Assembly (NCBI RefSeq): GCF_012971745.1 | Contig: NZ_CP048834.1 | Coordinates: 124,001 to 188,000 of the forward strand | Length of the DNA: 64,000 nt | Reading direction: 5' to 3' | From: Starkeya sp. ORNL1 | GTDB lineage: Bacteria > Pseudomonadota > Alphaproteobacteria > Rhizobiales > Xanthobacteraceae | Shown: one piece after another, positions 1-64,000 of the stretch | Layout: every line of letters starts with the position of its first letter | Numbering within the stretch: the first letter of the stretch is position 1 | Notes under the pieces: model-generated | Database searches by the model: none | What the model was told of the DNA's origin: nothing | The model's input: only the letters and a program-made list of their open reading frames with translations | Made by a program: the position numbers and the translations under genes

Positions 1-2744
1 ACCACCAGCTCCTCGAAGCGGCTGACGCGCGCATCGAGCGTGCCGGCGACTTCCAGCGCGCGGTTGCCGAGGGTGCGGTCGGCGAAGTCGAGCCGCTCTG
101 TCAGCGCATCGGTCACCACCTTGGTGCGGTCGACGAAGAAGCCGTCGAGGGTGCGCAGCGAACCGTCCATGGTTTCGCTGGCGAGCTTGGTGCCGTCGGT
201 CACGGTGCGGGCGAACTCGACGGTGCGGTTGGCCAGCGTCTCGTTGAGGCTGTGCACGCGGCGGTCGAGCGCGGCCTCGATATTGGCGAGGCGCTCGTCG
301 AGCGCGTTGCTGACGCTGAGGACGCGGGTGTCGAGCACGTTCTCGACGATGCCGAGCCGCTGGTCGAGCGCGATCGCGACTTCCGAGGTCTTGCTGGAGA
401 CGCGTTCGTCGAAGCCGGCGAGATTGACCTCCATGCTCCGGGTGACGGCATCGACCCGCTGGGTGATCTGGTTGACCAGGCCGCCGCCGTGGGTCTTCAC
501 GGTCTCGTCGAAGCTGCGCAGCCCATCCGTGATCTGGCGGCCGAGCACGCCGGAATCATTGCCGATGCGGTTGGCGAGCTCGCCGCCGCGCACCGAGATG
601 GTCTCCTCGAACGCCTTGAGGCGGGCGTTCAGCATCTCCTTCATCGCCTCGCCCTTGGCGCCGATGGTGGAGGAGAGCATTTCCGCGGTTTCGCGGAACT
701 GGTCGGTGACCTTGCCGCCGCGGGTGCCGATCGCCTGCGCCACATTGGCGCCGATCTGCTCCATGCGCTCGGTCATCATGTCGCTCTTCGACGACAGGTC
801 GATCGCCCACCGCTCTGCCGCGCTTTCCAGCGACTGGGTCACGCCCGCGCCGGCGTCGGAGAGCTGGTCGGTAACGCGCTGGCCGGTCTCGGCCAGCAGG
901 CGCTCCAGTTCGACGCCGCGCACCGCGACGGTGTCGTAGATGCGGTTGCCGGTGTCGGCGATGCGGTCGGCGAGGTCGCCGCCACGTACCGTGATGGTCT
1001 CGGCGACGCGGGTGCCGGTCTCCTCGAGCTTGCGCACGACGTCGCCGCCGCGCAGCGACAGGTCGAGCACCAGAGCTTCGCCGGTGCTCTTGAGGGTATG
1101 GTTGACCTCGTTGGCACGCACCGCGATCTCGTCGGCGAGGCGGGTGCCGGTGTCGACCAGGGCGTTGGTGATCTCGTCCGAGCGCGAGGTCAGCGTCTCG
1201 GTCAGCGTCAGCGTGGTCGCGGTGAGCTTGGCGCCCATCTCGTCGGTGCGGCTGGTGACGACGTCGGACAGCTCGGTCGCGGTACGCAGCAGATGCGAGC
1301 CGATCTCGTCGGTACGCGCCGCCAGCGTCTCGGCGAGGTCGGAGGTGACACCCGAAAGCCGACGGCTGATGTCGTCGGTCTTCGAGGTCAGGGTGGTGAT
1401 GAGGTGCTCGCTGGCGCCGGTGAGGTTCTCGTTCACCTCGGTGCCGGTGACGTGCAGGCGGTCGATCAGGTCGCCGCCCTTGTCGGTGAGCGCATCGATG
1501 ATGGTGTCGCCCACGCGGCCGAGCGCCAGAGTGATGTGCTCGCCCTTGTCCGCCAGCGTATGGGTGACGCGGTCGGCGGCCTCCATCACGCTCGCATTGA
1601 TGCGCTCGCTGACGCCTTCGACCTCGTGGGAGAAGGAGACGTGGGCGCCGGCGATGGAATCGCGGATGCGGTCGGCATGCGAGAGGATGGTCTCGCGCTC
1701 GGACACCAGCTCCTCGATGAGGCTGCGCACGCGCATCTCGTTTTCGTCATAGGCGCGCTCGAGCACGGCGACTTCGCTGCGCACCATGGCTTCGAGTTCG
1801 CCGGCGCGGGCAATGGTGCGCTCGACGCCGTCGCCCATGGCGGCGACCTCGCGACGGATGGCTTCGCCGACGGTGACGACGGAATCCATCGCCACTGCAT
1901 CGGGCTCGGCGAGGCGGACGGCGACCTGCGCCATGGAATGCGCGACGATGCGCATTTCCTGGGTGCGGCTGACCATGCCGGCGAGCACGAAGAAGAAGAT
2001 CGGCGGCACGATCAGGCCGGCGATGATGGTGAGGAGCGCCGGCGAGGAGAGCATTTCGCTGGCGCCGAGCTCGGCCACCCGCAGATGCGCGGCGGCCAGC
2101 AGGCCGCCAATGATCAGCCAGCCGATCGAGGCGCCGGCGGCAACCACGTACGGCATGGGCGAGGGGCGGCGCTGCAGCGCGGCGAGCAACTGGCCGATGC
2201 TCTGGCGATCGTCATTGGCAGCACGGCGCGCGGGCGGCGCGGCTTCGGCGTGGCGCGGATGCGGGGCAGGGCGGGTGCGCTCGGGAGCGCGTTCCTGCGG
2301 ACGCTCGACCGGCGGGGCATGCTCGTTGCGCTCGGCAGCGCGGTCGAACGGCACGAAATCGGACGCCGGCGCCGGACGGGCGATGGCGGGAAAAACTTCA
2401 CGTTCCAAGGGGCGCTCCACGGGACGTTCCACGTGCCGCTCGCGTTCGATCGGGCGCTCGCGTTCGCTCTGGCGGTCCACCGGGCGCTCCATGCTGCGGG
2501 CGAGCGGCTCGTCCTCGGAAGTTTCTTCGGGCGGGGCGAAATCGTCATCGTCGAATTGCGGGCGTGCGCGCATCTCGATGCGCGGCCCTTTCGGCTCCTG
2601 TGCCGGCGGCAGGTCGAACTCGTCGTCGACAGCCTCCCCCGCGGCTTCTGCTTCTTTCTTAGCGTCCAGACTGAGGGCCTCCTGAATGGCCGAAAGTGCG
2701 GCCTCGGTAGGATCTTGCTGAACTTTCTTCGTGCTCTTCGACAT
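1..2744 (-). CDS. Growth-pole-ring (GPR/RgsE)-like giant coiled-coil membrane protein, 5' part only
   Basis: The frame opens at ATG 2744 (MSKSTKKVQQDPTEAALSAI) and stays open for 914 codons to the left edge, so the C-terminus is outside the window. Residues 1-195 are charged and proline-rich. Two hydrophobic segments lie near residues 200-221 and 237-258. The rest is a long helical array of roughly 22-residue repeats of the form TGxRxxxTIxxRGGxLxxxL, as in apolipoprotein-like domains. This layout (N-terminal TM pair followed by apolipoprotein-like repeats in a very large protein) matches the Agrobacterium GPR and Sinorhizobium RgsE proteins, which form a ring at the growing pole and are needed for polar growth. 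Family assignment is by architecture only. Many Rhizobiales annotations call such proteins kinesin-like or hypothetical. It stands alone, with a 242-base gap to the next gene. Confidence 0.72.
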   Translation of the reverse strand, partial: MSKSTKKVQQDPTEAALSAIQEALSLDAKKEAEAAGEAVDDEFDLPPAQEPKGPRIEMRARPQFDDDDFAPPEETSEDEPLARSMERPVDRQSERERPIERERHVERPVERPLEREVFPAIARPAPASDFVPFDRAAERNEHAPPVERPQERAPERTRPAPHPRHAEAAPPARRAANDDRQSIGQLLAALQRRPSPMPYVVAAGASIGWLIIGGLLAAAHLRVAELGASEMLSSPALLTIIAGLIVPPIFFFVLAGMVSRTQEMRIVAHSMAQVAVRLAEPDAVAMDSVVTVGEAIRREVAAMGDGVERTIARAGELEAMVRSEVAVLERAYDENEMRVRSLIEELVSERETILSHADRIRDSIAGAHVSFSHEVEGVSERINASVMEAADRVTHTLADKGEHITLALGRVGDTIIDALTDKGGDLIDRLHVTGTEVNENLTGASEHLITTLTSKTDDISRRLSGVTSDLAETLAARTDEIGSHLLRTATELSDVVTSRTDEMGAKLTATTLTLTETLTSRSDEITNALVDTGTRLADEIAVRANEVNHTLKSTGEALVLDLSLRGGDVVRKLEETGTRVAETITVRGGDLADRIADTGNRIYDTVAVRGVELERLLAETGQRVTDQLSDAGAGVTQSLESAAERWAIDLSSKSDMMTERMEQIGANVAQAIGTRGGKVTDQFRETAEMLSSTIGAKGEAMKEMLNARLKAFEETISVRGGELANRIGNDSGVLGRQITDGLRSFDETVKTHGGGLVNQITQRVDAVTRSMEVNLAGFDERVSSKTSEVAIALDQRLGIVENVLDTRVLSVSNALDERLANIEAALDRRVHSLNETLANRTVEFARTVTDGTKLASETMDGSLRTLDGFFVDRTKVVTDALTERLDFADRTLGNRALEVAGTLDARVSRFEELV

Positions 2745-2986
2745 CGGACGTCGCCTCCGGTCCGTACGCTACTCCCCACCGGCTTCCGCCGTCGGGCCGG
2801 GGAATTTAACAGTCCAGCACGTCTCTTCGCGGGTCGCTAGGGTGCCATTCCCGATTCGAGACGCTATCCTCCGCAAAGTTAAAGAGACATGCCGGTCCAC
2901 CGCATTCCTATATTACGCGCGTGCAGTTTCAAAATGGAACGGGGGTTTCGTAAACCTCTTTCGATATCGTTAACGAGCTGTTCACC

Positions 2987-3232
2987 ATGTCTCGAAAGGA
3001 AATCAGCGCTCCCACCGTCGCCCAGCGACGCTGGCTGGAGCGTGGCCTGAAGCAACCCGGCGGTAAGCTGCCACTGTTCGATGAGCAGGGCCGCGAGGTG
3101 CCGCGGCGTACTGTGGAATCCTGTCTCGCCGCCGGCTGGGCGGAGCCGTGGATCGCCAATCCGATCAAGCCGGACTGGCTGGTCTGCCGCCTCACCACGG
3201 CCGGTCGGGCAGCCGTAGGCGTTGCGAAGTAA
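2987..3232 (+). CDS. Small conserved hypothetical protein (81 aa)
   Basis: An 81-residue ORF starting at ATG 2987 and encoding MSRKEISAPTVAQRRWLERG onward. It is soluble and basic, with a C-terminal segment around LVCRLTTAGRAAVG that reads like the end of a winged-helix or other small DNA-binding fold. There is no signal peptide or TM segment. Codon use is normal for this genome and no plausible ORF lies opposite. It sits divergently from the GPR-like gene with a relatively AT-rich 242-base gap between them that probably holds both promoters. I do not recognise a named family, so function is unknown. Confidence 0.75.
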   Translation: MSRKEISAPTVAQRRWLERGLKQPGGKLPLFDEQGREVPRRTVESCLAAGWAEPWIANPIKPDWLVCRLTTAGRAAVGVAK

Positions 3233-3336
3233 CGGTGGCAAGCGTGCTCAAGATTCCGTTTGTTCGGAAATGAACACCCCTTTCATCCTCATTCCGGGAC
3301 AAGCTTGGGGATCTAGGGTCTGCCAGGCGGGATCGG

Positions 3337-4026
3337 TCAGTCGCCTTTGAGGTGCTGTGCTTCCGCGTCCGGCGTGAGCGCGGCGCCGGCACCGGCGCTT
3401 TCGAGAAAACCCTCGACCAACTCGGCCGCCGATCCGGAGGCGGGAGCGGTTTCGACGGTAGCGGCGACCAGCAATTCGGTCCGCCAGCCGCGACCATGGT
3501 CGCAGCCGACGCCGCGCAGCGCTTCGCTTTCGCTCGTCAAGGTAAAGCTGCGGCAAAGACCATCCTTGATCAGGTAGGTGCCGCTCAGCACAAGCTGCGC
3601 CGGGCCGATACCGAGCGGGGCGCCGCTCGGCTGCCTGCCCAGCGCCGTCGCTACTGCCGGCGAACCGGCCACCCCGGTAAGTGTCTCCGGCGCCGAAAGC
3701 CGGCCGACCCAATAGCTCCCGAGCCCGAGGACAAGTGCCAGCGCGGCGGCGAGCGGTAGCGCGGCACGGCTGCGCCATGCCGGCCGGCGTGCCGGCAAGA
3801 TCGCGGCGAGCAGGCGTTCGGGCGGCGGCGCATCGAGCAAGGTTGCGAAGGCATCGCGGGTCGCAGTGCGCGAGCGGCGGTACCCGTCGATGCGCCGGGC
3901 AATCCCCGGCTCGGCGGCGGCGTGCTCCACCGCAGCCGCGATCTCCGGCGGCAGTTCGCCATCCACATAGGCCATCAGCATTTCGTCGGTGATCTCGTCG
4001 CGGGTGATTTTGGCCTCGCCGCTCAT
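3337..4026 (-). CDS. Membrane-anchored anti-sigma factor
   Basis: 229 residues from ATG 4026, whose ATGA overlaps the stop of the upstream sigma gene, so the pair is translationally coupled. The N-terminus (DEITDEMLMAYVDGELP, about residues 10-26) is the typical start of a cytoplasmic anti-sigma domain. A single TM helix lies near residues 88-107, followed by a periplasmic domain of about 120 residues with two cysteines (C158, C175) that could form a disulfide. No HxxxCxxC zinc motif is present, so it is not a ZAS-type redox sensor. By family role it should hold the partner ECF sigma factor at the membrane until an envelope signal is sensed. A longer frame extends to 4368 but is antisense noise within the sigma gene. 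Confidence 0.85.
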   Translation of the reverse strand: MSGEAKITRDEITDEMLMAYVDGELPPEIAAAVEHAAAEPGIARRIDGYRRSRTATRDAFATLLDAPPPERLLAAILPARRPAWRSRAALPLAAALALVLGLGSYWVGRLSAPETLTGVAGSPAVATALGRQPSGAPLGIGPAQLVLSGTYLIKDGLCRSFTLTSESEALRGVGCDHGRGWRTELLVAATVETAPASGSAAELVEGFLESAGAGAALTPDAEAQHLKGD

Positions 4027-4541
4027 CTGCGTGCTCCCATGCCGGCCGCGCGCGGCTCCGGCGCGCCCTCCAGGGCCGTCGCGACCGCTGTCCGCGCCCG
4101 GGCGAGGCGGCTCATGACGGTGCCCACGGGGATATCGAGCGTGCTCGCGGCGTCGCGGTAGCTCATCTCCTCGACGCAGACCAGCATCAGCACCGAGCGC
4201 TGTTCTTCCGGCAGAGCGGCGATGGCGGCCTGCGTCGCCTGCAAGGTGAGCCGGGCTTCCACCGTGGTGCGGCCGTCCTGGCCCGGCAGGTCCGGCCACT
4301 CCTCGATCGGCGCCTCGGGGCGGCGTGCGCGGAACGCGTCGATCCAGAGATTGCGCAGGATGCGGCACATCCAGCTGTCGAAATTGGTGCCTGGCTGCCA
4401 GCTGGCGCTGGCGGCCAACGCCCGCTCGCAGGCGCCCTGCACCAGGTCGTCGGCAGCCTCGCGCGAGCGGGTCAGTGACCAGGCGAAGGCCCGGAGCTTC
4501 GGCAGCGCGCGGATCAGCAGCGGTCTTATGTCGACGCTCAA
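4023..4541 (-). CDS. ECF-family RNA polymerase sigma factor
   Basis: 172 residues. I place the start at TTG 4541 because GGGGA lies six bases upstream and the product then begins just before sigma region 2. Region 2 spans about residues 12-75 (SREAADDLVQGACERAL, then FDSWMCRILRNLWIDAFR). Region 4 is at about 100-155, with the helix-turn-helix SYRDAASTLDIPVGTVMSRL. No region 1 or 3 is present, as expected for ECF factors. It overlaps the anti-sigma gene by four bases. A GGAAT-N16-CGTTA promoter lies 29-54 bases upstream, and the same motif heads the divergent protease gene and the poly-Asp protein gene. Autoregulation and control of both secreted proteins are therefore likely (inference). Confidence 0.88.
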   Translation of the reverse strand: MSVDIRPLLIRALPKLRAFAWSLTRSREAADDLVQGACERALAASASWQPGTNFDSWMCRILRNLWIDAFRARRPEAPIEEWPDLPGQDGRTTVEARLTLQATQAAIAALPEEQRSVLMLVCVEEMSYRDAASTLDIPVGTVMSRLARARTAVATALEGAPEPRAAGMGARR

Positions 4542-4569
4542 GACAGGTCCCCGGTCTCGTTCGGCGACA

Positions 4570-4595
4570 TAACGTAAGGTAAGGATGCTTATTCC
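4570..4595 (-). promoter_or_regulatory. Predicted ECF promoter of the sigma/anti-sigma operon
   Basis: On the minus strand GGAAT (4595-4591) is followed after 16 bases by CGTTA (4574-4570). This matches the alphaproteobacterial ECF pattern GGAAY-N16/17-CGTT. It lies 29 bases upstream of the TTG start and is back to back with an equivalent plus-strand motif. Confidence 0.62.
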
Positions 4596-4603
4596 GCTCG
4601 CGT

Positions 4604-4629
4604 GGAATTTTTTCAGTCGCGTCACGTTT
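4604..4629 (+). promoter_or_regulatory. Predicted ECF promoter of the subtilisin-like protease gene
   Basis: GGAAT (4604-4608), a 16-base spacer, then CGTTT (4625-4629). The expected transcription start is within a few bases of ATG 4638, so the message would be leaderless or nearly so. This argues against the in-frame GTG at 4602, which lies upstream of the -35 box. Confidence 0.62.
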
Positions 4630-4637
4630 GGTGTGTC

Positions 4638-5909
4638 ATGAACCTTTCCCGGGCTGTCGTCGTCTTGCTGCTCGCCGCGCTTCTGGGGGCGTTCCCGCTC
4701 GCGCCGGTCGGGGAGGGGTTCGCGATCTCGCAAGCGCTTGCCGATGATGATGACGATGACTGGGGCGATGATGACGATGACGATGATCGCCCGCGTCCGC
4801 GCCGCGTGGCCCCGCCTCCATCGCCGCGTCAGGCGCGGCCTCCTGCTCCGCGTCCGCTGCCGGAATTCGTCGTCGCTGTGCCGGCGGGCGCCGATCTCGA
4901 CCGCATCGCGGCGCTCGGTTTCCGGGTGATTGCCCGCGAGCGGCTGGCGCTGACCGGCCGGGAGACCGCCCGGCTGCGCCCGCTGCGGCGGCTGAGCCTG
5001 GCGCAGGCGCGTCGCCTCATTGCCGGGGCGGTGCCGCAGGCGGCGCTCGATCTCAATACGCGCTACCGCCCCAGCGATTTCCCCTGCGCTCCCGATGACT
5101 GCCCTGCTCACGCCGCGGTCGGCTGGCCGCCGCCGGCCGCGGGCTGTCGGCTGGCGCCGCGCATCGGCCTGGTCGATACCGGGATCGATCTGGACGCACC
5201 TGCGCTGCGCAGCGCGCGCATCACCGAGCTCTCGACCCGCAGCAAGGGACGGGCCGCGGCGGGAAATGCGCATGGCACGGCGGTGGCGGCGCTGCTCGCT
5301 GGCGCCGCGGACGGGCCGGCCCCCGGTCTCATGCCGCGGGCGGAGATCATTGCAGTCGATGCCTTCCACCGTGCCGGAGGCGAAGAGATCGCCGACGCCT
5401 ATGATGTCGCACGCGCGCTCGACCGCCTTGCTGGGCACGACGTCGACATCGTCAATCTGAGCCTGGCCGGCCCGGAAAATGCGGTACTTGAGGAAGCGAT
5501 CACCGCCATGGCGGCGCGCGGCGTGGTGCTGGTGGCAGCCGCCGGCAATGAAGGCCCGCGTGCGCCACCGCAATTTCCGGCCGCCTATCGCGATGTCGTC
5601 GCGGTGACGGCGGCGGATGTGCAGGGGCGCGCCTATCGCCAGGCGACGGGTGGACCGCACATCGCCTTCGCCGCGCCGGGCGTGAAGCTGTGGACCGCCT
5701 CGGGCAAAGCGGGCCGGCTGCGCTCCGGCACCTCCTATGCCGTGCCGTTCGTGACCGCGGCGCTGGCGACGCAGCGCCTCGACGCGCCGGAGGTGCCGAC
5801 CGCTGATCTGGTGGCGCGGTTGGCCAGGAGCGCGCGCGATCTCGGCGAGGCCGGGCGCGACCCGGTGTTCGGCTGGGGCATGGTGAAGATGCCGGCGTGC
5901 GGGCCGTGA
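4638..5909 (+). CDS. Secreted subtilisin-like (S8) serine protease with poly-Asp tracts
   Basis: 423 residues from ATG 4638. A signal peptide (about 1-35, ending SQALA) is followed at once by six Asp, WG, seven Asp and a basic Pro-rich linker (RPRPRR and on). The catalytic domain runs from about residue 174 to the end: Asp180 in GLVDTGID, His212 in NAHGTAVAALL, oxyanion Asn304 in AAGNEG, and Ser366 in SGTSYAVP. All catalytic residues are present. Residues 75-135 may be a small inhibitor/propeptide-like domain. The export signal places it in the periplasm or outside. It is divergent from the ECF sigma operon and convergent with the small poly-Asp protein gene. Substrate unknown; it could be an envelope-stress effector or take part in the signalling that releases the sigma factor. 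Confidence 0.85.
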   Translation: MNLSRAVVVLLLAALLGAFPLAPVGEGFAISQALADDDDDDWGDDDDDDDRPRPRRVAPPPSPRQARPPAPRPLPEFVVAVPAGADLDRIAALGFRVIARERLALTGRETARLRPLRRLSLAQARRLIAGAVPQAALDLNTRYRPSDFPCAPDDCPAHAAVGWPPPAAGCRLAPRIGLVDTGIDLDAPALRSARITELSTRSKGRAAAGNAHGTAVAALLAGAADGPAPGLMPRAEIIAVDAFHRAGGEEIADAYDVARALDRLAGHDVDIVNLSLAGPENAVLEEAITAMAARGVVLVAAAGNEGPRAPPQFPAAYRDVVAVTAADVQGRAYRQATGGPHIAFAAPGVKLWTASGKAGRLRSGTSYAVPFVTAALATQRLDAPEVPTADLVARLARSARDLGEAGRDPVFGWGMVKMPACGP

Positions 5910-5922
5910 CAATCAGGCGGCC

Positions 5923-6216
5923 TCAGTCGTCGCCGTCATCATCGCCGTGCCGGCGAAAGCGCCAGCCGCGATAGCGGCCGCGATCGTCATCGTCGTCATC
6001 ATGGCCGCGGTAATAATTGCGCGGCGTGACCTGGTAATGGTGCCACTCGACGTGGCGCTGACGTATCCAGCGGCGCCGGCCGTCATCATCATCATCGTCG
6101 TCGTCGACCAGCAGAAGCGGTGCGGTCAGCGCAATCGGTGTGCCCGCGTGCGCCGGGCCGGCCAGTAAGCCAAGGCCCAGCAGCGCGCCCGCCATGGGGA
6201 TGACCAGGATTTTCAT
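5923..6216 (-). CDS. Small secreted poly-Asp protein (97 aa)
   Basis: The start is ATG 6216, with GGAGAG upstream. The signal peptide is about residues 1-24 (ending AHA). The mature part has eight Asp (38-45), an Arg/Trp/His-rich stretch, six Asp (73-78), another Arg-rich segment, and ends GDDDGDD. Alternating acidic blocks and Arg/His/Tyr segments suggest divalent-cation binding or interaction with a charged polymer; no named domain is recognised. A GGAAT-N17-CGTT motif lies 62-87 bases upstream, which places the gene in the same ECF regulon as the neighbouring protease, itself marked by poly-Asp blocks. Only 13 bases separate the two convergent genes. A longer frame to 6345 would run through the promoter and is rejected. 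Confidence 0.75.
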   Translation of the reverse strand: MKILVIPMAGALLGLGLLAGPAHAGTPIALTAPLLLVDDDDDDDDGRRRWIRQRHVEWHHYQVTPRNYYRGHDDDDDDRGRYRGWRFRRHGDDDGDD

Positions 6217-6277
6217 GGGATGCTCTCCGTTCTCGCGGAGGCTCGAGGCGGCGCGCCTCCCGGCCTCACGCTCGCAG

Positions 6278-6303
6278 AACGAGGATGTGCGGCGGTTTAT
6301 TCC
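6278..6303 (-). promoter_or_regulatory. Predicted ECF promoter of the poly-Asp protein gene
   Basis: On the minus strand GGAAT (6303-6299), a 17-base spacer, then CGTT (6281-6278). Same motif as the two promoters at 4570-4629. It gives a leader of about 55 bases to ATG 6216. Confidence 0.55.
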
Positions 6304-6358
6304 GTGGCGCGGCACATTTCCCACGTGCTGGCATTCCGGCGACACGGAGGCTATCTAA

Positions 6359-6721
<363 letters not shown>

Positions 6722-6776
6722 GGTGTCCCGCGCGGGCATCCTGCGGGGCTCTTCACGTTGGTAGGAAAGCACAGAG

Positions 6777-7157
6777 ATGACCGATCCCCGTATGAGAATT
6801 CCCAGCGACGATCATCCCATCACGATCGTCCGCAATGGTTCGCGCGTGATCGTCCGGCTGGCGGACCAGATCATCGCCGACACCACCGATGCCCTGACCC
6901 TGCGCGAGGCGAAATATGCGCCGGTCCACTACATTCCGCGGGCGGATGTGGCCATGTCGTTGCTGGAGCCGAGCCCAACCACCAGCTATTGCCCCTATAA
7001 GGGCGATGCGACCTACTATTCGGTCGGACGTGGGCCGCGCGATGTCGCCTGGTGCTATGAAGTGCCGTACCCGGCGGTCGCCGAGATCGCCGGACGCCTG
7101 GCCTTCTATTCCGACCGCGTCGACGCCATCGAAGAATTGGCGCAAGAGCCGAAGTGA
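6777..7157 (+). CDS. DUF427 domain protein
   Basis: 126 residues. The DUF427 pattern is clear: a tract around ALTLREAKYAPVHYIPRADV, then SYCPYKGDATYYSV and DVAWCYEVPYP, the last containing the conserved Trp-x-Tyr. The family is a small beta-tent fold with no established biochemical role, and it occurs widely in bacteria and fungi. Start ATG 6777 is preceded by a purine-rich stretch (GGAAAGCACAGAG). It may be cotranscribed with the ferredoxin gene upstream. Confidence 0.85.
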   Translation: MTDPRMRIPSDDHPITIVRNGSRVIVRLADQIIADTTDALTLREAKYAPVHYIPRADVAMSLLEPSPTTSYCPYKGDATYYSVGRGPRDVAWCYEVPYPAVAEIAGRLAFYSDRVDAIEELAQEPK

Positions 7158-7283
7158 TCGGGCGGCCGGCACCTCAGCGCCTATCCATCGCGAGCGTTGA
7201 TCGGACCGATACGAAGACTCGGCTTGTCGCTGTGTCCTGACGGTTGCAAGGTCAATCCGGCAGCTGACGAGAGGACCGCCGCC

Positions 7284-7925
7284 ATGCTCTACACGCCTTC
7301 CGCCTTTCGCGAGGACGATGTCGCGGCGATGCATGCGCACATCGAGGCGACCGGCCTTGCCTGCCTGGTGACGGTCGGCGCCGCCGGGCCGCTGGTCAGC
7401 CATGTGCCGCTGCGACTTGACCGGGACGCCGGGCCGTTCGGCACGCTGAGCGGACATCTCGCCCGCGCCAATCCGCAGCTCGAGGCCAGCGATCTTTCGC
7501 AATCGGCACTGGCGGTGTTCCTGCTTGCCGACGCTTATGTCTCGCCGTCCTGGTACGCCTCCAAGGCCGAGCATGGCCGCGTCGTGCCGACCTGGAACTA
7601 CAGCGTCGTGCACGCCCGTGGCCGCCTCGAACTGTTCGACGACCGCGAGGCGCTGATGGCGCAGGTCGCCGCACTCACGGATCGCCACGAGGCGCGCTTC
7701 GACGCGCCCTGGCAGGCGAACGATGCGCCGGCGGATTATCTGGAGCGCCAGTTGCGCGCCATTGTCGGCCTGCGGCTGCGGATCGAGGCGCTGGAAGGCA
7801 AGGCCAAGCTGAGCCAGAACCAGAAGCCGGCGGACTATGCCGGGGTGGTCGCCGGGCTCGGCGCCTCCGCGAGCGAGACCGATCGCACGGTGGCCGCGAT
7901 GATGGCGGCGAAGCGCGAGGACTGA
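7284..7925 (+). CDS. PaiB-type FMN-binding protein
   Basis: 213 residues from ATG 7284; a frame extends up to 7197 but the family N-terminus is MLYTPSAFREDD, which fits this start. The split-barrel flavin-binding fold is visible in LVTVGAAGPLVSHVPLRL and PTWNYSVVHARGRLE; the C-terminal KAKLSQNQ motif is a hallmark of the family. Bacillus PaiB was described as a negative regulator of sporulation and protease genes, but many homologues are probably FMN/heme-binding enzymes. It stands alone and ends nine bases before the convergent ycjF stop. Confidence 0.87.
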   Translation: MLYTPSAFREDDVAAMHAHIEATGLACLVTVGAAGPLVSHVPLRLDRDAGPFGTLSGHLARANPQLEASDLSQSALAVFLLADAYVSPSWYASKAEHGRVVPTWNYSVVHARGRLELFDDREALMAQVAALTDRHEARFDAPWQANDAPADYLERQLRAIVGLRLRIEALEGKAKLSQNQKPADYAGVVAGLGASASETDRTVAAMMAAKRED

Positions 7926-7934
7926 GAAAGGCGC

Positions 7935-8975
7935 TCAGCCCTCGGTGTCCTTCGTGTCCTTGCTCGTGATCAGGCCGGAGGCGACATCCCGGATCGCCGG
8001 GGCGGGCAGCGCGGCGAAGGGGAGCGGGCGCGTCACCTCGATCGCCGCTAGGCCGAGCCGGGCGGTCAGCAGGCCGTTCACCACGCCTTCGCCGAGCTTG
8101 GCCGAAAGCTTCGCCGCGATGCCGTGGCCGACCACCTGCTGGACCAGCGAATCCCCCGCGGCCATGCCTCCGGTGACGGCAAGATGGGCAATGACCTGGC
8201 GGAACAGGCGGAACATGCCGAGCGCGCCGGGCCGCCCGCCATAGAGCACGGCGAGCCGCCGCACCAGGGCGATCGCCGTGACCAGCACGAAGATGAGATC
8301 GACCGCCGCGCGCGGGCTCACCGCGGTGACGATGGAGACGCGTTTCGCCGCCGCGGAGACCAAAGCGGTCGCCTCGGCATCGAGCGGGGCCATCAGGTGC
8401 CGCTCGGTCAGCCGCACCAGATCGGCGCCGTCGATGATGGCGCCGAGATGGGAGTTGAGCTCGGTGCGGGCGCGAAACAGCCGGGGCGAGGATTTGGCGA
8501 TGGTGAGCAACTCCCGCGTCACGCCCTCCGCCAGCTTGCGATCGTCCTTCGCCAGCGCCTCCATGGCCTGCAGGCGCAGCTTGTTGAGCGTGCGCAGCCG
8601 CATCAGCCCAAACACTTCGCGCCCGAGAATGACCAGCGTGGCCAAGGCGAGTGCGGCGGCGAAGGCGAGCGCCAGCCAGCCGAGCCAGTCGGAACGGGCG
8701 AACATGTCGTCGATCAGCCGCCACACCGCGAGGCTGACGCCCATCGAGACCAGGCCGCCGAGCCCGGTCCAGAACAGCGTGCCCCAGCGCGACGTCTCGG
8801 GCGGGGCAGGCGGCAACGGCACCTCGCTGGGCGCGTCGGGCAGCACCAGCGAGGGCGTCACCACGATGGCGCCGCGCGGCGCGCTCTGGCCTTCCTCTGC
8901 GAGCACGACATCCGGATCATCGAGCCGGAAGGCTTGCGGGCGGCGAGGGGATTTGGGCGCTGAAGGATCTTGCAT
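7935..8975 (-). CDS. YcjF-family (DUF697) inner-membrane protein
   Basis: 346 residues. The first 80 are disordered and Pro-rich. Two TM helices follow at about residues 68-90 and 98-120, and the C-terminal DUF697-type region (about 190-335) contains further hydrophobic helices (AVDLIFVLVTAIALVRRLA). This is the layout of the YcjF/TIGR01620 family, which is genetically linked to YcjX GTPase-like proteins. Here it starts two bases after the ycjX stop in the order sixA-ycjX-ycjF. Its role is uncharacterised; an envelope-stress function is suggested for enterobacterial homologues. Confidence 0.85.
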   Translation of the reverse strand: MQDPSAPKSPRRPQAFRLDDPDVVLAEEGQSAPRGAIVVTPSLVLPDAPSEVPLPPAPPETSRWGTLFWTGLGGLVSMGVSLAVWRLIDDMFARSDWLGWLALAFAAALALATLVILGREVFGLMRLRTLNKLRLQAMEALAKDDRKLAEGVTRELLTIAKSSPRLFRARTELNSHLGAIIDGADLVRLTERHLMAPLDAEATALVSAAAKRVSIVTAVSPRAAVDLIFVLVTAIALVRRLAVLYGGRPGALGMFRLFRQVIAHLAVTGGMAAGDSLVQQVVGHGIAAKLSAKLGEGVVNGLLTARLGLAAIEVTRPLPFAALPAPAIRDVASGLITSKDTKDTEG

Positions 8976-8977
8976 GG

Positions 8978-10441
8978 CTACCTCAGCCGGTCGCCGAGCA
9001 GGAACTGCAAGGCGCGATCGAGCCGGATATGGGGAAACGGCAGCGGAACGCCATCGGCATTGCGCTCCACCACCGGTGGCCGGAAGCGCAGGAAGCGGAA
9101 GTCGCCGCCCGTGGCGTCCGACAGGCCCTTGAAGCCCATGGAGGGGTCGAACAGCGCGGATGGATTTTCGGGCAGGTCGCCGGGGAAGACGGCAGCCTCC
9201 GCCAGCCCGTCAAATGCGTCGGCACCGTGCTGGCCGGCTTCCGGCACGCCGATGATGGCGGGAAGCTGCGCCCGCCCGCGCTTCACGCTGGCCTCGCGGG
9301 TGGCGCGCACCGCGGCGAGCGCGACGACGTCGATCTGCGCACCGGCGCTCTGCGCGCGGTCCAGTGCGCGCTCGACGAGACGGCGCAGGATCGCCTCCAG
9401 CGGGTCGTGGCTGGTGTGGTGGAGATGGTCGGCCTTGGTGGCGGCAAACAGCACGCGGTCGATGCTGTGGCGGAACAGGCTGGTCAGCCAGCTATTCCGC
9501 CCGGTGCGGAAGGCGGCGAGGATGCCGTCGAGTGCAGCCTCCAGATCGGCGAGCGCGGCCGGGCCGGCATTCAGCGCGGCAAGCACGTCGATCAGCACGA
9601 TCTGCCGGTCGAGCCGGGCGAAATGATCGCGGAAGAAGGGGCGGACCACGCGCTCCTTATAGGCCTCGTAGCGGCGCTCCATCATCGCCTGCAGCGAGCC
9701 GGCGGGCGCCTCCATGTCGGCCTGCACGTCGATCGGCGCGAAGGTCAGCGCCGGCGAGCCTTCGAGGTCGCCAGGCATCAGGAAGCGGCCGGGCGGCAGC
9801 AGGCTCATCGAGACCGCCTCGGCACGGCAGGCGGCGAGATAGTCGGTGAACAGGCTGGCGAGGCGGCGGGCCTCGGTCTCGTCGGCCGGGGCGGTGCCAT
9901 CGGTGGCGTGCAGCGCGGCGAGGAAAGGTTCGGCCAGGGCATGCCGCGCTGGAGCGCGAGCGAGCTGCAGGCTGGTGGTGGCGAACTCGGCGTAGCTTTG
10001 GTTGAGCAATGGCAGGTCGAGCAGCCATTCGCCGGGATAATCGACGATGTCGAGGGTGAGGGTGCGGTTGCCGCCGCGCGCCGGGGCGTAATCGATGGCG
10101 AGCCGCAACTCGCTGATGCGGCGGGTGGATTCCGGCCAGCGGCGCTCGCCCGCCAGCGTCTCCAGATGCGCCTCATAGGCAAAGCGCGGCACCGCGTCGT
10201 CGGGCTGCGGCTCCAGCACCGCGCGGGCGATGCGCCCCTCATGCATCGCCTCGAACACCGGCAGCCGCCCGCCGCGCATCAGCGCATGGATCAAGGCGGT
10301 GGTGAACACCGTCTTGCCGGCGCGCGAAAGGCCGGTGATGCCGAGCCGCAGCGTCGGCGAGGCGAGGTCTTCCGCCCGGTCGAGCAGGGTCAGCGCGGCA
10401 AGCCGCGCCTCCTCGACCAACCCCTCATACCAGGACGGCAT
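8978..10441 (-). CDS. YcjX-like P-loop NTPase
   Basis: 487 residues. A Walker A motif lies at 37-44 (GLSRAGKT), preceded by GITG; the YcjX family segment LTLDIVDYPGEWLLDLPLL follows. A hydrophobic strand ending in Asp (QIVLIDVLAAL) and a candidate nucleotide-specificity region (LFAATKADHLHH) lie downstream, as in the dynamin/Ras-like fold of YcjX. It is translationally coupled to sixA (the two genes share one base in TGATG) and to ycjF. In proteobacteria ycjX and ycjF are almost always paired. The physiological role is unresolved. Confidence 0.9.
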   Translation of the reverse strand: MPSWYEGLVEEARLAALTLLDRAEDLASPTLRLGITGLSRAGKTVFTTALIHALMRGGRLPVFEAMHEGRIARAVLEPQPDDAVPRFAYEAHLETLAGERRWPESTRRISELRLAIDYAPARGGNRTLTLDIVDYPGEWLLDLPLLNQSYAEFATTSLQLARAPARHALAEPFLAALHATDGTAPADETEARRLASLFTDYLAACRAEAVSMSLLPPGRFLMPGDLEGSPALTFAPIDVQADMEAPAGSLQAMMERRYEAYKERVVRPFFRDHFARLDRQIVLIDVLAALNAGPAALADLEAALDGILAAFRTGRNSWLTSLFRHSIDRVLFAATKADHLHHTSHDPLEAILRRLVERALDRAQSAGAQIDVVALAAVRATREASVKRGRAQLPAIIGVPEAGQHGADAFDGLAEAAVFPGDLPENPSALFDPSMGFKGLSDATGGDFRFLRFRPPVVERNADGVPLPFPHIRLDRALQFLLGDRLR

Positions 10442-10959
10442 CAGGCGTCTTCCTCACCGCCCAGCGATTTCGGGGTGATGAAGCGCTCCAGCGTGCCGAG
10501 GCGCGGGGTGATGTCGCCCCAGTCGTCGACCGGCAGATCGATCACCGAGAGGCCGGCGGTGGGGTATTTGCCCGGCAGCTCGCTCCGCTGGTTGCGGCTG
10601 ACCAGCATCGTCATCAGGTCGGCGAGGCCGGGATTGTGGCCGACCAGCATGAGGCTCTTTACCGCTTTCTCCTGGTCCTTCACCACGCGCAGCAGCCGCT
10701 CGACATGGGCTTCATAGATGGCCGGCTCGAACTCCATGCGTGGCGCGCGCGGCCAATCGGCCGTGGCGAAATGCCAGGTCTGTTCAGTGCGCCTTGCGGG
10801 GGAGACGAGAGCGAGGTCGGGAACGAGGCCATGGCGGGCGATATAGGCACCCATCAGCGGGGCTGCCAGCCGGCCGCGTTCGGCAAGCGGGCGCTCGTTG
10901 TCGGGCACGCCTTGCGGCCAGGCGGACTTGGCGTGGCGGAACAAGATCAGACGACGCAT
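10441..10959 (-). CDS. SixA-like histidine phosphatase
   Basis: 172 residues from ATG 10959; an upstream extension to 11271 lies antisense to the next gene and is rejected. The branch-1 histidine phosphatase signature is at the very start (LILFRHAKSAW, His9), with the second catalytic region at LVGHNPGLADL and a conserved SPARRTEQTW. SixA proteins dephosphorylate His-phosphorylated proteins such as HPt domains or the nitrogen PTS. It is the first gene of an operon with ycjX and ycjF, and divergent from the oxidoreductase at 11066. Confidence 0.87.
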   Translation of the reverse strand: MRRLILFRHAKSAWPQGVPDNERPLAERGRLAAPLMGAYIARHGLVPDLALVSPARRTEQTWHFATADWPRAPRMEFEPAIYEAHVERLLRVVKDQEKAVKSLMLVGHNPGLADLMTMLVSRNQRSELPGKYPTAGLSVIDLPVDDWGDITPRLGTLERFITPKSLGGEEDA

Positions 10960-11065
10960 GTGATTTCTTCGATTCCCGATTTCTTCTGGCGACGGCACGG
11001 CGTTTGCGGAACATACACGCCTCGGGGCTAAGGTGCGCCGGTTGGTATCGCGTATGGGGACAAGC

Positions 11066-12394
11066 ATGGCCGTCGGCGTCGATACATTCCATGCGGGACT
11101 GGTGGCGCCGCGCCCGCTGCGCCGCAAGCTGGCGCAGGATCTCGATTGCGAAGCCTGCGTCATCGGCGGCGGCTTTGCCGGGCTGTGGACCGCCCGCGCG
11201 CTGGCCAGGCGCGGCTTCGAGGTGGTGGTGATCGAGGCCGGCCGGGTCGGTTCCGGCGCCTCCGGCCGCAATGCCGGCTTTGTCGGCCCGGGCTATGCCG
11301 AGCCGCTGGACGGGCTGATCGCCCGGGTAGGGCTCGATCATGCGCGCGAGCTTTGGGCGCTGTCGCGCGACGGTGTCGAGCTGGTGCGCGCCGCGGTGCA
11401 TGGCGGGCGGATCGCCGGTGTCGAGCCGGTCGGCGGCCATCTCGTCGTCCGCCGCAAGGACGAGGAACGCGCCACCCATCGCGAGGCCGACCGGCTGCGC
11501 CGCCAGTTCGACACGCCGGTCGACGTATGGCGCACCCGCGAGGTGCGCGGCGTGCTGCATTCGCCGCATTATTTCCAGGCGCTGCATTTCCCCGAGGCCT
11601 TTCACATCAATCCGCTGGCGCTCGCCTTCGGCCTTGCCGAGGAACTGGAGCGCGCCGGCGTGCGCATCTTCGAGGACACCGAGGCGCTGCGCGCCGATCT
11701 CAACGGCGTGCGCAAGCACGTGGCGACCGGCGGCGGGCGGATCCGGGCCAAGCATGTGGTGCTGGCGAGCGGCGTGCCGAGCGGGCGGGTGTGGCCGGCG
11801 GTGACGCGCGGGGTGATTCCGGTCTCGACCTTCATCGGCGTCACCGAGCCGTTGGGCGAGAAGCTCTACGCCGCCGTGCAGTTTCCCGGCGCCGTGTCCG
11901 ACATGCGCCGCGCCGGGCATTATTTCCGCCGCATCGCCGGGGCCCGGCTGCTGTTCGGCAGCGGCATCACGACGCGGCGCTCGGTGCCCGGCGGCCTTAC
12001 GGGGACGCTGGCGCGCGAGATCGGCGATACCTTCCCGGATCTGGTGGGAGCGAAGGTGGAGCATGCCTGGGCCGGAACCATGGCCTATGCAGTGCACCGC
12101 ATGCCGCAGATCGGCCAGATCAAGCCCGGCGTGTGGCTCGCGGCTGCCTTTGGCGGGCACGGGCTGAACACCAGCGCCATCGCCGGCGAACTCATCGCCT
12201 CGGCCATCACTGAGTCCGACGAGCGCTGGAAGCTGTTCGCACCGTTCGGCGTGGTTCGGATCGGCGGGCCGCTCGGGCGCATCGGCGTGCAGGCGAGCTA
12301 TTGGCACATGCGATTCAAGGACCGCATGGAGGAGCGTCGGGCTCGCAACGCCTCCGCACACCGCACGCCAATGCGTGGTGAGCCGGCAACGTGA
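11066..12394 (+). CDS. FAD-dependent DAO-family oxidoreductase
   Basis: 442 residues from ATG 11066, chosen because GGGGA lies five bases upstream; ATG 11054 and GTG 11033 are in frame but less well placed. The Rossmann dinucleotide motif is VIGGGFAGLWTARALARRG, followed by VVVIEAGRVGSGASGRNAGFVGPG, typical of the D-amino-acid oxidase fold. The C-terminal FAD contact FGGHGLNTSAIAGELIA is present. Closest in style to the gamma-glutamylputrescine oxidase/OrdL group, which oxidises secondary or primary amines, but the substrate cannot be read from sequence. Monocistronic. Confidence 0.85.
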   Translation: MAVGVDTFHAGLVAPRPLRRKLAQDLDCEACVIGGGFAGLWTARALARRGFEVVVIEAGRVGSGASGRNAGFVGPGYAEPLDGLIARVGLDHARELWALSRDGVELVRAAVHGGRIAGVEPVGGHLVVRRKDEERATHREADRLRRQFDTPVDVWRTREVRGVLHSPHYFQALHFPEAFHINPLALAFGLAEELERAGVRIFEDTEALRADLNGVRKHVATGGGRIRAKHVVLASGVPSGRVWPAVTRGVIPVSTFIGVTEPLGEKLYAAVQFPGAVSDMRRAGHYFRRIAGARLLFGSGITTRRSVPGGLTGTLAREIGDTFPDLVGAKVEHAWAGTMAYAVHRMPQIGQIKPGVWLAAAFGGHGLNTSAIAGELIASAITESDERWKLFAPFGVVRIGGPLGRIGVQASYWHMRFKDRMEERRARNASAHRTPMRGEPAT

Positions 12395-12466
12395 CTTTTC
12401 GGCAACCACAGAGGCCTCGCTGTGCTATATGAAGGTACTCAGGCGTCGGGCTATGGGTCGGGAATC

Positions 12467-13327
12467 ATGCGGTCGTTGAGTATTACGGGTGTCGGCCTTC
12501 TCCTTGGCGCACTGGCGCTTCCGACATTCGCCGAGGCGGCCGATATCCCGTTGGGGACTGAAGTCTCGCCGGCAGTGGCCGCGGCGAGCCGCGAATGGAC
12601 GCTGACGGTCGGCGGCTATGTGATGGCGCAGCCGGATTACTTCGGCAGCGACGATTACGAGTTCGCCTTTCAGCCGATCATCAGCATCTCCCGCGCCGAC
12701 CGGCTGAGCCGTTTCACCGGCTTCAACGACAATCCCAGCATCGCGCTGTTCGATACCGGTATCTTCGAGGCCGGTATCGTCGGCAAGCTCGATTGGAAGC
12801 GGGATTCGAGCGACAACCGGGCGCTGAAGGGCCTCGACGACGTCGACTTCGCGGTCGAGGTCGGCGGCTATGCGCAGTGGTATCCGGTGGATTGGCTGCG
12901 CCTGCGCGGCGAAGTGCGCTACGGCTTCGGCGGCTTTGACGGCGTGGTGGCGGACCTCACCGCCGATGCGATTTACCACAGCGACTGGTGGGGCGGCACG
13001 ACCTTCTCCGCCGGCCCGCGCATGACGCTGACCAGCTCCGGCTTCGTCGATGCCTATTTCGGCGTCTCGGACGAAGAATCGATCGCCGCCATCTCGCACG
13101 GCAATTTCTACGCGCCGTATGATCCGAGCGGCGGCATCTATTCTGTCGGCGTCGGCGGCCAGATCCAGAAGGATTTCGGCAACGGCTTCCGCGGCAGCGT
13201 GTTCGGCGAATATCGCTACCTGACCGGTGACGCCGCCGACAGCCCGATCGTGATCCAGAACGGCGACCGCAACCAATTCCAGACCGGCGTGTCGCTGTCC
13301 TACACCTTCTTCCTCGGTATCCAGTGA
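12467..13327 (+). CDS. MipA/OmpV-family outer-membrane protein
   Basis: 286 residues from ATG 12467. The signal peptide is about 1-24 (ending FAEAA). The mature part shows MipA/OmpV beta-barrel features: WTLTVGGYVMAQPDYFGSDD, the strand pairs GGYAQWYPVDWLRLRGEVRYGFGG and FSAGPRMTLTSSGFVDAYFGV, and an aromatic C-terminal strand ending SYTFFLGIQ. Family members act as outer-membrane proteins or as scaffolds for murein enzymes. Start at 12467 gives a proper signal peptide; the in-frame start at 12422 does not. A strong terminator follows. Confidence 0.87.
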   Translation: MRSLSITGVGLLLGALALPTFAEAADIPLGTEVSPAVAAASREWTLTVGGYVMAQPDYFGSDDYEFAFQPIISISRADRLSRFTGFNDNPSIALFDTGIFEAGIVGKLDWKRDSSDNRALKGLDDVDFAVEVGGYAQWYPVDWLRLRGEVRYGFGGFDGVVADLTADAIYHSDWWGGTTFSAGPRMTLTSSGFVDAYFGVSDEESIAAISHGNFYAPYDPSGGIYSVGVGGQIQKDFGNGFRGSVFGEYRYLTGDAADSPIVIQNGDRNQFQTGVSLSYTFFLGIQ

Positions 13328-13367
13328 GTCGGGCGATCGCCTGATTCGAGAGGTTTTACGGATTTGG

Positions 13368-13407
13368 AATCCCGGAGCGGCGATGGCCGGCTCTGGGATT
13401 TTTGTTT
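13368..13407 (+). terminator. Rho-independent terminator after the MipA/OmpV gene
   Basis: AATCCC (13368-13373) pairs with GGGATT (13395-13400), with GAGC/GCTC extending the stem, and is followed by a T-rich run (TTTTTGTTT). It lies 40 bases after the stop codon. Confidence 0.75.
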
Positions 13408-13478
13408 GAGGCCGGGTCTAGCCGCTTCAGAGATTGAGTCCGGGTTTGACCTTAAGATATTGATCGCGCTCGGTTTCG

Positions 13479-13580
13479 GCATCCTTCGAGGCCCGGCTCT
13501 GCCGGGCACCTCAGGATGAGGTTCTTCGAAAAGCGCGACCTCATCCTGAGGTGCTCGCTCAGCGAGCCTCGAAGGATGCT
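13479..13580. repeat. REP-like palindromic repeat pair, order A-B
   Basis: Two imperfect palindromes occur back to back: unit A at 13480-13518 (CATCCTTCGAGG ... CCTCAGGATG) and unit B at 13542-13578 (CATCCTGAGG ... CCTCGAAGGATG), giving a cruciform-capable inverted repeat. The same two units recur in the opposite order at 22226-22332. The rest of the 13408-13843 gap shows no gene. Confidence 0.8.
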
Positions 13581-13843
13581 TGCACCCAGCGCCCTAATAC
13601 GCCCCTCCGGAAGAGTCTTCCGACGGTTCAATTCGGGAGCAAAGTGACGCCCCGAATTCGACCAAGGGCGAATGGCGACCGGGTTTGCCCGCTTTCGCTG
13701 CGCAAAGTGCTGAAAAATCCAGCATTTGATGGCAAGCGGATGACATTCAGAAGAGTTGTCCGGGCGATTTCGTGCGGCTATAAGCGTGCGCCCGAGAGAC
13801 CCCATGCGAATCCGGGGGCTCCCAAGGACGAGGACGTGAGCCG

Positions 13844-14260
13844 ATGTCGGTTGAGATCGACGAGGAGTATCGCCCCCGCGAGGACGAACCCTTTATGAAT
13901 GAGCGGCAGCGCGAGTATTTCCGCCTGAAGCTGCTCAACTGGAAGGACGACATCCTGCGCGAGGCGAAGGAAACGCTTCAGCATCTGCAGGACGAGAACC
14001 AGAATCACCCGGACCTTGCGGACCGGGCTTCTTCCGAGACGGATCGCGCCATCGAATTGCGCGCCCGCGACCGCCAGCGCAAGCTGATCGCCAAGATCGA
14101 CGCGGCGCTGGATCGGATCGAGGACAGCTCCTACGGCTATTGCGAGGAGACCGGCGAGCCGATCTCGCTCAAGCGCCTGGAGGCCCGCCCCATCGCGACG
14201 CTCTCCATCGAGGCGCAGGAGCGCCACGAGCGGCGCGAGCGGGTCTATCGCGACGACTAG
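13844..14260 (+). CDS. dksA: RNA polymerase-binding transcription factor DksA
   Basis: 138 residues. Two-helix coiled coil at about 30-95 with the acidic tip region, including LADRASSETDRAIELRARDR. The C-terminal zinc-finger region is degenerate: only one cysteine remains (YGYCEETGEPI); the other three ligand positions are Thr, Ser and Ala. This single-Cys form is common in alphaproteobacterial DksA and works without zinc. DksA binds the secondary channel of RNA polymerase and, with ppGpp, adjusts rRNA and amino-acid promoter output. Downstream are two GC-rich hairpins without T tracts. Confidence 0.93.
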   Translation: MSVEIDEEYRPREDEPFMNERQREYFRLKLLNWKDDILREAKETLQHLQDENQNHPDLADRASSETDRAIELRARDRQRKLIAKIDAALDRIEDSSYGYCEETGEPISLKRLEARPIATLSIEAQERHERRERVYRDD

Positions 14261-14340
14261 GCACCGATAGCGTCCGGAGCGAATCGGCCCGGGCGCACAA
14301 GGCGGCTCCAGTTACCGGAGCTTGGGAACCGAGGCCGATG

Positions 14341-14432
14341 GGCCGGACACACGTCCGGCCGAGGCGGACGGCCGGGTGCTACCCACGTCAAAATTTAGGC
14401 AGAAACGATGCGGCCGGGACAATGTCCCGGCC
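14341..14432. terminator. Two GC-rich hairpins between convergent dksA and fliO-like genes
   Basis: A stem GGCCGGAC/GTCCGGCC with a four-base loop (14341-14360) and a second perfect stem GGCCGGGAC/GTCCCGGCC with a three-base loop (14412-14432). Neither is followed by a T tract, so termination is inferred only from position between convergent genes. Confidence 0.45.
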
Positions 14433-14475
14433 GTTGGCATTGCGGCGTGTCGTCGAGCGGTTGCCGCTCGCTGCC

Positions 14476-16026
14476 TCAGCGGCCGCGACCAAGGAGATTG
14501 GCCATCTCCGCTTCGAGTTCGTCGCGCGTAGGCGGCGCGACCTCGGGTGCGCGCGGCGTCGGTGCGCCAGGCGTGCCCGTGCCGGGCTCGACCGGTGTGC
14601 TGAGTGCGAGATCGATCACCCGTTCGATCTCCGCGGCATTGGTCGCGGGCCGGGCCGAAGAAGGCGCTGAGGGTGCCGTCGGCGTGCCGGGAGCAATCGG
14701 GCGCCGCAGCGTCTCCTCGAGCCGCTGTGCCATATTGGCGAAGAACGGATCGATCTTCACCGCCACACGCGGCGGCTCCGTAGACTCGCCGGGCGCGGCA
14801 GAACCCGCAGGCGAAGCGGGAGCGGCAGGAGCAGCAGGAGCGGTGGGCGTGGCAGGAGCGGTGGGCACGTTTGCCGTGGATGCCTCTACAGCCGGTATGA
14901 TCATGTCGAGCAGCTTCGACATGTCCGGCTCCGCACGTGCCGGCATGGCGGCTGCGGTGACCTGCGGTTCCGGCTCCGGCGCAGTCGGCAGATCGAGGAC
15001 GACCTCCGGCACGCTGTGCGAGGGCATTTCCGGCAGCATGTCCGACTGATCGAGGCTGGCAAGATGGGCCTCGACGGCGGCGGGCTGCGAATCGCGGAGT
15101 CGCGCAAGCGCGGACTCCGCCGGGGCAGGGCCTTGCGGCGCCGTCTCGCTCTGGCGCGGCCGGCGCAACCGGGCGAGCAGGCCGCCGGCTCTCGCCAGTT
15201 CCGCGGCCTGGGCTGCCGTTTCCGGCTCCGGCGCGGGAGCCGCCGCGTCGAGGACTGCCGGTTCACGGGCCGGCGCGGCGAATGGCGCCTCGGGCGGGCG
15301 GACCGGCTCCGGCTCGGCGCGCAGCACCGGTTCCGGCATCGGCGGAATCACCGGCGCCGGCTGGATCGCAGGGGCGGCCTGCTGCATCACCGGCGGTGCC
15401 GGCTCGGCGCGGCGAACGACCGGTGCAGGCGGCGGCGCGGGCTGCGGGCGCGCCGACTCGCTGCGCGGCGGGGCAGGGCGAATCGGTGGCGGCGCTTCGG
15501 CCATTACGGCCCGGCGCGACAGTGCCGGCTCGGCGAAGGCGGGCGGTACCGGCTCGGGAGGCGCGGCCTGCCGCACCGCGCGTTCGACCACAGGCGCGGC
15601 CAGCGGCGGCAGGTCTCGGGTACCGGCGTCTCGCGCGATGGCCTCGCGGGCGGGCGCGGCCGGGAAGGCCGGCAATTCGGGCACCTCGCGCACCGGCGCC
15701 GGGGCGCGCAGCTCCCGCTCGTTGTATCGAGCCGTGCGGGGATCGCCGATGCCGGTCTCGACCAGCAATTCATTGCTGCCACCGAGAATGACCAGGTGCT
15801 CCACGCCGTCGCGCTGGATCAGCACCAGCCGGCGTTTCTCGTCGAGCGCGATCTGGTCGACTACGGCGAGGCGGCGGGCCGGCGGTGCCTTGCGGGCCAC
15901 CTCGCCGCCATTGGAACGGCGGGCCAGCCAAAGCACGATGCCGAGCAGCACGAGCACGCCGGCAGCCGCCAGCACATAGGTGGCGAGCCCACTCAGACCA
16001 GCGGCTCCAGCAGACAAATCCGGCAT
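14476..16026 (-). CDS. FliO-domain membrane protein with long Pro/Ala-rich tail
   Basis: 516 residues. One TM helix at about 14-35 (YVLAAAGVLVLLGIVLWLA) is followed by a FliO-like domain at about 45-100 (RRLAVVDQIALDEKRRLVLI, then EHLVILGGSNELLVETGI). After that come some 400 residues of low-complexity Pro/Ala/Glu-rich sequence. FliO helps assemble the flagellar export gate, but this protein is several times longer than FliO and no flagellar genes are near; Rhizobiales carry such stand-alone FliO-like proteins next to dksA or cckA. The role outside flagellar assembly is unknown. It is divergent from cckA. Confidence 0.7.
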   Translation of the reverse strand: MPDLSAGAAGLSGLATYVLAAAGVLVLLGIVLWLARRSNGGEVARKAPPARRLAVVDQIALDEKRRLVLIQRDGVEHLVILGGSNELLVETGIGDPRTARYNERELRAPAPVREVPELPAFPAAPAREAIARDAGTRDLPPLAAPVVERAVRQAAPPEPVPPAFAEPALSRRAVMAEAPPPIRPAPPRSESARPQPAPPPAPVVRRAEPAPPVMQQAAPAIQPAPVIPPMPEPVLRAEPEPVRPPEAPFAAPAREPAVLDAAAPAPEPETAAQAAELARAGGLLARLRRPRQSETAPQGPAPAESALARLRDSQPAAVEAHLASLDQSDMLPEMPSHSVPEVVLDLPTAPEPEPQVTAAAMPARAEPDMSKLLDMIIPAVEASTANVPTAPATPTAPAAPAAPASPAGSAAPGESTEPPRVAVKIDPFFANMAQRLEETLRRPIAPGTPTAPSAPSSARPATNAAEIERVIDLALSTPVEPGTGTPGAPTPRAPEVAPPTRDELEAEMANLLGRGR

Positions 16027-16237
16027 GCACGGTTACTCCACATTGCGTGGCTGCATAATAACCGGCTTTGCGTGACATGCCACCAAGCTTGGCGTCATGC
16101 GGGATTCGTAGGTGGGGAGACCCACGCGGGGAACAATACGGGACTTGCCCCGCACCGCAGGCTCGGGCACCAAGTTACAGGAGAGACTCGCGCGTTGTTC
16201 GCGCCGCGTCTCCCATGAGCGGGCTTGCGGAAGGACA

Positions 16238-18769
16238 ATGGCGGAGAGCAGACCCGACGACCCGACGCTCGATCCCGCCTTGGCCGGCGCCGGCAGTGGC
16301 GGCAGCATCCGTCTGGTGCTGGTGGTGGCGCTTGCGCTCGTCGGCGCCGTGGTGTCGCTGCTGCTGCTCGGCCGCGACCGTGCCGACCCCTGGATCATCG
16401 GCCTGCTGACCGTGCTGGCGGTGATCGGCGTGTTCGCGCTGTTCGCCTTCGCCTCCGGACTGCTGCGGTTCGGCGTGCCGGACGCACGCGACGAACTCGC
16501 CCGGCGAGTCGTCGACAGCGCGGCGGAAGGCGTCGCCATCGTCGATCCGCTAGGGCGCATCCTCTATTCCAACCCACGCTATCGCGACATCACCGGCGCC
16601 GACGGCGTGGAGGATCTGCGGCCGGTGGAGCGGCTGTTCACTTCCGACCCGGATGCTTCGGAGGCGGTCTATCGCCTCGCCCAGGGCGTGCGCGAGGGCA
16701 AGGGGCTCACCGAGGAGGTGCGGGTGCCCGGCACCGCTGCCGGCGAGCCGGTACGTTGGCTGCGGCTCGGCGCGCGCCCGGCGGGTGGGGCAGGGCGCGG
16801 TGCCAAGGCAGCGATCTGGACGGTGGCGGACCTGACGCGCGAGCGCGAGCGGCAGGAGAACGCCTTCCTCGAATTGCAGCACGCCATCGATTATCTCGAT
16901 CATGCGCCGGCCGGCTTCTTCTCCGCCTCGCCCGGCGGCGCGATCCACTACATCAATGCCACGCTGGTGGACTGGCTCGGCTATGACCTTGCCGAGTTCG
17001 GGCCCGGCGGGCTTAGCGTCGCCGAACTCGTGCCCGGTCCGGCCGCGGCCTTGCTGACCGGCCTGATCCCGACGCCGGGCAGCGTGCGCACCGAGGTGAT
17101 CGATCTCGATCTGCGCCGCAAGAACGGCCAGACGCTTCCCGTGCGGCTCTGGCACCGCGTTGCCTTCGCCTCCGACGGCACCGCGGGCGCCTCGCGCACA
17201 TTGGTGGTGAACCGCTCCCGCGAGGACAATGCCGCCGCTGATCCGCTGCGTGCGGCGGAGGTGCGCTTCGCCCGCTTCTTCCACAATTCCCCGGTCGCCA
17301 TCGCCACGATCGATCGCGAGGGCCGGGTGGCGCAGGCCAACGCCATGTTCGCCCGGCTGTTCGGCGGCTTCGAGGCCGGCGACAAAAGGCGCATTGCCGA
17401 ACTGGTCGCCGGGCCGTCGCGCGGTGCGCTCGCCGGAGCGGTGGCGACCGCGCTGGAAGGCAAACCGGGCGGTGCGGTGGATATCGCGCTGACTGGGGAT
17501 GGATCGCGCTCAGCGCGCTTCTATGTCGCCCCGGTCGAGGATGGCGATGCGGCGAGCGAAGCCGCCATCGTCTATGCGGTGGAGACCACCGAGCAGCGGG
17601 CGCTGGAGGCGCAGTTCGCGCAGAGCCAGAAGATGCAGGCGGTCGGCCAGCTCGCCGGCGGCGTGGCGCATGACTTCAACAATGTGCTGACCGCCATCAT
17701 CGGCTATTCCGACCTGCTGCTCGCCAATAGCCGGCCGACCGATCCGTCCTTCCAGGACGTGATGCAGATCAAGCAGAACGCCAATCGCGCCGCCGGCCTG
17801 GTGCGCCAATTGCTGGCCTTCTCGCGCCAGCAGACGCTGCGTCCGCAGGTGCTGAACCTCGGCGACGTGATGAGCGACCTCACCATGCTGCTGCGCCGCC
17901 TGCTCGGCGAGACGGTCAAGCTGGAGGTGAAGGAGGGGCGCGAACTCTGGCCGGTGAAGGCCGACCTCAACCAGTTCGAGCAAGTGGTCGTGAACCTCGC
18001 GGTAAACGCCCGCGACGCCATGCCCGAGGGCGGCACGCTCGCCATCCGCACCGCGAATGTCACCGCGGCCGAGACCGTGCGCTATGCCGGTGCCGAACTG
18101 CCGGCCTCCGATCACGTGCTGGTGGAGGTGGAGGATACCGGCACCGGCATTCCCCCGGCCATTCTCGACAAGATCTTCGAGCCATTCTTCTCGACCAAGG
18201 AAGTCGGCAAGGGCACCGGCCTCGGCTTGTCCACGGTCTATGGCATCGTCAAGCAGACCGGCGGCACGCTGCAGGTGGAGAGCGAGCAGGGCAAGGGCAC
18301 GCTGTTCCGGGTGTTCCTGCCGCGTCACATCCCCGATCCGGAAGCGCCCGTTGCCAAGGCGCCCGAAGCCCCGGCGAAGGCTGCCGACCTCACCGGGCGC
18401 GGCACGCTGCTGCTGGTCGAGGATGAGGAGGCGGTGCGCGCCTTCGCCTCCCGTGCGCTGGCCTCGCGCGGCTACAATGTGCTGGAGGCGGCATCCGGCG
18501 TCGAGGCGCTGGAGGTGATGGCGGAGCGCGGCGCCGATGTCGAACTGGTGCTCTCCGACGTCGTCATGCCGGAAATGGACGGGCCGTCCTTGCTCAAGGA
18601 GTTGCGGGCCGCGCATCCCGACATCAAGGTGATATTCATGTCGGGTTATGCGGAAGAAGCCTTCGCCAAGAACCTGCCGGAGGGTGCTGATTTCGGCTTC
18701 CTGCCGAAGCCGTTCACCCTGAAGCAGCTAATCGAAACGGTGAAGACGACATTGGGCCGAGACGGATAA
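16238..18769 (+). CDS. cckA: CckA-type hybrid sensor histidine kinase
   Basis: 843 residues from ATG 16238 (GAAGGA upstream). Two TM helices at about 23-43 and 52-75 are followed by PAS domains (about 90-200, 205-320, 345-450). The HisKA H-box is [20 protein letters not shown] with phospho-acceptor His478. The HATPase core has the N box [14 protein letters not shown] and G boxes EDTGTGIP and [14 protein letters not shown]. The C-terminal receiver carries Asp774 in [11 protein letters not shown]. This order is diagnostic of CckA, the essential kinase/phosphatase that feeds phosphate through ChpT to CtrA and CpdR in alphaproteobacterial cell-cycle control. Confidence 0.9.
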
Positions 18770-18798
18770 GGTGTCGGCGCACAGTTCGGGGATGGACC

Positions 18799-20442
18799 AT
18801 GAGCGCTGAGACCGAAAGCCTGTTCGCCGCCCTTGCCAAAGACCGCACCGCCCGCACCGGCAAGAGGGTCGCTGGCCTGTTCGCCGAGGATCCGAAGCGC
18901 TTCGAACGCTTCTCGGCGAGTTTTGAGGATTTGCTGCTCGATTTCTCCAAATGCTCGCTGACCGCGGATACGCTGGCCAGCCTCCTCGCGCTCGCCCGCG
19001 CGGTCAAGGTCGAGGAGAAGCGCGACGCCATGTTCGCCGGCGTCCATATCAATTTCACAGAGGATCGCGCGGTGCTGCACACCGCGCTGCGCAACCGCAC
19101 GGCGACGCCATTCGTGGTCGACGGCCAGGATGTGCGCGGCGATGTCGCCAAGGTGCTGGCCGACATGGCGGCCTTCGCCGAGGGCATCCGCTCCGGCGCG
19201 CTGAAGGGTTCCACCGGCAAGCCCATTACCGACATCGTCAATATCGGCATTGGCGGCTCGGACCTCGGGCCGGCCATGGTGACGCTGGCGCTGGCGCCCT
19301 ATCATGACGGGCCGCGTGCGCATTTCGTCTCCAATGTCGACGGCGCGCATCTCTATGACACGGTGAAGCCGCTCGATCCGGAGACGACGCTGTTCATCGT
19401 CGCCTCCAAGACCTTCACCACGCAGGAGACCATGGCGAACGCTGCCTCGGCCCGGCGTTGGATCGTCGATGCGCTGGGCGAAGCGGCGGTCGGCGCGCAC
19501 TTCGCCGCGGTCTCCACCGCGCTCGACAAGGTCGCCGCCTTCGGCATCGCGTCCGACCGCGTGTTCGGCTTCTGGGATTGGGTCGGCGGGCGCTATTCGG
19601 TGTGGTCGGCGATCGGCCTGCCGGTGATGATCGCGATCGGCTCGAAAGCGTTCGGCCGCTTCCTCGATGGCGGCCACGCCATTGACGAGCATTTCCGCAC
19701 CACGCCGCTGGAGCGGAACCTGCCCGTGCTGCTCGGCCTCGTCGGCATCTGGCACCGCGACGTGTGCGGCTACGCCACCCGCGCGGTGATCCCCTACGAC
19801 CAGCACCTGTCGCGCCTGCCGGCCTATCTCCAGCAGCTCGACATGGAGAGCAACGGCAAGCAGGTGACCAAGGATGGCGTGCGTCCCGCGCACGACACCG
19901 GCCCGGTGGTGTGGGGCGAGCCCGGCACCAATGGCCAGCACGCCTTCTTCCAGCTGATCCACCAGGGCACCAGCCCGATCCCGGTCGAGTTCCTGATCGC
20001 CGCCAAGGGGCACGACGAGAATTCGCTGCCCGGGCTCGAGCGCCAGCATGCCATGCTGATCGCCAATTGCCTGGCGCAATCCGAAGCGCTGATGCGCGGG
20101 CGCACGCTGGAAGAAGCGCGGGCGCAACTGGTCGAGAAGGGCATGAGCGAGGAGCAGATCGCGCTGATCGCCCCGCACCGCGTCTTCCCCGGCGACCGCC
20201 CGTCGGTCACCATCGCCTATGAAAAGCTCGACCCTTACGCGCTCGGCCGCATCATCGCGCTCTATGAGCACCGCGTGTTCACCGAAGGCGCGATCTGGGG
20301 GATCAACAGCTTCGACCAATGGGGCGTCGAGCTCGGCAAGGAACTCGCCAACACGCTGCTGCCTGCGGTGGAAAGCGGCCAGGCGCCGGCGGACTTAAGC
20401 GGTTCGGCGGCAGGCCTCTTGCATCATTTGACGGCGAAGTAG
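18799..20442 (+). CDS. pgi: Glucose-6-phosphate isomerase
   Basis: 547 residues, standard length. PGI signatures are present: [50 protein letters not shown], and GVELGKELA near the C-terminus. Catalytic Glu lies in QLDMESNGK, His in [11 protein letters not shown], and Lys in the final GVELGK motif. It interconverts glucose-6-phosphate and fructose-6-phosphate. It starts 29 bases after cckA and is followed by pgm, so the pair links glycolytic hexose phosphates with glucose-1-phosphate for glycogen and surface sugars. Confidence 0.97.
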
Positions 20443-22200
<1,758 letters not shown>

Positions 22201-22225
22201 GGGGGCTAATGCAGCTTCCGCACGT

Positions 22226-22332
22226 CATCCTGAGGTGCGAGCGCTGCGAGCCTCGAAGGATGCTCAAGCAGCGCACCACCGTCGATAGCGAGCATCCTTC
22301 GAGGCCCGGCTAATGCCGGGCACCTCAGGATG
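22226..22332. repeat. REP-like palindromic repeat pair, order B-A
   Basis: Unit B at 22226-22262 and unit A at 22293-22332 match the units at 13542-13578 and 13480-13518, but in the opposite order. It lies just after pgm, before the convergent MarR gene. Confidence 0.8.
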
Positions 22333-22452
22333 AGGTCGCTGTAGTTTGTCGAAGCAAGCACGGCGAGCGAAACAAAGCTCAAGCCGTATGGCAGCGTTGC
22401 CGCGTTGCCCGGGGCTCGCCCGGGCATAAAGACTGGCGCGAATGGCGCCTGT

Positions 22453-23025
22453 TCAGTTGGTCTCGCCGCCGTAGCGCAGCGAGCTTGTCCACAGGATTTC
22501 AAGACGGCGCAGCACGTTGTACGCCGTCACCAGCTCCTGCGCCTCGCCCTCGTCGCGCACAGTCTGCCGGTGGAAGTTGTCATGCACGGTGCGAATCGCC
22601 TCGCAAAGCTGATTCGCCTTGTCCGTCAGCCGCAGCCGCGCCGAGCGCCGGTCGCGAGGCGAGGCGGAACGATCGACATAGCCGGAGTCGACAAGCTGCT
22701 TGAGATTGTAGGAGGCGTTGGAGCCGAGATAGTGGCCACGCTCGAGCAGGTCGCGCACCGAGAGTTCGTCGCTGCCGATGGTGAACAGCAGCATGACCTG
22801 CGAGGGGCTGATGTCGTCGGTGCCGAGGCGTGTCAGTTCCATCCGCAGCAGGTCGAGGAAGCGGCGGTGAGCCCGTTCAATGACCCGGGCAATCTCCAGG
22901 TGCGTAACGGTCGCGACATCCGTGTCAGCATCGTTCATGCGCATGGGAACGGCCGAGAGCTGGGCCCACGAGGGATTTGCCGAAGGCGCGATGTCGTCGT
23001 CGATTTCCGCGAGTTTGCGCACCAT
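22453..23025 (-). CDS. MarR-family regulator, LdtR-like
   Basis: 190 residues. The winged helix-turn-helix is at about 75-145: SPSQVMLLFTIGSDELSVRDL, GHYLGSNASYNLKQLVDSGY and the wing RSASPRDRRSARLRLT. The GxYLGSNxSYNLKxLV recognition helix and long helical flanks resemble LdtR of Liberibacter and Sinorhizobium, a regulator of an L,D-transpeptidase gene and osmotic-stress response. No L,D-transpeptidase gene is adjacent here, so the target is not indicated. It is transcribed from the AT-richer gap 23026-23478. Confidence 0.75.
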   Translation of the reverse strand: MVRKLAEIDDDIAPSANPSWAQLSAVPMRMNDADTDVATVTHLEIARVIERAHRRFLDLLRMELTRLGTDDISPSQVMLLFTIGSDELSVRDLLERGHYLGSNASYNLKQLVDSGYVDRSASPRDRRSARLRLTDKANQLCEAIRTVHDNFHRQTVRDEGEAQELVTAYNVLRRLEILWTSSLRYGGETN

Positions 23026-23478
23026 CCGTTACCGTCCTTCGTTCCGCATTGGTTCGATTCTCGAATTATTATTAGCTTTCGCATAACCTGCTCGACTCTT
23101 GAAGACGGCGATTTCTTTCAACTTCTAGCCGACCGTCGGCAGGATATTTCAGTAAGTCCTCGAAGAAGGCAATAGCGTTGTATCAATAGTGTCGTATTCA
23201 TGAGAATTCAGTGGCAAATTGGAGGCTTCCCGTTATTCCCGAAGGATATGCAGCGCCTTACGTAAGGATACTCCGCCAAGTCTGCCGCCGGCAGAGTACC
23301 GGCGGCAGGGATTCGTAGCAAAACCGCGGGCATTTCACCGGGAAATCATGGCACAAAGGCGACCGCAGCTTGCAACACTGCACGTGAGCGGCCACTGGCA
23401 GGATGCATTATGATTCGGATCGCAACTATCATCTTCATGACAGGCGGCCGGCGAAAGCCCGCGAAACGCGGTTCTCGG
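23026..23478. other. Intergenic region with the MarR promoter and a hairpin
   Basis: No convincing gene. The first 200 bases are AT-rich (tracts such as GAATTATTATTAGC) and must hold the MarR-gene promoter. A perfect inverted repeat CTGCCGCCGG/CCGGCGGCAG with a seven-base loop lies at 23282-23308; no T tract follows. Confidence 0.5.
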
Positions 23479-23967
23479 TCAGCTTGCTTCCTGAAGGTGC
23501 GCCTCGAGGAACCAGAGTGACTTGTCGAGGGTCCGCGAGGCTGCGGTGAAGATGTCCGACGTGGTCGCGTCACCCGCTTCCGCGGACTCGTCGATGGCGT
23601 GGCGCACCGCATTTGCAACCGCGCCATAACGCTCGATGAGTGCAGTGAGGTGATCCTTCACCTTATAGATGTCAGTGGGATAGGCGGCGAGCTTGGTCGC
23701 CTGGCCCACGGACTGGGTCGTGCCGATCGCAGTGCCGCCGAGCTGGACGACGCGCTCCGCCATGGTGTCGACGTGCTCGTCGAGATCGGTGCGGAAACCG
23801 TCGAGCATCTCGTGCACGGCGATGAATTGCGGACCCTTGAGATTCCAGTGCGCCTGCTTGGTGGCAAGCGCGAGGTCGATGGCGCTGGCAAGGTTGGCGT
23901 TGAGCAGTTCGATCGCGACGTTCTTCGCGTTCGAGGGGACGTCGTTGACGGTGGCGTGCTGGCGCAT
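23479..23967 (-). CDS. dps: Dps-family DNA-protecting ferritin-like protein
   Basis: 162 residues. Dps ferroxidase-site motifs are present: [24 protein letters not shown] (His and Asp), [16 protein letters not shown], and the C-terminal [11 protein letters not shown]. The N-terminal tail is short with few lysines, so DNA binding may be weak. Dps forms a 12-mer that oxidises and stores iron with peroxide and protects DNA in stationary phase. Single gene with its own promoter region (23968-24100). Confidence 0.92.
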
Positions 23968-24234
23968 TGATCTCTCCGAAGCCGTGTTGCGCAGTTTGGC
24001 ACGCGCTCACGCTACAGGCGATCACGCGATGCCGGATAGGTAAATGGCTGCGGATGATAGATCGGGCGCGGCGCGCGAGCGTCAAGCCGGCGGCCGGCGA
24101 ATGGTGCGGGTTGCCGTCGCGCGGGATGTCGCAGGAAGAATAGCGTGCCTACGCGCAAGAACGGCGGCCGGGGTGCCGGCCGCCGCACGCATTGAAGCCC
24201 GTTGAGAGCCTGCTGTGGACCGACGCCGCGTGGA

Positions 24235-24939
24235 TCAGACCACGCGCACGTCGAGGGTGGCGACGCCGTCCACGGCGCCCTCCATGTGGTCGCCGCGCAC
24301 GATGGCGCCGACGCCCGCCGGCGTGCCGGACATGATGACGTCGCCGGCCTTCAGCTCGAACAGGCCGGACAGATAGGAGATCATCTCCGGCACCTTCCAG
24401 ATCATCTGGTTGAGGTCGCCTTGCTGGCGCAGTTCGCCGTTGACCTTGAGCCACACCTTGCCAGCGGCGGGATGGCCGATCTCGCTGGCCGGGATCAGGC
24501 CGGAGCAGGGGGCGGAGGCCTCGAACGCCTTGCCGACTTCCCACGGGCGGCCGAGCTTCTTGGCCTCGCCCTGCAGGTCGCGGCGGGTCATGTCGAGACC
24601 GATGCCGTAGCCATAGACATGGTCCAGCGCCTGCTCGACCGGGATGTTGACGCCACCCTTCGACAGCGCCACCAGCATCTCGATCTCGAAATGCACGTCG
24701 GAGGACTTGTCGGGATAGGGGAACTGGCCGGTGGTGATCACATTGTCCGGGTTCTTCTGGAAGAAGAAGGGCGGCTCCTTGTTCGGATCATGCCCCATCT
24801 CGATGGCGTGCTCCGCATAATTGCGGCCGACGCAATAGATGCGGTGGATCGGAAACAGCTTGTCGGTGCCGACCACGGGCAGGGTCGGGATCGCCGGCGG
24901 CGCGATCACATAGGCGGAGTTGTCGGTAGGCGCGTTCAT
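24235..24939 (-). CDS. Fumarylacetoacetate-hydrolase-family protein
   Basis: 234 residues. FAH fold motifs: IYCVGRNYAEHAIEMG, metal ligands in DVHFEIEMLVAL (two Glu) and GYGIGLDMTRRDLQ (Asp), and SGTPAGVGAIVRGD near the end. Short single-domain members include fumarylpyruvate hydrolase (gentisate pathway), acylpyruvases and oxaloacetate decarboxylases. It is the last gene of the ABC transporter operon; its ATG overlaps the permease stop, so it probably acts on the imported compound or its product. Confidence 0.87.
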   Translation of the reverse strand: MNAPTDNSAYVIAPPAIPTLPVVGTDKLFPIHRIYCVGRNYAEHAIEMGHDPNKEPPFFFQKNPDNVITTGQFPYPDKSSDVHFEIEMLVALSKGGVNIPVEQALDHVYGYGIGLDMTRRDLQGEAKKLGRPWEVGKAFEASAPCSGLIPASEIGHPAAGKVWLKVNGELRQQGDLNQMIWKVPEMISYLSGLFELKAGDVIMSGTPAGVGAIVRGDHMEGAVDGVATLDVRVV

Positions 24940-25691
24940 CAGCGGACTCCTGCGTAATATTCCACTCGTTTCTCGATGTTCTCGATGAGCGCGGAGACCA
25001 GCATCGCAAAGGCGAATAGGATGATCGTCAGCGCCCAGAAGTTGTCCATGTCGAAATTGCGCGAAAAAAGTTCAAACAACTCGCCATAGCCGATGATGGC
25101 GACCAGCAACTGGCCGATCACCACGCCCTTCACGCCGCGCACCAGGCCGAGCCTGATGCCGGCGAGGATCTCGGGCAGGGCGGCCAGCAGGATGATCTTG
25201 CCATAGAGCGCGGTGCGCGAGGCGCCATAGCTTCTCGCCATCTCGATCAGCGAGGGCGGTACATGCTGGATGCCGGCCCGGGTGTCGAGCACCACGATCC
25301 ACACCGCGAACAGGAACACAGTGACGATCACCGTGGTCTCGCCCATGCCGAACAGGATCATCAGCACCGGCACCAGCGCCGAGAGCGGGGCGGAGACGAA
25401 GATGTTCACCCAGATGCCGAGCAGATTATCGATCGCCGGCACCCGGCCCATCAGCACGCCGAGCACGACGCCGACCACGATGGCGAAGGCCATGCCGATC
25501 AAGAAGCTGGAGAGCGTTGTGATCGCCGCAGCCTGCCAGGTGCCGGTCTGTACCAGATGGAAGGCGGCGACCAGCACGTCGGAGAGCGGCGGAATGAGGA
25601 ACATCACGCCGGACTGGCCGACGATCTCCCAGATGGCGCACCACACCAGCAGCGAAGCCATCATCGGGATCTTGTAGCCGAACAGTGTCAT
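24939..25691 (-). CDS. ABC transporter permease (SsuC/TauC-like)
   Basis: 250 residues with about six TM helices. The binding-protein-dependent permease EAA loop is SLIEMARSYGASRTALYGKIILLAALPEILAGIRLGL. SsuC/TauC/NrtB family by length and loop. It is the second permease of the operon, downstream of the ATPase and coupled to the FAH-family gene. Start ATG 25691 is 10 bases after the ATPase stop. Confidence 0.87.
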   Translation of the reverse strand: MTLFGYKIPMMASLLVWCAIWEIVGQSGVMFLIPPLSDVLVAAFHLVQTGTWQAAAITTLSSFLIGMAFAIVVGVVLGVLMGRVPAIDNLLGIWVNIFVSAPLSALVPVLMILFGMGETTVIVTVFLFAVWIVVLDTRAGIQHVPPSLIEMARSYGASRTALYGKIILLAALPEILAGIRLGLVRGVKGVVIGQLLVAIIGYGELFELFSRNFDMDNFWALTIILFAFAMLVSALIENIEKRVEYYAGVR

Positions 25692-25701
25692 CGAGCCCTC
25701 C

Positions 25702-26511
25702 TCAATCCACGTAGCGCTTCAGCCCCTGCCAGATCTCCTCGACCGTATCGAGATAGGACTGGTCGCGGCGGATGGCGTCGGGGGAGGCGGCGCGGTCAAT
25801 CTCCGGCTCGATTATCTGCGAGACCCGGCCGGGCCGGCGGGACAGGATGACGATGCGGTCGGAGACATAGACCGCTTCCTCGATCGAATGGGTGACGAAG
25901 ATGAAGGTCTTGTTCTCCATCGCGACGAGGCGCAGCAGATCCTCCTGGAACTTGCGGCGGTTCTGCTCGTCCACTGCCGAGAACGGCTCGTCGAGCAGGA
26001 GCACATCGGCATTCACCGCAAAGGCGCGGGCGAGGCCGACGCGCTGCCGCATGCCGCCGGAGAGCTCGTGCGGGTATTTGTCCTCGAAGCCGGCGAGGCC
26101 GACCTCATTGATGTATTTGGCGGCAATCGCCTGGCGCTCGTCCTTGCCCATGCCGCGCAGCTCCAGCCCGAAGGCGACGTTGCGCATCACCGTGGCCCAG
26201 GGCATCAGCGCGAAATCCTGAAACACGAAGGCGCGCTCCGGGCCGGGGCCGGTGACGACCTTGCCATTGGCCCGGACCTCGCCGGCGTCGGGCACGTTGA
26301 GGCCGGCGATGATCTTCAGGAGCGTGGTCTTGCCGCACCCGGAGGGGCCGAGCAGCGTCGTCAGCTTGCCGGCCGGGAAATCGAGATCGACCGAGCGGAG
26401 CGCTTCGACCTCGCCATAGATCTTGGAAATGCCGCGCACTTCGACGGCAACAGTGGCGTCTGCCTCGGGGCGGGCGATGGCGGCCTGGGCAGCCGCGGTG
26501 ATGTTGCGCAT
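25702..26511 (-). CDS. ABC transporter ATP-binding protein (SsuB/TauB-like)
   Basis: 269 residues. Walker A GPSGCGKTT, Q loop in VFQDFALMPWATV, signature LSGGMRQRVGLARA, Walker B VLLLDEPFSAVD and the switch His in FVTHSIEEAVYVSDRI. Sequence style is nitrate/sulfonate/taurine family. It is flanked by two permeases, one base from the upstream one, which makes a heteromeric channel likely. Confidence 0.93.
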   Translation of the reverse strand: MRNITAAAQAAIARPEADATVAVEVRGISKIYGEVEALRSVDLDFPAGKLTTLLGPSGCGKTTLLKIIAGLNVPDAGEVRANGKVVTGPGPERAFVFQDFALMPWATVMRNVAFGLELRGMGKDERQAIAAKYINEVGLAGFEDKYPHELSGGMRQRVGLARAFAVNADVLLLDEPFSAVDEQNRRKFQEDLLRLVAMENKTFIFVTHSIEEAVYVSDRIVILSRRPGRVSQIIEPEIDRAASPDAIRRDQSYLDTVEEIWQGLKRYVD

Positions 26512-26512
26512 C

Positions 26513-27367
26513 TCAGCCTCTTCTCTTCTCGGGACGCAGCACGCGAAGCTCGAACGCCTCCAGCGCGGCGAGGGTCAGGGTCGACACCACGATGATGGAG
26601 ACCACCGCGGCATACATTTCCGGATAGTCGGCCACCGAGCGGTGATAGGTGATGAGGTCACCGATGCCGGTCGGAGTGATGAGCAACTCGGCCAGGATGA
26701 CGCCGATGAAGCCGGCGGCGAGGCCGAGCCGGAGGCCGGCGAAGATCACCGGGCTGGCATCGGGGATGATGATCTTGAAGATGCGCTGCATCTGCGTGCC
26801 CTGGAAGGAGCGGCACATGTCGACCAGCGACGGGTTCACGTTGCGCACCGCCTTGTAGCCGTTGAGCACGATCACCGGCAGAGCGAGCATGATCACCGCC
26901 AGCGTCTTCGCCAAAAGGCCGATGCCGTAGACGAAGGTGATGAGCGGGATCAGCGCCGCCATCGGCGCGGCCTGCAGCACGATGAAGACCGGCGCGATCA
27001 GCCATTCGGCGCCGCGCGACAGGCCCATCAGGATGCCGAGCCCGACGCCGAGCACGGCGGAGATGGCGATGCCGATCACCAGCGGCTGCAGCGTCGAGGC
27101 GTAGGCGGTGACGAAGGAGCCGTCGAGCGTCATGCGCACGAAGGCTTCCAGCGTCTCCAGGAAGGTCGGGAAGGCGAAGCTGATCGGAATGCGGCCGGCG
27201 ATCTCCCAGATGAGGAAGAACAGGCCAAGCGAGGCGAGACGCCACAGGACCGGGCGATCGCCGAGCAGCTTGCGGAGCGAACTCCGCGAGCCGCCGGCGG
27301 GGTGAACGACGGTGGGAGTGCCGTTCACCTGAGCGGGAGCCGCCATTCCAATTGCCTCTCTTGCCAA
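26513..27367 (-). CDS. ABC transporter permease (SsuC/TauC-like)
   Basis: 284 residues with about six TM helices after a 50-residue cytoplasmic N-terminus. EAA loop: SLVDMCRSFQGTQMQRIFKIIIPDASPVIFAGLRLGL. Homologous to, but clearly different from, the second permease at 24939-25691; the pair with one ATPase indicates a heterodimeric channel. It starts five bases after the binding-protein stop. Confidence 0.87.
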   Translation of the reverse strand: MAREAIGMAAPAQVNGTPTVVHPAGGSRSSLRKLLGDRPVLWRLASLGLFFLIWEIAGRIPISFAFPTFLETLEAFVRMTLDGSFVTAYASTLQPLVIGIAISAVLGVGLGILMGLSRGAEWLIAPVFIVLQAAPMAALIPLITFVYGIGLLAKTLAVIMLALPVIVLNGYKAVRNVNPSLVDMCRSFQGTQMQRIFKIIIPDASPVIFAGLRLGLAAGFIGVILAELLITPTGIGDLITYHRSVADYPEMYAAVVSIIVVSTLTLAALEAFELRVLRPEKRRG

Positions 27368-27372
27368 TTGCC

Positions 27373-28377
27373 TCAGTTGGTACCGACTTTGCCGAGCGCG
27401 GTGTTCAGCGGCCCGAGCTCCCAGAAGTCCGTGGTCTTCAGGCTCGCCGGATCGCCCTGGAGCTGGCCGGAGAGGGTGTAGAAGGCAAAGTCATCCTTGG
27501 CCGCAGCCTCGCCGCCGCCATTCATCGGGAATGCCTTGCCCTTCGCCTGCTCGGCGAAATAGGGGGTGATCTCGGCGACCTGGTCGGCCGGCAGATCGGG
27601 CAGCAGCTTGTACTTGGTGCGCCATTCGGCGACCACGGCCGGGTTGCCCTGCACTTCACGCCAGGTGGTCAGCACCGACTCGGTGATGGTGTTGATGTCC
27701 TTGGCGTTGCTCTTGAGGAAATCCTCGCGGGCGAACAGCGCCTCGTCGGTGGCGGCGACGCCTTCCAGCGGCAGCACGATGAACTTGCCGGGAGCCTTGG
27801 CTTCGAGCAGCCGGCGGCCGGCGGCATCGACGATGCTGGCCTTCACATTGCCCTGGATCAGGGCGCCGGCGCGCACTTCCGAGCCGGGGATGTAGCTGAT
27901 CTTGGAGAATTTGATGCCCTGCTTCTGCTCCATCAGCTTCATGATGGCCTCGGTGCCGGAGCCGCGCGAATGCACCGCGATTTCCTGGCCGTTGAGGTCC
28001 TTCCACGTCTTGTAGAACTCGGCGTTCACGACGGGATAGAAGCGCAGCGTGGAGAGCTGGAGGAAGATGCGCACCGGCACCTTCACCTTCTGGATCAGCG
28101 CATAGGGGCCGCCGACGCCGATATCGGCCTGGCCGCTGACCACCGCCTGGGCGGCGATGTCCTCGGACTTCAGGTACGTCATCTCGATGTCGACGCCCTT
28201 CTCCTTGGCGCGTTCCAGCGCGACGAGAAGATGCAGCGTCTCGACGCTGGCAATGTCGCCGAAGGCGACGCGGACCTTGGCCTCGGCCGTGCCGGCGAGA
28301 CCGAAGGTGGCGGCGAGCGCCAGAGCGCCGATGCCGGCGGCAAAACGGGTAACGGATTGGGTGGTGGTTCTGGGCAT
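27373..28377 (-). CDS. ABC transporter substrate-binding protein (SsuA/NMT1-like)
   Basis: 334 residues from ATG 28377, with the family-type purine-rich RBS; a frame to 28608 exists but crosses the promoter region. The signal peptide is about 1-33 (ending TAEA). Class-II periplasmic fold typical of SsuA/TauA/NMT1: MTYLKSEDIAAQAVVSGQADIGVGGPYALIQ, and the hinge region FYKTWKDLNGQEIAVHSRGSGTEAIM. No lipobox, so the protein is free periplasmic. First gene of a five-gene operon; divergent from the GntR gene. Confidence 0.88.
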   Translation of the reverse strand: MPRTTTQSVTRFAAGIGALALAATFGLAGTAEAKVRVAFGDIASVETLHLLVALERAKEKGVDIEMTYLKSEDIAAQAVVSGQADIGVGGPYALIQKVKVPVRIFLQLSTLRFYPVVNAEFYKTWKDLNGQEIAVHSRGSGTEAIMKLMEQKQGIKFSKISYIPGSEVRAGALIQGNVKASIVDAAGRRLLEAKAPGKFIVLPLEGVAATDEALFAREDFLKSNAKDINTITESVLTTWREVQGNPAVVAEWRTKYKLLPDLPADQVAEITPYFAEQAKGKAFPMNGGGEAAAKDDFAFYTLSGQLQGDPASLKTTDFWELGPLNTALGKVGTN

Positions 28378-28527
28378 GTTCAGCTCCCTGGGTGTGGGCG
28401 GTTGTCCGCCTTCGAAGTACGTGGGCAATGCAAAACCAATTCGCTCTTGGTTTATATTGGCTGCGTCAGCCGAGTCAAGGCGACCTAACGCAAGGTCCGC
28501 TTGACCACACGCTTTCGTGGCTTCATA

Positions 28528-28540
28528 GATTGGACCAATC
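28528..28540. promoter_or_regulatory. Candidate operator of the divergent GntR regulator
   Basis: The palindrome GATTGGACCAATC (six-base arms around one base) lies in the 187-base gap between the GntR gene and the ABC operon, 24 bases before the GntR start. Dyads of this length are usual for GntR/FCD proteins. Confidence 0.45.
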
Positions 28541-28564
28541 GTAATTTGGTCGGAACGCCGCCGC

Positions 28565-29269
28565 ATGCTCGCAACCAATGGTCCGGCACCGGAGACCGGC
28601 CTCGTCACCCAGCTCCGCGCTTATCTGGCGCAGGCCAAGCTGCCCGACGACGGCCGCCTGCCGCCGGAGCGCGAGCTTTCTGCCGCGCTTGGAGTCTCGC
28701 GAGCCGAGTTGCGCAAGGCGCTCGAGGTGCTGGAGTCCGAAGGCCAGCTCTGGCGCCATGTCGGCAAAGGCACCTTCATCGGCGGGCGCCCGCTCGACAC
28801 CTTCGCCGACATCACCGCCTTGGCGCGGCGCAGCAATCCAGCGGAAGTGATGCGGGCGCGTCTCGCCATGGAGCCGGAACTGGCGCGTACCGCCGCCTTC
28901 ATGGCGACGCCGGCGGATATTTCCGAGATGCGGCTCTGCCTCACCCGCTCACGCCAGGCTGATACCTGGCGGCAATATGAGGGATGGGACACCCGGCTGC
29001 ACCGCACGATTGCGGAGGCCACGCACAATAGCCTGCTGCTCGGCCTGTTCGACACGCTGAACGCGGTGCGTCGCGCCGTCACCTGGGGACGGCTGCGGGC
29101 GATCCCGGTGAAGCCGGCGCCAGACCATCACAGCTTCGAGGAGCATGAGCGGATCGTCGACGCCATCGAGGTCCGCGACATGGTCGGCGCCGCCGCGGCG
29201 ATGCGCGCCCATCTGCAGACGGTGGAGCGCAAGCTGCTCGAAAAGCAGCAACAGCTCGCCGAAGGTTGA
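28565..29269 (+). CDS. GntR/FCD-family transcriptional regulator
   Basis: 234 residues. The winged HTH at about 15-75 reads LPPERELSAALGVSRAELRKALEVLESEGQLWRHVGKGTFIG. The FCD sensor domain follows (about 90-220) with the metal-binding Asp/His set RLHRTIAEATHN and HHSFEEHERIVDAI. FCD proteins typically bind carboxylates and release DNA. Divergent from the ABC/FAH operon, which it probably controls. Confidence 0.88.
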   Translation: MLATNGPAPETGLVTQLRAYLAQAKLPDDGRLPPERELSAALGVSRAELRKALEVLESEGQLWRHVGKGTFIGGRPLDTFADITALARRSNPAEVMRARLAMEPELARTAAFMATPADISEMRLCLTRSRQADTWRQYEGWDTRLHRTIAEATHNSLLLGLFDTLNAVRRAVTWGRLRAIPVKPAPDHHSFEEHERIVDAIEVRDMVGAAAAMRAHLQTVERKLLEKQQQLAEG

Positions 29270-29555
29270 GGGTCGAATTACGACCGGCGTGACGGCAACC
29301 ATTCGAAGATTGGTTGCGCTAAAGCGCGCTTTCGAGCAATCCTGACGTAGCGTCACAACCCTGTTACCCGTTGCGGACGCCTGGCCACGCGGCCATACCG
29401 GAATGTCTGAACGGAGAACGCCATTTTTCCGGTTTATCAAGCTTGGCCATTTTGATTTGAAAAAGAAATCCTCCTATAGAGGGCACCCGCTGGGTTTGAG
29501 CGCCAAGCCCCGCCGCCGGCAGAGAAAGACAGCACTAGCGTAGGACAACCCGACT

Positions 29556-30389
29556 ATGACTCTGCCTGACGCCGGAGCGACGGAAAATGTGACGACGACA
29601 GAGCAATGGCGCGATCTATTCTCGGCGTTCACGCACATTATACTTGTAGCCAATAGTGATGATGTAAACGTCAATGAACTGAGGAAGTATTATCCGGATA
29701 CTGCGCTCTTTGTATTTTTCAACAAAGTATATAAAATTCTCGACAGGCAGTTTACCGGACACTCCCTGTTGATTTCGCGGGGCCAACCGCAGGGTGCCAA
29801 CATCGTGTACCGGCAGGAGGTGGCTGACGTTGTCAAGCTGTTCTTGCCAGAGCGATTTCTGGGTATACTGAACCTTAGGCTGGCGACGAACGAGAAGCTG
29901 AATACCAGCTCCGATTATCTTGGGACGCCTACCGGACATCTGGACCTGGTAGGGTTCTGCGCTGATTTCTATCCCGATGACAAGGTTCCCACGTCCGGCT
30001 TCGCCATGGCGTTGTGGCTGGTGGATCAGAAACTCCCGCCTGAGATCGTCCTGGCGGGGTTCTCCGCCAACCGCAGCGACAAGTGGCGGGCGGTCAACGT
30101 GCATGATTGGACGTTCGAGCAAATCTTTCTGCGGCTCTTTGCGCGGGTGGGCAAGCTTGCCATCCATGGGGGTATCGCAGGCGGCAGCTACTCCTCCCTT
30201 ACTTCCCGCTTTCCGGAATTGCCCGCGGCCGAGATATCCGCGACGATGGCGGAAGTGCTGTCCTCGCGACTTAGTCAAACCGACACACGCGTGGACAAGT
30301 TGATCTCGCTTACCAATGTATTGCGGGCAATTGATGAATTTTTCCGAGGGCTGAAGCCAGAGTTCCTGAAGAAGAAAAATCGCAATTAG
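29556..30389 (+). CDS. Sialyltransferase-like glycosyltransferase candidate
   Basis: 277 residues, in AT-richer DNA than its neighbours. No signal peptide or TM segment. The segment TSGFAMALWLVDQKLPPEIVLAGFSANRSDKWRAVNVHDWTFEQ resembles the nucleotide-sugar-binding core of GT29/GT42-type sialyltransferases (S/T-G-hydrophobic helix, V-L-x-G-F strand, and a nearby HDW). First gene of the 29.5-34 kb polysaccharide island, 33 bases before a second gene of related style. Donor and acceptor cannot be inferred. The fold call is mine, from motif style only. Confidence 0.5.
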   Translation: MTLPDAGATENVTTTEQWRDLFSAFTHIILVANSDDVNVNELRKYYPDTALFVFFNKVYKILDRQFTGHSLLISRGQPQGANIVYRQEVADVVKLFLPERFLGILNLRLATNEKLNTSSDYLGTPTGHLDLVGFCADFYPDDKVPTSGFAMALWLVDQKLPPEIVLAGFSANRSDKWRAVNVHDWTFEQIFLRLFARVGKLAIHGGIAGGSYSSLTSRFPELPAAEISATMAEVLSSRLSQTDTRVDKLISLTNVLRAIDEFFRGLKPEFLKKKNRN

Positions 30390-30422
30390 TGCCGGATTCT
30401 GCAGCGACACTCCGAGGTTGAT

Positions 30423-31142
30423 ATGGGATTTTCAGATACGCGCAAGCGATTGTACCGCAGCTTGAAGTATCGCCTGATCCGCCCAACCCCGCCGACGGCA
30501 CCATCTCGATTTGCGGGTCCGGTTGTCGTGGTCGGGTCGGCGCCTACGTCCCACAAGCCGGCTGGCTTCGACGATACCTTCTCGGTCGTGACTGTGAATG
30601 GGTCCCAATCGGTGATCGCCGCATGGGGCGTCGACGCGCCCGATGTGACGATGATGATGTTCAACCAGGTCGAGGGAACCACGACGAACGCGATCGAGGT
30701 CAGGCGCGTTCTGAGAGGAGGGAAGACCGGAACGCTGTATGTGTTGCTCTGGCGAAAGAACGATCGTGAGCGGCTGGAAAAAGGCCTGCAGGCGTTTGAC
30801 TACAAGTATGACCGGCTGCAAATCGTCGATCGGTATGAGCGGATGGCCCTGCTCGATCGCGTGGTGGGCATGCGCTCACTCGAGATGGACGCCGATTCCA
30901 AATGCTCGAACGGCATGAACGCGGTTCTCTTCGCGCTCTACAATGGCGCGCCCGCCGTCATCATCACGGGAATAAATCCCAACTCGGCTGGCCATGCCTA
31001 CAACAAGGTGGGTTTGTCGCGCCTGCACGTGCAGATGGATAAAATGGTGCTCGATAAGCTGATCGAAGCCGGCCGGCCGATCTTCACAGCCGATCCCCAT
31101 GTGGCGGAAGAACTGGGCATTGCGTTGTGGACAGGGCAATAG
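30423..31142 (+). CDS. Sialyltransferase-like glycosyltransferase candidate
   Basis: 239 residues. The N-terminal motif VVVVGSAPTSHKPAGFDDTF and TVNGSQSVI resemble the first Rossmann half of GT29-like enzymes; the second motif SNGMNAVLFALYNGAPAVIITGINPNSAGHAYN corresponds to the S/T-G-x-N-A helix and V-I-x-T-G strand seen in the previous gene. Probable cytoplasmic enzyme of capsule or lipopolysaccharide decoration. It runs with the preceding gene and converges with the GT8-like gene. Confidence 0.5.
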   Translation: MGFSDTRKRLYRSLKYRLIRPTPPTAPSRFAGPVVVVGSAPTSHKPAGFDDTFSVVTVNGSQSVIAAWGVDAPDVTMMMFNQVEGTTTNAIEVRRVLRGGKTGTLYVLLWRKNDRERLEKGLQAFDYKYDRLQIVDRYERMALLDRVVGMRSLEMDADSKCSNGMNAVLFALYNGAPAVIITGINPNSAGHAYNKVGLSRLHVQMDKMVLDKLIEAGRPIFTADPHVAEELGIALWTGQ

Positions 31143-31338
31143 CTGCCCCGCGGTCGAACCACACGCGCACTTTGACGTCGGTAAGCTGCGCGAGGATCCA
31201 TACCCCGTTCAGCGAGCATTCGCGCCGCTTCCCCCGCGTGAAGTCGCTGATCGAGGTTGATGCCGCCGCATTGATCCGGGCGTCAACGGCAAGGCCTGAC
31301 GGCGCGGCCGTTTCCGCCCGGATGGATCGGATCCCGGC

Positions 31339-32040
31339 TCAGATCGGCTTGAAGTCCGGATCGATGGCGAGCGCCTTGGCGGTCCATTGCTCGCCATAGT
31401 CGACATTCTGCCAGTCTTTGAACCATGGGCCGCCATTGGTGAAATGCACGGCATTGGGCGTGCCGGAGGCCGGCTTCTCGTTCCAGCCTTCGAGCCAGTT
31501 CCATTCGGTGGGAATCTCGCCGATCTCGTTGTCGGCGGCCCATTGCATGCGATGGAGATACGCGCCGCTCTCCCGATTGATGAGCTCCGGGGTCAGCTTC
31601 CGCGTCGAGGGATGCTCGCAATTGAAGAGCATGAAGGAGGACCAGTTCTTGCGCGGATAGGACGTCTGCACCTTGCCGTCCATCTTGAACCCCTCTTTCG
31701 GGGTGTAATCGTGATGGACGCACGCGACCGCCTTGCTCTCGTCCTGATAGGCGAGCAACTGGGCGACATCGGAGAAGAACAGGAAATCGCAATCGCAGAA
31801 CAGCGCCCAACCCTTGTAGCCAGCCAGCCAGGGCGTGAAGAACCGCGAATAGGTGAATTCGGTGGAGGCGAGGGGGTCGATGTCGCGGGTGTAGGCCTTC
31901 TGCTCGACCAAGTCGGCAAGACGGATCGGGAATACGCGTACCGGAATGCTCGCATTCTCCAATATCGATTGCCTGGCGACGTCGTATGCGATCGGCTCGC
32001 GTGAATCCCAGCCGATATAGATATCCAGCGACTTGGTCAT
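31339..32040 (-). CDS. GT8-like glycosyltransferase
   Basis: 233 residues. The N-terminus DIYIGWDSREPIAYDVARQS is typical of GT8-like enzymes, and the metal-binding DxD appears as LFCDCDFLF (DCD). Later motifs NWSSFMLFNCEH and EWNWLEGWNE, and the final HFTNGGPWF, match the conserved HxxG-type end of the fold. Likely transfers a hexose from a nucleotide sugar in polysaccharide assembly. Oriented opposite to the rest of the island except the acyltransferase gene. Confidence 0.75.
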   Translation of the reverse strand: MTKSLDIYIGWDSREPIAYDVARQSILENASIPVRVFPIRLADLVEQKAYTRDIDPLASTEFTYSRFFTPWLAGYKGWALFCDCDFLFFSDVAQLLAYQDESKAVACVHHDYTPKEGFKMDGKVQTSYPRKNWSSFMLFNCEHPSTRKLTPELINRESGAYLHRMQWAADNEIGEIPTEWNWLEGWNEKPASGTPNAVHFTNGGPWFKDWQNVDYGEQWTAKALAIDPDFKPI

Positions 32041-32556
32041 GCCCTGTCTTTCTGCTTCAACTCGATGTGTCAGTTCGCTCGTGGGCGGCCTGCGGCGCTA
32101 TTAGCATATCGTGGTGCGCAGCCGAATGCTGGGGCGTCAGATTTGTATCATTATAAACGTGGCCGCTTTGATCCGGGTCAATTCCCGAGACGATCACCAA
32201 GGCTGCTGTCTAACAATGAAGCATTGCCCATGCGGCAGCTCTATCGGCTTTTCCGGCCGACTGGTGAAGCCAACCGACAGCGATCGGATCATTTAGGCGT
32301 CGCCGCTACCTGAAGGCCGGCAATGCCATATGAGGAGGGAGATGCGCGGCCACTCCTCATCGATCATCAGCCGACAGTCAGTTGCGGGCTGCGGTGGGCG
32401 CGTGTTCCGGCAATCGGCAATCGTATTGCCTGTCATGTATTATGATACTGCCACCACACATTATTGCACGGCGTTCAATTGTGAATAATATGGTGCGCGA
32501 CATTCGCAACCGGCGCCCTGCGTCCGGTCGAGTGGGTGAATTTTGGAGTGTGCGTA
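32041..32556. other. Intergenic region in the polysaccharide island
   Basis: About 500 bases of mixed, AT-richer sequence between divergent glycosyltransferase genes. No credible ORF, tRNA or IS end was seen; it must contain promoters for both flanking genes. Confidence 0.4.
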
Positions 32557-33474
32557 GTGTGGTTTGGACGAAAGAAGTCGAGCATTAAAAGCCTTTCGAT
32601 TCAACCTCCCGTGCCACACCCTGACAGACACGGGATAGCGATTGCGATCTGCGTAAAGGATGAGGCCCAGTATATTGGCGAGTGGGCGCGCTTCCACCGC
32701 GCCGTCGGCGTGCGCCACTTCATCGTCTACGATAATGGCTCCAAGGATGTCACATGCAGTGTGCTGGACCGGATTCTTCACCCGGGTGAGCTGACGGTCA
32801 TCCCCTGGGCCGGCCAGGTATCCGCGAGCCGTTCGGCGCAGCTGATCGACGGGCAGGTGCTCGCCTTCGCCCACGCCATATTGAACTTCGGCGCAGATTA
32901 TCGCCGCATGGCTTTTATCGACGCGGATGAATTCCTGCTGCCTCGCAACGGCGCGACCATTGAGCAAGCGCTGGCGGAGACTGGCGATTTCCCGAATGTC
33001 TCGCTGCCCTGGCACATGTTCGGATCCAGCGGACACAAGACAAAGCCGTTCGGTCCGGTGGCGCTGAACTACACGATGCGCAGCGCCGACCCCATGAGCG
33101 ACGAGGAGCACGTGACCAACTTCAAATGCATCGTGGATCCGTGCGAAGTCACCGAGGTGACCATCCATCAGTTCAAGACACGGGAGTTCGGCGAACTCAC
33201 CATGAACGATGCGGGATACCGCACGACGCGTGACGGCCGCAAGAAGCCGCGCTTCTATTCGAACGCTTTTCTCCAGCTCAACCACTATTACAGCAAATCC
33301 GTGGAAGAAATGCGCATGAAGATGGAGCGCGGTTCAAACTACATCGCGTCGAAGGAAAAGCTGATTGAAAAGATGGAGAAGACGACGCGAACCATAGAGG
33401 CCTCGGTGATCGAGGATCGGGCAATGATAGAGTTCGTGGCCCGAAATAAAATCGTCCTTGCCGACGAAGATTGA
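32557..33474 (+). CDS. GT92-like (DUF23) glycosyltransferase
   Basis: 305 residues from GTG 32557, chosen because GGAG lies eight bases upstream; GTG 32536 is in frame. Family 92 motifs: AIAICVKDEAQYIGEWARFH, VGVRHFIVYDNGSKD, and the DxD in MAFIDADEFLLP. The C-terminal third is lysine-rich and helical. Such enzymes add galactose or similar sugars to glycans. Convergent with the acyltransferase downstream. Confidence 0.82.
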   Translation: MWFGRKKSSIKSLSIQPPVPHPDRHGIAIAICVKDEAQYIGEWARFHRAVGVRHFIVYDNGSKDVTCSVLDRILHPGELTVIPWAGQVSASRSAQLIDGQVLAFAHAILNFGADYRRMAFIDADEFLLPRNGATIEQALAETGDFPNVSLPWHMFGSSGHKTKPFGPVALNYTMRSADPMSDEEHVTNFKCIVDPCEVTEVTIHQFKTREFGELTMNDAGYRTTRDGRKKPRFYSNAFLQLNHYYSKSVEEMRMKMERGSNYIASKEKLIEKMEKTTRTIEASVIEDRAMIEFVARNKIVLADED

Positions 33475-33545
33475 CCACGCTGGGAGCCGTGCCTTCTTCC
33501 GTCCACGAGCAACGAGTCTACAGAGATATATGGTGCCTTGCGCCT

Positions 33546-34079
33546 TCAGGCCGCAGTTTCGCCCCGCAGCCTCAAAAGTCGCGCTGGCACGCCAACGTAG
33601 ATTCCATTCGGAACAGTCTTGCCCCTGACCACGCTATTGGCGCCGATGACGCACCCACGCGCTATATGCGTGTTGCCGAGGATTTTTGCGCCAGCCCCGA
33701 TCCAGACATCATCTTCGATCGTGACGGGTTTCTTTTGAAGCGACTGGCGGCGGATCGGGATAGTCACATCATCGAAGCCATGGTCGAAAGAGGTTATGAC
33801 GACATGGGCGGCTATACGTACGTCGTTGCCGATACGGATGCCACCGTGCCCGAGCAGGACTGTATAGTCGTTAAGAGAGACGTTTCGCCCGATCTCTATG
33901 CTGCCACTCTGCGCATCGATTACTACGCCGCAGCGGGTCGATATCTTGTCACCGATGCGTATCTTGCCCTCTCGCCAGCGGAAGCGGGGAAGGTACAGCA
34001 TCTTTGGGCGCCTTCCGATGGTTAGGGATCCGCCCGACAACACAGCTCGCAGGCGCATCAGAAAGCCAAAATTCAGCAT
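33546..34079 (-). CDS. Left-handed beta-helix (hexapeptide) acyltransferase
   Basis: 177 residues. Hexapeptide repeats run from about residue 40 to 150: GKIRIGDKISTRCGVVIDA, GSIEIGRNVSLNDYTVLLG, GIRIGNDVRIAAHVVI, then the catalytic His segment in SFDHGFDD, and VTIEDDVWIGAGAKILGN and GCVIGANSVVRG. The end GIYVGVPARLLR is typical of the maltose/galactoside O-acetyltransferase group. Probably acetylates a sugar of the local polysaccharide. An overlapping plus-strand frame (33471-34025) has no family features and is rejected. Confidence 0.87.
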   Translation of the reverse strand: MLNFGFLMRLRAVLSGGSLTIGRRPKMLYLPRFRWREGKIRIGDKISTRCGVVIDAQSGSIEIGRNVSLNDYTVLLGHGGIRIGNDVRIAAHVVITSFDHGFDDVTIPIRRQSLQKKPVTIEDDVWIGAGAKILGNTHIARGCVIGANSVVRGKTVPNGIYVGVPARLLRLRGETAA

Positions 34080-34395
34080 CGGCGGAGATCACCTATTGTG
34101 GACACGTCGCGCCCCGCCATGGTGATCATGGTCAACAGCAATTGGACGATCGAACTCATCATCGGTCGCGTGATCACCGCGCCTGTCTGCAGACTAGGTT
34201 CGGGAACCGTCCCATTCAAGTGCCCTTACGTCCACTCGGGTCCATCAATCGGGGATTTCGCAGCCACCGCTTACCAACCGGCGCTTGCCGGTGGCGTCCT
34301 TGTGGATGCCCGGCAGCGCGGTCCAACCCAGCGTTGCCGTGACAAGGCGATGATGGTACTATGAAAGTTACATAATAAGAATATCCGGTACTCCC
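34080..34395. other. Intergenic region after the polysaccharide island
   Basis: 316 bases with no credible gene. It separates the acyltransferase start from the amine-oxidase start and should carry both promoters. No dyad or repeat of note was seen. Confidence 0.4.
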
Positions 34396-35754
34396 ATGAG
34401 ACGTAGGGAAGTAATCATCGGATCGTCCGTCATGGCCGGTGCTGTCGCCGCCGAAAGCTTCGGGCTGTGGGGCGGCCGGGCCGCCCCGTCAGGGCGGGTC
34501 GATATCGTCATCATTGGTGCTGGAGCTGCAGGCATTGCGGCGGCGCGAAGCGTTGCGGCGATGGGTCGCCCCTATGCGCTCCTGGAAGCCTCCTCACGGG
34601 TCGGTGGGCGCGCCGTCACGGACATGCAGACCTTCGGCGTGCCCTTCGACATGGGTGCCCACTGGATCCACATGCCAGGCCTGCATCCCTTGTCGCGCCT
34701 CGGCAAGAAAGCGGGTTTCGACATCTACCGCGCTCCCGACGAGCCGCGGCTGTTCATCAATGGCCGCGAAGGATCGGACGGCGAGTATAAGGCTTTCGAC
34801 GACGCCATCGCGCGGGTGGAGCAGGCGATCACGGCGGCGGGCAGCGCAGCGCGGGATGTGCCGGCTTCCAACGTCCTGCCGAAGCTCGGCGGCCCCTGGG
34901 GAAGCACTGCCGAACTGATCGTCGGCCCGCTCTCCTGCGCCAAGGAGTTGAACCACATTTCCACCCTCGATTTCGCTCGCTCGGAAGAAGAGGAGGTGGA
35001 CGATTTCTGCCGCCAGGGCTTCGGCACGCTGATCACGCATCTGGCGGCACCGCTCAGCGTCCATCTTGATACGCAGGTCACCGCCGTGGACTTGCGGGGG
35101 CGAGACGAGGTGGCAGTGGAGACCAGCCGCGGCATCCTGCGCTGCGCGGCGGTGATCATCGCGGTTCCACCCAGCCTCCTGGTTCGGGAGCGCCTGCGCA
35201 TCCTCCCCGAACTCGACACCGGCCATCGCGCCGCCATCGAGGGCATTTCTCTGGGTGCCTATGACCACATCGCGTTCCTTTTGCCCAAGAACCCCTTCGA
35301 CCTGAAGGCGGACGAACTGGTCTTCTTCCGCTCGGACGGGCGGCGCGGCTGCGCCCTCCTGGGGCGCATCGGGGGCACCGATCTCCACAGCATCGAGGTG
35401 GGTGGGGACTTGGCGGTGGAGCTTGCCGGCTCGCCCGCCGCTGCCGGAGCCTTCGCCCGTGAGGTCATCGCGCGGGAATGCGGCCGGTCGGCCGCCCGGC
35501 GGATCGCAAAGGTTCGCGCCACGGCCTGGAGCAGGGAGCCCTTCGCCCTTGGTGCGTTCTCCTGCGCGGAACCGGGCACGGCGCATCTGCGCCGTGCGCT
35601 GGCCAAGCCCATCGACGACCGCCTGTTCTTCGCTGGCGAGCATACCCACGAAGGGTTGTGGGGTACGGTGGGGGGCGCGTGGCTCTCCGGCGAGCGGGCG
35701 GCGAAGCAGGCGGTTCGCGCGGTTGCGCCGAGGAGCGGCCCGTCGATGGCTTAG
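34396..35754 (+). CDS. Flavin monoamine-oxidase-family protein, exported
   Basis: 452 residues. The N-terminus MRRREVIIGSSVMAGAVAAES looks like a Tat-type leader (RRR followed by a hydrophobic segment), which suits a cofactor-loaded flavoprotein. FAD motifs: DIVIIGAGAAGIAAARSVAA, LEASSRVGGRAVT, the substrate-side FDMGAHWIH, and the C-terminal DRLFFAGEHTHEGLWGTVGGAWLSGERAA. Oxidises an amine in the periplasm if exported. It converges with the molybdopterin hydroxylase gene with 36 bases between stops. Substrate not readable. Confidence 0.85.
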   Translation: MRRREVIIGSSVMAGAVAAESFGLWGGRAAPSGRVDIVIIGAGAAGIAAARSVAAMGRPYALLEASSRVGGRAVTDMQTFGVPFDMGAHWIHMPGLHPLSRLGKKAGFDIYRAPDEPRLFINGREGSDGEYKAFDDAIARVEQAITAAGSAARDVPASNVLPKLGGPWGSTAELIVGPLSCAKELNHISTLDFARSEEEEVDDFCRQGFGTLITHLAAPLSVHLDTQVTAVDLRGRDEVAVETSRGILRCAAVIIAVPPSLLVRERLRILPELDTGHRAAIEGISLGAYDHIAFLLPKNPFDLKADELVFFRSDGRRGCALLGRIGGTDLHSIEVGGDLAVELAGSPAAAGAFAREVIARECGRSAARRIAKVRATAWSREPFALGAFSCAEPGTAHLRRALAKPIDDRLFFAGEHTHEGLWGTVGGAWLSGERAAKQAVRAVAPRSGPSMA

Positions 35755-35790
35755 AGCATTTTCGAACCAAGTGGGCTGCGCCGTCACTCT

Positions 35791-38172
35791 TTATCGGTCG
35801 TTGCCGGAATTCGCTGCGGCCTGGATCGCAGACCAAACCCTCAGCGGAGTTGCCGGCATCTCAAGATCTGGCACGCCGACCGCATTCAGGGCGTCGCACA
35901 CCGCGTTCATGACGGCGGAGAGCGCCCCCACCGTTCCCGCTTCGCCAATGCCCTTGGCACCAAGTGGGTTAACCGCCGTGGGTATCTCACGGAAATCCAG
36001 ATCGAAGCTCGGCAGGTCGGAAGCGAGCGGCAGTCCATAGTCGCTGAAGGAGCCGGTCAGCAATTCCCCGCTCTCGTCATAGATGATGGCTTCCTTTACC
36101 GCCTGGCCGAAGCCCTGCGCGATGCCGCCATGCATCTGGCCGTCGGCAAGCATCGGATTGAGCACGCGCCCGATATCTTCGACCGCGGCGTAGTTCAAGA
36201 GCTTCACCTCGCCGGTTTCGGGGTCGATCTCGACCTCGCAGGCGTGGGAGCCGTTCGGATAGGTGACGCCGCTTGACTGGAACTCGGCCTCGGCGAATAG
36301 CCGTCGGTCATGATTGGCACCCTCCGGTCTGTCTTCCCCGAGGGCGGCAAGCTCCGCCAGCGTGACCGTGCGATCGGTCCCGACGATGCGGAACGCGGCG
36401 GCGCTGAATTCCAGGTCTGCAGCCGCGGCTTCGAGCATGTCGGCCGCCCGCTCGCGCGCCGTCTTGATCAGCCGGTCCACCACGACGGATACTGCCGAGC
36501 CTCCAACCACCACGGAGCTCGACCCGCCGCTGCCGCGTCCGATGGGCAGCCGGTCGGTATCGCCTTGCGCATAGAAGATGCGATCCGGAGTGATCCCCAG
36601 CTTGAGCGCGGCGATGTGCGTCATCGCCGTTTCAAGCCCCTGGCCGGCCGACATGATCCCGCATTCAAGGCTGAACGTGCCATCGGGATGGGCGGTTATT
36701 CGCGACATGTCCTTGCCCGGCCGCTCAACCGGGCCGCCGGCGACCTCGATGGGATTGGCGAAGCCGATGCCGCGAAGTTTGCCCTTGGATTTCGCGATGG
36801 CCTGGCGTGCCGGAAAGCCGGCGCGATCGATCAGCTCGGCGACACGCCTCATGTTGCCGGGGAAGTCCCCGCAATCATAGGTGTAGACGAGGTCGGTGCG
36901 GAACGGCATTGCCTCCGGCGGGACCAGATTGCGCATGCGCAGCTCGAAGGGGTCGAAGCCGTGCTCGCGCGCCGCGAGGTCGATGGTCCGCTCGATGGCG
37001 TAGGTGGCCTCTGGGCGACCGGCGCCGCGATAGGCCGAGGTCTGGACCGAATGGGTGAAGACGCCGCGGATTTCGGCGAACAGGGCAGGGGTCCGGTAGA
37101 CACCGGCGGCGCCGCCGATATTGCGCAGCAGCGACAGCGACCGCGCAGTGAGATAGCCGCCCACATTGACATCGCAATGGACCGAGAAGGCGAGAAAATT
37201 ACCCGCCTCATCCAGCGCGAGCTCGGTCTTGAGATGGGTGTCGCGGGCGTGGTCGTCCGACAGGAACGCCTCGCTGCGCGTGCTTTTCCAGCGCACCGGG
37301 CGTGCGAGGCGGCGGGCTGCCCACAGCACCAGAACGTCTTCCCGGTAGGGGCCGGTCTTCATGCCGAAAGAGCCGCCGACGTCGTCGGCGATCACGCGGA
37401 TTTCGGAGGGATGAACCTTGAAGACGTTCGCCGCCAGGGCATTCCGCAGGATGTGCGGACTCTGGCAACTGGTCCGCAACACCAGCCTTCCATCCTCCAC
37501 CGAACCCGTGACGATGCGCGGCTCCAGCGGCGCGGCCACGACGCGGCTGATCTTGATGACATGACGGCTTACATGGGCGGCGGACCGGATCGCCGCTTGC
37601 ACGGCGTTTTCGCTCCCCTGTCGCCAGGTCAGCATGACGTTGTCGGGAAACTCCTCCCACACGGCCGGCGCCCCAGCCGCAAGCGCATCCTCGATCCGAG
37701 GTACTGCGGCAAGTTCCTGATAGGCGACCTGCACGAGTTCGGCCGCTTCCTGCGCGATAGCCGCGGTCTCCGCGACCACCAGGGCGACCGGCTCACCGAC
37801 GTGGCGGCATATGTCGCCGCAGAGGACCGGGCGCGGCGTTCCGGCGTCCATCGGACCTTCGATGGTGGAGAAATGCACCGGGGAGGCGATGCTCGCAAGG
37901 CCGTCCGCAGCGGCGTCCCGCGCCGTGAGAACGGCCATCACGCCCGGCACCGCCAGAGCGGCGGAGGTATCGACCGAGAGGATGCGGGCGTGCGCGTAGA
38001 TGGAACGCACGACGCCCGCGTGCAGCAGGCCTTCCGGCTTCAGGTCGTCCGCATAACGTCCCCGACCTTGCACGAGAGCGAGGTCCTCGCGCCGCCGCAG
38101 CGACTCTCCGTAGCCTGGGATCGTAGACGTGGTCGTGCCTGCGGCTGGCCGGACCTTGGCAAATGAAGTCAC
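35791..38172 (-). CDS. Xanthine-dehydrogenase/CoxL-family molybdopterin-binding subunit, orphan
   Basis: 793 residues from GTG 38172 (GAGAGA upstream); an in-frame GTG at 38217 is less likely. The a/b hammerhead domain starts near GRGRYADDLKPEGLLHAGVVRS. The molybdopterin-binding domain carries DVGGSFGMK, the form II signature SAYRGAGRPEA (not the AYRCSFR of true CO dehydrogenase) and the conserved catalytic Glu in KGIGEAG near the end. Neither the 2Fe-2S small subunit nor the FAD medium subunit is adjacent, so electron-transfer partners must be encoded elsewhere. It lies 86 bases downstream of tctC copy 1, in the same direction, so it is probably cotranscribed. Confidence 0.87.
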   Translation of the reverse strand: MTSFAKVRPAAGTTTSTIPGYGESLRRREDLALVQGRGRYADDLKPEGLLHAGVVRSIYAHARILSVDTSAALAVPGVMAVLTARDAAADGLASIASPVHFSTIEGPMDAGTPRPVLCGDICRHVGEPVALVVAETAAIAQEAAELVQVAYQELAAVPRIEDALAAGAPAVWEEFPDNVMLTWRQGSENAVQAAIRSAAHVSRHVIKISRVVAAPLEPRIVTGSVEDGRLVLRTSCQSPHILRNALAANVFKVHPSEIRVIADDVGGSFGMKTGPYREDVLVLWAARRLARPVRWKSTRSEAFLSDDHARDTHLKTELALDEAGNFLAFSVHCDVNVGGYLTARSLSLLRNIGGAAGVYRTPALFAEIRGVFTHSVQTSAYRGAGRPEATYAIERTIDLAAREHGFDPFELRMRNLVPPEAMPFRTDLVYTYDCGDFPGNMRRVAELIDRAGFPARQAIAKSKGKLRGIGFANPIEVAGGPVERPGKDMSRITAHPDGTFSLECGIMSAGQGLETAMTHIAALKLGITPDRIFYAQGDTDRLPIGRGSGGSSSVVVGGSAVSVVVDRLIKTARERAADMLEAAAADLEFSAAAFRIVGTDRTVTLAELAALGEDRPEGANHDRRLFAEAEFQSSGVTYPNGSHACEVEIDPETGEVKLLNYAAVEDIGRVLNPMLADGQMHGGIAQGFGQAVKEAIIYDESGELLTGSFSDYGLPLASDLPSFDLDFREIPTAVNPLGAKGIGEAGTVGALSAVMNAVCDALNAVGVPDLEMPATPLRVWSAIQAAANSGNDR

Positions 38173-38257
38173 GGAGTTCTCTCGACTGCTTCTGTCCGAT
38201 CCGGCAGGCGCCGGCACGAAGGCTGCTGAGCGGCTGCCATCCTGATCCCGAGTCGCT

Positions 38258-39343
38258 TCAGAGCTTGACCTGATATTTCGACGCCAGCCAACCTTTCAGC
38301 CAGGAGAACGTCTCGTCGTCCAGCGTGACGGCTCCCTTCAGCGCACGCCCGGCAGCGGTGCCGAGGGCCTGGGGGTAGGGGCCGACAATGTCGTCTGCCT
38401 GCTTCTTGTATTGCGGGTTGTTGAACTCGGCGACGACGGCCTTGATCGCTTCATTGTAGGTGTCGACGATCTCCTTCGGCGTACCGGCCGGCAGGGCCAG
38501 GGCCTTCGCCGCCATGACGTTCAGGTCGAACATCGCCAGCCACGCCTTGAAGGGTGGTCCCTCCGGATCCTTCCCATAGAGCGAGTGGTACACCTCGATA
38601 TAGGTCGGAAGAGTGGGCACGACCGGATCGCGCAGGATCTTGCCGCTGTCATCGGCGACGCCGAAGGTGAAGAGCGGCACCGCCTCGCCGGACTCGACCA
38701 TCGGCAGCACCTGGACCTGATAGCCGGCGGTGGTCTCCCAATTGATGTTGAATTCGCCGCGCTCAAAGCCGGGCCTGACCTCGCCCCGATTCAGGCCGAA
38801 CACCGGATTGACGGTCATGCCAAGGCTGTCGAGGCTCAATAGCACCCGCATGTCGCCGCCAGTCGCATTGTTGGCGCCCATTACGAGCTTTTCGCCGCGC
38901 AGCTTGGCGATGTCGTCGGGCTTCTTGGCGCTGAGCGACTTGCTCGAATACACCACCGTGCCCTGCGGCGAACTGATGATGGGAATCCAGTCCTCGAGCT
39001 TGAATTGCACGCGCTTGTCACGGAACACGTAGTTCGTCGTTATCGAGGTGCCGATGGCAATGAGGGAGAGGCCATCCGGCCGCGCGCGCTTCTGGAACTG
39101 ATTGCCGCCGGCGATCGAACCGGCCCCGGGAACATTGTTGATGATGATGGTCGGCTTGCCCGGAAGCTTTTCGCTCAGCAGCGGGCCGAGGAAGCGGGCA
39201 TAGATGTCGGTGCCGCCACCGGGTTCGGTGGGCACCAGGATCTCGATGCGCTGACCGCTAAAGTCCACAGCGGACGCCGCCGATGCAGATGCGATCAACG
39301 CTCCGCACATCAGCGGTATTGAAAGAAATTTCGTGATGTTCAT
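38258..39343 (-). CDS. Tripartite tricarboxylate (TTT) transporter binding protein, copy 1
   Basis: 361 residues. The signal peptide is about 1-25 (ending ASA). The Bug/TctC fold starts IEILVPTEPGGGTDIYARFL and continues KPTIIINNVPGAGSIAGGNQF, both family hallmarks. The protein aligns without gaps from the N-terminus to the C-terminus with the product of 46349-47434 and is identical at most positions. It is the first gene of an operon with the orphan molybdopterin hydroxylase. A TGGATCCA promoter lies about 230 bases upstream, leaving a long leader. Confidence 0.9.
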   Translation of the reverse strand: MNITKFLSIPLMCGALIASASAASAVDFSGQRIEILVPTEPGGGTDIYARFLGPLLSEKLPGKPTIIINNVPGAGSIAGGNQFQKRARPDGLSLIAIGTSITTNYVFRDKRVQFKLEDWIPIISSPQGTVVYSSKSLSAKKPDDIAKLRGEKLVMGANNATGGDMRVLLSLDSLGMTVNPVFGLNRGEVRPGFERGEFNINWETTAGYQVQVLPMVESGEAVPLFTFGVADDSGKILRDPVVPTLPTYIEVYHSLYGKDPEGPPFKAWLAMFDLNVMAAKALALPAGTPKEIVDTYNEAIKAVVAEFNNPQYKKQADDIVGPYPQALGTAAGRALKGAVTLDDETFSWLKGWLASKYQVKL

Positions 39344-39571
39344 TCTGTCCTCCTTCTAGAATTTATTGTTTCTTATTTGATCGGTGCTTCCGGGATTTCG
39401 AGATTGATCGAATATCTTTGCCGGAGCACTGAGCTGCACGAAGCTGTTTGCCCGCCTGTCGGTTGGCCGGCACGACTAGTCGATGTTGGCGCAACGACCG
39501 TCGAGCATGGGTGTTCGATCACGCTTGGGTGGGGCTGAGACTCGGATCTGGCAATCCACTAGCGCGTCCAG

Positions 39572-39608
39572 TTGGATCCAAGATTATGCGAGTAAATCCC
39601 AATGTCAA
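39572..39608 (-). promoter_or_regulatory. TGGATCCA-type promoter/operator of tctC copy 1
   Basis: On the minus strand TTGACA (39608-39603), a 16-base spacer and TAATCT (39586-39581) are followed directly by the palindrome TTGGATCCAA (39581-39572). It is one of four promoters in the cluster with this layout. The remaining 39344-39571 forms a leader of about 230 bases with no evident gene. Confidence 0.65.
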
Positions 39609-39791
39609 GCTTGGCCGAACCTGCCCCAGTGCTGGCGTCGCGAAAAGAATGCTGGTGCCAGGCCGCTCATCGACGCACTTGAGCGCTCCAATTTCTCCAT
39701 CTCGGCGATGGGGAAACTGGAGGAGGGCATGGTCGGGAAGGGCGGCTGGTCGATTGATATTCGGCACGTGCCGGCAATCGCCGCCGTCTTC

Positions 39792-40553
39792 CTACGCCGG
39801 CAGAGAAGGTTTCCGGCGGGAACGCTGCGAAGACATCTCCTCGACGATGTCGCCGCGCGTCTCCGAGCGAATGAGTTGCCGGCGCATTGCCAGCGTCTTG
39901 CGTCGGTGCTCCCGGGCAAGCTGTTCAGCCTTGTCGCCGTCGCGCGCCTTCAGTGCCTCGTAAAGTGCGCGGTGCTCGTGCAGGGCATCCGCCATCCGGC
40001 CGGCCGTATAGAGCGTGCTGGTATTGAACCGGCGAATGTTCTCCTGAAGATCCTGCAGCATCGCGGAAAGCCGCTTGTTACGGCTTGCCTGATGCACCAG
40101 GGAGTGGAACTCGCCGGCGAGCTGCCGGAACACGTCCGCTTTTCCCCGCTCGCTGGCGAATTCCATATCCTCGATGAATTCGCCCATGCGGGCGAGGTCC
40201 GAGGCCGACACGCTATCGGCGGCAAGCCGGGCTGCGGCGCCTTCCAGCAACTCGCGAATGAAAAAGACCTCCTCGAGATCCTTCTCGCTGTATTCGCGAA
40301 CGACCAGCCCCTTGCTGCCCGAGGCGGGGGAGACGTGGCCCTCCGCCTCAAGCTTGCGTAGCGCTTCGCGAACCGGGGTCCGGCTCACGCCCAGCTGAGT
40401 GGCGAGTTCGTCGCTCAGCAGGCGCTTACCGGGGCGCAGTACACCCTCGATGATGCAGTGCCGCAACGCTGCGCACACGGCGTCCGCCGTCGTCGCCTCA
40501 TTGCTGAACCGCGCAAGGATGTTCTGCATGTCCGTCGTTTCGGTCATCCCCAA
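39792..40553 (-). CDS. GntR/FCD-family transcriptional regulator of the TTT cluster
   Basis: 253 residues. Winged HTH at about 20-85: LRPGKRLLSDELATQLGVSRTPVREALRKLEAEGHV. The FCD domain (about 95-235) has the acidic/His metal set, including ARMGEFIEDM and GEFHSLVHQASRN. It lies 31 bases downstream of the UGSC-like gene and is probably cotranscribed with it, so it would be controlled by the TGGATCCA promoter at 42212-42249. It is the best candidate to bind all four TGGATCCA sites (inference from location). Confidence 0.87.
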   Translation of the reverse strand: MGMTETTDMQNILARFSNEATTADAVCAALRHCIIEGVLRPGKRLLSDELATQLGVSRTPVREALRKLEAEGHVSPASGSKGLVVREYSEKDLEEVFFIRELLEGAAARLAADSVSASDLARMGEFIEDMEFASERGKADVFRQLAGEFHSLVHQASRNKRLSAMLQDLQENIRRFNTSTLYTAGRMADALHEHRALYEALKARDGDKAEQLAREHRRKTLAMRRQLIRSETRGDIVEEMSSQRSRRKPSLPA

Positions 40554-40584
40554 TTCCCATTAGCCCATCGGCGGCGTCCATCAG

Positions 40585-42183
40585 CTAAGTAGCGGATTTA
40601 CGGCCTGATATATCGCGTGTGACCATACCATGGCTGAAACCGGTGGGAACGAAAAGCGAGTGGATGCCCGCGCCGCCGGCTACCACGATGTGGACATCTT
40701 CCGCACGGTCCGCAACCCCGATATGGCTGTGGTCGCCCACCGTCTCGAACCAGCGCGAGCGGCGATGGTGAAGGCCCTTTACCGAGCGTTCGGCGAAGCG
40801 CGAGAGCGGGATGCGCGCGCGCTCGAAGATCATCTGGCGAATGATGGCCTTGGTGAAGCCGTCGCGCGCCAGGGTCGAGGCATGCTCGGGGCTGATGATC
40901 AGCAGCGGGCCGCTCGGGAACAGGATGTTGTTGTGCCCGAGGCCGGTCATCGCACCGATGAAGTGTTCCATGATCTCGGCGCCGTTTTCGCAGCCATAGG
41001 TGAACACGTTCTGCGGCGCCGAGGCGCCGATCAGGGTAACGGTGCTGTCATCACGGCTGAAGCCGGCTTCGACATGGAGCGGATCCCAGGGGCTGTCGGC
41101 CTCGGCTTCGGCAATGCAAGTCGTGAACTTGCCCGCCTGGCCGTGGGTCGACATGTCGGTGATACCAGGATAATCGCCGCCGACATTGCGCAGGATGAGT
41201 TGCAGGGCGCGGCCGATCGAGGCGTTGGCGCGATTGCCCTGTCCGAGGACGTTGCTGCGGGCATTGATGCCGAGTTCGTCGACCACGGGGCCATTGACGA
41301 TGATCATCGGCGCGGTGGTGTTGGTCGCCGTCTGGATGGCGTAGAGCTGGAACTTGTTCTCGAGCGCCGCTTCGAGCGCGGCGAGCACGACCGGGAAATA
41401 TGCCGGCTTGCATCCGGCCATCACGGCATTCACGGCCAGCTTCTCGATGCTTGCCGTCTTCATGCCCGGCGGGATCGGGCCGACCAACTCACGCGGGTCG
41501 CGGTTCACGCCCGCCAGCATGGCAGCCACTTTCTCGGAGGTGGGGATCACCACCGGCAGGCCATCGGTCCAGCCGCGTTCGAAGAACATTTCCTGATCGT
41601 CTTCATGCGCCGCTGCCGCGGCCTTCGCGGTCTCGGCCTGCGGGTCGGCGTGCATGCCGTCGACGGTCAGCCGGTCCACGAGGTCGGGCACCGCCGCGGC
41701 GGCACGATTATTGACCTCGAACTGGCGTGCGGTGTGCATCGGATGCGGAATGGCCACGACGTGAAGGTTCGGCAGGCCGCGGCCGCCGGCCTGCGACTTG
41801 GCTGCTTCGACGAAGGCGGTGCTGAACACCGTCACCGTCGGGATGCCTTTGGTCTCGAGTTCGACGGCGTCTGCCACGGTGATCGAGGTCGAGGTGCCGC
41901 AGTCGCCGAAGCACTGAATGACACCATCGCAGGCAGCCAGTGCCTCGAAGTCGGCCGGCTTCAGGCGATCCTTCGGAGCCAGCTTGCGGATGCTCGGGCC
42001 CTCGATGATGCCGTACTCGGCCACAAGGTTCTTGCGAACTTCCACCAAGAAGCGGTCGGCGTTCAGCTTGCTGTTGTCGACGAAGCCAATTCGCTTGCCA
42101 GCGAGGGTGCCGAGACGGCTGGCCAGCTTGCCGATCTGCACCGGCTCGCTGGCAATGGGGGTCAGTTCGGAGGCCATGCTCAT
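40585..42183 (-). CDS. UGSC-type cysteine-motif protein with C-terminal extension
   Basis: 532 residues. The N-terminal domain (about 1-175) contains GKRIGFVDNSKLNADRFL and the motif QCFGDCGTSTS, which corresponds to the UGSC motif (selenocysteine or Cys-Gly-Asp/Ser-Cys) of the UGSC-like family. A second domain of about 340 residues follows from EMFFERGWTDGLPVVIPT, with conserved-looking segments AVNAVMAGCKPAYFPVVLAAL and LGQGNRANASIGRALQLILRNVGG. The family has no settled biochemical role; the paired cysteines point to thiol or redox chemistry. Start ATG 42183 has TAGGAG upstream and a TGGATCCA promoter 30 bases away. Confidence 0.72.
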   Translation of the reverse strand: MSMASELTPIASEPVQIGKLASRLGTLAGKRIGFVDNSKLNADRFLVEVRKNLVAEYGIIEGPSIRKLAPKDRLKPADFEALAACDGVIQCFGDCGTSTSITVADAVELETKGIPTVTVFSTAFVEAAKSQAGGRGLPNLHVVAIPHPMHTARQFEVNNRAAAAVPDLVDRLTVDGMHADPQAETAKAAAAAHEDDQEMFFERGWTDGLPVVIPTSEKVAAMLAGVNRDPRELVGPIPPGMKTASIEKLAVNAVMAGCKPAYFPVVLAALEAALENKFQLYAIQTATNTTAPMIIVNGPVVDELGINARSNVLGQGNRANASIGRALQLILRNVGGDYPGITDMSTHGQAGKFTTCIAEAEADSPWDPLHVEAGFSRDDSTVTLIGASAPQNVFTYGCENGAEIMEHFIGAMTGLGHNNILFPSGPLLIISPEHASTLARDGFTKAIIRQMIFERARIPLSRFAERSVKGLHHRRSRWFETVGDHSHIGVADRAEDVHIVVAGGAGIHSLFVPTGFSHGMVTRDISGRKSAT

Positions 42184-42211
42184 GTCTGCTAACTCCTATC
42201 GGTGGATCATT

Positions 42212-42249
42212 CTGGATCCAGAAATATCCGAGTAAGTCCCTTGTGGCAA
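42212..42249 (-). promoter_or_regulatory. TGGATCCA-type promoter/operator of the UGSC-like gene
   Basis: On the minus strand TTGCCA (42249-42244), a 17-base spacer, TATTTC (42226-42221), then the palindrome CTGGATCCAG (42221-42212). Same layout as at 39572, 44068 and 44278. Confidence 0.62.
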
Positions 42250-42467
42250 GTCCGTTCCTGTGGGCGAAGTCCGGGGAGGGCGCAAAAACCGGCTATTTGT
42301 CGGCTGCTCGGCGCCGGAACCCGCGGGTCGGCCGAAGGCGTGCTGGATTCGTCCCGGAATCGCCGTCTTCGAACGGCCACCGGCTATCGAGCCCGATGCC
42401 GGCGTGCGGCGGCGCGTGTACAGAAACGCCGCCGCACGTCCCGTGCCTGGTTGGCGCGGCCAAGCGC

Positions 42468-43817
42468 TCAGGCTTGGAGTGCCTTCATCAAGGGGCGAAT
42501 GCTTTCGGCCGTCGTGAGCTGATCGCAGAACGTCTTCAACTGCGCGCTTCGGTCTTCGCCGAACATGGGTGTGACGAGCCCGCGGAACTTGTCCTCGAGC
42601 GCCGCCCGGTCCAGCGGCTGATGCCACACATCCTCATTGAAGACTCGTCCGTCCCGCGTGCGCACGATGACGATGGCGTGGCGGCCCTGGTTCATGCCGG
42701 TCCAGTCCTCGCGCCCGACAAACTTGATGCGGGACTGCATGGTCTTGATCGTGGCCTCGACAGCCTCGATAGGGCCGTGGAGGAAATAGAAATCCAGCTT
42801 GCCGGTCGCGACGGCGATGGCACTGACCTTCTCCGCGGAAATGGACGCATGCCGCGTGGTCGGAACCCTGTGGATCCCGCGCTTCGGCACGTGGATCTCG
42901 ATCTCGTCCACGTCATCCGGCGTGATCGCGTTTTCCTGGATGATCTTGAACAGGCCCTGGAGGTACGCCTGGTTCGGCGTTCCGGCCGAGTAGCGCTTAT
43001 GCATCACATCCATGATGGAGTAATACTCGCCGAGCTTCTCCAGCATGTCCTTGCCGACGTCGGGCTTGTCGAGATACGCGTCGAACAGGCCGCGCGTGTT
43101 GTCGAGGACGTCGAGCGGGGCAAAGCATCCCTGGCGGGCCAGCAGGGCGGCGGTCACGCCGTTGCGATTGGCTGCGGCGACCTGGAAGGTCTTGCCCATG
43201 TGATTGGGGTCGGTGGTCATGTTGTCGGGGCCAGCCGCCTGGTAGGTGGCAAGACAAAGCGCGACCTGCACTGCCTGTCGGTCGAGGCCGAACAGCAACG
43301 CCGCCGTCACCGCCGAGGAAATATTCGCGGCAATCGCCGTGTGATAGAACCGGCGAGCGACATAGTCGCGATCGCGGTAGAAAATCGTCATCAAGCGGCC
43401 GCCAATCTCGTAGCCGAGTGCGACGGCGCGCAGCACGTCCTTGCCGCTCGAATTCAGCCATTCACCCACGGCGAGCGCCGTCGGAACCGGGCCGGCGGCC
43501 ACGTGGCCGCCAACCGAGGTGGTGTGCACCGGATCGACCTCATTGCCGTGCGCCATGCCGCCATTGGCCATCGCGGCATTAACCAGCGACGCCTGCTGCC
43601 TGTGTCCGATTATGGTGCATTCCGGGCGGCTGCCCTGCTGATCGACGAGTTCGACGACCGCCCTGACCTCGGGGAGGGTGGAGCAGGCGACCATGCCCCC
43701 TATGGAGTCGTAGACGACGTCGATCGTCTTGGCGACGACCTCCTGTGGCAGGCTGTCGAAGCTTTGTTCGCACAGCCACTTCGCCAGGCTTTCCGTTACA
43801 AACGCGCCCTCAGTCAT
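42468..43817 (-). CDS. MmgE/PrpD-family protein
   Basis: 449 residues. Family motifs: VYDSIGGMVACS near the N-terminus, NAAMANGGMAHGNEVDPVHTTSVGGHVAAG (the substrate-pocket region), AVALGYEIGGRL, and MGKTFQVAAANRNGVTAALLA. The family includes 2-methylcitrate dehydratase, cis-aconitate decarboxylase and iminodisuccinate epimerase, so an unsaturated or hydroxylated di- or tricarboxylate is the likely substrate type, which suits the TTT transporter beside it. It has its own TGGATCCA promoter about 250 bases upstream. Confidence 0.87.
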   Translation of the reverse strand: MTEGAFVTESLAKWLCEQSFDSLPQEVVAKTIDVVYDSIGGMVACSTLPEVRAVVELVDQQGSRPECTIIGHRQQASLVNAAMANGGMAHGNEVDPVHTTSVGGHVAAGPVPTALAVGEWLNSSGKDVLRAVALGYEIGGRLMTIFYRDRDYVARRFYHTAIAANISSAVTAALLFGLDRQAVQVALCLATYQAAGPDNMTTDPNHMGKTFQVAAANRNGVTAALLARQGCFAPLDVLDNTRGLFDAYLDKPDVGKDMLEKLGEYYSIMDVMHKRYSAGTPNQAYLQGLFKIIQENAITPDDVDEIEIHVPKRGIHRVPTTRHASISAEKVSAIAVATGKLDFYFLHGPIEAVEATIKTMQSRIKFVGREDWTGMNQGRHAIVIVRTRDGRVFNEDVWHQPLDRAALEDKFRGLVTPMFGEDRSAQLKTFCDQLTTAESIRPLMKALQA

Positions 43818-44067
43818 CGTCTCATGATCTCCCGAAATTTCTTATGATCGAGCCGTAAAATCGTATTTGTTGGTCGGTCTGCCGGCTCGTCGCGCCCGCG
43901 CGTAGGCACCAGCCGACGAGCGTTCCGCCGCCGACCGAGCCGTCGACGTGCTAGCTTTCCGAGGTAGGGGAGCGTGTTGGGCGCGCTTCTCTCACGAAGG
44001 CGGAGGGCGCCTGATTACAACATTTCCTCCAGGGCGGCGTTCGAGCCAACCAAGTCCGGGCATTTCC

Positions 44068-44104
44068 TTGGATCCAGAATGATCCTTACAAATCCGCTTG
44101 TCAA
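44068..44104 (-). promoter_or_regulatory. TGGATCCA-type promoter/operator of the MmgE/PrpD gene
   Basis: On the minus strand TTGACA (44104-44099), a 16-17 base spacer, TCATTC or CATTCT, then CTGGATCCAA (44077-44068). It shares flanking bases with the 39572 and 42212 sites beyond the palindrome. Confidence 0.6.
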
Positions 44105-44277
44105 ACGGCGGTTCGCCCGTGCTGGCACGGCCAACAGCTATGACGGACAAGGACGTGTGCAAAATCCAGCGTCTTCAACGAAAATCACATGCAGACAAGC
44201 GATTTTCCGGAACCACGGATCAGCCGCCCCGACGGCAAAAAACATCGTCGGCAACCGTCGTGCACTGTCGGTGTGGG

Positions 44278-44313
44278 TTGACAGCTGGATGTAGTCGGAT
44301 GAATTTGGATCCA
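44278..44313 (+). promoter_or_regulatory. TGGATCCA-type promoter/operator of tctA
   Basis: TTGACA (44278-44283), a 16-base spacer, TGAATT (44300-44305), then TGGATCCA (44306-44313), 26 bases before ATG 44339. Confidence 0.62.
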
Positions 44314-44338
44314 TAAAATAAATATCGGGAAACGCCCA

Positions 44339-46306
44339 ATGGCCATCGTCATACAAGCTCTGCACGAGCTGCTTTCGCTGCATCATTTCTTGTATCTGAT
44401 GGGAGGCATTCTCGTCGGAATGATCGTCGGCGTGCTGCCGGGGATGGGCGGCACCGCCGGCATGGCCCTGCTGCTTCCGTTCGTCTACGGAATGGAGAAG
44501 GAGTCGGCGCTGGCCCTGATGATCGGCATGCTCGCGACGACGGCCACCGGCGATACCTTTCCTTCCATCCTCATGGGCATTCCCGGCGGATCCTCGTCGG
44601 CGACGGTGCTCGACGGGTTCCAGCTGGCGCGAAAGGGACATGCCGCGCGGGCGCTTTCGGCGGCGTTCTCCGCCTCGATGCTCGGCGGCCTGTTCGGTTC
44701 GGTGGTCCTCGTCGGATGCGTCTTCATCGCCCGCCCGCTCATTCTGGCGATCGGCATGGGAGAGCAACTGCTGCTGCTGGTGCTGGCGCTGACCATGGTC
44801 GGCTGCCTTACCGGTGCCAGCCCGATCAAAGGGCTCGCCTCGTGCGGCCTTGGCCTGCTGATCGGTACCGTCGGTAGCGCGCCGGCGACGGGTGAACTGC
44901 GCTTCGCATTCGACACGGTTTATCTGAGCGATGGCATTCCCCTGATCGTGCTTGCGCTCGGCATCTTTGCGATGCCGGAGATCGTCGACCTCATGCGGCA
45001 GCGATCGACCATCGCCGACACGCCGACCCTCGGTAGCGGCTGGCGTGAGGGCGTGGAGGATACGTTCCGGAACTGGTGGCTCGTGTTGCGGGTCTCGGTG
45101 ATCGGAGCCATCGTCGGCGTCCTTCCGGGCGTCGGTGCGTCGACCGCGGACTGGCTGGCCTATGGCCACGTCGTCCAGTCCTCCCGCCAGCGCGACCAGT
45201 TCGGCAAAGGCGACATTCGCGGCGTCATTGCGCCCGAGGCTGCCAATCACGCGGTACGCGGCGGCGATCTGGTGCCGACATTGTTCTTCGGCATTCCCGG
45301 CTCCGGATCCATGGCGCTGCTGCTCGGCGGCTTCATCCTGATCGGCATCGAGCCGGGCGCCCGGATGGTGACCCAGAACCTCGATCTGACCTTCCTGATC
45401 ATCTGGTCGCTCGCAATCGCCAGCATCATCGGCGCGCTGCTCTGCATCATTCTGGCCGGCCCGATCGCCAAGCTGACCCTCGTCAAATATTCCTACCTCG
45501 CGCCCTTCATCACCGTGCTGATGTTCTTCACGGCCTATCAGGCGACCCGGGACTGGGGCGATGTCGTGGCGCTGTTCGCCCTGACCATCGTAGGCTTGCT
45601 GTTGAAGCGCTTCGGCTGGTCGCGGCCCGCTTTGATCGTCGGCTTCGTGCTGTCCTCCGGTCTCGAGGCCAGCATCTACCAGACCGTCCAGGTCTACGGC
45701 TTCACCTTCCTGGCCCGGCCCCAGTCCATCATCATCCTTATCCTGGTCATCGCCTCGCTTGTCCTCGCTTTGAGAGCGATGCGCTCGCGTGCCTCCGCCG
45801 ACGGGACGGCTCGGGAGTTCACGGCGAGCCGCCTTCCGCAGATCCTGTTCTCTACGGTGATGGCGATCGCCGTGGCCTGCGCCATAGTCTCGGTTTCTCA
45901 GGATTCCTACCTGACCCTGGTGTTCCCGCTCGGGGTCGGCGGCCTGACCCTGATCCTGCTGCTGATCGTAATCGCACAGCAGAGCTTCGGCAGTGCGGCC
46001 CACCCGGCGCTCGCCGACGAGAATGCTTACGGTCCCGACGAAGAAAAGCCGATCGCGAGCCAGCTTTTGTACATGTCGTGGTTCTTCGGCTTCATCTGCC
46101 TGATGTGGCTCGTCGGCTTCAGCATCGCCTCGGCGATCTTCGTCGGCGCGTTCATCACCGCGGAATGCCGCGGGCCGATCTGGCGCAATGCCGGCTTTGG
46201 CGCGGCCACGACGGGGGTGCTCTCGATCCTCGCCTTCTTCCTCTATCTGCAATACCCGGCAGGCGTGCTCGAACAATATGTCAGCTTGCCCTGGTGGCTC
46301 CGCTAA
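44339..46306 (+). CDS. TctA-TctB fusion permease of a TTT transporter
   Basis: 655 residues, about 150 more than a standard TctA. The TctA part (about 1-495) carries GGILVGMIVGVLPGMGGTAGMALLLPF and FPSILMGIPGGSSSATVLDGFQLARKGHAARALSAAF, with a dozen or so TM helices. From about residue 510 a second domain of four TM helices follows (ILFSTVMAIAVACAIVSVS, LTLILLLIVIAQQSF, LYMSWFFGFICLMWLVGFSIASAIFVGAFI, GVLSILAFFLYLQYPAG), the layout of TctB. No separate tctB gene is present. Translocates a carboxylate delivered by a TctC protein; tctC copy 2 follows 42 bases later. Confidence 0.88.
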   Translation: MAIVIQALHELLSLHHFLYLMGGILVGMIVGVLPGMGGTAGMALLLPFVYGMEKESALALMIGMLATTATGDTFPSILMGIPGGSSSATVLDGFQLARKGHAARALSAAFSASMLGGLFGSVVLVGCVFIARPLILAIGMGEQLLLLVLALTMVGCLTGASPIKGLASCGLGLLIGTVGSAPATGELRFAFDTVYLSDGIPLIVLALGIFAMPEIVDLMRQRSTIADTPTLGSGWREGVEDTFRNWWLVLRVSVIGAIVGVLPGVGASTADWLAYGHVVQSSRQRDQFGKGDIRGVIAPEAANHAVRGGDLVPTLFFGIPGSGSMALLLGGFILIGIEPGARMVTQNLDLTFLIIWSLAIASIIGALLCIILAGPIAKLTLVKYSYLAPFITVLMFFTAYQATRDWGDVVALFALTIVGLLLKRFGWSRPALIVGFVLSSGLEASIYQTVQVYGFTFLARPQSIIILILVIASLVLALRAMRSRASADGTAREFTASRLPQILFSTVMAIAVACAIVSVSQDSYLTLVFPLGVGGLTLILLLIVIAQQSFGSAAHPALADENAYGPDEEKPIASQLLYMSWFFGFICLMWLVGFSIASAIFVGAFITAECRGPIWRNAGFGAATTGVLSILAFFLYLQYPAGVLEQYVSLPWWLR

Positions 46307-46348
46307 CAGTCTCATTCAACTATAAAAATCCGAACTGGGAGATGAAAC

Positions 46349-47434
46349 ATGGAACTGCGAAACCTGTGGAGGTTACCGCTTCTCGCCGTCGCGCTCGCGG
46401 GCGCTGCAACCGGCGCTTCTGCTGCCGACTTCAGCGGCCAGCGTATCGAGATCCTGGTGCCCTATGAAGCCGGCGGCGGAACCGACATCTATGCCCGCTT
46501 CCTGGCCCCCATCCTCTCGGAACACCTTCCCGGCAAACCGACGGTCATCGTCAACAATGTGGCCGGCGCAGGTGCCATCGCCGGGGGCAATCAGTTCGAG
46601 CAGAGGGCGAAGCCCGACGGCCTCACCCTGATCGGCATCGGCACTTCGCTCACCGCGAACTATGTCTTCCGCGACAAGCGCGTGAAGTACAAGCTTGCCA
46701 ACTGGATCCCGATCATCAGTTCGCCGAACGGGACGGTGGTCTATGCCAACTCGGCACTGGGCGTGAAGAGCGGCGCGGATATAGCGGGCCTCAAGCAGAA
46801 GGCGCTCGTCATGGGCGCCAACAACGCCACCGGCGGCGACTTGCGCGTGCTGCTGAGCCTCGATGGGCTGGGCCTCAAGGCCAAGGAGGTGTTCGGCCTG
46901 AACCGTGGCGATGCACGGCCGTCCTTCGAACGCGGCGAGTTCAACCTGAACTTCGATTCGACGGCGGCCTACCAGATCCAGGTCCTGCCCATGGTGCAGT
47001 CCGGGGTCGCGGTTCCGTTGTTCACGCTCGGCATCACCGACAATACCGGCGCCATCGTCCGCGATCCCCTGGTGCCGGACGTGCCGACCTATATCGAAGT
47101 CTACAAGGCCTTGAACGGCAAGGATCCCGAGGGTCCCGAGCAGAAGGCCTGGCTCGCCATGTTCAACCTGAACATCATGACGGCGAAGGGGCTGGCATTG
47201 CCTGCGGGTACCCCGAAGGACATCGTCGATACCTATAACAAGGCGATCAGCGAAGTCGTCGCGGAATTCAGCAACCCGAAATACAAGTCGCAGGCCGACG
47301 ACATTGTCGGGCCCTATCCGCAGGCGCTCGGCGAAGCCGCCGGCCGCGCCCTTCGCGGCGCCGCCACCTTCGATGACGAGACGTTCAACTGGCTGAAGGG
47401 GTGGCTGAACAAGAACTATCAGGTCAGCCTGTGA
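46349..47434 (+). CDS. Tripartite tricarboxylate (TTT) transporter binding protein, copy 2
   Basis: 361 residues. The signal peptide is about 1-25 (ending ASAA). The Bug/TctC fold is seen in IEILVPYEAGGGTDIYARFL and KPTVIVNNVAGAGAIAGGNQF. It has exactly the same length as copy 1 (38258-39343) and aligns without gaps, the two differing mainly by conservative changes. It is cotranscribed with the fusion permease. Differences near the pocket (for example TEPGGG versus YEAGGG) may tune ligand choice. Confidence 0.9.
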   Translation: MELRNLWRLPLLAVALAGAATGASAADFSGQRIEILVPYEAGGGTDIYARFLAPILSEHLPGKPTVIVNNVAGAGAIAGGNQFEQRAKPDGLTLIGIGTSLTANYVFRDKRVKYKLANWIPIISSPNGTVVYANSALGVKSGADIAGLKQKALVMGANNATGGDLRVLLSLDGLGLKAKEVFGLNRGDARPSFERGEFNLNFDSTAAYQIQVLPMVQSGVAVPLFTLGITDNTGAIVRDPLVPDVPTYIEVYKALNGKDPEGPEQKAWLAMFNLNIMTAKGLALPAGTPKDIVDTYNKAISEVVAEFSNPKYKSQADDIVGPYPQALGEAAGRALRGAATFDDETFNWLKGWLNKNYQVSL

Positions 47435-47472
47435 TCGCTGACTGACCCTGTGGCAGGTGGCCCGTCACACCC

Positions 47473-47506
47473 GGGCGCTGCCCCGGTCATGGCCGAGGCA
47501 GCGCCC
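47473..47506. terminator. GC-rich hairpin between convergent tctC2 and hydrolase genes
   Basis: A perfect ten-base stem, GGGCGCTGCC (47473-47482) with GGCAGCGCCC (47497-47506), around a 14-base loop. It overlaps the last codons of the convergent hydrolase gene. No T tract. Confidence 0.5.
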
Positions 47507-48383
47507 GCGCTCGATCTCCGTCGCGCCGCGGGCCGTGTTGGTATCCACCCGGCGATGCGGCTGATCCGCTCGGCCCAGCGATAAGCATCGCCAATAAATG
47601 TCCGGTGTTACTTTCCGGCATACCCAAGTCGGCCACCACACTCATATGGTCACCATCAGCGAGGATCGAGGTCCCGACGGCAAGCCCCTGTGTCGTCAAG
47701 TGGCTGGCGAACGCTGCAGCCTGCTCGTGGAAAGGCGTCGTCTCCTTCTCTCCCACGAGCAGCGAGACTCGCACGGCTGGGTCGTGCGGCAGCCGGAGTG
47801 GGCTGAAGCGCTCGACCTCCGCGTTCGTGAGGGCGATTTCGTTCTGCAAGAAGGAGCCTTGCAAGGGCGCGAGATCATAAAGCCCGCTCAGCAGGAAGGC
47901 TGCCTCCACGCCTGTGGGCACCCCGCGCGCGCCCATGATCAGCGAGCATAAGTGGGCGCCTGCGGAATGCCCGCTGAGTGTCAGCCGGCACGGATCTCCG
48001 CCATACTCGGCGATGTGAGCGCCAATCCAGCTTTTTGCGCGGCGGACCTGATCGACGATGACATCCATTCGTACCGCCGGCATCAGGGCGTAGTCGATGA
48101 TCGCGGCAATAGCGCCGGCCCTCGTCACCGTCTCGGCGACAAAGGAGAAGTCATTCTTGGAGAACATTCGCCAATAACCGCCATGGACGAACATGTGCAC
48201 GGCGCCAGTCGCCGCGCCCGGCGCGGGGAAGAACAGGTCAAGCCTCTCCTCTGGCCAGGGACCGTAGGGCACGTCCGCCAGCATAGGCAGCCGCGCCCGT
48301 GTCGCCGCACTGCGCTCGGCAAAGGCGCGGACGTGAGTGTCGAAGCCGGGCACATGGTCCCGTGTACGGAACGGATCGGCCAT
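47487..48383 (-). CDS. Alpha/beta hydrolase (esterase or arylformamidase-like)
   Basis: 298 residues from ATG 48383, four bases after the aldehyde dehydrogenase stop; a longer frame to 48437 is inside that gene. Oxyanion motif HGGYWRMFSK, nucleophile elbow LSGHSAGAHL, and a C-terminal His in ADGDHMSVV. The HGGYW motif and the DLFFPAPG strand suit the kynurenine formamidase/carboxylesterase group. Last gene of the alcohol dehydrogenase-aldehyde dehydrogenase-hydrolase operon; the substrate is probably an ester, lactone or formamide. Confidence 0.82.
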   Translation of the reverse strand: MADPFRTRDHVPGFDTHVRAFAERSAATRARLPMLADVPYGPWPEERLDLFFPAPGAATGAVHMFVHGGYWRMFSKNDFSFVAETVTRAGAIAAIIDYALMPAVRMDVIVDQVRRAKSWIGAHIAEYGGDPCRLTLSGHSAGAHLCSLIMGARGVPTGVEAAFLLSGLYDLAPLQGSFLQNEIALTNAEVERFSPLRLPHDPAVRVSLLVGEKETTPFHEQAAAFASHLTTQGLAVGTSILADGDHMSVVADLGMPESNTGHLLAMLIAGPSGSAASPGGYQHGPRRDGDRARALPRP

Positions 48384-48387
48384 GGTC

Positions 48388-49878
48388 TCACAACCGGGTC
48401 GCGATGTATTTGGCCTCGAGGAATTCGAGCACGCCATGCGCGCCGCCTTCCCGGCCGAGGCCGCTCTGCTTGGTGCCGCCGAACGGCGCCGCGGGATCGG
48501 AGACGAGCCCGCGATTGAGCCCGACCATCCCGGTATCGATCCGGCGCGCTACCCTCAGCCCGCGCGCCAGGTCCTGCGTGAACACATAGGCCGCGAGACC
48601 GTACTCGGTCGCGTTGGCGAAGGCGACGGCCTCGTCCTCCGTCTCGAAACGGGCCAGCGCGGCGACAGGCCCGAAGATCTCCTCATGCGCCATTGCGGCA
48701 TCGTGCGGAACCTTACTCAGCACCGTCGGCGGGTAGAAGAAGCCGGCACCCTCGGGGCGCCGGCCGCCGCACAGCAGCGTCGCGCCACGCGACACGGCGT
48801 CGTCCACCAGCCGCTCAATCTTGCCGACTGCCGCCGGCGTGATCATCGGGCCGCACTCCGTCGAGGCATCGGTGCCGGGGCCCACCTTGAGCGCGGACAT
48901 GCGCGCCGTCAGCGCCTCGGCGAAGCGATCATAAATTCCGGCCTGGGCATAGATCCGGTTGGCCGCGGTGCAGGCCTCCCCGGCATTGCGCATCTTGGCC
49001 AGCATGGCGCCTTCCACCGCCACGTCGAGATCGGCGTCGTCGAAGACGATGAGCGGCGCGTTGCCGCCAAGTTCCATCGAACAGCTCAGCACGTGCCTGG
49101 CCGCCTCGGCGAGCAGCACCCGGCCGATCTGGGTGGAGCCGGTGAAGGAAAGCTTGCGAACCCTCGGGTCGGCCAGCATCGCCGCTGTGACCGGACCGGG
49201 TGTCGTGGTGGTCAGCACATTGACGACCCCGGGCGGCACGCCGGCTTCTTCATAGAGCGCGGCGAGGGCATAGGCGGTGAGCGGCGTCTCGCTCGCGGGC
49301 TTGAGCACCACGGTGCAGCCGGCGGCGAGAGCCGGGGCGATCTTGCGGGTCGCCATCGCCGCCGGGAAGTTCCACGGCGTGATGAGGACACAGATGCCGA
49401 TCGGCTCGTAGTCGACGACGATGTGGTTGGCCCCGGTGGGCGAGAGGGTGAATTCGCCACGTATGCGCACGGCTTCCTCCGCGTTCCAGCGAAAGAACTC
49501 GGCGGCATAGGCGACCTCGCCGCGCGCGTCGCGCAGCGCCTTGCCGTTCTCCAGCGAAATCAGGTGGGCGAGCTCTTCAGTGCGCGCCGTCATCAGTTCG
49601 AAGCAGCGGCTCAGGATTTCCGAACGGCGGCGCGGTGGCGTGGCCCGCCAGCCCCGGGCTGCCGCGGCTGCCGCGTCGACCGCCGCCTTGGCATCCTCGA
49701 TCGTGGCGTCAGGCACATCGGCCAGTACCGCCCCGGAAGAGGGGTCGACCACGGGGATGGACTGCCGTCCCGCCGGCCGCACCCAATGTCCGCCGATGTA
49801 GAGCCCACGCGCGCCGGCTGCCGGATCGATGGCCGGCAGGGCGCTGGAAGCGGGGAGGGTGGGGGTTGCGATGTTCAT
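48388..49878 (-). CDS. NAD(P)-dependent aldehyde dehydrogenase (GabD-like)
   Basis: 496 residues, full length. Coenzyme motif PWNFPAAMATRKIAPALAAG, nucleotide motif SFTGSTQIGR, catalytic Glu in SMELGGNAP and catalytic Cys in NAGEACTAANRIY. C-terminal motif PFGGTKQSGLGREGG. The closest style is succinate-semialdehyde dehydrogenase. Its ATG overlaps the ADH stop by four bases, so an alcohol-to-acid sequence is likely. Confidence 0.9.
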   Translation of the reverse strand: MNIATPTLPASSALPAIDPAAGARGLYIGGHWVRPAGRQSIPVVDPSSGAVLADVPDATIEDAKAAVDAAAAAARGWRATPPRRRSEILSRCFELMTARTEELAHLISLENGKALRDARGEVAYAAEFFRWNAEEAVRIRGEFTLSPTGANHIVVDYEPIGICVLITPWNFPAAMATRKIAPALAAGCTVVLKPASETPLTAYALAALYEEAGVPPGVVNVLTTTTPGPVTAAMLADPRVRKLSFTGSTQIGRVLLAEAARHVLSCSMELGGNAPLIVFDDADLDVAVEGAMLAKMRNAGEACTAANRIYAQAGIYDRFAEALTARMSALKVGPGTDASTECGPMITPAAVGKIERLVDDAVSRGATLLCGGRRPEGAGFFYPPTVLSKVPHDAAMAHEEIFGPVAALARFETEDEAVAFANATEYGLAAYVFTQDLARGLRVARRIDTGMVGLNRGLVSDPAAPFGGTKQSGLGREGGAHGVLEFLEAKYIATRL

Positions 49879-51131
49879 GGCTGGGATTCCTGTTCAAGAA
49901 GGAGATCGCAGGCCGCCGCGTCGACATCGCCGCGATAGGCCGCGTCGAGCAGGCGGGTCATCTCGGCCGGTCCGATGGGGCGCGGGTTGTTTTTGATGAG
50001 ACGCTCGATGCCCAGTGCCTGCTCGCCGGTCCATATGAGCTTGTCGGCAGGCAGGCCGAGTCCAGCGAGTGTCGGCGGGATGCCGATGGCGGCAAGCAGT
50101 CTCGTCACCTCGTCGATTGTGGCGTCCGCCAGCGCTTCCTGAGAGCGGCCCTCGCCGGGAAGGCCCAGCGCGAGCGCGATCTCGGCCATCTCGGCTCTCG
50201 CTGCGCTGCGGTTGAAGCGCATCACATAGGGCAGCATCGTCGCGACGCCGAGGCCATGGGCGGTATGGGTCAGCGCGCCGACTGGATACTGGATGGCGTG
50301 CGCGGCGGCCGTCCCTGCCGTACCGAAGGCGCAGCCGGCCGCCAGCGCCGCCATCATCACCTCGGCCCGCGCCTCCTCATCGGATCCGTCGCGCCACGCG
50401 CGCTCCAGGCTGCGGCCGAGAAGGCGGATGGCGAGCAGCGCGAAATGGTCGGTCAGCGCGCTCTTGCCGATGAAGACATGCTTCTGTGCCAGTTCGGGCG
50501 AAGCCGCACGCCGCCCCGCCGTGAAGGCCTCGACGGCGTGGGTGAGCGCGTCCGCGCCGGCGATGGCGGTGAGGGTGGGCGGGCAGGAAAGCGTGAGGTC
50601 GGGATCGCAGATCGCGGTCTTCGGAATGAGATGTGGACTGGAAATGCCGACCTTCAGGGTTCGGTCCGGGTCCGAGATCACCGCGACCGGCGTTGCCTCC
50701 GAGCCGGTACCGGCGGTGGTGGGCACGGCGATGATGGGCAGCACGGGTCCAGGGACCTTGTACTCGCCATAATAGTTGGGGAGCCGGCCGCCATGCGTCA
50801 GGAGCAGCGCCGCGCATTTGGCCATGTCGAGGCAGCTGCCGCCGCCAATGCCGATGACGACATCGGGCGCGAAGGGGCGCGCCGCCTCCGCGCATTCTGC
50901 CGCACTGTCACGCGGAACATCCGGCAGGACGCGATCATGCACCAGCACCGCGAGCCCGGCGGCGTGCAGCCCATCGAGCAGCTGCGCGAAGTCGGCCGAC
51001 GCGGCAAGCCGCTCGTCCGTGCAGATCAGCGCCCGCTGGCCGAGACGCTTGGCGACGGCGGGCAAGGCCAGGCGCTGCCCCTTGCCGAAGAGAATTTCGG
51101 CCGGCAGCCGGATTGCGGAGAAGCATGTCAC
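49875..51131 (-). CDS. Iron-containing (group III) alcohol dehydrogenase
   Basis: 418 residues from GTG 51131, the start that gives the family N-terminus (ILFGKGQ soon after); a TTG frame to 51221 crosses the operator. NAD motif IGIGGGSCLDMAKCAALL, PTTAGTGSEATPVAVI, and the metal-binding set GADALTHAVEAF and GTAAAHAIQYPVGALTHTAHGLG. Oxidises an alcohol or diol, feeding the aldehyde dehydrogenase it is coupled to. Divergent from the GntR/FCD-ABC operon. Confidence 0.88.
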   Translation of the reverse strand: MTCFSAIRLPAEILFGKGQRLALPAVAKRLGQRALICTDERLAASADFAQLLDGLHAAGLAVLVHDRVLPDVPRDSAAECAEAARPFAPDVVIGIGGGSCLDMAKCAALLLTHGGRLPNYYGEYKVPGPVLPIIAVPTTAGTGSEATPVAVISDPDRTLKVGISSPHLIPKTAICDPDLTLSCPPTLTAIAGADALTHAVEAFTAGRRAASPELAQKHVFIGKSALTDHFALLAIRLLGRSLERAWRDGSDEEARAEVMMAALAAGCAFGTAGTAAAHAIQYPVGALTHTAHGLGVATMLPYVMRFNRSAARAEMAEIALALGLPGEGRSQEALADATIDEVTRLLAAIGIPPTLAGLGLPADKLIWTGEQALGIERLIKNNPRPIGPAEMTRLLDAAYRGDVDAAACDLLLEQESQP

Positions 51132-51190
51132 GGCGGTTATCCAATTGGCATAGCTGAACAAATCAGCTGATGGCGTGATCCCTACACAAA

Positions 51191-51210
51191 ATCGTATAGG
51201 ATATCGTATT
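51191..51210. promoter_or_regulatory. Candidate GntR/FCD operator between divergent ADH and ABC operons
   Basis: ATCGTATAGGAT (51191-51202) is a near-perfect dyad with central TATA, resembling the ATnGTATACnAT sites of FCD-GntR proteins. It is followed by a second ATCGTAT half-site (51203-51209). It lies 60 bases from the ADH start and 54 from the regulator start. Confidence 0.5.
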
Positions 51211-51262
51211 GAGTGATGCAAAGGATCGTGCTAGCTCTCGATCATTGTCAAGGGGCAAAACC

Positions 51263-51979
51263 GTGCGCAGTCCGAAACCTCTCGCCGCCTCACACCATCT
51301 GCCGGAGCCCGGCGAACCGCCGCCGGCTATCCATCGCGCCGCGAGCCTCGCCGAGGAGGTTTACGAAGCGATCTTCGCGCGCCTGATGGCGCTGCGGATA
51401 CCGCCGGGCGCGCGCATCACCGTCGATAATCTGGTGCGCGAGCTGGCCGTGTCGCAGACGCCGATCCGCGAGGCGCTGGGGCGGCTTGAGGGCGAGGGGC
51501 TGGTCGTCAAGACACATCTCGTCGGCTACAGCGCGGCGCCGCAGATCACCCGTCGGCGCTTCGAGGAGCTCTATGATCTGCGCCTGTTGCTGGAGCCGGA
51601 AATGGCCAGCCGAGCGGCGGCCACGATGACCGATGCCGGGCTCGCCGAGCTGACCGCCGCCGCAGGCGTCATGTCGCGCAGCGGCGGGGCGGACGAGCGC
51701 GTGCGCTATTCGCAGTTTGCCCGCCAGGATGCCGTGTTCCACGACCAGATACTGGAAGTCGCCGGCAACGAGCTGGTGAGGGAGACGCTGGCGCACCAGC
51801 ACACCCACTTCCACATCTTCCGCCTGATGTTCCATGCGCGCGTCACCGAGGAGGCACTCGACGAACACGAGGCTATCCTCGCCGCCTTCGCCGCGCGCGA
51901 TGCCGAAGCCGCCAGGCGGGCGATGCGCATGCATGTCGAGCGCTCGCGCGACCGGCTTCTCCCGGCATTCGATTCATGA
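51263..51979 (+). CDS. GntR/FCD-family transcriptional regulator
   Basis: 238 residues from GTG 51263 (AAGGGG upstream); a TTG at 51209 lies inside the operator and is unlikely. Winged HTH: LRIPPGARITVDNLVRELAVSQTPIREALGRLEGEGLV. The FCD domain follows, with the metal set in DAVFHDQILEVAGNEL and a C-terminal HEAILAAFAARDAEAARRAMRMHV. It overlaps the ATPase gene by four bases (ATGA). Expected to control both divergent operons. Confidence 0.87.
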   Translation: MRSPKPLAASHHLPEPGEPPPAIHRAASLAEEVYEAIFARLMALRIPPGARITVDNLVRELAVSQTPIREALGRLEGEGLVVKTHLVGYSAAPQITRRRFEELYDLRLLLEPEMASRAAATMTDAGLAELTAAAGVMSRSGGADERVRYSQFARQDAVFHDQILEVAGNELVRETLAHQHTHFHIFRLMFHARVTEEALDEHEAILAAFAARDAEAARRAMRMHVERSRDRLLPAFDS

Positions 51980-53541
51980 CGGCGGCGCTGGCGCGTTCCC
52001 CCGCAACGGACGGCACGGTCGCGCCCGTGCTTCGCGCCGAACGGCTCGGCAAGGAGTTTGGTGGCGTCACGGTGCTTTCCGACGCGTCGCTGGACGTCCG
52101 GCCGGGCGAGATCCATGCGGTGATCGGCGAGAACGGCGCGGGCAAGTCGACGCTGATGCGCCTGCTCTCCGGCTATCTCCGGCCGAGCGAAGGCGAGTTG
52201 CTGATGGATGGCGAGCCGATCGCCTTCCATGCGCCCTCGGATGCGCAGGCCGCCGGCATCGCGCTGGTGCACCAGGAGATCCTCCTCGCCGAAGCGCTGA
52301 CCGTCACCGAGAACATCTTCATCGGCCGCGAGATCACCCGCTTCGGCACCCTCGACGAGCGCGCCATGCGCGAAGCCGCGGCCGCGCAGCTGGCCGAGAT
52401 CGGCTGCAAGGTCTCGCCGCGCGCACGAGTCGGCGACATCTCGCTCGCCAACCGGCAGCTCGTGCAGATCGCCAAGGCTCTGCTCGGGACCCACCGCGTG
52501 GTGATCTTCGACGAGCCGACAGCCGTGCTGACCCATGACGAGGTCGACCCGCTGCTCGACATCATCGTCAGGCTGAAGCAGCGCGGCGTCGCCATCCTTT
52601 ATATCAGCCACCGGCTCGACGAGGTGGAGCGGCTGGCCGATCGCGTCACCGTTCTGCGCGACGGACGCAAGGTCGGCACCTACGACGCGGCGGGCCTGAC
52701 GCCGCAGCGTATGGCGAGCCTTATGGTCGGGCGGGAATTCGCCAGCCTGTATCCGCCGCGACTGGAGCGCGAGCTGGCGGAGCCGGCGCTCGAGATCGCG
52801 CACGCTCATGTCCCTGGCTTTGTACGGGACGTGTCGTTCACCCTGTGTAAGGGCGAGATCCTCGGCCTCGCCGGCATGATCGGCGCCGGGCGGACGGAGC
52901 TGTTCGAAGGGTTGCTGGGCCTGCGCCCGGCCAGCTTCGGCGCGGTGCGCCTGCACGGCAGGCCGGTTCATTTCGCATCCCCCGCGCAGGCGGCGGCCGC
53001 CGGCTTGGGATATCTGACCGAGGATCGCAAGGGCAAGGGCCTGCTGCTCGGCGAGCGCCTCGCGCCCAATCTCACCCTCGCCGCGCTCGACAAAGTGCAT
53101 CCGCTCGCCGGCCTCGACCTCGCCGGCGAGGCGCGCCTGCTCGACCAGGCCGTGCGCAGCTACGACATCCGCCTGCGCAGCCGCGATGCCAAAGCGGGCC
53201 AGCTCTCCGGCGGCAACCAGCAGAAGCTGCTGCTCGCCAAGGTGATGCTGAACGATCCCACGGTCATCGTCATCGACGAGCCGACGCGCGGGATCGACAT
53301 CGCCAACAAGAGTCAGATCTACGCTTTCATCCAGTCGCTGGCGCGCGAGGGCAGATCCTGCATCGTCATCTCCTCGGAAATGCAGGAACTGATCGGCCTG
53401 TGCGATCGCATCCTCGTCATGCGCGCCGGCCGGATCAATGGGGAACTCACCGGCGACGCCATGTCGGAGAGCAATGTCGCGCTTTACGCCACCAGCAGCG
53501 TGGCGAGCGAAAAACCATTTGAGGAAAACGCACATGGCTGA
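51976..53541 (+). CDS. Sugar-type ABC transporter ATPase (RbsA-like)
   Basis: 521 residues with two tandem ATPase domains, as in RbsA/MglA/XylG. Domain 1 has Walker A GENGAGKSTLMRLL and DEPTAVLT. Domain 2 has the RbsA-type degenerate nucleotide site (LAGMIGAGRTELFEGLLG) plus signature LSGGNQQKLLLAKVM and DEPTRGID. Energises import of a sugar or polyol. Overlaps regulator and permease genes. Confidence 0.93.
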   Translation: MTAALARSPATDGTVAPVLRAERLGKEFGGVTVLSDASLDVRPGEIHAVIGENGAGKSTLMRLLSGYLRPSEGELLMDGEPIAFHAPSDAQAAGIALVHQEILLAEALTVTENIFIGREITRFGTLDERAMREAAAAQLAEIGCKVSPRARVGDISLANRQLVQIAKALLGTHRVVIFDEPTAVLTHDEVDPLLDIIVRLKQRGVAILYISHRLDEVERLADRVTVLRDGRKVGTYDAAGLTPQRMASLMVGREFASLYPPRLERELAEPALEIAHAHVPGFVRDVSFTLCKGEILGLAGMIGAGRTELFEGLLGLRPASFGAVRLHGRPVHFASPAQAAAAGLGYLTEDRKGKGLLLGERLAPNLTLAALDKVHPLAGLDLAGEARLLDQAVRSYDIRLRSRDAKAGQLSGGNQQKLLLAKVMLNDPTVIVIDEPTRGIDIANKSQIYAFIQSLAREGRSCIVISSEMQELIGLCDRILVMRAGRINGELTGDAMSESNVALYATSSVASEKPFEENAHG

Positions 53542-54526
53542 TGTCGCAGCCGCGCCGCCGCGCGCCCAACGGAACCGGTCCATCGGCTGGGGCGATGCCG
53601 GCCCCTTCCTGGCGCTCGCCGCGCTGGTGTTGATCGGCTTTCTCATCAATCCCGATTTCCTGTCGGCCAACAACATCGCCAACGTCGTCACCCGAAGCGC
53701 CTTCATCGGCATCATCGCCATCGGCGCCACCTTCGTCATTTCCTCGGGCGGGCTCGACCTGTCGGTCGGCTCCATGGCCGCCTTCATCACCGGCGTGATG
53801 ATCCTGTTCATGAACTGGGTGACGCCGAGCGTCGGCACGGCGGCGATCCCACTCGGCATGGCGGTGGCTCTGGTCACCGGCATCGCCTGCGGGCTGCTGA
53901 ACGGGACCATCGTGACGGTCGGCCGCATCGAGCCCTTCATCGCCACGCTCGGCACGATGGGCATCTTCCGCGCGCTCATCACCTACATGACCGATGGCGG
54001 CACGGTGGCGATCGACCGCAGCCTTCGCGATGCCTACCGGCCGGTCTATTTCGGCGACGTGCTGGGCGTGCCGATCCCAATCCTGGTCTCGCTCGCGGTG
54101 GCGCTGGTGGCCGCCTATGTCCTCTACCGCACCCGCTACGGCCGCCGCTGCGTGGCGGTGGGCGCCAATGAGGACGTGGCGCGCTACTCCGGCATATCGG
54201 TCACCCGGGTGCGGACCATGGCGTTCGTCATCCAGGGCGCCTGCGTCGCGATCGCTGCCATCTGCTACGTCCCCCGGCTCGGCGCGGCCACGCCGACCAC
54301 CGGATTGCTGTGGGAACTGCAGGTGATCACCGCTGTCGTCATCGGCGGGACGGCGTTGCGCGGCGGTCGGGGACGCATCTGGGGCACGGTCGCCGGCGCG
54401 GTGATCCTAGAGTTCATCGCCAACCTGATGGTCCTTTCCGACTTCGTCTCCGAGTACCTCGTCGCCGCGGTGCAGGGCGTGATCATCATCATCGCCATGC
54501 TGATCCAGCGGATGTCGAAGAGCTAG
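53534..54526 (+). CDS. Sugar-type ABC transporter permease (RbsC-like)
   Basis: 330 residues from ATG 53534, which overlaps the ATPase gene by eight bases. Eight or more TM helices; family segments FIGIIAIGATFVISSGGLDLSVGSMAAF, GTMGIFRALITYMTDGG and GRRCVAVGANEDVARYSGI. Homodimeric channel partner of the RbsA-like ATPase. The in-frame extension to 53438 lies in the ATPase gene. Confidence 0.92.
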   Translation: MADVAAAPPRAQRNRSIGWGDAGPFLALAALVLIGFLINPDFLSANNIANVVTRSAFIGIIAIGATFVISSGGLDLSVGSMAAFITGVMILFMNWVTPSVGTAAIPLGMAVALVTGIACGLLNGTIVTVGRIEPFIATLGTMGIFRALITYMTDGGTVAIDRSLRDAYRPVYFGDVLGVPIPILVSLAVALVAAYVLYRTRYGRRCVAVGANEDVARYSGISVTRVRTMAFVIQGACVAIAAICYVPRLGAATPTTGLLWELQVITAVVIGGTALRGGRGRIWGTVAGAVILEFIANLMVLSDFVSEYLVAAVQGVIIIIAMLIQRMSKS

Positions 54527-54608
54527 CCGGAACAGAAAGCGGGCGCGGGCAAGGCAGCCGCGACGCGCCGGGCTTCAAACAAGACTGCCGCATCAATGGA
54601 GGAAACGC

Positions 54609-55559
54609 ATGCTCAGGAATATTCTGCTGGCCACCAGCATCACCATGGCTGTCCTGGCCGCCGGCCCGGCGTCCGCCGCCGAGAAGAAGACGATCGCGGT
54701 ATCCATTCCCGCCGCCGACCATGGCTGGACCGCCGGCGTGGTCTATCATGCCAACGCCGCCGCCAAAGAGATCAACAAAGCCTTCCCGGACATCGAGGTA
54801 ATTGTGAAGACCTCGCCCTCGGCGAGCGCGCAGGTCAGCGCCATCGAGGATCTCTCCGCGACCCGCAAGCTCGACGCGCTGGTCATCCTGCCGCATTCGT
54901 CCGAGGAACTGACGACGCCGGTGAAGACGATCAAGGAGAAGGGCAGCTTCATCACCGTCGTCGATCGCGGCCTGAATGATCCGAGCATCCAGGATCTCTA
55001 TGTTGCCGGCGACAACATCGCGGTCGGCTTCAACACCGCGAAGTTCCTGGTCGAGAAGATGGGCGGCAAGGGCAATCTCGTCGTGCTGCGCGGCATCCCC
55101 ACGGTGATCGACGACGAGCGCATCAAGGGCTTCAAGGACGGCATTGCCGGCAGCGGGCTCAAGGTGCTCGATATCCAGTATGCGAACTGGAATAGTGACG
55201 AGGCCTTCAAGCTGATGCAGGACTATCTCGCCAAGTATCCGCAGATCGATGCAGTTTGGGCCAACGACGACGACATGCTGCTTGGCGTCCTCGAGGCGAT
55301 CAAGCAATCCGGCCGCAAGGAGATCAAGTTCGCGCTTGGCGGCAACGGCATGAAGGAGATCATCCAGAAGGTGATGGCGGGCGACTCCGTGACGCCGGTG
55401 GAGACGCCCTATCCGCCGTCCATGATCAAGACTGCGATCTACCTCACCGCGGCGCATTTCGCCGGTCATGCGCCGGTGCGCGGCTCGTTCAAGCTAGACG
55501 CGCCGCTGATCACCAAGGCGAACGCCGCCGAATACTATTTCCCGGACTCGCCGTTCTGA
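54609..55559 (+). CDS. Sugar-type periplasmic binding protein (RbsB-like)
   Basis: 316 residues. The signal peptide is about 1-23 (ending ASA). The class I periplasmic fold is seen in IAVSIPAADHGWTAGVVYHANAAAKEI, ALVILPHSSEELTTPVKTIKEKG and VDAVWANDDDMLLGVLEAI-type segments. Aromatic and charged pocket residues indicate a small polar ligand; the enzyme set nearby (ADH, ALDH) suggests a polyol or sugar alcohol. Follows the permease by 82 bases. Confidence 0.9.
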   Translation: MLRNILLATSITMAVLAAGPASAAEKKTIAVSIPAADHGWTAGVVYHANAAAKEINKAFPDIEVIVKTSPSASAQVSAIEDLSATRKLDALVILPHSSEELTTPVKTIKEKGSFITVVDRGLNDPSIQDLYVAGDNIAVGFNTAKFLVEKMGGKGNLVVLRGIPTVIDDERIKGFKDGIAGSGLKVLDIQYANWNSDEAFKLMQDYLAKYPQIDAVWANDDDMLLGVLEAIKQSGRKEIKFALGGNGMKEIIQKVMAGDSVTPVETPYPPSMIKTAIYLTAAHFAGHAPVRGSFKLDAPLITKANAAEYYFPDSPF

Positions 55560-55625
55560 GCGCGTCCATCACAATCGGGCCACCCGTCCAATCGTATCGA
55601 CACTGATCAAGCGGAGGAAACCACC

Positions 55626-56246
55626 ATGCCAGGCAAGAAAATCCTGATGCTCACCGGCGAGTTCACCGAGGAATACGAGATCTTCGTATTCCAGCAGGGG
55701 ATGGAGGCCGTCGGCCACACCGTCCACGTGATCTGCCCGGACAAGAAGGCCGGCGAGAAGATCCAGACCTCGCTGCACGATTTCGAAGGGCACCAGACCT
55801 ACATCGAGCGATACGGCCATCTTGCCGACATCAACAAGACCTTCTCCGAGGTGAAACTGGAGGAGTACGACGCGGTGTACTGCGCCGGCGGTCGCGGGCC
55901 GGAATATATCCGCACCGACAAGCGCATCCAGGCGATGGTCCGCCATTTCCACGAGACCGGCAAGCCGATCTTCACCATCTGCCACGGCGTGCAGATCCTG
56001 ATTGCGGTGGATGGGGTCGTGAATGGCAAGCGGGTCGGGGCGCTCGGCGCCTGCGAGCCGGAAGTGCGCCTCGCCGGCGGCATTTATGTAGACCTGTCGC
56101 CGACCGAAGCGCTGGTCGACGGCAATATGGTGTCCGCCAAAGGGTGGACGGCGCTCGCCGCCTTCATGCGCGAATGCCTGAAGGTGCTGGGAACCGAGAT
56201 CCGGCATTCGGAAGCCGCGCCCGCCGCATCGACCCGCGCTGCGTAG
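55626..56246 (+). CDS. DJ-1/PfpI-family protein
   Basis: 206 residues. The nucleophile elbow is FTICHGVQIL (reactive Cys), with partner Glu in LTGEFTEEYE and a GGRGPEYIR loop. PfpI/DJ-1 members include intracellular proteases, glyoxalases and isonitrile hydratases; the sequence is of the PfpI/ThiJ type found with sugar catabolism genes. Last gene of the ABC operon. Confidence 0.87.
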   Translation: MPGKKILMLTGEFTEEYEIFVFQQGMEAVGHTVHVICPDKKAGEKIQTSLHDFEGHQTYIERYGHLADINKTFSEVKLEEYDAVYCAGGRGPEYIRTDKRIQAMVRHFHETGKPIFTICHGVQILIAVDGVVNGKRVGALGACEPEVRLAGGIYVDLSPTEALVDGNMVSAKGWTALAAFMRECLKVLGTEIRHSEAAPAASTRAA

Positions 56247-56623
56247 AGCTAATTGCTTCCCGTGCAGCAGAACCGTTGCCGCGCGGGAAGCTCCGCTCCA
56301 CCCCGAGGTCAGCAAGGGCCTCTGATGACGCCAGTCGCTGCTAGGGCGAAGCGCCGGCATCCGCCTTGAGCCGCCGAGCCGTGCAAGACGGCGCTCGATC
56401 TCACGGGCCGCGAAAAACTCCTTTTCTGCCAATAATTTCTGGTACCGGGTGTCGTCCAGCCAGACAGAGGCCGCGCGGCTTGTTGATTGGCGAACTGAGC
56501 ATGCTTAGTCGGCGTAGCGCGAATGCGGACGACGGGGCGCTAATCGGCAACGAGCGGTTCGTCGCCAGCACTGCTATAGATGCCGCGAATGCTGGATGTA
56601 TCCCGGCAGAATAGGGGCAAACC
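56247..56623. other. Intergenic region before the small HTH-like gene
   Basis: 377 bases without a credible gene. A short minus-strand reading frame around 56330-56500 has amino-acid composition like real coding sequence (for example DDTRYQKLLAEKEFFAARE) but lacks a start and runs into the DJ-1 gene; it could be a decayed fragment. Confidence 0.35.
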
Positions 56624-56803
56624 ATGGCCGAGCGATTTGAACGGCACCGCCAACCCTGGACACATGAGGAACTGGAAAAGCTAAAGCTGCTCGCCAAGAA
56701 GGGCATGGCACTGAAGGCGATTTCAAAAGCGATGACCCGAAGCGAGGAATCCATCAAAGACCGCGCCAAACTCGATGGCATCGGTATCGCCAAGCTCCGT
56801 TAG
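56624..56803 (+). CDS. 59-residue helix-turn-helix-like small protein
   Basis: ATG 56624 to TAG 56801: 59 residues, MAERFERHRQPWTHEELEKL and on, ending GIGIAKLR. The motif W-T-x-E-E-L-E-K-L-K-x-L-A followed by MALKAISKAMTRSEESIKDRA is a SANT/Myb-like or HTH pattern; the ISKAMxRSEESI part looks like a recognition helix. GGGGC sits before the start. Small proteins of this type are common in Rhizobiales and their role is unknown. Stand-alone gene. Confidence 0.65.
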   Translation: MAERFERHRQPWTHEELEKLKLLAKKGMALKAISKAMTRSEESIKDRAKLDGIGIAKLR

Positions 56804-57039
56804 GTCGTGCTCACGGCACGGTCTTGAGTGCTACGCCAGGACCGTCTCCACGTGGCGCAAAGCCGAACGTCTGCAGATGGGCGATGATACCGCGTCCGTA
56901 ACGGCACGCAACGGCGTGCCATCGACTGAGCGAGGCGCATTCAGAGCCAAATCGACGGGGTTTTCGAACGTCAGCGGCACACTATATTGAGCCGGGCCCT
57001 TTACGCCCGATGCCGAGAGACGACGCCGGGAGCGAACAG

Positions 57040-57441
57040 ATGGCGACGACATATCCGGTCACCCGCAGCGAGGCGGAATGGCGCCGGCTCCTGACCCCCG
57101 AGCAATACGACATCATGCGCGGCCACGGCACCGAAGCGCCGGGCAGTTGCGCCTTGTTGTTCGAGAAGCGCCTCGGCACGTTCCATTGCGTCGGGTGTGA
57201 CTCGCCGCTGTTCGAGGGCAAGGTGAAGTTCGAGAGCGGCACCGGGTGGCCGAGCTTCAACGAGCCCATTGACGGGGCGGTGGAGACCACCACCGACCGC
57301 AGCTACGGCATGGTCCGCACCGAGGTGCACTGCGCGACGTGTGGCAGCCACCTCGGCCATGTATTTCCGGACGGGCCGCCGCCGAGCCATCAGCGCTATT
57401 GCATCAATGGCGTGGCGCTGAAGTTCGAGCCGAGATCCTGA
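57040..57441 (+). CDS. msrB: Peptide methionine (R)-S-oxide reductase
   Basis: 133 residues from ATG 57040 (GGGAG seven bases upstream); ATG 57010 is also in frame. The zinc Cys pairs are FHCVGCDSPL and HCATCGSHLGH; the catalytic Cys is in QRYCINGVALKF, and substrate-site residues FESGTGWPSF are present. Reduces methionine R-sulfoxide in proteins with thioredoxin. No msrA is adjacent. Converges with the cysteine hydrolase gene. Confidence 0.93.
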   Translation: MATTYPVTRSEAEWRRLLTPEQYDIMRGHGTEAPGSCALLFEKRLGTFHCVGCDSPLFEGKVKFESGTGWPSFNEPIDGAVETTTDRSYGMVRTEVHCATCGSHLGHVFPDGPPPSHQRYCINGVALKFEPRS

Positions 57442-57461
57442 AGCGTCCGCGGACAGCACTG

Positions 57462-57482
57462 GCGCGGGATTGCCCCCCGCGC
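57462..57482. terminator. Hairpin between convergent msrB and cysteine-hydrolase genes
   Basis: A seven-base stem, GCGCGGG (57462-57468) with CCCGCGC (57476-57482), and a seven-base loop, located between the two stop codons. No T tract. Confidence 0.4.
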
Positions 57483-57492
57483 TGACGACCGG

Positions 57493-58137
57493 TCAGACAG
57501 CCTCGTAGCCGCGCCCCTCTGTCGTGACCTCTCCAGAGCCCGCAAGCGCGACGAGAAAGTCGTTGTGCGTCATTGGCCGAGAGAACATCGGATAGTTCTT
57601 CTCGACCGCCATGCGCTGCTCTTCCTCGCTGAGCGTTGCCGTGCAGTCGGTGAGGGTGACGACGTCGTAGCCCTTCTCATAGCCGGTGCGCATCGTCGAT
57701 TCGACGCAGCAATTGGTGAGGAAGCCGCCGAGGGCGATCGTCCTGATGCCGCGGCTGCGCAGGATGAAGTCGAGATTGGTGCTGGCGAAGCCGCATAGGC
57801 CACGCTTGCCCTCGATGACGATATCGCTTTCCAGCGGTTTCAGGTCATCGACGATCTCGGCGCCCCAGGAGCCCTTGCGGAACGAGCGGCTGTCGACCAC
57901 CCCCTTGAGGATGCCATAAGGGTTCTGGCTAAGCTCGTGATAGTCGTCCGTGAAGGTGATGGGCGCAAAGACGATGGTGGCGCCGAGCGCGCGGGCCTGC
58001 TTCACCGTCTCGACGGAGTTCGGCAGCATCTGCGTCTGGTCCATGACCGGCTTGACCGCCTGGTGCAGCGTGCCGCCCTCGGTCGTGAAGTCGTTCTGAT
58101 ATTCGATAAGCACAAGCGCGGTGGACTTCGGATCCAT
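57493..58137 (-). CDS. Isochorismatase-like cysteine hydrolase
   Basis: 214 residues. Catalytic Cys in GGFLTNCCVESTMRTGYEKGY and Lys in EGKRGLCGFASTNLDF. The usual first-motif Asp is Glu here (LVLIEYQNDF), a change seen in some subfamilies. The family includes amidohydrolases for ureidoacrylate, biuret and nicotinamide; an amide or carbamoyl substrate would suit the nitrogen-compound enzymes next door. The gene is followed by the msrB terminator and separated by 180 bases from the ALDH remnant upstream. Confidence 0.85.
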   Translation of the reverse strand: MDPKSTALVLIEYQNDFTTEGGTLHQAVKPVMDQTQMLPNSVETVKQARALGATIVFAPITFTDDYHELSQNPYGILKGVVDSRSFRKGSWGAEIVDDLKPLESDIVIEGKRGLCGFASTNLDFILRSRGIRTIALGGFLTNCCVESTMRTGYEKGYDVVTLTDCTATLSEEEQRMAVEKNYPMFSRPMTHNDFLVALAGSGEVTTEGRGYEAV

Positions 58138-58318
58138 TGCTTTCTCCCTTGTCGCAAAGGCTGCGCAGAGCCTGGAATGTCACAGAGACGCGATATACCG
58201 GCGAATACTGCGCCCGCATGTGAGACAGGCGCAAGAACCTGCCGCGACGGCCGTCGCGTCTATGGCGCCGCCGGCTGTCGATGCCGGCGCCCAGGTTCCA
58301 CCCAAGGCCTTCTGCAGC

Positions 58319-58528
58319 GTGAAAGCCTGGATATCCATCACCAATGACATGCAGCAGGCGCTCGATCCCTCGCTGCGCCTCGAAACCGGCATGGTGCATG
58401 TCAGCGACACCACCGTCTCCGACGAGCCTCACGTTCCCTTCGGCGGCGTCAAGAACAGCGGCATCGCCCGCGAGGGCCGGCGCTACTCGCTGGAGAAACT
58501 CACCGAGGTGAAGTGGGTGACCCTGTAG
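58319..58528 (+). pseudogene. 3' remnant of an aldehyde dehydrogenase gene
   Basis: The frame encodes SITNDMQQALDPSLRLETGM, VHVSDTTVSDEPHVPFGGVK and a matching end (EKLTEVKWVTL), which is the C-terminal 60 or so residues of benzaldehyde/vanillin-type aldehyde dehydrogenases. The catalytic Cys, Glu and coenzyme domain are absent, and the sequence upstream of about 58319 has no homology to the family. The stop lies inside the convergent ureohydrolase gene by 29 bases. A decayed gene, or the edge of an old rearrangement. Confidence 0.8.
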
Positions 58529-59495
58529 ATTCCCCCGACTGGAAATAGCCGGCCCGCACCGCGGCGCCAATGAAGTTCAAAATGATGTGCCCAGCCGTGA
58601 TCGAGGTAAGGTCATTGATGTCGCGCGCGGGGGTGATTTCAACGAAGTCCATGCCGACAACCCGCCCTTTCTTCACCAGACCTTTGACGAGATCGATCGC
58701 CTGGCGATAGGTCACCCCGCCGGGCTGCGGAAAGGCGACGGCGGGCATCACGGCTGGATCGAAGCCGTCCGCATCGATGGTGAGATAATAACGGCCTCCA
58801 TCGGGAATGAGGTCGAGCAAGGACTTGGTCCCCATGTCCTCCCACTCGGCATGGGTGACGATGGTCGCGCCATAGGCTTTTGCGTCCGCGACCTCGCCGG
58901 GCCGGGCACTGCCTTGCCCGCGTATGCCGACCTGGAAGATTTTGTCGATATGGGCCATCTCCGAAGCGCGCCGGATCGTGCTGGAATAGCCCTGCGTCAC
59001 GCCGTTGACGTCGTGGCGCCAGTCGAGATGCGCGTCGAGATGAACCAGCGTGATCGGGCCCTGGTCGTCGAGAGCGCGGAAAATCGGGATCGGAATGCCG
59101 TGGTCGCCGCCGATCGAGATCGGCAGGGCTCCGGCAGCGAGGATCTTGCGGATCGCCGCTTCCGCGAGCCTGTAATGCTCGCCAAGCCGGTTCGCGTCGC
59201 CCGGAACGTCGCCGACGTCGACGACCTTGATGTCCTTGCCGTCGAACACCGGTCCGCCGATGTCGAAGTCATGGCGATCCAGGGACTGGCTGATTCGGCT
59301 CGAAGCCCGCCGAACCGCGGTCGGAGCATTGGTCTGGTCGTTGATCAATTCATCGATGGCGTAGGGATCGCCATAGGGCATGCCGATGATGGCGACGTCC
59401 GCCCTGAGGCTGTCGAGATCGGCGGCGAACGGGAAGTTCATGAAGGTCTGGAAGACGCCACGCGGTGCGGTCGTAAGCTTGGACATGGGTGCCAT
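58500..59495 (-). CDS. Agmatinase/ureohydrolase-family protein
   Basis: 331 residues. The dinuclear metal site is intact: GGDHGIP, LVHLDAHLDWRHD and LTIDADGFDP. The N-terminal segment IIGMPYGDPYAIDELIND and the C-terminal MDFVEITPARDINDLTSITA fit the agmatinase/guanidino-acid hydrolase group. Cleaves a guanidino compound to urea plus an amine; exact substrate uncertain. Last gene of an operon with the deaminase-like and creatininase genes. Its stop overlaps the ALDH remnant. Confidence 0.87.
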   Translation of the reverse strand: MAPMSKLTTAPRGVFQTFMNFPFAADLDSLRADVAIIGMPYGDPYAIDELINDQTNAPTAVRRASSRISQSLDRHDFDIGGPVFDGKDIKVVDVGDVPGDANRLGEHYRLAEAAIRKILAAGALPISIGGDHGIPIPIFRALDDQGPITLVHLDAHLDWRHDVNGVTQGYSSTIRRASEMAHIDKIFQVGIRGQGSARPGEVADAKAYGATIVTHAEWEDMGTKSLLDLIPDGGRYYLTIDADGFDPAVMPAVAFPQPGGVTYRQAIDLVKGLVKKGRVVGMDFVEITPARDINDLTSITAGHIILNFIGAAVRAGYFQSGESTGSPTSPR

Positions 59496-59519
59496 CGATG
59501 CTGGAGTGCCTGGGATAGG

Positions 59520-60293
59520 TCAGAGCTCGAAGCCCTGTCGAACGGCTTGCGTGACCAGTTCGACATGGTCGTCGAGCAGCCATTGGCCCTTTTCGGAAGC
59601 GGCGCGCTCGGCGCGCGCGAGCACGCCCGATGCCGGAATGAAGCCCGAAGGCTGCGGATAGCGGTCATAGGCAGGCACGCGCGCCGGCCCATCGCTCGGC
59701 ACCTTGCCCATGTCGACGAGGTCCGGGCGCAGCAGTAGCATGAAGGAGGTCTCGAGCAGGGAGGCGTGCTCGAGCTCGGTGCCGGGAAACCCCTCCGGAA
59801 AAAGCCGGTCGAGCGTCTCGCGGCGCACGAAGTCCCAGTACTCCAGCCGCAATATCTGCATGTCGGTGATGCCGTCGCGGCGCAATTCGCGCAAGGCGAG
59901 GTCGATCCCTTCGATGGCCGGCCACATGTTCTCGAAGTGACCGCAGGCCACGACCACGCGTCGTACGCCATCATGGCCGAGACCGCGGATCACGTCGCGC
60001 ACGACCAAGGAAAGCGTGTGTGCGTCGAGGCTGATGGTGCCGGGAAACGACTCGCCGCCGCCCGAGCGCGGTTGCGACTTGTAGCCATAGGGCACGGCGG
60101 GCGCGACCACACCGCCGATGTTGCGCGCCACCCGCTCGCACACGGAGGTCGGCAGGATGACGTCGACGCCGAGCGCCATATGCGGGCCGTGCTGCTCGGT
60201 TGCGCCGAGCGGCAGGAAAACCGTCGCGCCCTGGCGGACTTTCTCGGCGAATTCCGGCCAGCTGAGTTCGGCCATCAATGCGCTGTCGTTCAC
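59520..60293 (-). CDS. Creatininase-family amidohydrolase
   Basis: 257 residues from GTG 60293 (GGAAGGAG six bases upstream); a longer frame to 60359 lacks such a site. Metal ligands are Glu33, His35 and Asp44 in GATEQHGPHMALGVD, later VACGHFENM and LEYWDF; Glu in LEHASLLETS. The family includes creatinine amidohydrolase and mycofactocin MftE-type proteins. It starts 23 bases after the deaminase-like gene. Confidence 0.86.
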   Translation of the reverse strand: MNDSALMAELSWPEFAEKVRQGATVFLPLGATEQHGPHMALGVDVILPTSVCERVARNIGGVVAPAVPYGYKSQPRSGGGESFPGTISLDAHTLSLVVRDVIRGLGHDGVRRVVVACGHFENMWPAIEGIDLALRELRRDGITDMQILRLEYWDFVRRETLDRLFPEGFPGTELEHASLLETSFMLLLRPDLVDMGKVPSDGPARVPAYDRYPQPSGFIPASGVLARAERAASEKGQWLLDDHVELVTQAVRQGFEL

Positions 60294-60315
60294 TTGGGTC
60301 TCCTTCCCTGTGCGC

Positions 60316-61707
60316 TCAGATCGCCGTGGACCGCCACGGCCGGCGCTTGAAGCGATCAATTCCCGAGCGCTCGGCCAATGAATTCGCCGCGGCCTGCGCG
60401 CGCTCGCGGACGGCCTTCTCGTCCACGCTGGTCACCACGCCCTTCCGCACCACGAATGCGCCGTCGACCATGACGTCGCTGACCTCATGTCCGAGGGCCG
60501 AGTAGACGATGGCCGACACCGGATTGTGGATCGGCGTCATGAAGGCGTTCTCGTAGTCGATGACGATCAGGTCGGCCTTCTTGCCGACCTCGACCGAGCC
60601 GATCTCCCTATCCAGTCCGACCGCTCGCGCGCCATCGATGGTCGCCATCTCCAGCACCTTCTCCGCGGTGATGACGGTGGCGTCGCGAGTCAGGCCCTTG
60701 GGCACCAGCGCGGCGAATTTCAGCGCCTGGAACAGGCTGTGATTATTGCTGCTGGCTGGGCCGTCGGAAGCAAGGCCGACCGTGATGCCGGCCATGAGCA
60801 TCTCCGGGATCGCGGGGTAGCCGGACGCGAGATAGAGGTTGCTGCAGGGATTGTGCGAGACCTTCACGTCGTGATGACGCAGGACGCGCAAATCGTGCTT
60901 GTTGCACTGCACGCAGTGCACGGCCAGCACATCGGGGCCGAGGAAGCCGATCTCGCTGAGCAGTTCGGCATCGGTGCAAGAATATTGCGAGAACGCACGC
61001 TGAATCTCGAAGTCGGTCTCTGCCAGATGCGTGGTGACAAGTGCTCCCTCTTCGCTGGCAACCTGGCGAACGCGTCGGAAGCCCTCGGCTTCCACCGTCC
61101 AGATCATGCAGGGCGCCAGCCCGACCTGCACCCGCGCATCGGGTGTGTTGTGCGTGCGGATCAGGCTGCGGGCATGGGCCGTCGCTGCCGCCGAATCCTC
61201 GATGAGATGTTCGGGAACGCCGAATTCCTGGCCGGCGCTCAGGAACCCGCGGCAGACGAAGCCCCGTATCCCGGTTTCGTGGAACGCCTTCACCACATTC
61301 TCGGTCATGCCGGGCCGCGAATTGATGTACTGGAAATCGACCAGCGTCGTGACGCCCGAGCGCAACGATTCCACGCAGCCGTGCAGCGCCGCGATGTAGC
61401 TGTCGTCGCTGGTGAGTTCGCATGCCGCGGGCAGCGTCATGCAGGTGAACCATTTCTTCAGGACCATGTCATCGCCGAGACCCTTGAGCAGGGTCTGGAA
61501 CAGATGGGTGTGCGTGTTGACCATGCCGGGCATGACGATCCTGCCACGGCAGTCGATGGTTTCTGCATCAGGGTGCGCCTCGCACAGCTGCCGGCGGGTA
61601 CCGATCGCGGCGATACGCTGGCCTTCGATGTAGATGCTGGCGCTGTCAAGCACCTCGCGACGATCATTCATGGTGATCAACCATGCGTCGGCGAGGATCA
61701 CCCCCAT
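60316..61707 (-). CDS. TRZ/ATZ-type amidohydrolase (deaminase)
   Basis: 463 residues. The mononuclear metal site is seen in VNTHTHLFQTLL (HxH), TTHLAETDFEI (His), VSHNPCSNLYLASG (His) and LASDGPASSNNHS (Asp). N- and C-terminal beta-sandwich parts are present (ADAWLITMNDRREVLDSASIYIEG; VGKKADLIVIDYENAFMTPIHNPVSAIVY). Group members deaminate s-triazines, methylthioadenosine, 8-oxoguanine or cytosine-like rings. Here it is the first gene of a three-gene operon with creatininase- and ureohydrolase-family enzymes, which suggests a cyclic guanidine or hydantoin-type substrate (inference). Confidence 0.88.
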   Translation of the reverse strand: MGVILADAWLITMNDRREVLDSASIYIEGQRIAAIGTRRQLCEAHPDAETIDCRGRIVMPGMVNTHTHLFQTLLKGLGDDMVLKKWFTCMTLPAACELTSDDSYIAALHGCVESLRSGVTTLVDFQYINSRPGMTENVVKAFHETGIRGFVCRGFLSAGQEFGVPEHLIEDSAAATAHARSLIRTHNTPDARVQVGLAPCMIWTVEAEGFRRVRQVASEEGALVTTHLAETDFEIQRAFSQYSCTDAELLSEIGFLGPDVLAVHCVQCNKHDLRVLRHHDVKVSHNPCSNLYLASGYPAIPEMLMAGITVGLASDGPASSNNHSLFQALKFAALVPKGLTRDATVITAEKVLEMATIDGARAVGLDREIGSVEVGKKADLIVIDYENAFMTPIHNPVSAIVYSALGHEVSDVMVDGAFVVRKGVVTSVDEKAVRERAQAAANSLAERSGIDRFKRRPWRSTAI

Positions 61708-61894
61708 TTCTTCTTTCTCCCGAAACGCCTTTTCGCGTGGTGCAATGGGTAAATCTTAGCGCCAAACGGAGCGCACTTAATGAGGAATTCGCTGAACTAA
61801 GTTTCGTATATTCCCGATGTACACCGCGCGGACTTGCTGTGACCGTTGGGCAAGGTGATCCGGCGGGCGGAAGCACCGCGATGAAGATTCGGAT

Positions 61895-62887
61895 ATGCGC
61901 GCCGTCACCGTCGAGCAGCCTGGAAATCTGGACGCCCTGGCCGTCGTCGAACTCGCCGATCCGCAGCCACGCTCCGGCGAGGTGCTGGTCGCGGTCGATT
62001 ATGCGGCATGCAACTGGGGCGACATCCAGAAGCGCCAGGGGATCTATCCGGATCCGATGACCTATCCGCTGGTGCTTGGCGGCGAAGGTGCCGGCACCGT
62101 GATTGCCGTCGGCACCGGCGTCGAGACCCTCGCCATCGGGCAGCCGGTGGCATTCATCAGCGGGAGGGACATGCTGCGGGCCTTCGCCGACGAGGTCGCT
62201 ATCCCGGCGGAATTGGTCGTGCCGTTGCCACCCGGTTTCGACCGGGCCAAGGCAGCGGCGCTACCGGTCGCGGCGCTGACGGCCTATCACCTGCTCCACA
62301 CGGCGCATCATCTGCGTGCAGGCGACCGGATTCTGGTCCACGCCATCAGTGGCGGCGTCGGGCTCGCCTTGACTCAACTGGTCCGGGATGCCGGCGCGAT
62401 CGTGCTCGGCACGGTCGGCACGGGGGACAAGGCGGCGCAGGCCCTCGCGCTGGGCGCCGAGCGGGTCATCGCTCGCGACGTCGAGGATTTCGTCGAGGTG
62501 ATCATGCGGATGACCGATGGAGCGGGCATCGACCTCGTCATCGACTCCCTGGGGGCCGATATACTGGAGCGCAGCTTCGACGTGCTGCGCCCGTTCGGCC
62601 GGCTCATCAATATCGGCGAAGCCGCGGGGGACCCCGAATTCGACGTGCGCAAAGCGCTTTACAGGCGCTCGACCTCGATGGCCGGCTTCGAACTCATGCA
62701 TGCTGTACCCGGTTCGCCGCGATGGAATGCCGGTGTGCGCCATGTGATGCAGGCGCTGGAGGCGGGAACGCTGGAGATGCCGATCGCTGCCGAGTTCCCG
62801 CTGGAGGAGATCCGCGATGCACAGGCTCTGCTGGAGAGCCGCAGGACCATCGGCAAGGTCCTGATCCGCGTGCGCGGCGAGCGATAG
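61895..62887 (+). CDS. Zinc-independent quinone-oxidoreductase-like MDR enzyme
   Basis: 330 residues. The MDR N-terminal fold reads GEVLVAVDYAACNWGDIQKRQG and GGEGAGTVIAVG; the NADPH motif is VHAISGGVGLALTQLVRDAG. The structural-zinc cysteines are absent, as in quinone oxidoreductase (QOR) and crotonyl-CoA-type members. Probable NADPH-dependent quinone or enone reduction. It lies nine bases before the ammonia-lyase gene, so they are likely cotranscribed. Confidence 0.87.
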   Translation: MRAVTVEQPGNLDALAVVELADPQPRSGEVLVAVDYAACNWGDIQKRQGIYPDPMTYPLVLGGEGAGTVIAVGTGVETLAIGQPVAFISGRDMLRAFADEVAIPAELVVPLPPGFDRAKAAALPVAALTAYHLLHTAHHLRAGDRILVHAISGGVGLALTQLVRDAGAIVLGTVGTGDKAAQALALGAERVIARDVEDFVEVIMRMTDGAGIDLVIDSLGADILERSFDVLRPFGRLINIGEAAGDPEFDVRKALYRRSTSMAGFELMHAVPGSPRWNAGVRHVMQALEAGTLEMPIAAEFPLEEIRDAQALLESRRTIGKVLIRVRGER

Positions 62888-62896
62888 GCAGGCCTC

Positions 62897-64000
62897 ATGT
62901 CCGACCTCACCATTGAACCCGGCGCCTTGCGGCTGGCCGATCTGCGCGCATTCGCCGACGACGGACATGTGCAGCTCTCGGTTGCCGCGCGCCAGCGCAT
63001 TGCCGCATCGAACCGGCAATTGCACCGGCTCATCGGCGAGGGCGCCACAATCTATGGCGTCAACACCGGCTTTGGACCGCTCTCGGGCCAGCGGATCGAT
63101 GACGGCGCGCTCGGCGAATTGCAGCGGCGTGTCGTGCTCTCCAACGCCGCAGGCACCGGCGCCCCACTGGCCATCGGCATCGTGCGCCGTGCCATGGCGT
63201 TGAAGCTCGCGACATTCGCCATCGGTGCTTCCGGAATCAGCGAGGCACTGGCAGACGCGCTGGTGTTTTTCCTCAATGCGGGGATCACGCCCGTCGTTCC
63301 CGAGAAGGGATCGGTGGGCGCCTCCGGGGATCTGGCGCCGTTGGCGCACATCGCTGCCGCCCTGATCGGGGAGGGCGACGTATTCCATCGCGGTGTCCGC
63401 AAGCCCGCGGCGGCCGCGGTGCAGGCGGAAGGCGCGGAACCCCTTGCGCTCCAGCCGAAGGAGGGGCTGGCGTTGGTGAACGGGACCCAGGTCTCGACGG
63501 CCCTGGCCGTCGAGGGTCTGTTCGGTCTTGAGGATCTCTTCCGGACGATGCTGCCGATCGCGGCACTGTCGGTCGAAGCCGGCAGCGGCACTGCCGCGGC
63601 GTTCGACCCGCGCATTCATGCGCTGCGGAACCAGGACGGCCAGGTCCACGTCGCCGCGCGGCTGCGCGACTTGCTGGCATCCAGCGCGTTGCAGGCGGAC
63701 CGTCCGGTCAAGCGCGTGCAGGACCCGTATTGCCTTCGCTGCCTGCCCCAGGTGATGGGGGCTGTCCATGACCAGATGACCAGCGCCGCCGGCACACTGG
63801 CGCGCGAGATAAACGGCGTTTCCGACAATCCCTTGATCGATCCGGCAAGCGGAGACGTGCTTTATGGCGGCAATTTCCATGCACAGCCGATCGGCCTCGC
63901 CGCCGACGGGCTGGCGCTGGCCTACGCCGAGATGGGCTCGATGTCGGAGCGGCGCACCGCCTTCCTGGTCGATCCGGCGATGAGCGGCCTGCCGGCCTTC
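62897..64000 (+). CDS. Histidine ammonia-lyase-family protein, 5' part
   Basis: 368 codons from ATG 62897 to the right edge, so the C-terminal third is missing. The MIO-forming triad Ala142-Ser143-Gly144 lies in KGSVGASGDLAPLAH. Tyr53 (IYGVNTGFG), Asn195 (NGTQ), QDPYCLRCLPQVMG and YGGNFHAQP all match Pseudomonas HAL numbering. The substrate-selecting Ser82-His83 pair of HAL reads Ser82-Asn83 here (VVLSNAAG). PAL and TAL carry other pairs, so the enzyme may not be a classical histidase. Follows the QOR-like gene by nine bases; no hutU, hutI or hutG within the window. Confidence 0.85.
   Translation, partial: MSDLTIEPGALRLADLRAFADDGHVQLSVAARQRIAASNRQLHRLIGEGATIYGVNTGFGPLSGQRIDDGALGELQRRVVLSNAAGTGAPLAIGIVRRAMALKLATFAIGASGISEALADALVFFLNAGITPVVPEKGSVGASGDLAPLAHIAAALIGEGDVFHRGVRKPAAAAVQAEGAEPLALQPKEGLALVNGTQVSTALAVEGLFGLEDLFRTMLPIAALSVEAGSGTAAAFDPRIHALRNQDGQVHVAARLRDLLASSALQADRPVKRVQDPYCLRCLPQVMGAVHDQMTSAAGTLAREINGVSDNPLIDPASGDVLYGGNFHAQPIGLAADGLALAYAEMGSMSERRTAFLVDPAMSGLPAF

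Follow-up and report, generated by a model that had tools for sequence, protein, structure and literature searches.

The locus at positions 3337-6303 of the window, by which we mean the whole 64-kb stretch analyzed from a 6.29-Mb single-contig genome (G000), encodes an ECF sigma factor, a membrane anti-sigma factor, a secreted protease, and a small poly-Asp protein, with the same promoter-like pair of sequences in front of each of its three transcription units (Table 1). This raises the question of whether these four genes form a self-contained envelope-stress module new to the literature, as a preliminary description of this DNA had proposed, or whether they belong to a known regulon that reaches beyond the locus. 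Comparison of gene order and promoter sequences assigns the locus to the RpoE6-type ECF26 module/regulon, which has been described and is poorly understood.

Table 1. Genes and predicted promoters of the locus, in window coordinates
Feature	Position	Strand	Details
Membrane anti-sigma gene	3337-4026	-	229 aa, overlaps sigma stop codon
ECF sigma factor gene, RpoE6-type	4023-4541	-	172 aa, TTG start likely
Predicted sigma/anti-sigma operon promoter	4571-4595	-	GGAAT-N16-CGTT; kept in G320
Predicted protease promoter	4604-4628	+	GGAAT-N16-CGTT; same spacing kept in G320
Secreted S8 pro-subtilisin gene	4638-5909	+	423 aa
Small secreted poly-Asp/Arg protein gene	5923-6216	-	97 aa, convergent with protease gene
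Predicted poly-Asp gene promoter	6278-6303	-	GGAAT-N17-CGTT; kept in G320 and G092

The sigma factor matches Pfam Sigma70_r2 and r4_2 above cut-off and TIGR02937 (sigma70-ECF) with 79.2 bits (cut-off, 42.9). Its gene is followed by the anti-sigma gene, and both are divergent from the S8 protease gene, which is the RpoE6-type arrangement. Exact matches to GGAAT-N16/17-CGTT number three in the 64-kb window, one before each transcription unit of the locus, and no other gene start in the window carries the pair; the three-site observation of the preliminary description is thus confirmed, while the interval that it gave, 4023-6303, contains all three sites and leaves out the anti-sigma gene. If one mismatch to GGAATA..CGTT is allowed, the only further sites in the window are 9474-9498 and 37265-37289. 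The sites before the operon and the protease have the form of RpoE6-type promoters (GGAATA / GT, CGTT), save that the protease site reads GGAATT and so departs from the GGAATA consensus at the sixth base. The last base of its CGTT lies 10 nt upstream of the A of the start codon (ATG), and the protease message is therefore probably leaderless or nearly so.

All three sites are kept in a congener, G320 (GGAATAATCATCATTACCTTACGTT, GGAATTTTTTTCGTCGCGTCACGTT, and GGAATGAAACCGCCTCGTGCCCCGTT), where the locus is colinear (79.8% DNA identity over 3.87 kb), the protease is 77% identical, and the poly-Asp site reads GGAATG, not GGAATA. In a more distant genome, G092, the sigma, anti-sigma, protease, and poly-Asp genes are again present, and each of the three units is preceded by a site.

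A module of this kind has in fact been published. In Sinorhizobium meliloti, according to Lang et al. 2018 (PMC6180224), the gene for the ECF26 sigma factor RpoE6 is divergent from that for the serine protease SMa0142, an arrangement called “widely conserved” in ECF26; the promoters of SMa0142 and ecfR6 were mapped (consensus GGAATA/GT), and RpoE6 overexpression raised both genes. The suggestion that the module was new to the literature is not supported, since these GGAATA promoters and the rpoE6-ecfR6/SMa0142 arrangement are on record there. An S. meliloti plasmid locus in our comparison (L063) has the same gene order as both the published rpoE6 locus and the window; its protease promoter, GGAATAGACCGACGACTCAGCCGTT, is identical to that published for SMa0142 across 25 nt, and its DUF6065 and anti-sigma promoters are one base off those reported for SMa0148 and ecfR6. 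It is this orthology, with its shared gene order, and not ECF group models, that points to ECF26 as the group of the window sigma.

RpoE6-EcfR6/SMa0142 and the window share a sigma/anti-sigma tandem, a divergent S8 protease with an Asp-rich linker, and GGAATA..CGTT promoters, and EcfR6, like the window anti-sigma, has a transmembrane helix and two cysteines in its periplasmic part and lacks the zinc motif. They differ in the sigma-operon site, which in S. meliloti lies within the 3' end of the rpoE6 gene, where it serves ecfR6, and in the window precedes the sigma gene. The neighbors also differ: a VOC/glyoxalase gene, a DUF6065 gene, and an SSN-repeat open reading frame (ORF) adjoin the S. 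meliloti module, whereas the window module adjoins the poly-Asp gene and the SSN and DUF6065 genes are 2.9 Mb away. Since rpoE6 itself is reported to have an RpoD/RpoH-like promoter (PMC6180224), sigma autoregulation in S. meliloti differs from that predicted here. The SSN-repeat ORF of the S. meliloti plasmid locus (L063:3696-4061, minus strand; 121 aa), which has a signal-like start and its own GGAATA..CGTT site, opposes an annotated “hypothetical protein” (3760-4152, plus strand) whose annotated strand may be wrong.

ECF26 also includes a sulfite branch (S. meliloti RpoE1/RpoE4 and Starkeya novella SigE), which shares the −35 GGAAT and whose described targets are sulfite-oxidizing enzymes (PMC3511301, PMC6527743). 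We considered this branch and rejected it, as its reported −10 is CGTC (PMC6527743) whereas the three window sites carry CGTT, and none of the four module genes encodes a sulfite-oxidizing enzyme.

Our preferred explanation, to which we assign a probability of roughly 85%, is that an RpoE6-type ECF26 regulon has its core at this locus, where a sigma factor held by its anti-sigma drives its own operon, the protease, and the poly-Asp gene. Judging by its domain make-up and its place in the operon, the membrane anti-sigma would hold the sigma off until a signal outside the cytoplasm, perhaps via a conserved cysteine pair, freed it. The freed sigma would then act at the GGAAT-N16/17-CGTT sites to transcribe the operon that encodes it, the divergently oriented pro-subtilisin gene, and the poly-Asp gene, a step for which the evidence here is conserved sequence and for which the protease and anti-sigma promoters of S. 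meliloti are reported as mapped and RpoE6 dependent (PMC6180224). To judge from their sites, distant SSN-repeat, DUF6065, and DUF1236 genes would probably also be driven by the window sigma or by a paralogue at 1.266 Mb, and the protease would be exported as a zymogen before it acted.

How widely the arrangement is kept can be seen from relatives of the protease. At an E value of 1e-20 or below they occur in 3 of 30 genus genomes, this one included, which makes the distribution of the module in the genus patchy; at 1e-30 or below they occur in 98 of the 297 genomes sampled from the order. We compared 33 loci: the window, the second module of the same genome (L001), one Shinella locus, the S. 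meliloti plasmid locus, and loci from the 29 best other genomes, which, being the best protease matches, bias the conservation figures upward. A sigma gene lies near the protease in 31 of the 33, the remaining two having only 1.5 kb of flank. Exact sites were found in the 650 nt upstream of the protease match at 19/33 loci and in the sigma operon in 27/31, and the reversed pattern was found in neither region (33 and 31 loci, respectively). On the Shinella plasmid (L062:7112-8771), a GGAATA..CGTT site after the S8 gene is followed by a small protein rich in Gly, Ser, and Arg that has a twin-Arg start and resembles the linker of that protease in Gly/Ser composition, and then by a 417-aa PqqD-domain protein.

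The window anti-sigma has the N-terminal helices and transmembrane helix of a membrane class I anti-sigma, and, as the preliminary description had stated for this single sigma/anti-sigma pair, it lacks the HxxxCxxC zinc motif, which is likewise absent from all 50 rows of its relatives. This absence is ordinary, because about 44% of class I anti-sigma domains are reported to lack the motif as well (PMC7406223). Cys158 and Cys175, both in the predicted periplasmic domain, are invariant (50/50 rows) and are predicted to be cross-strand neighbors in one hairpin outside the membrane, which suggests that the pair is a disulfide sensor.

The S8 protease carries a signal peptide, an Asp-rich linker, a propeptide, and a catalytic domain with the triad D180, H212, and S366 in a pro-subtilisin fold, and it is probably a secreted zymogen that processes envelope or extracellular proteins. 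The poly-Asp protein, which has no Pfam match and has relatives in G092 and G320, is apparently an extra target and a rare one. Regulated proteolysis of anti-sigma factors is common, and sigma and protease genes are divergently paired in 30 of the 31 loci with a sigma gene; both points would suit a protease that is itself part of the signaling, cutting the anti-sigma or an inhibitor and so closing a positive feedback loop. Such a role would be compatible with our preferred explanation, yet we consider it unlikely, as known site-1 proteases are mostly from other families. In S. meliloti, moreover, the protease is described as an RpoE6 target (PMC6180224).

It is less probable still that the general stress sigma factor EcfG (ECF15, with the PhyR-NepR system) drives these genes and that the local sigma adds little. 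The EcfG promoter, GGAAC-N-CGTT, is one base away; the window sigma also matches Pfam PhyR_sigma2 (E = 2.4e-9); weak NepR matches occur in 5 of 34 anti-sigma rows (best E = 3.9e-5); and 27 of 40 S. meliloti RpoE6 targets are reported to be RpoE2 targets too (PMC6180224). However, the fifth −35 base is T at all three window sites, as in ECF26, and not the C of the EcfG promoter, and the window module has a membrane anti-sigma with a C-terminal domain, in contrast to the soluble partner switching of the EcfG system. Lang et al. further report that ecfR6 rises only with RpoE6, that rpoE6 is not activated by RpoE2, and that stresses triggering the RpoE2 regulon did not switch on the unique targets of RpoE6 (PMC6180224). 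The PhyR and NepR matches could reflect a common origin of ECF26 and EcfG regulation.

Genome-wide, the bare motif proved not to be rare, with 45 matches in 6.29 Mb where the rate in shuffled windows (mean, 0.64 matches per 64 kb) predicts about 63. Three matches anywhere in the window were reached by 3 of 100 shuffles and by 43 of 1,000 first-order Markov simulations, while three sites within 1,740 nt, as at the locus, were reached by none of the 1,000. Because the bare count does not exceed expectation, the argument depends on how the sites cluster, on their location in front of genes, and on their conservation. We examined the surroundings of 19 of the 45 matches, and at least 10 of these (L004-L013) had no gene of this kind within 260 nt downstream. 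Such stray matches, like the unremarkable total, would fit three window sites that arose by chance and have no function, but we give that notion almost no credence given the simulated clustering, the retention of all three sites in the congener with the same placement at homologous loci, and the promoters mapped in S. meliloti (PMC6180224).

The genome-wide search also bears on the proposal that the regulon was self-contained with only local targets, which is not supported, as the same sites stand before genes at 0.92, 1.26, and 3.03 Mb. Nine of the 45 matches begin GGAATAA. Eight of them lie upstream of genes, seven at distances of no more than 180 nt and one at about 260 nt; these genes encode the two sigma factors, the poly-Asp protein, three DUF1236-type proteins (the L003 one recognized by its resemblance to that of L001 rather than through Pfam), an SSN-repeat secreted protein, and a DUF6065 protein. 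From the ninth it is about 590 nt to a start that, as we read it, resembles glucose-6-phosphate dehydrogenase. At 1.264-1.268 Mb (L001) is a second module with sigma, anti-sigma, divergent S8 protease, and DUF1236 proteins; its sigma, at 1.266 Mb, is 48% identical to the window sigma, its protease has a Gly/Asn-rich linker, and no exact site was found at that protease. A third S8 protease gene (L131, 3780000-3792000) lies near another, distant ECF sigma gene and has no GGAAT..CGTT sites.

The genes for the SSN-repeat protein (122 aa) and the DUF6065 protein are convergent (L002:5378-6658, about 3.0314-3.0327 Mb), and both have a GGAATAAA..CGTT site. Such a pair also adjoins the sigma/protease module, each gene again with a site, in the S. 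meliloti plasmid locus, G285, and G247, which makes the two genes likely trans targets in this genome; in G029 (L103) the pair stands apart from the module. Taken with their sites, the DUF1236, SSN-repeat, and DUF6065 genes are probably distant targets of the window sigma or its 1.266-Mb paralogue. In S. meliloti, RpoE1, RpoE4, and RpoE6, but not RpoE3, are reported to activate one heterologous ECF26 promoter (PMC10880074).

The sigma-operon site takes two positions among the 31 loci with a sigma gene. It stands before the sigma gene only in 13, including the window and L061 (cut near the sigma end), and near the sigma 3' end only, 18-69 nt before the stop, in 11, a position from which only the anti-sigma would be served, as reported for the mapped ecfR6 promoter (PMC6180224); three loci have both and four have neither. 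On the sigma tree, in which 16 of 38 inner branches are weak, the “before” label changes 2 times (shuffled mean, 10.9) and the “3-prime” label 3 times (shuffled mean, 9.7), and neither count was as low in any of 500 shuffles, a clustering that close relatives ease. We infer that a site before sigma would give positive autoregulation and a site in its 3' end negative feedback.

Put together, these features allow a broader and rather doubtful proposal: a disulfide in the cysteine pair might sense periplasmic thiol/redox chemistry; the two wiring types, with few changes of type on the sigma tree, might separate positive autoregulation from pure negative feedback through the anti-sigma only; and the regulated products might be secreted proteins of low complexity (poly-Asp and SSN-repeat proteins among them) that can stand in for one another and that serve the secreted subtilisin as substrates or partners. 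No description of the poly-Asp target, the two sigma-operon site positions, or the anti-sigma cysteine pair was found in the open-access literature searched, and the new material here, comparative and drawn from sequence, would consist of these three together with the trans targets. RpoE6-type modules are probably common, to judge from the 98 of 297 genomes of the order with a protease relative, not every one of which need sit in such a module. The locus offers a compact, conserved test case for asking which genes respond, whether the cysteine pair is a sensor, and whether the sign of the feedback, positive or negative, depends on where the promoter lies.
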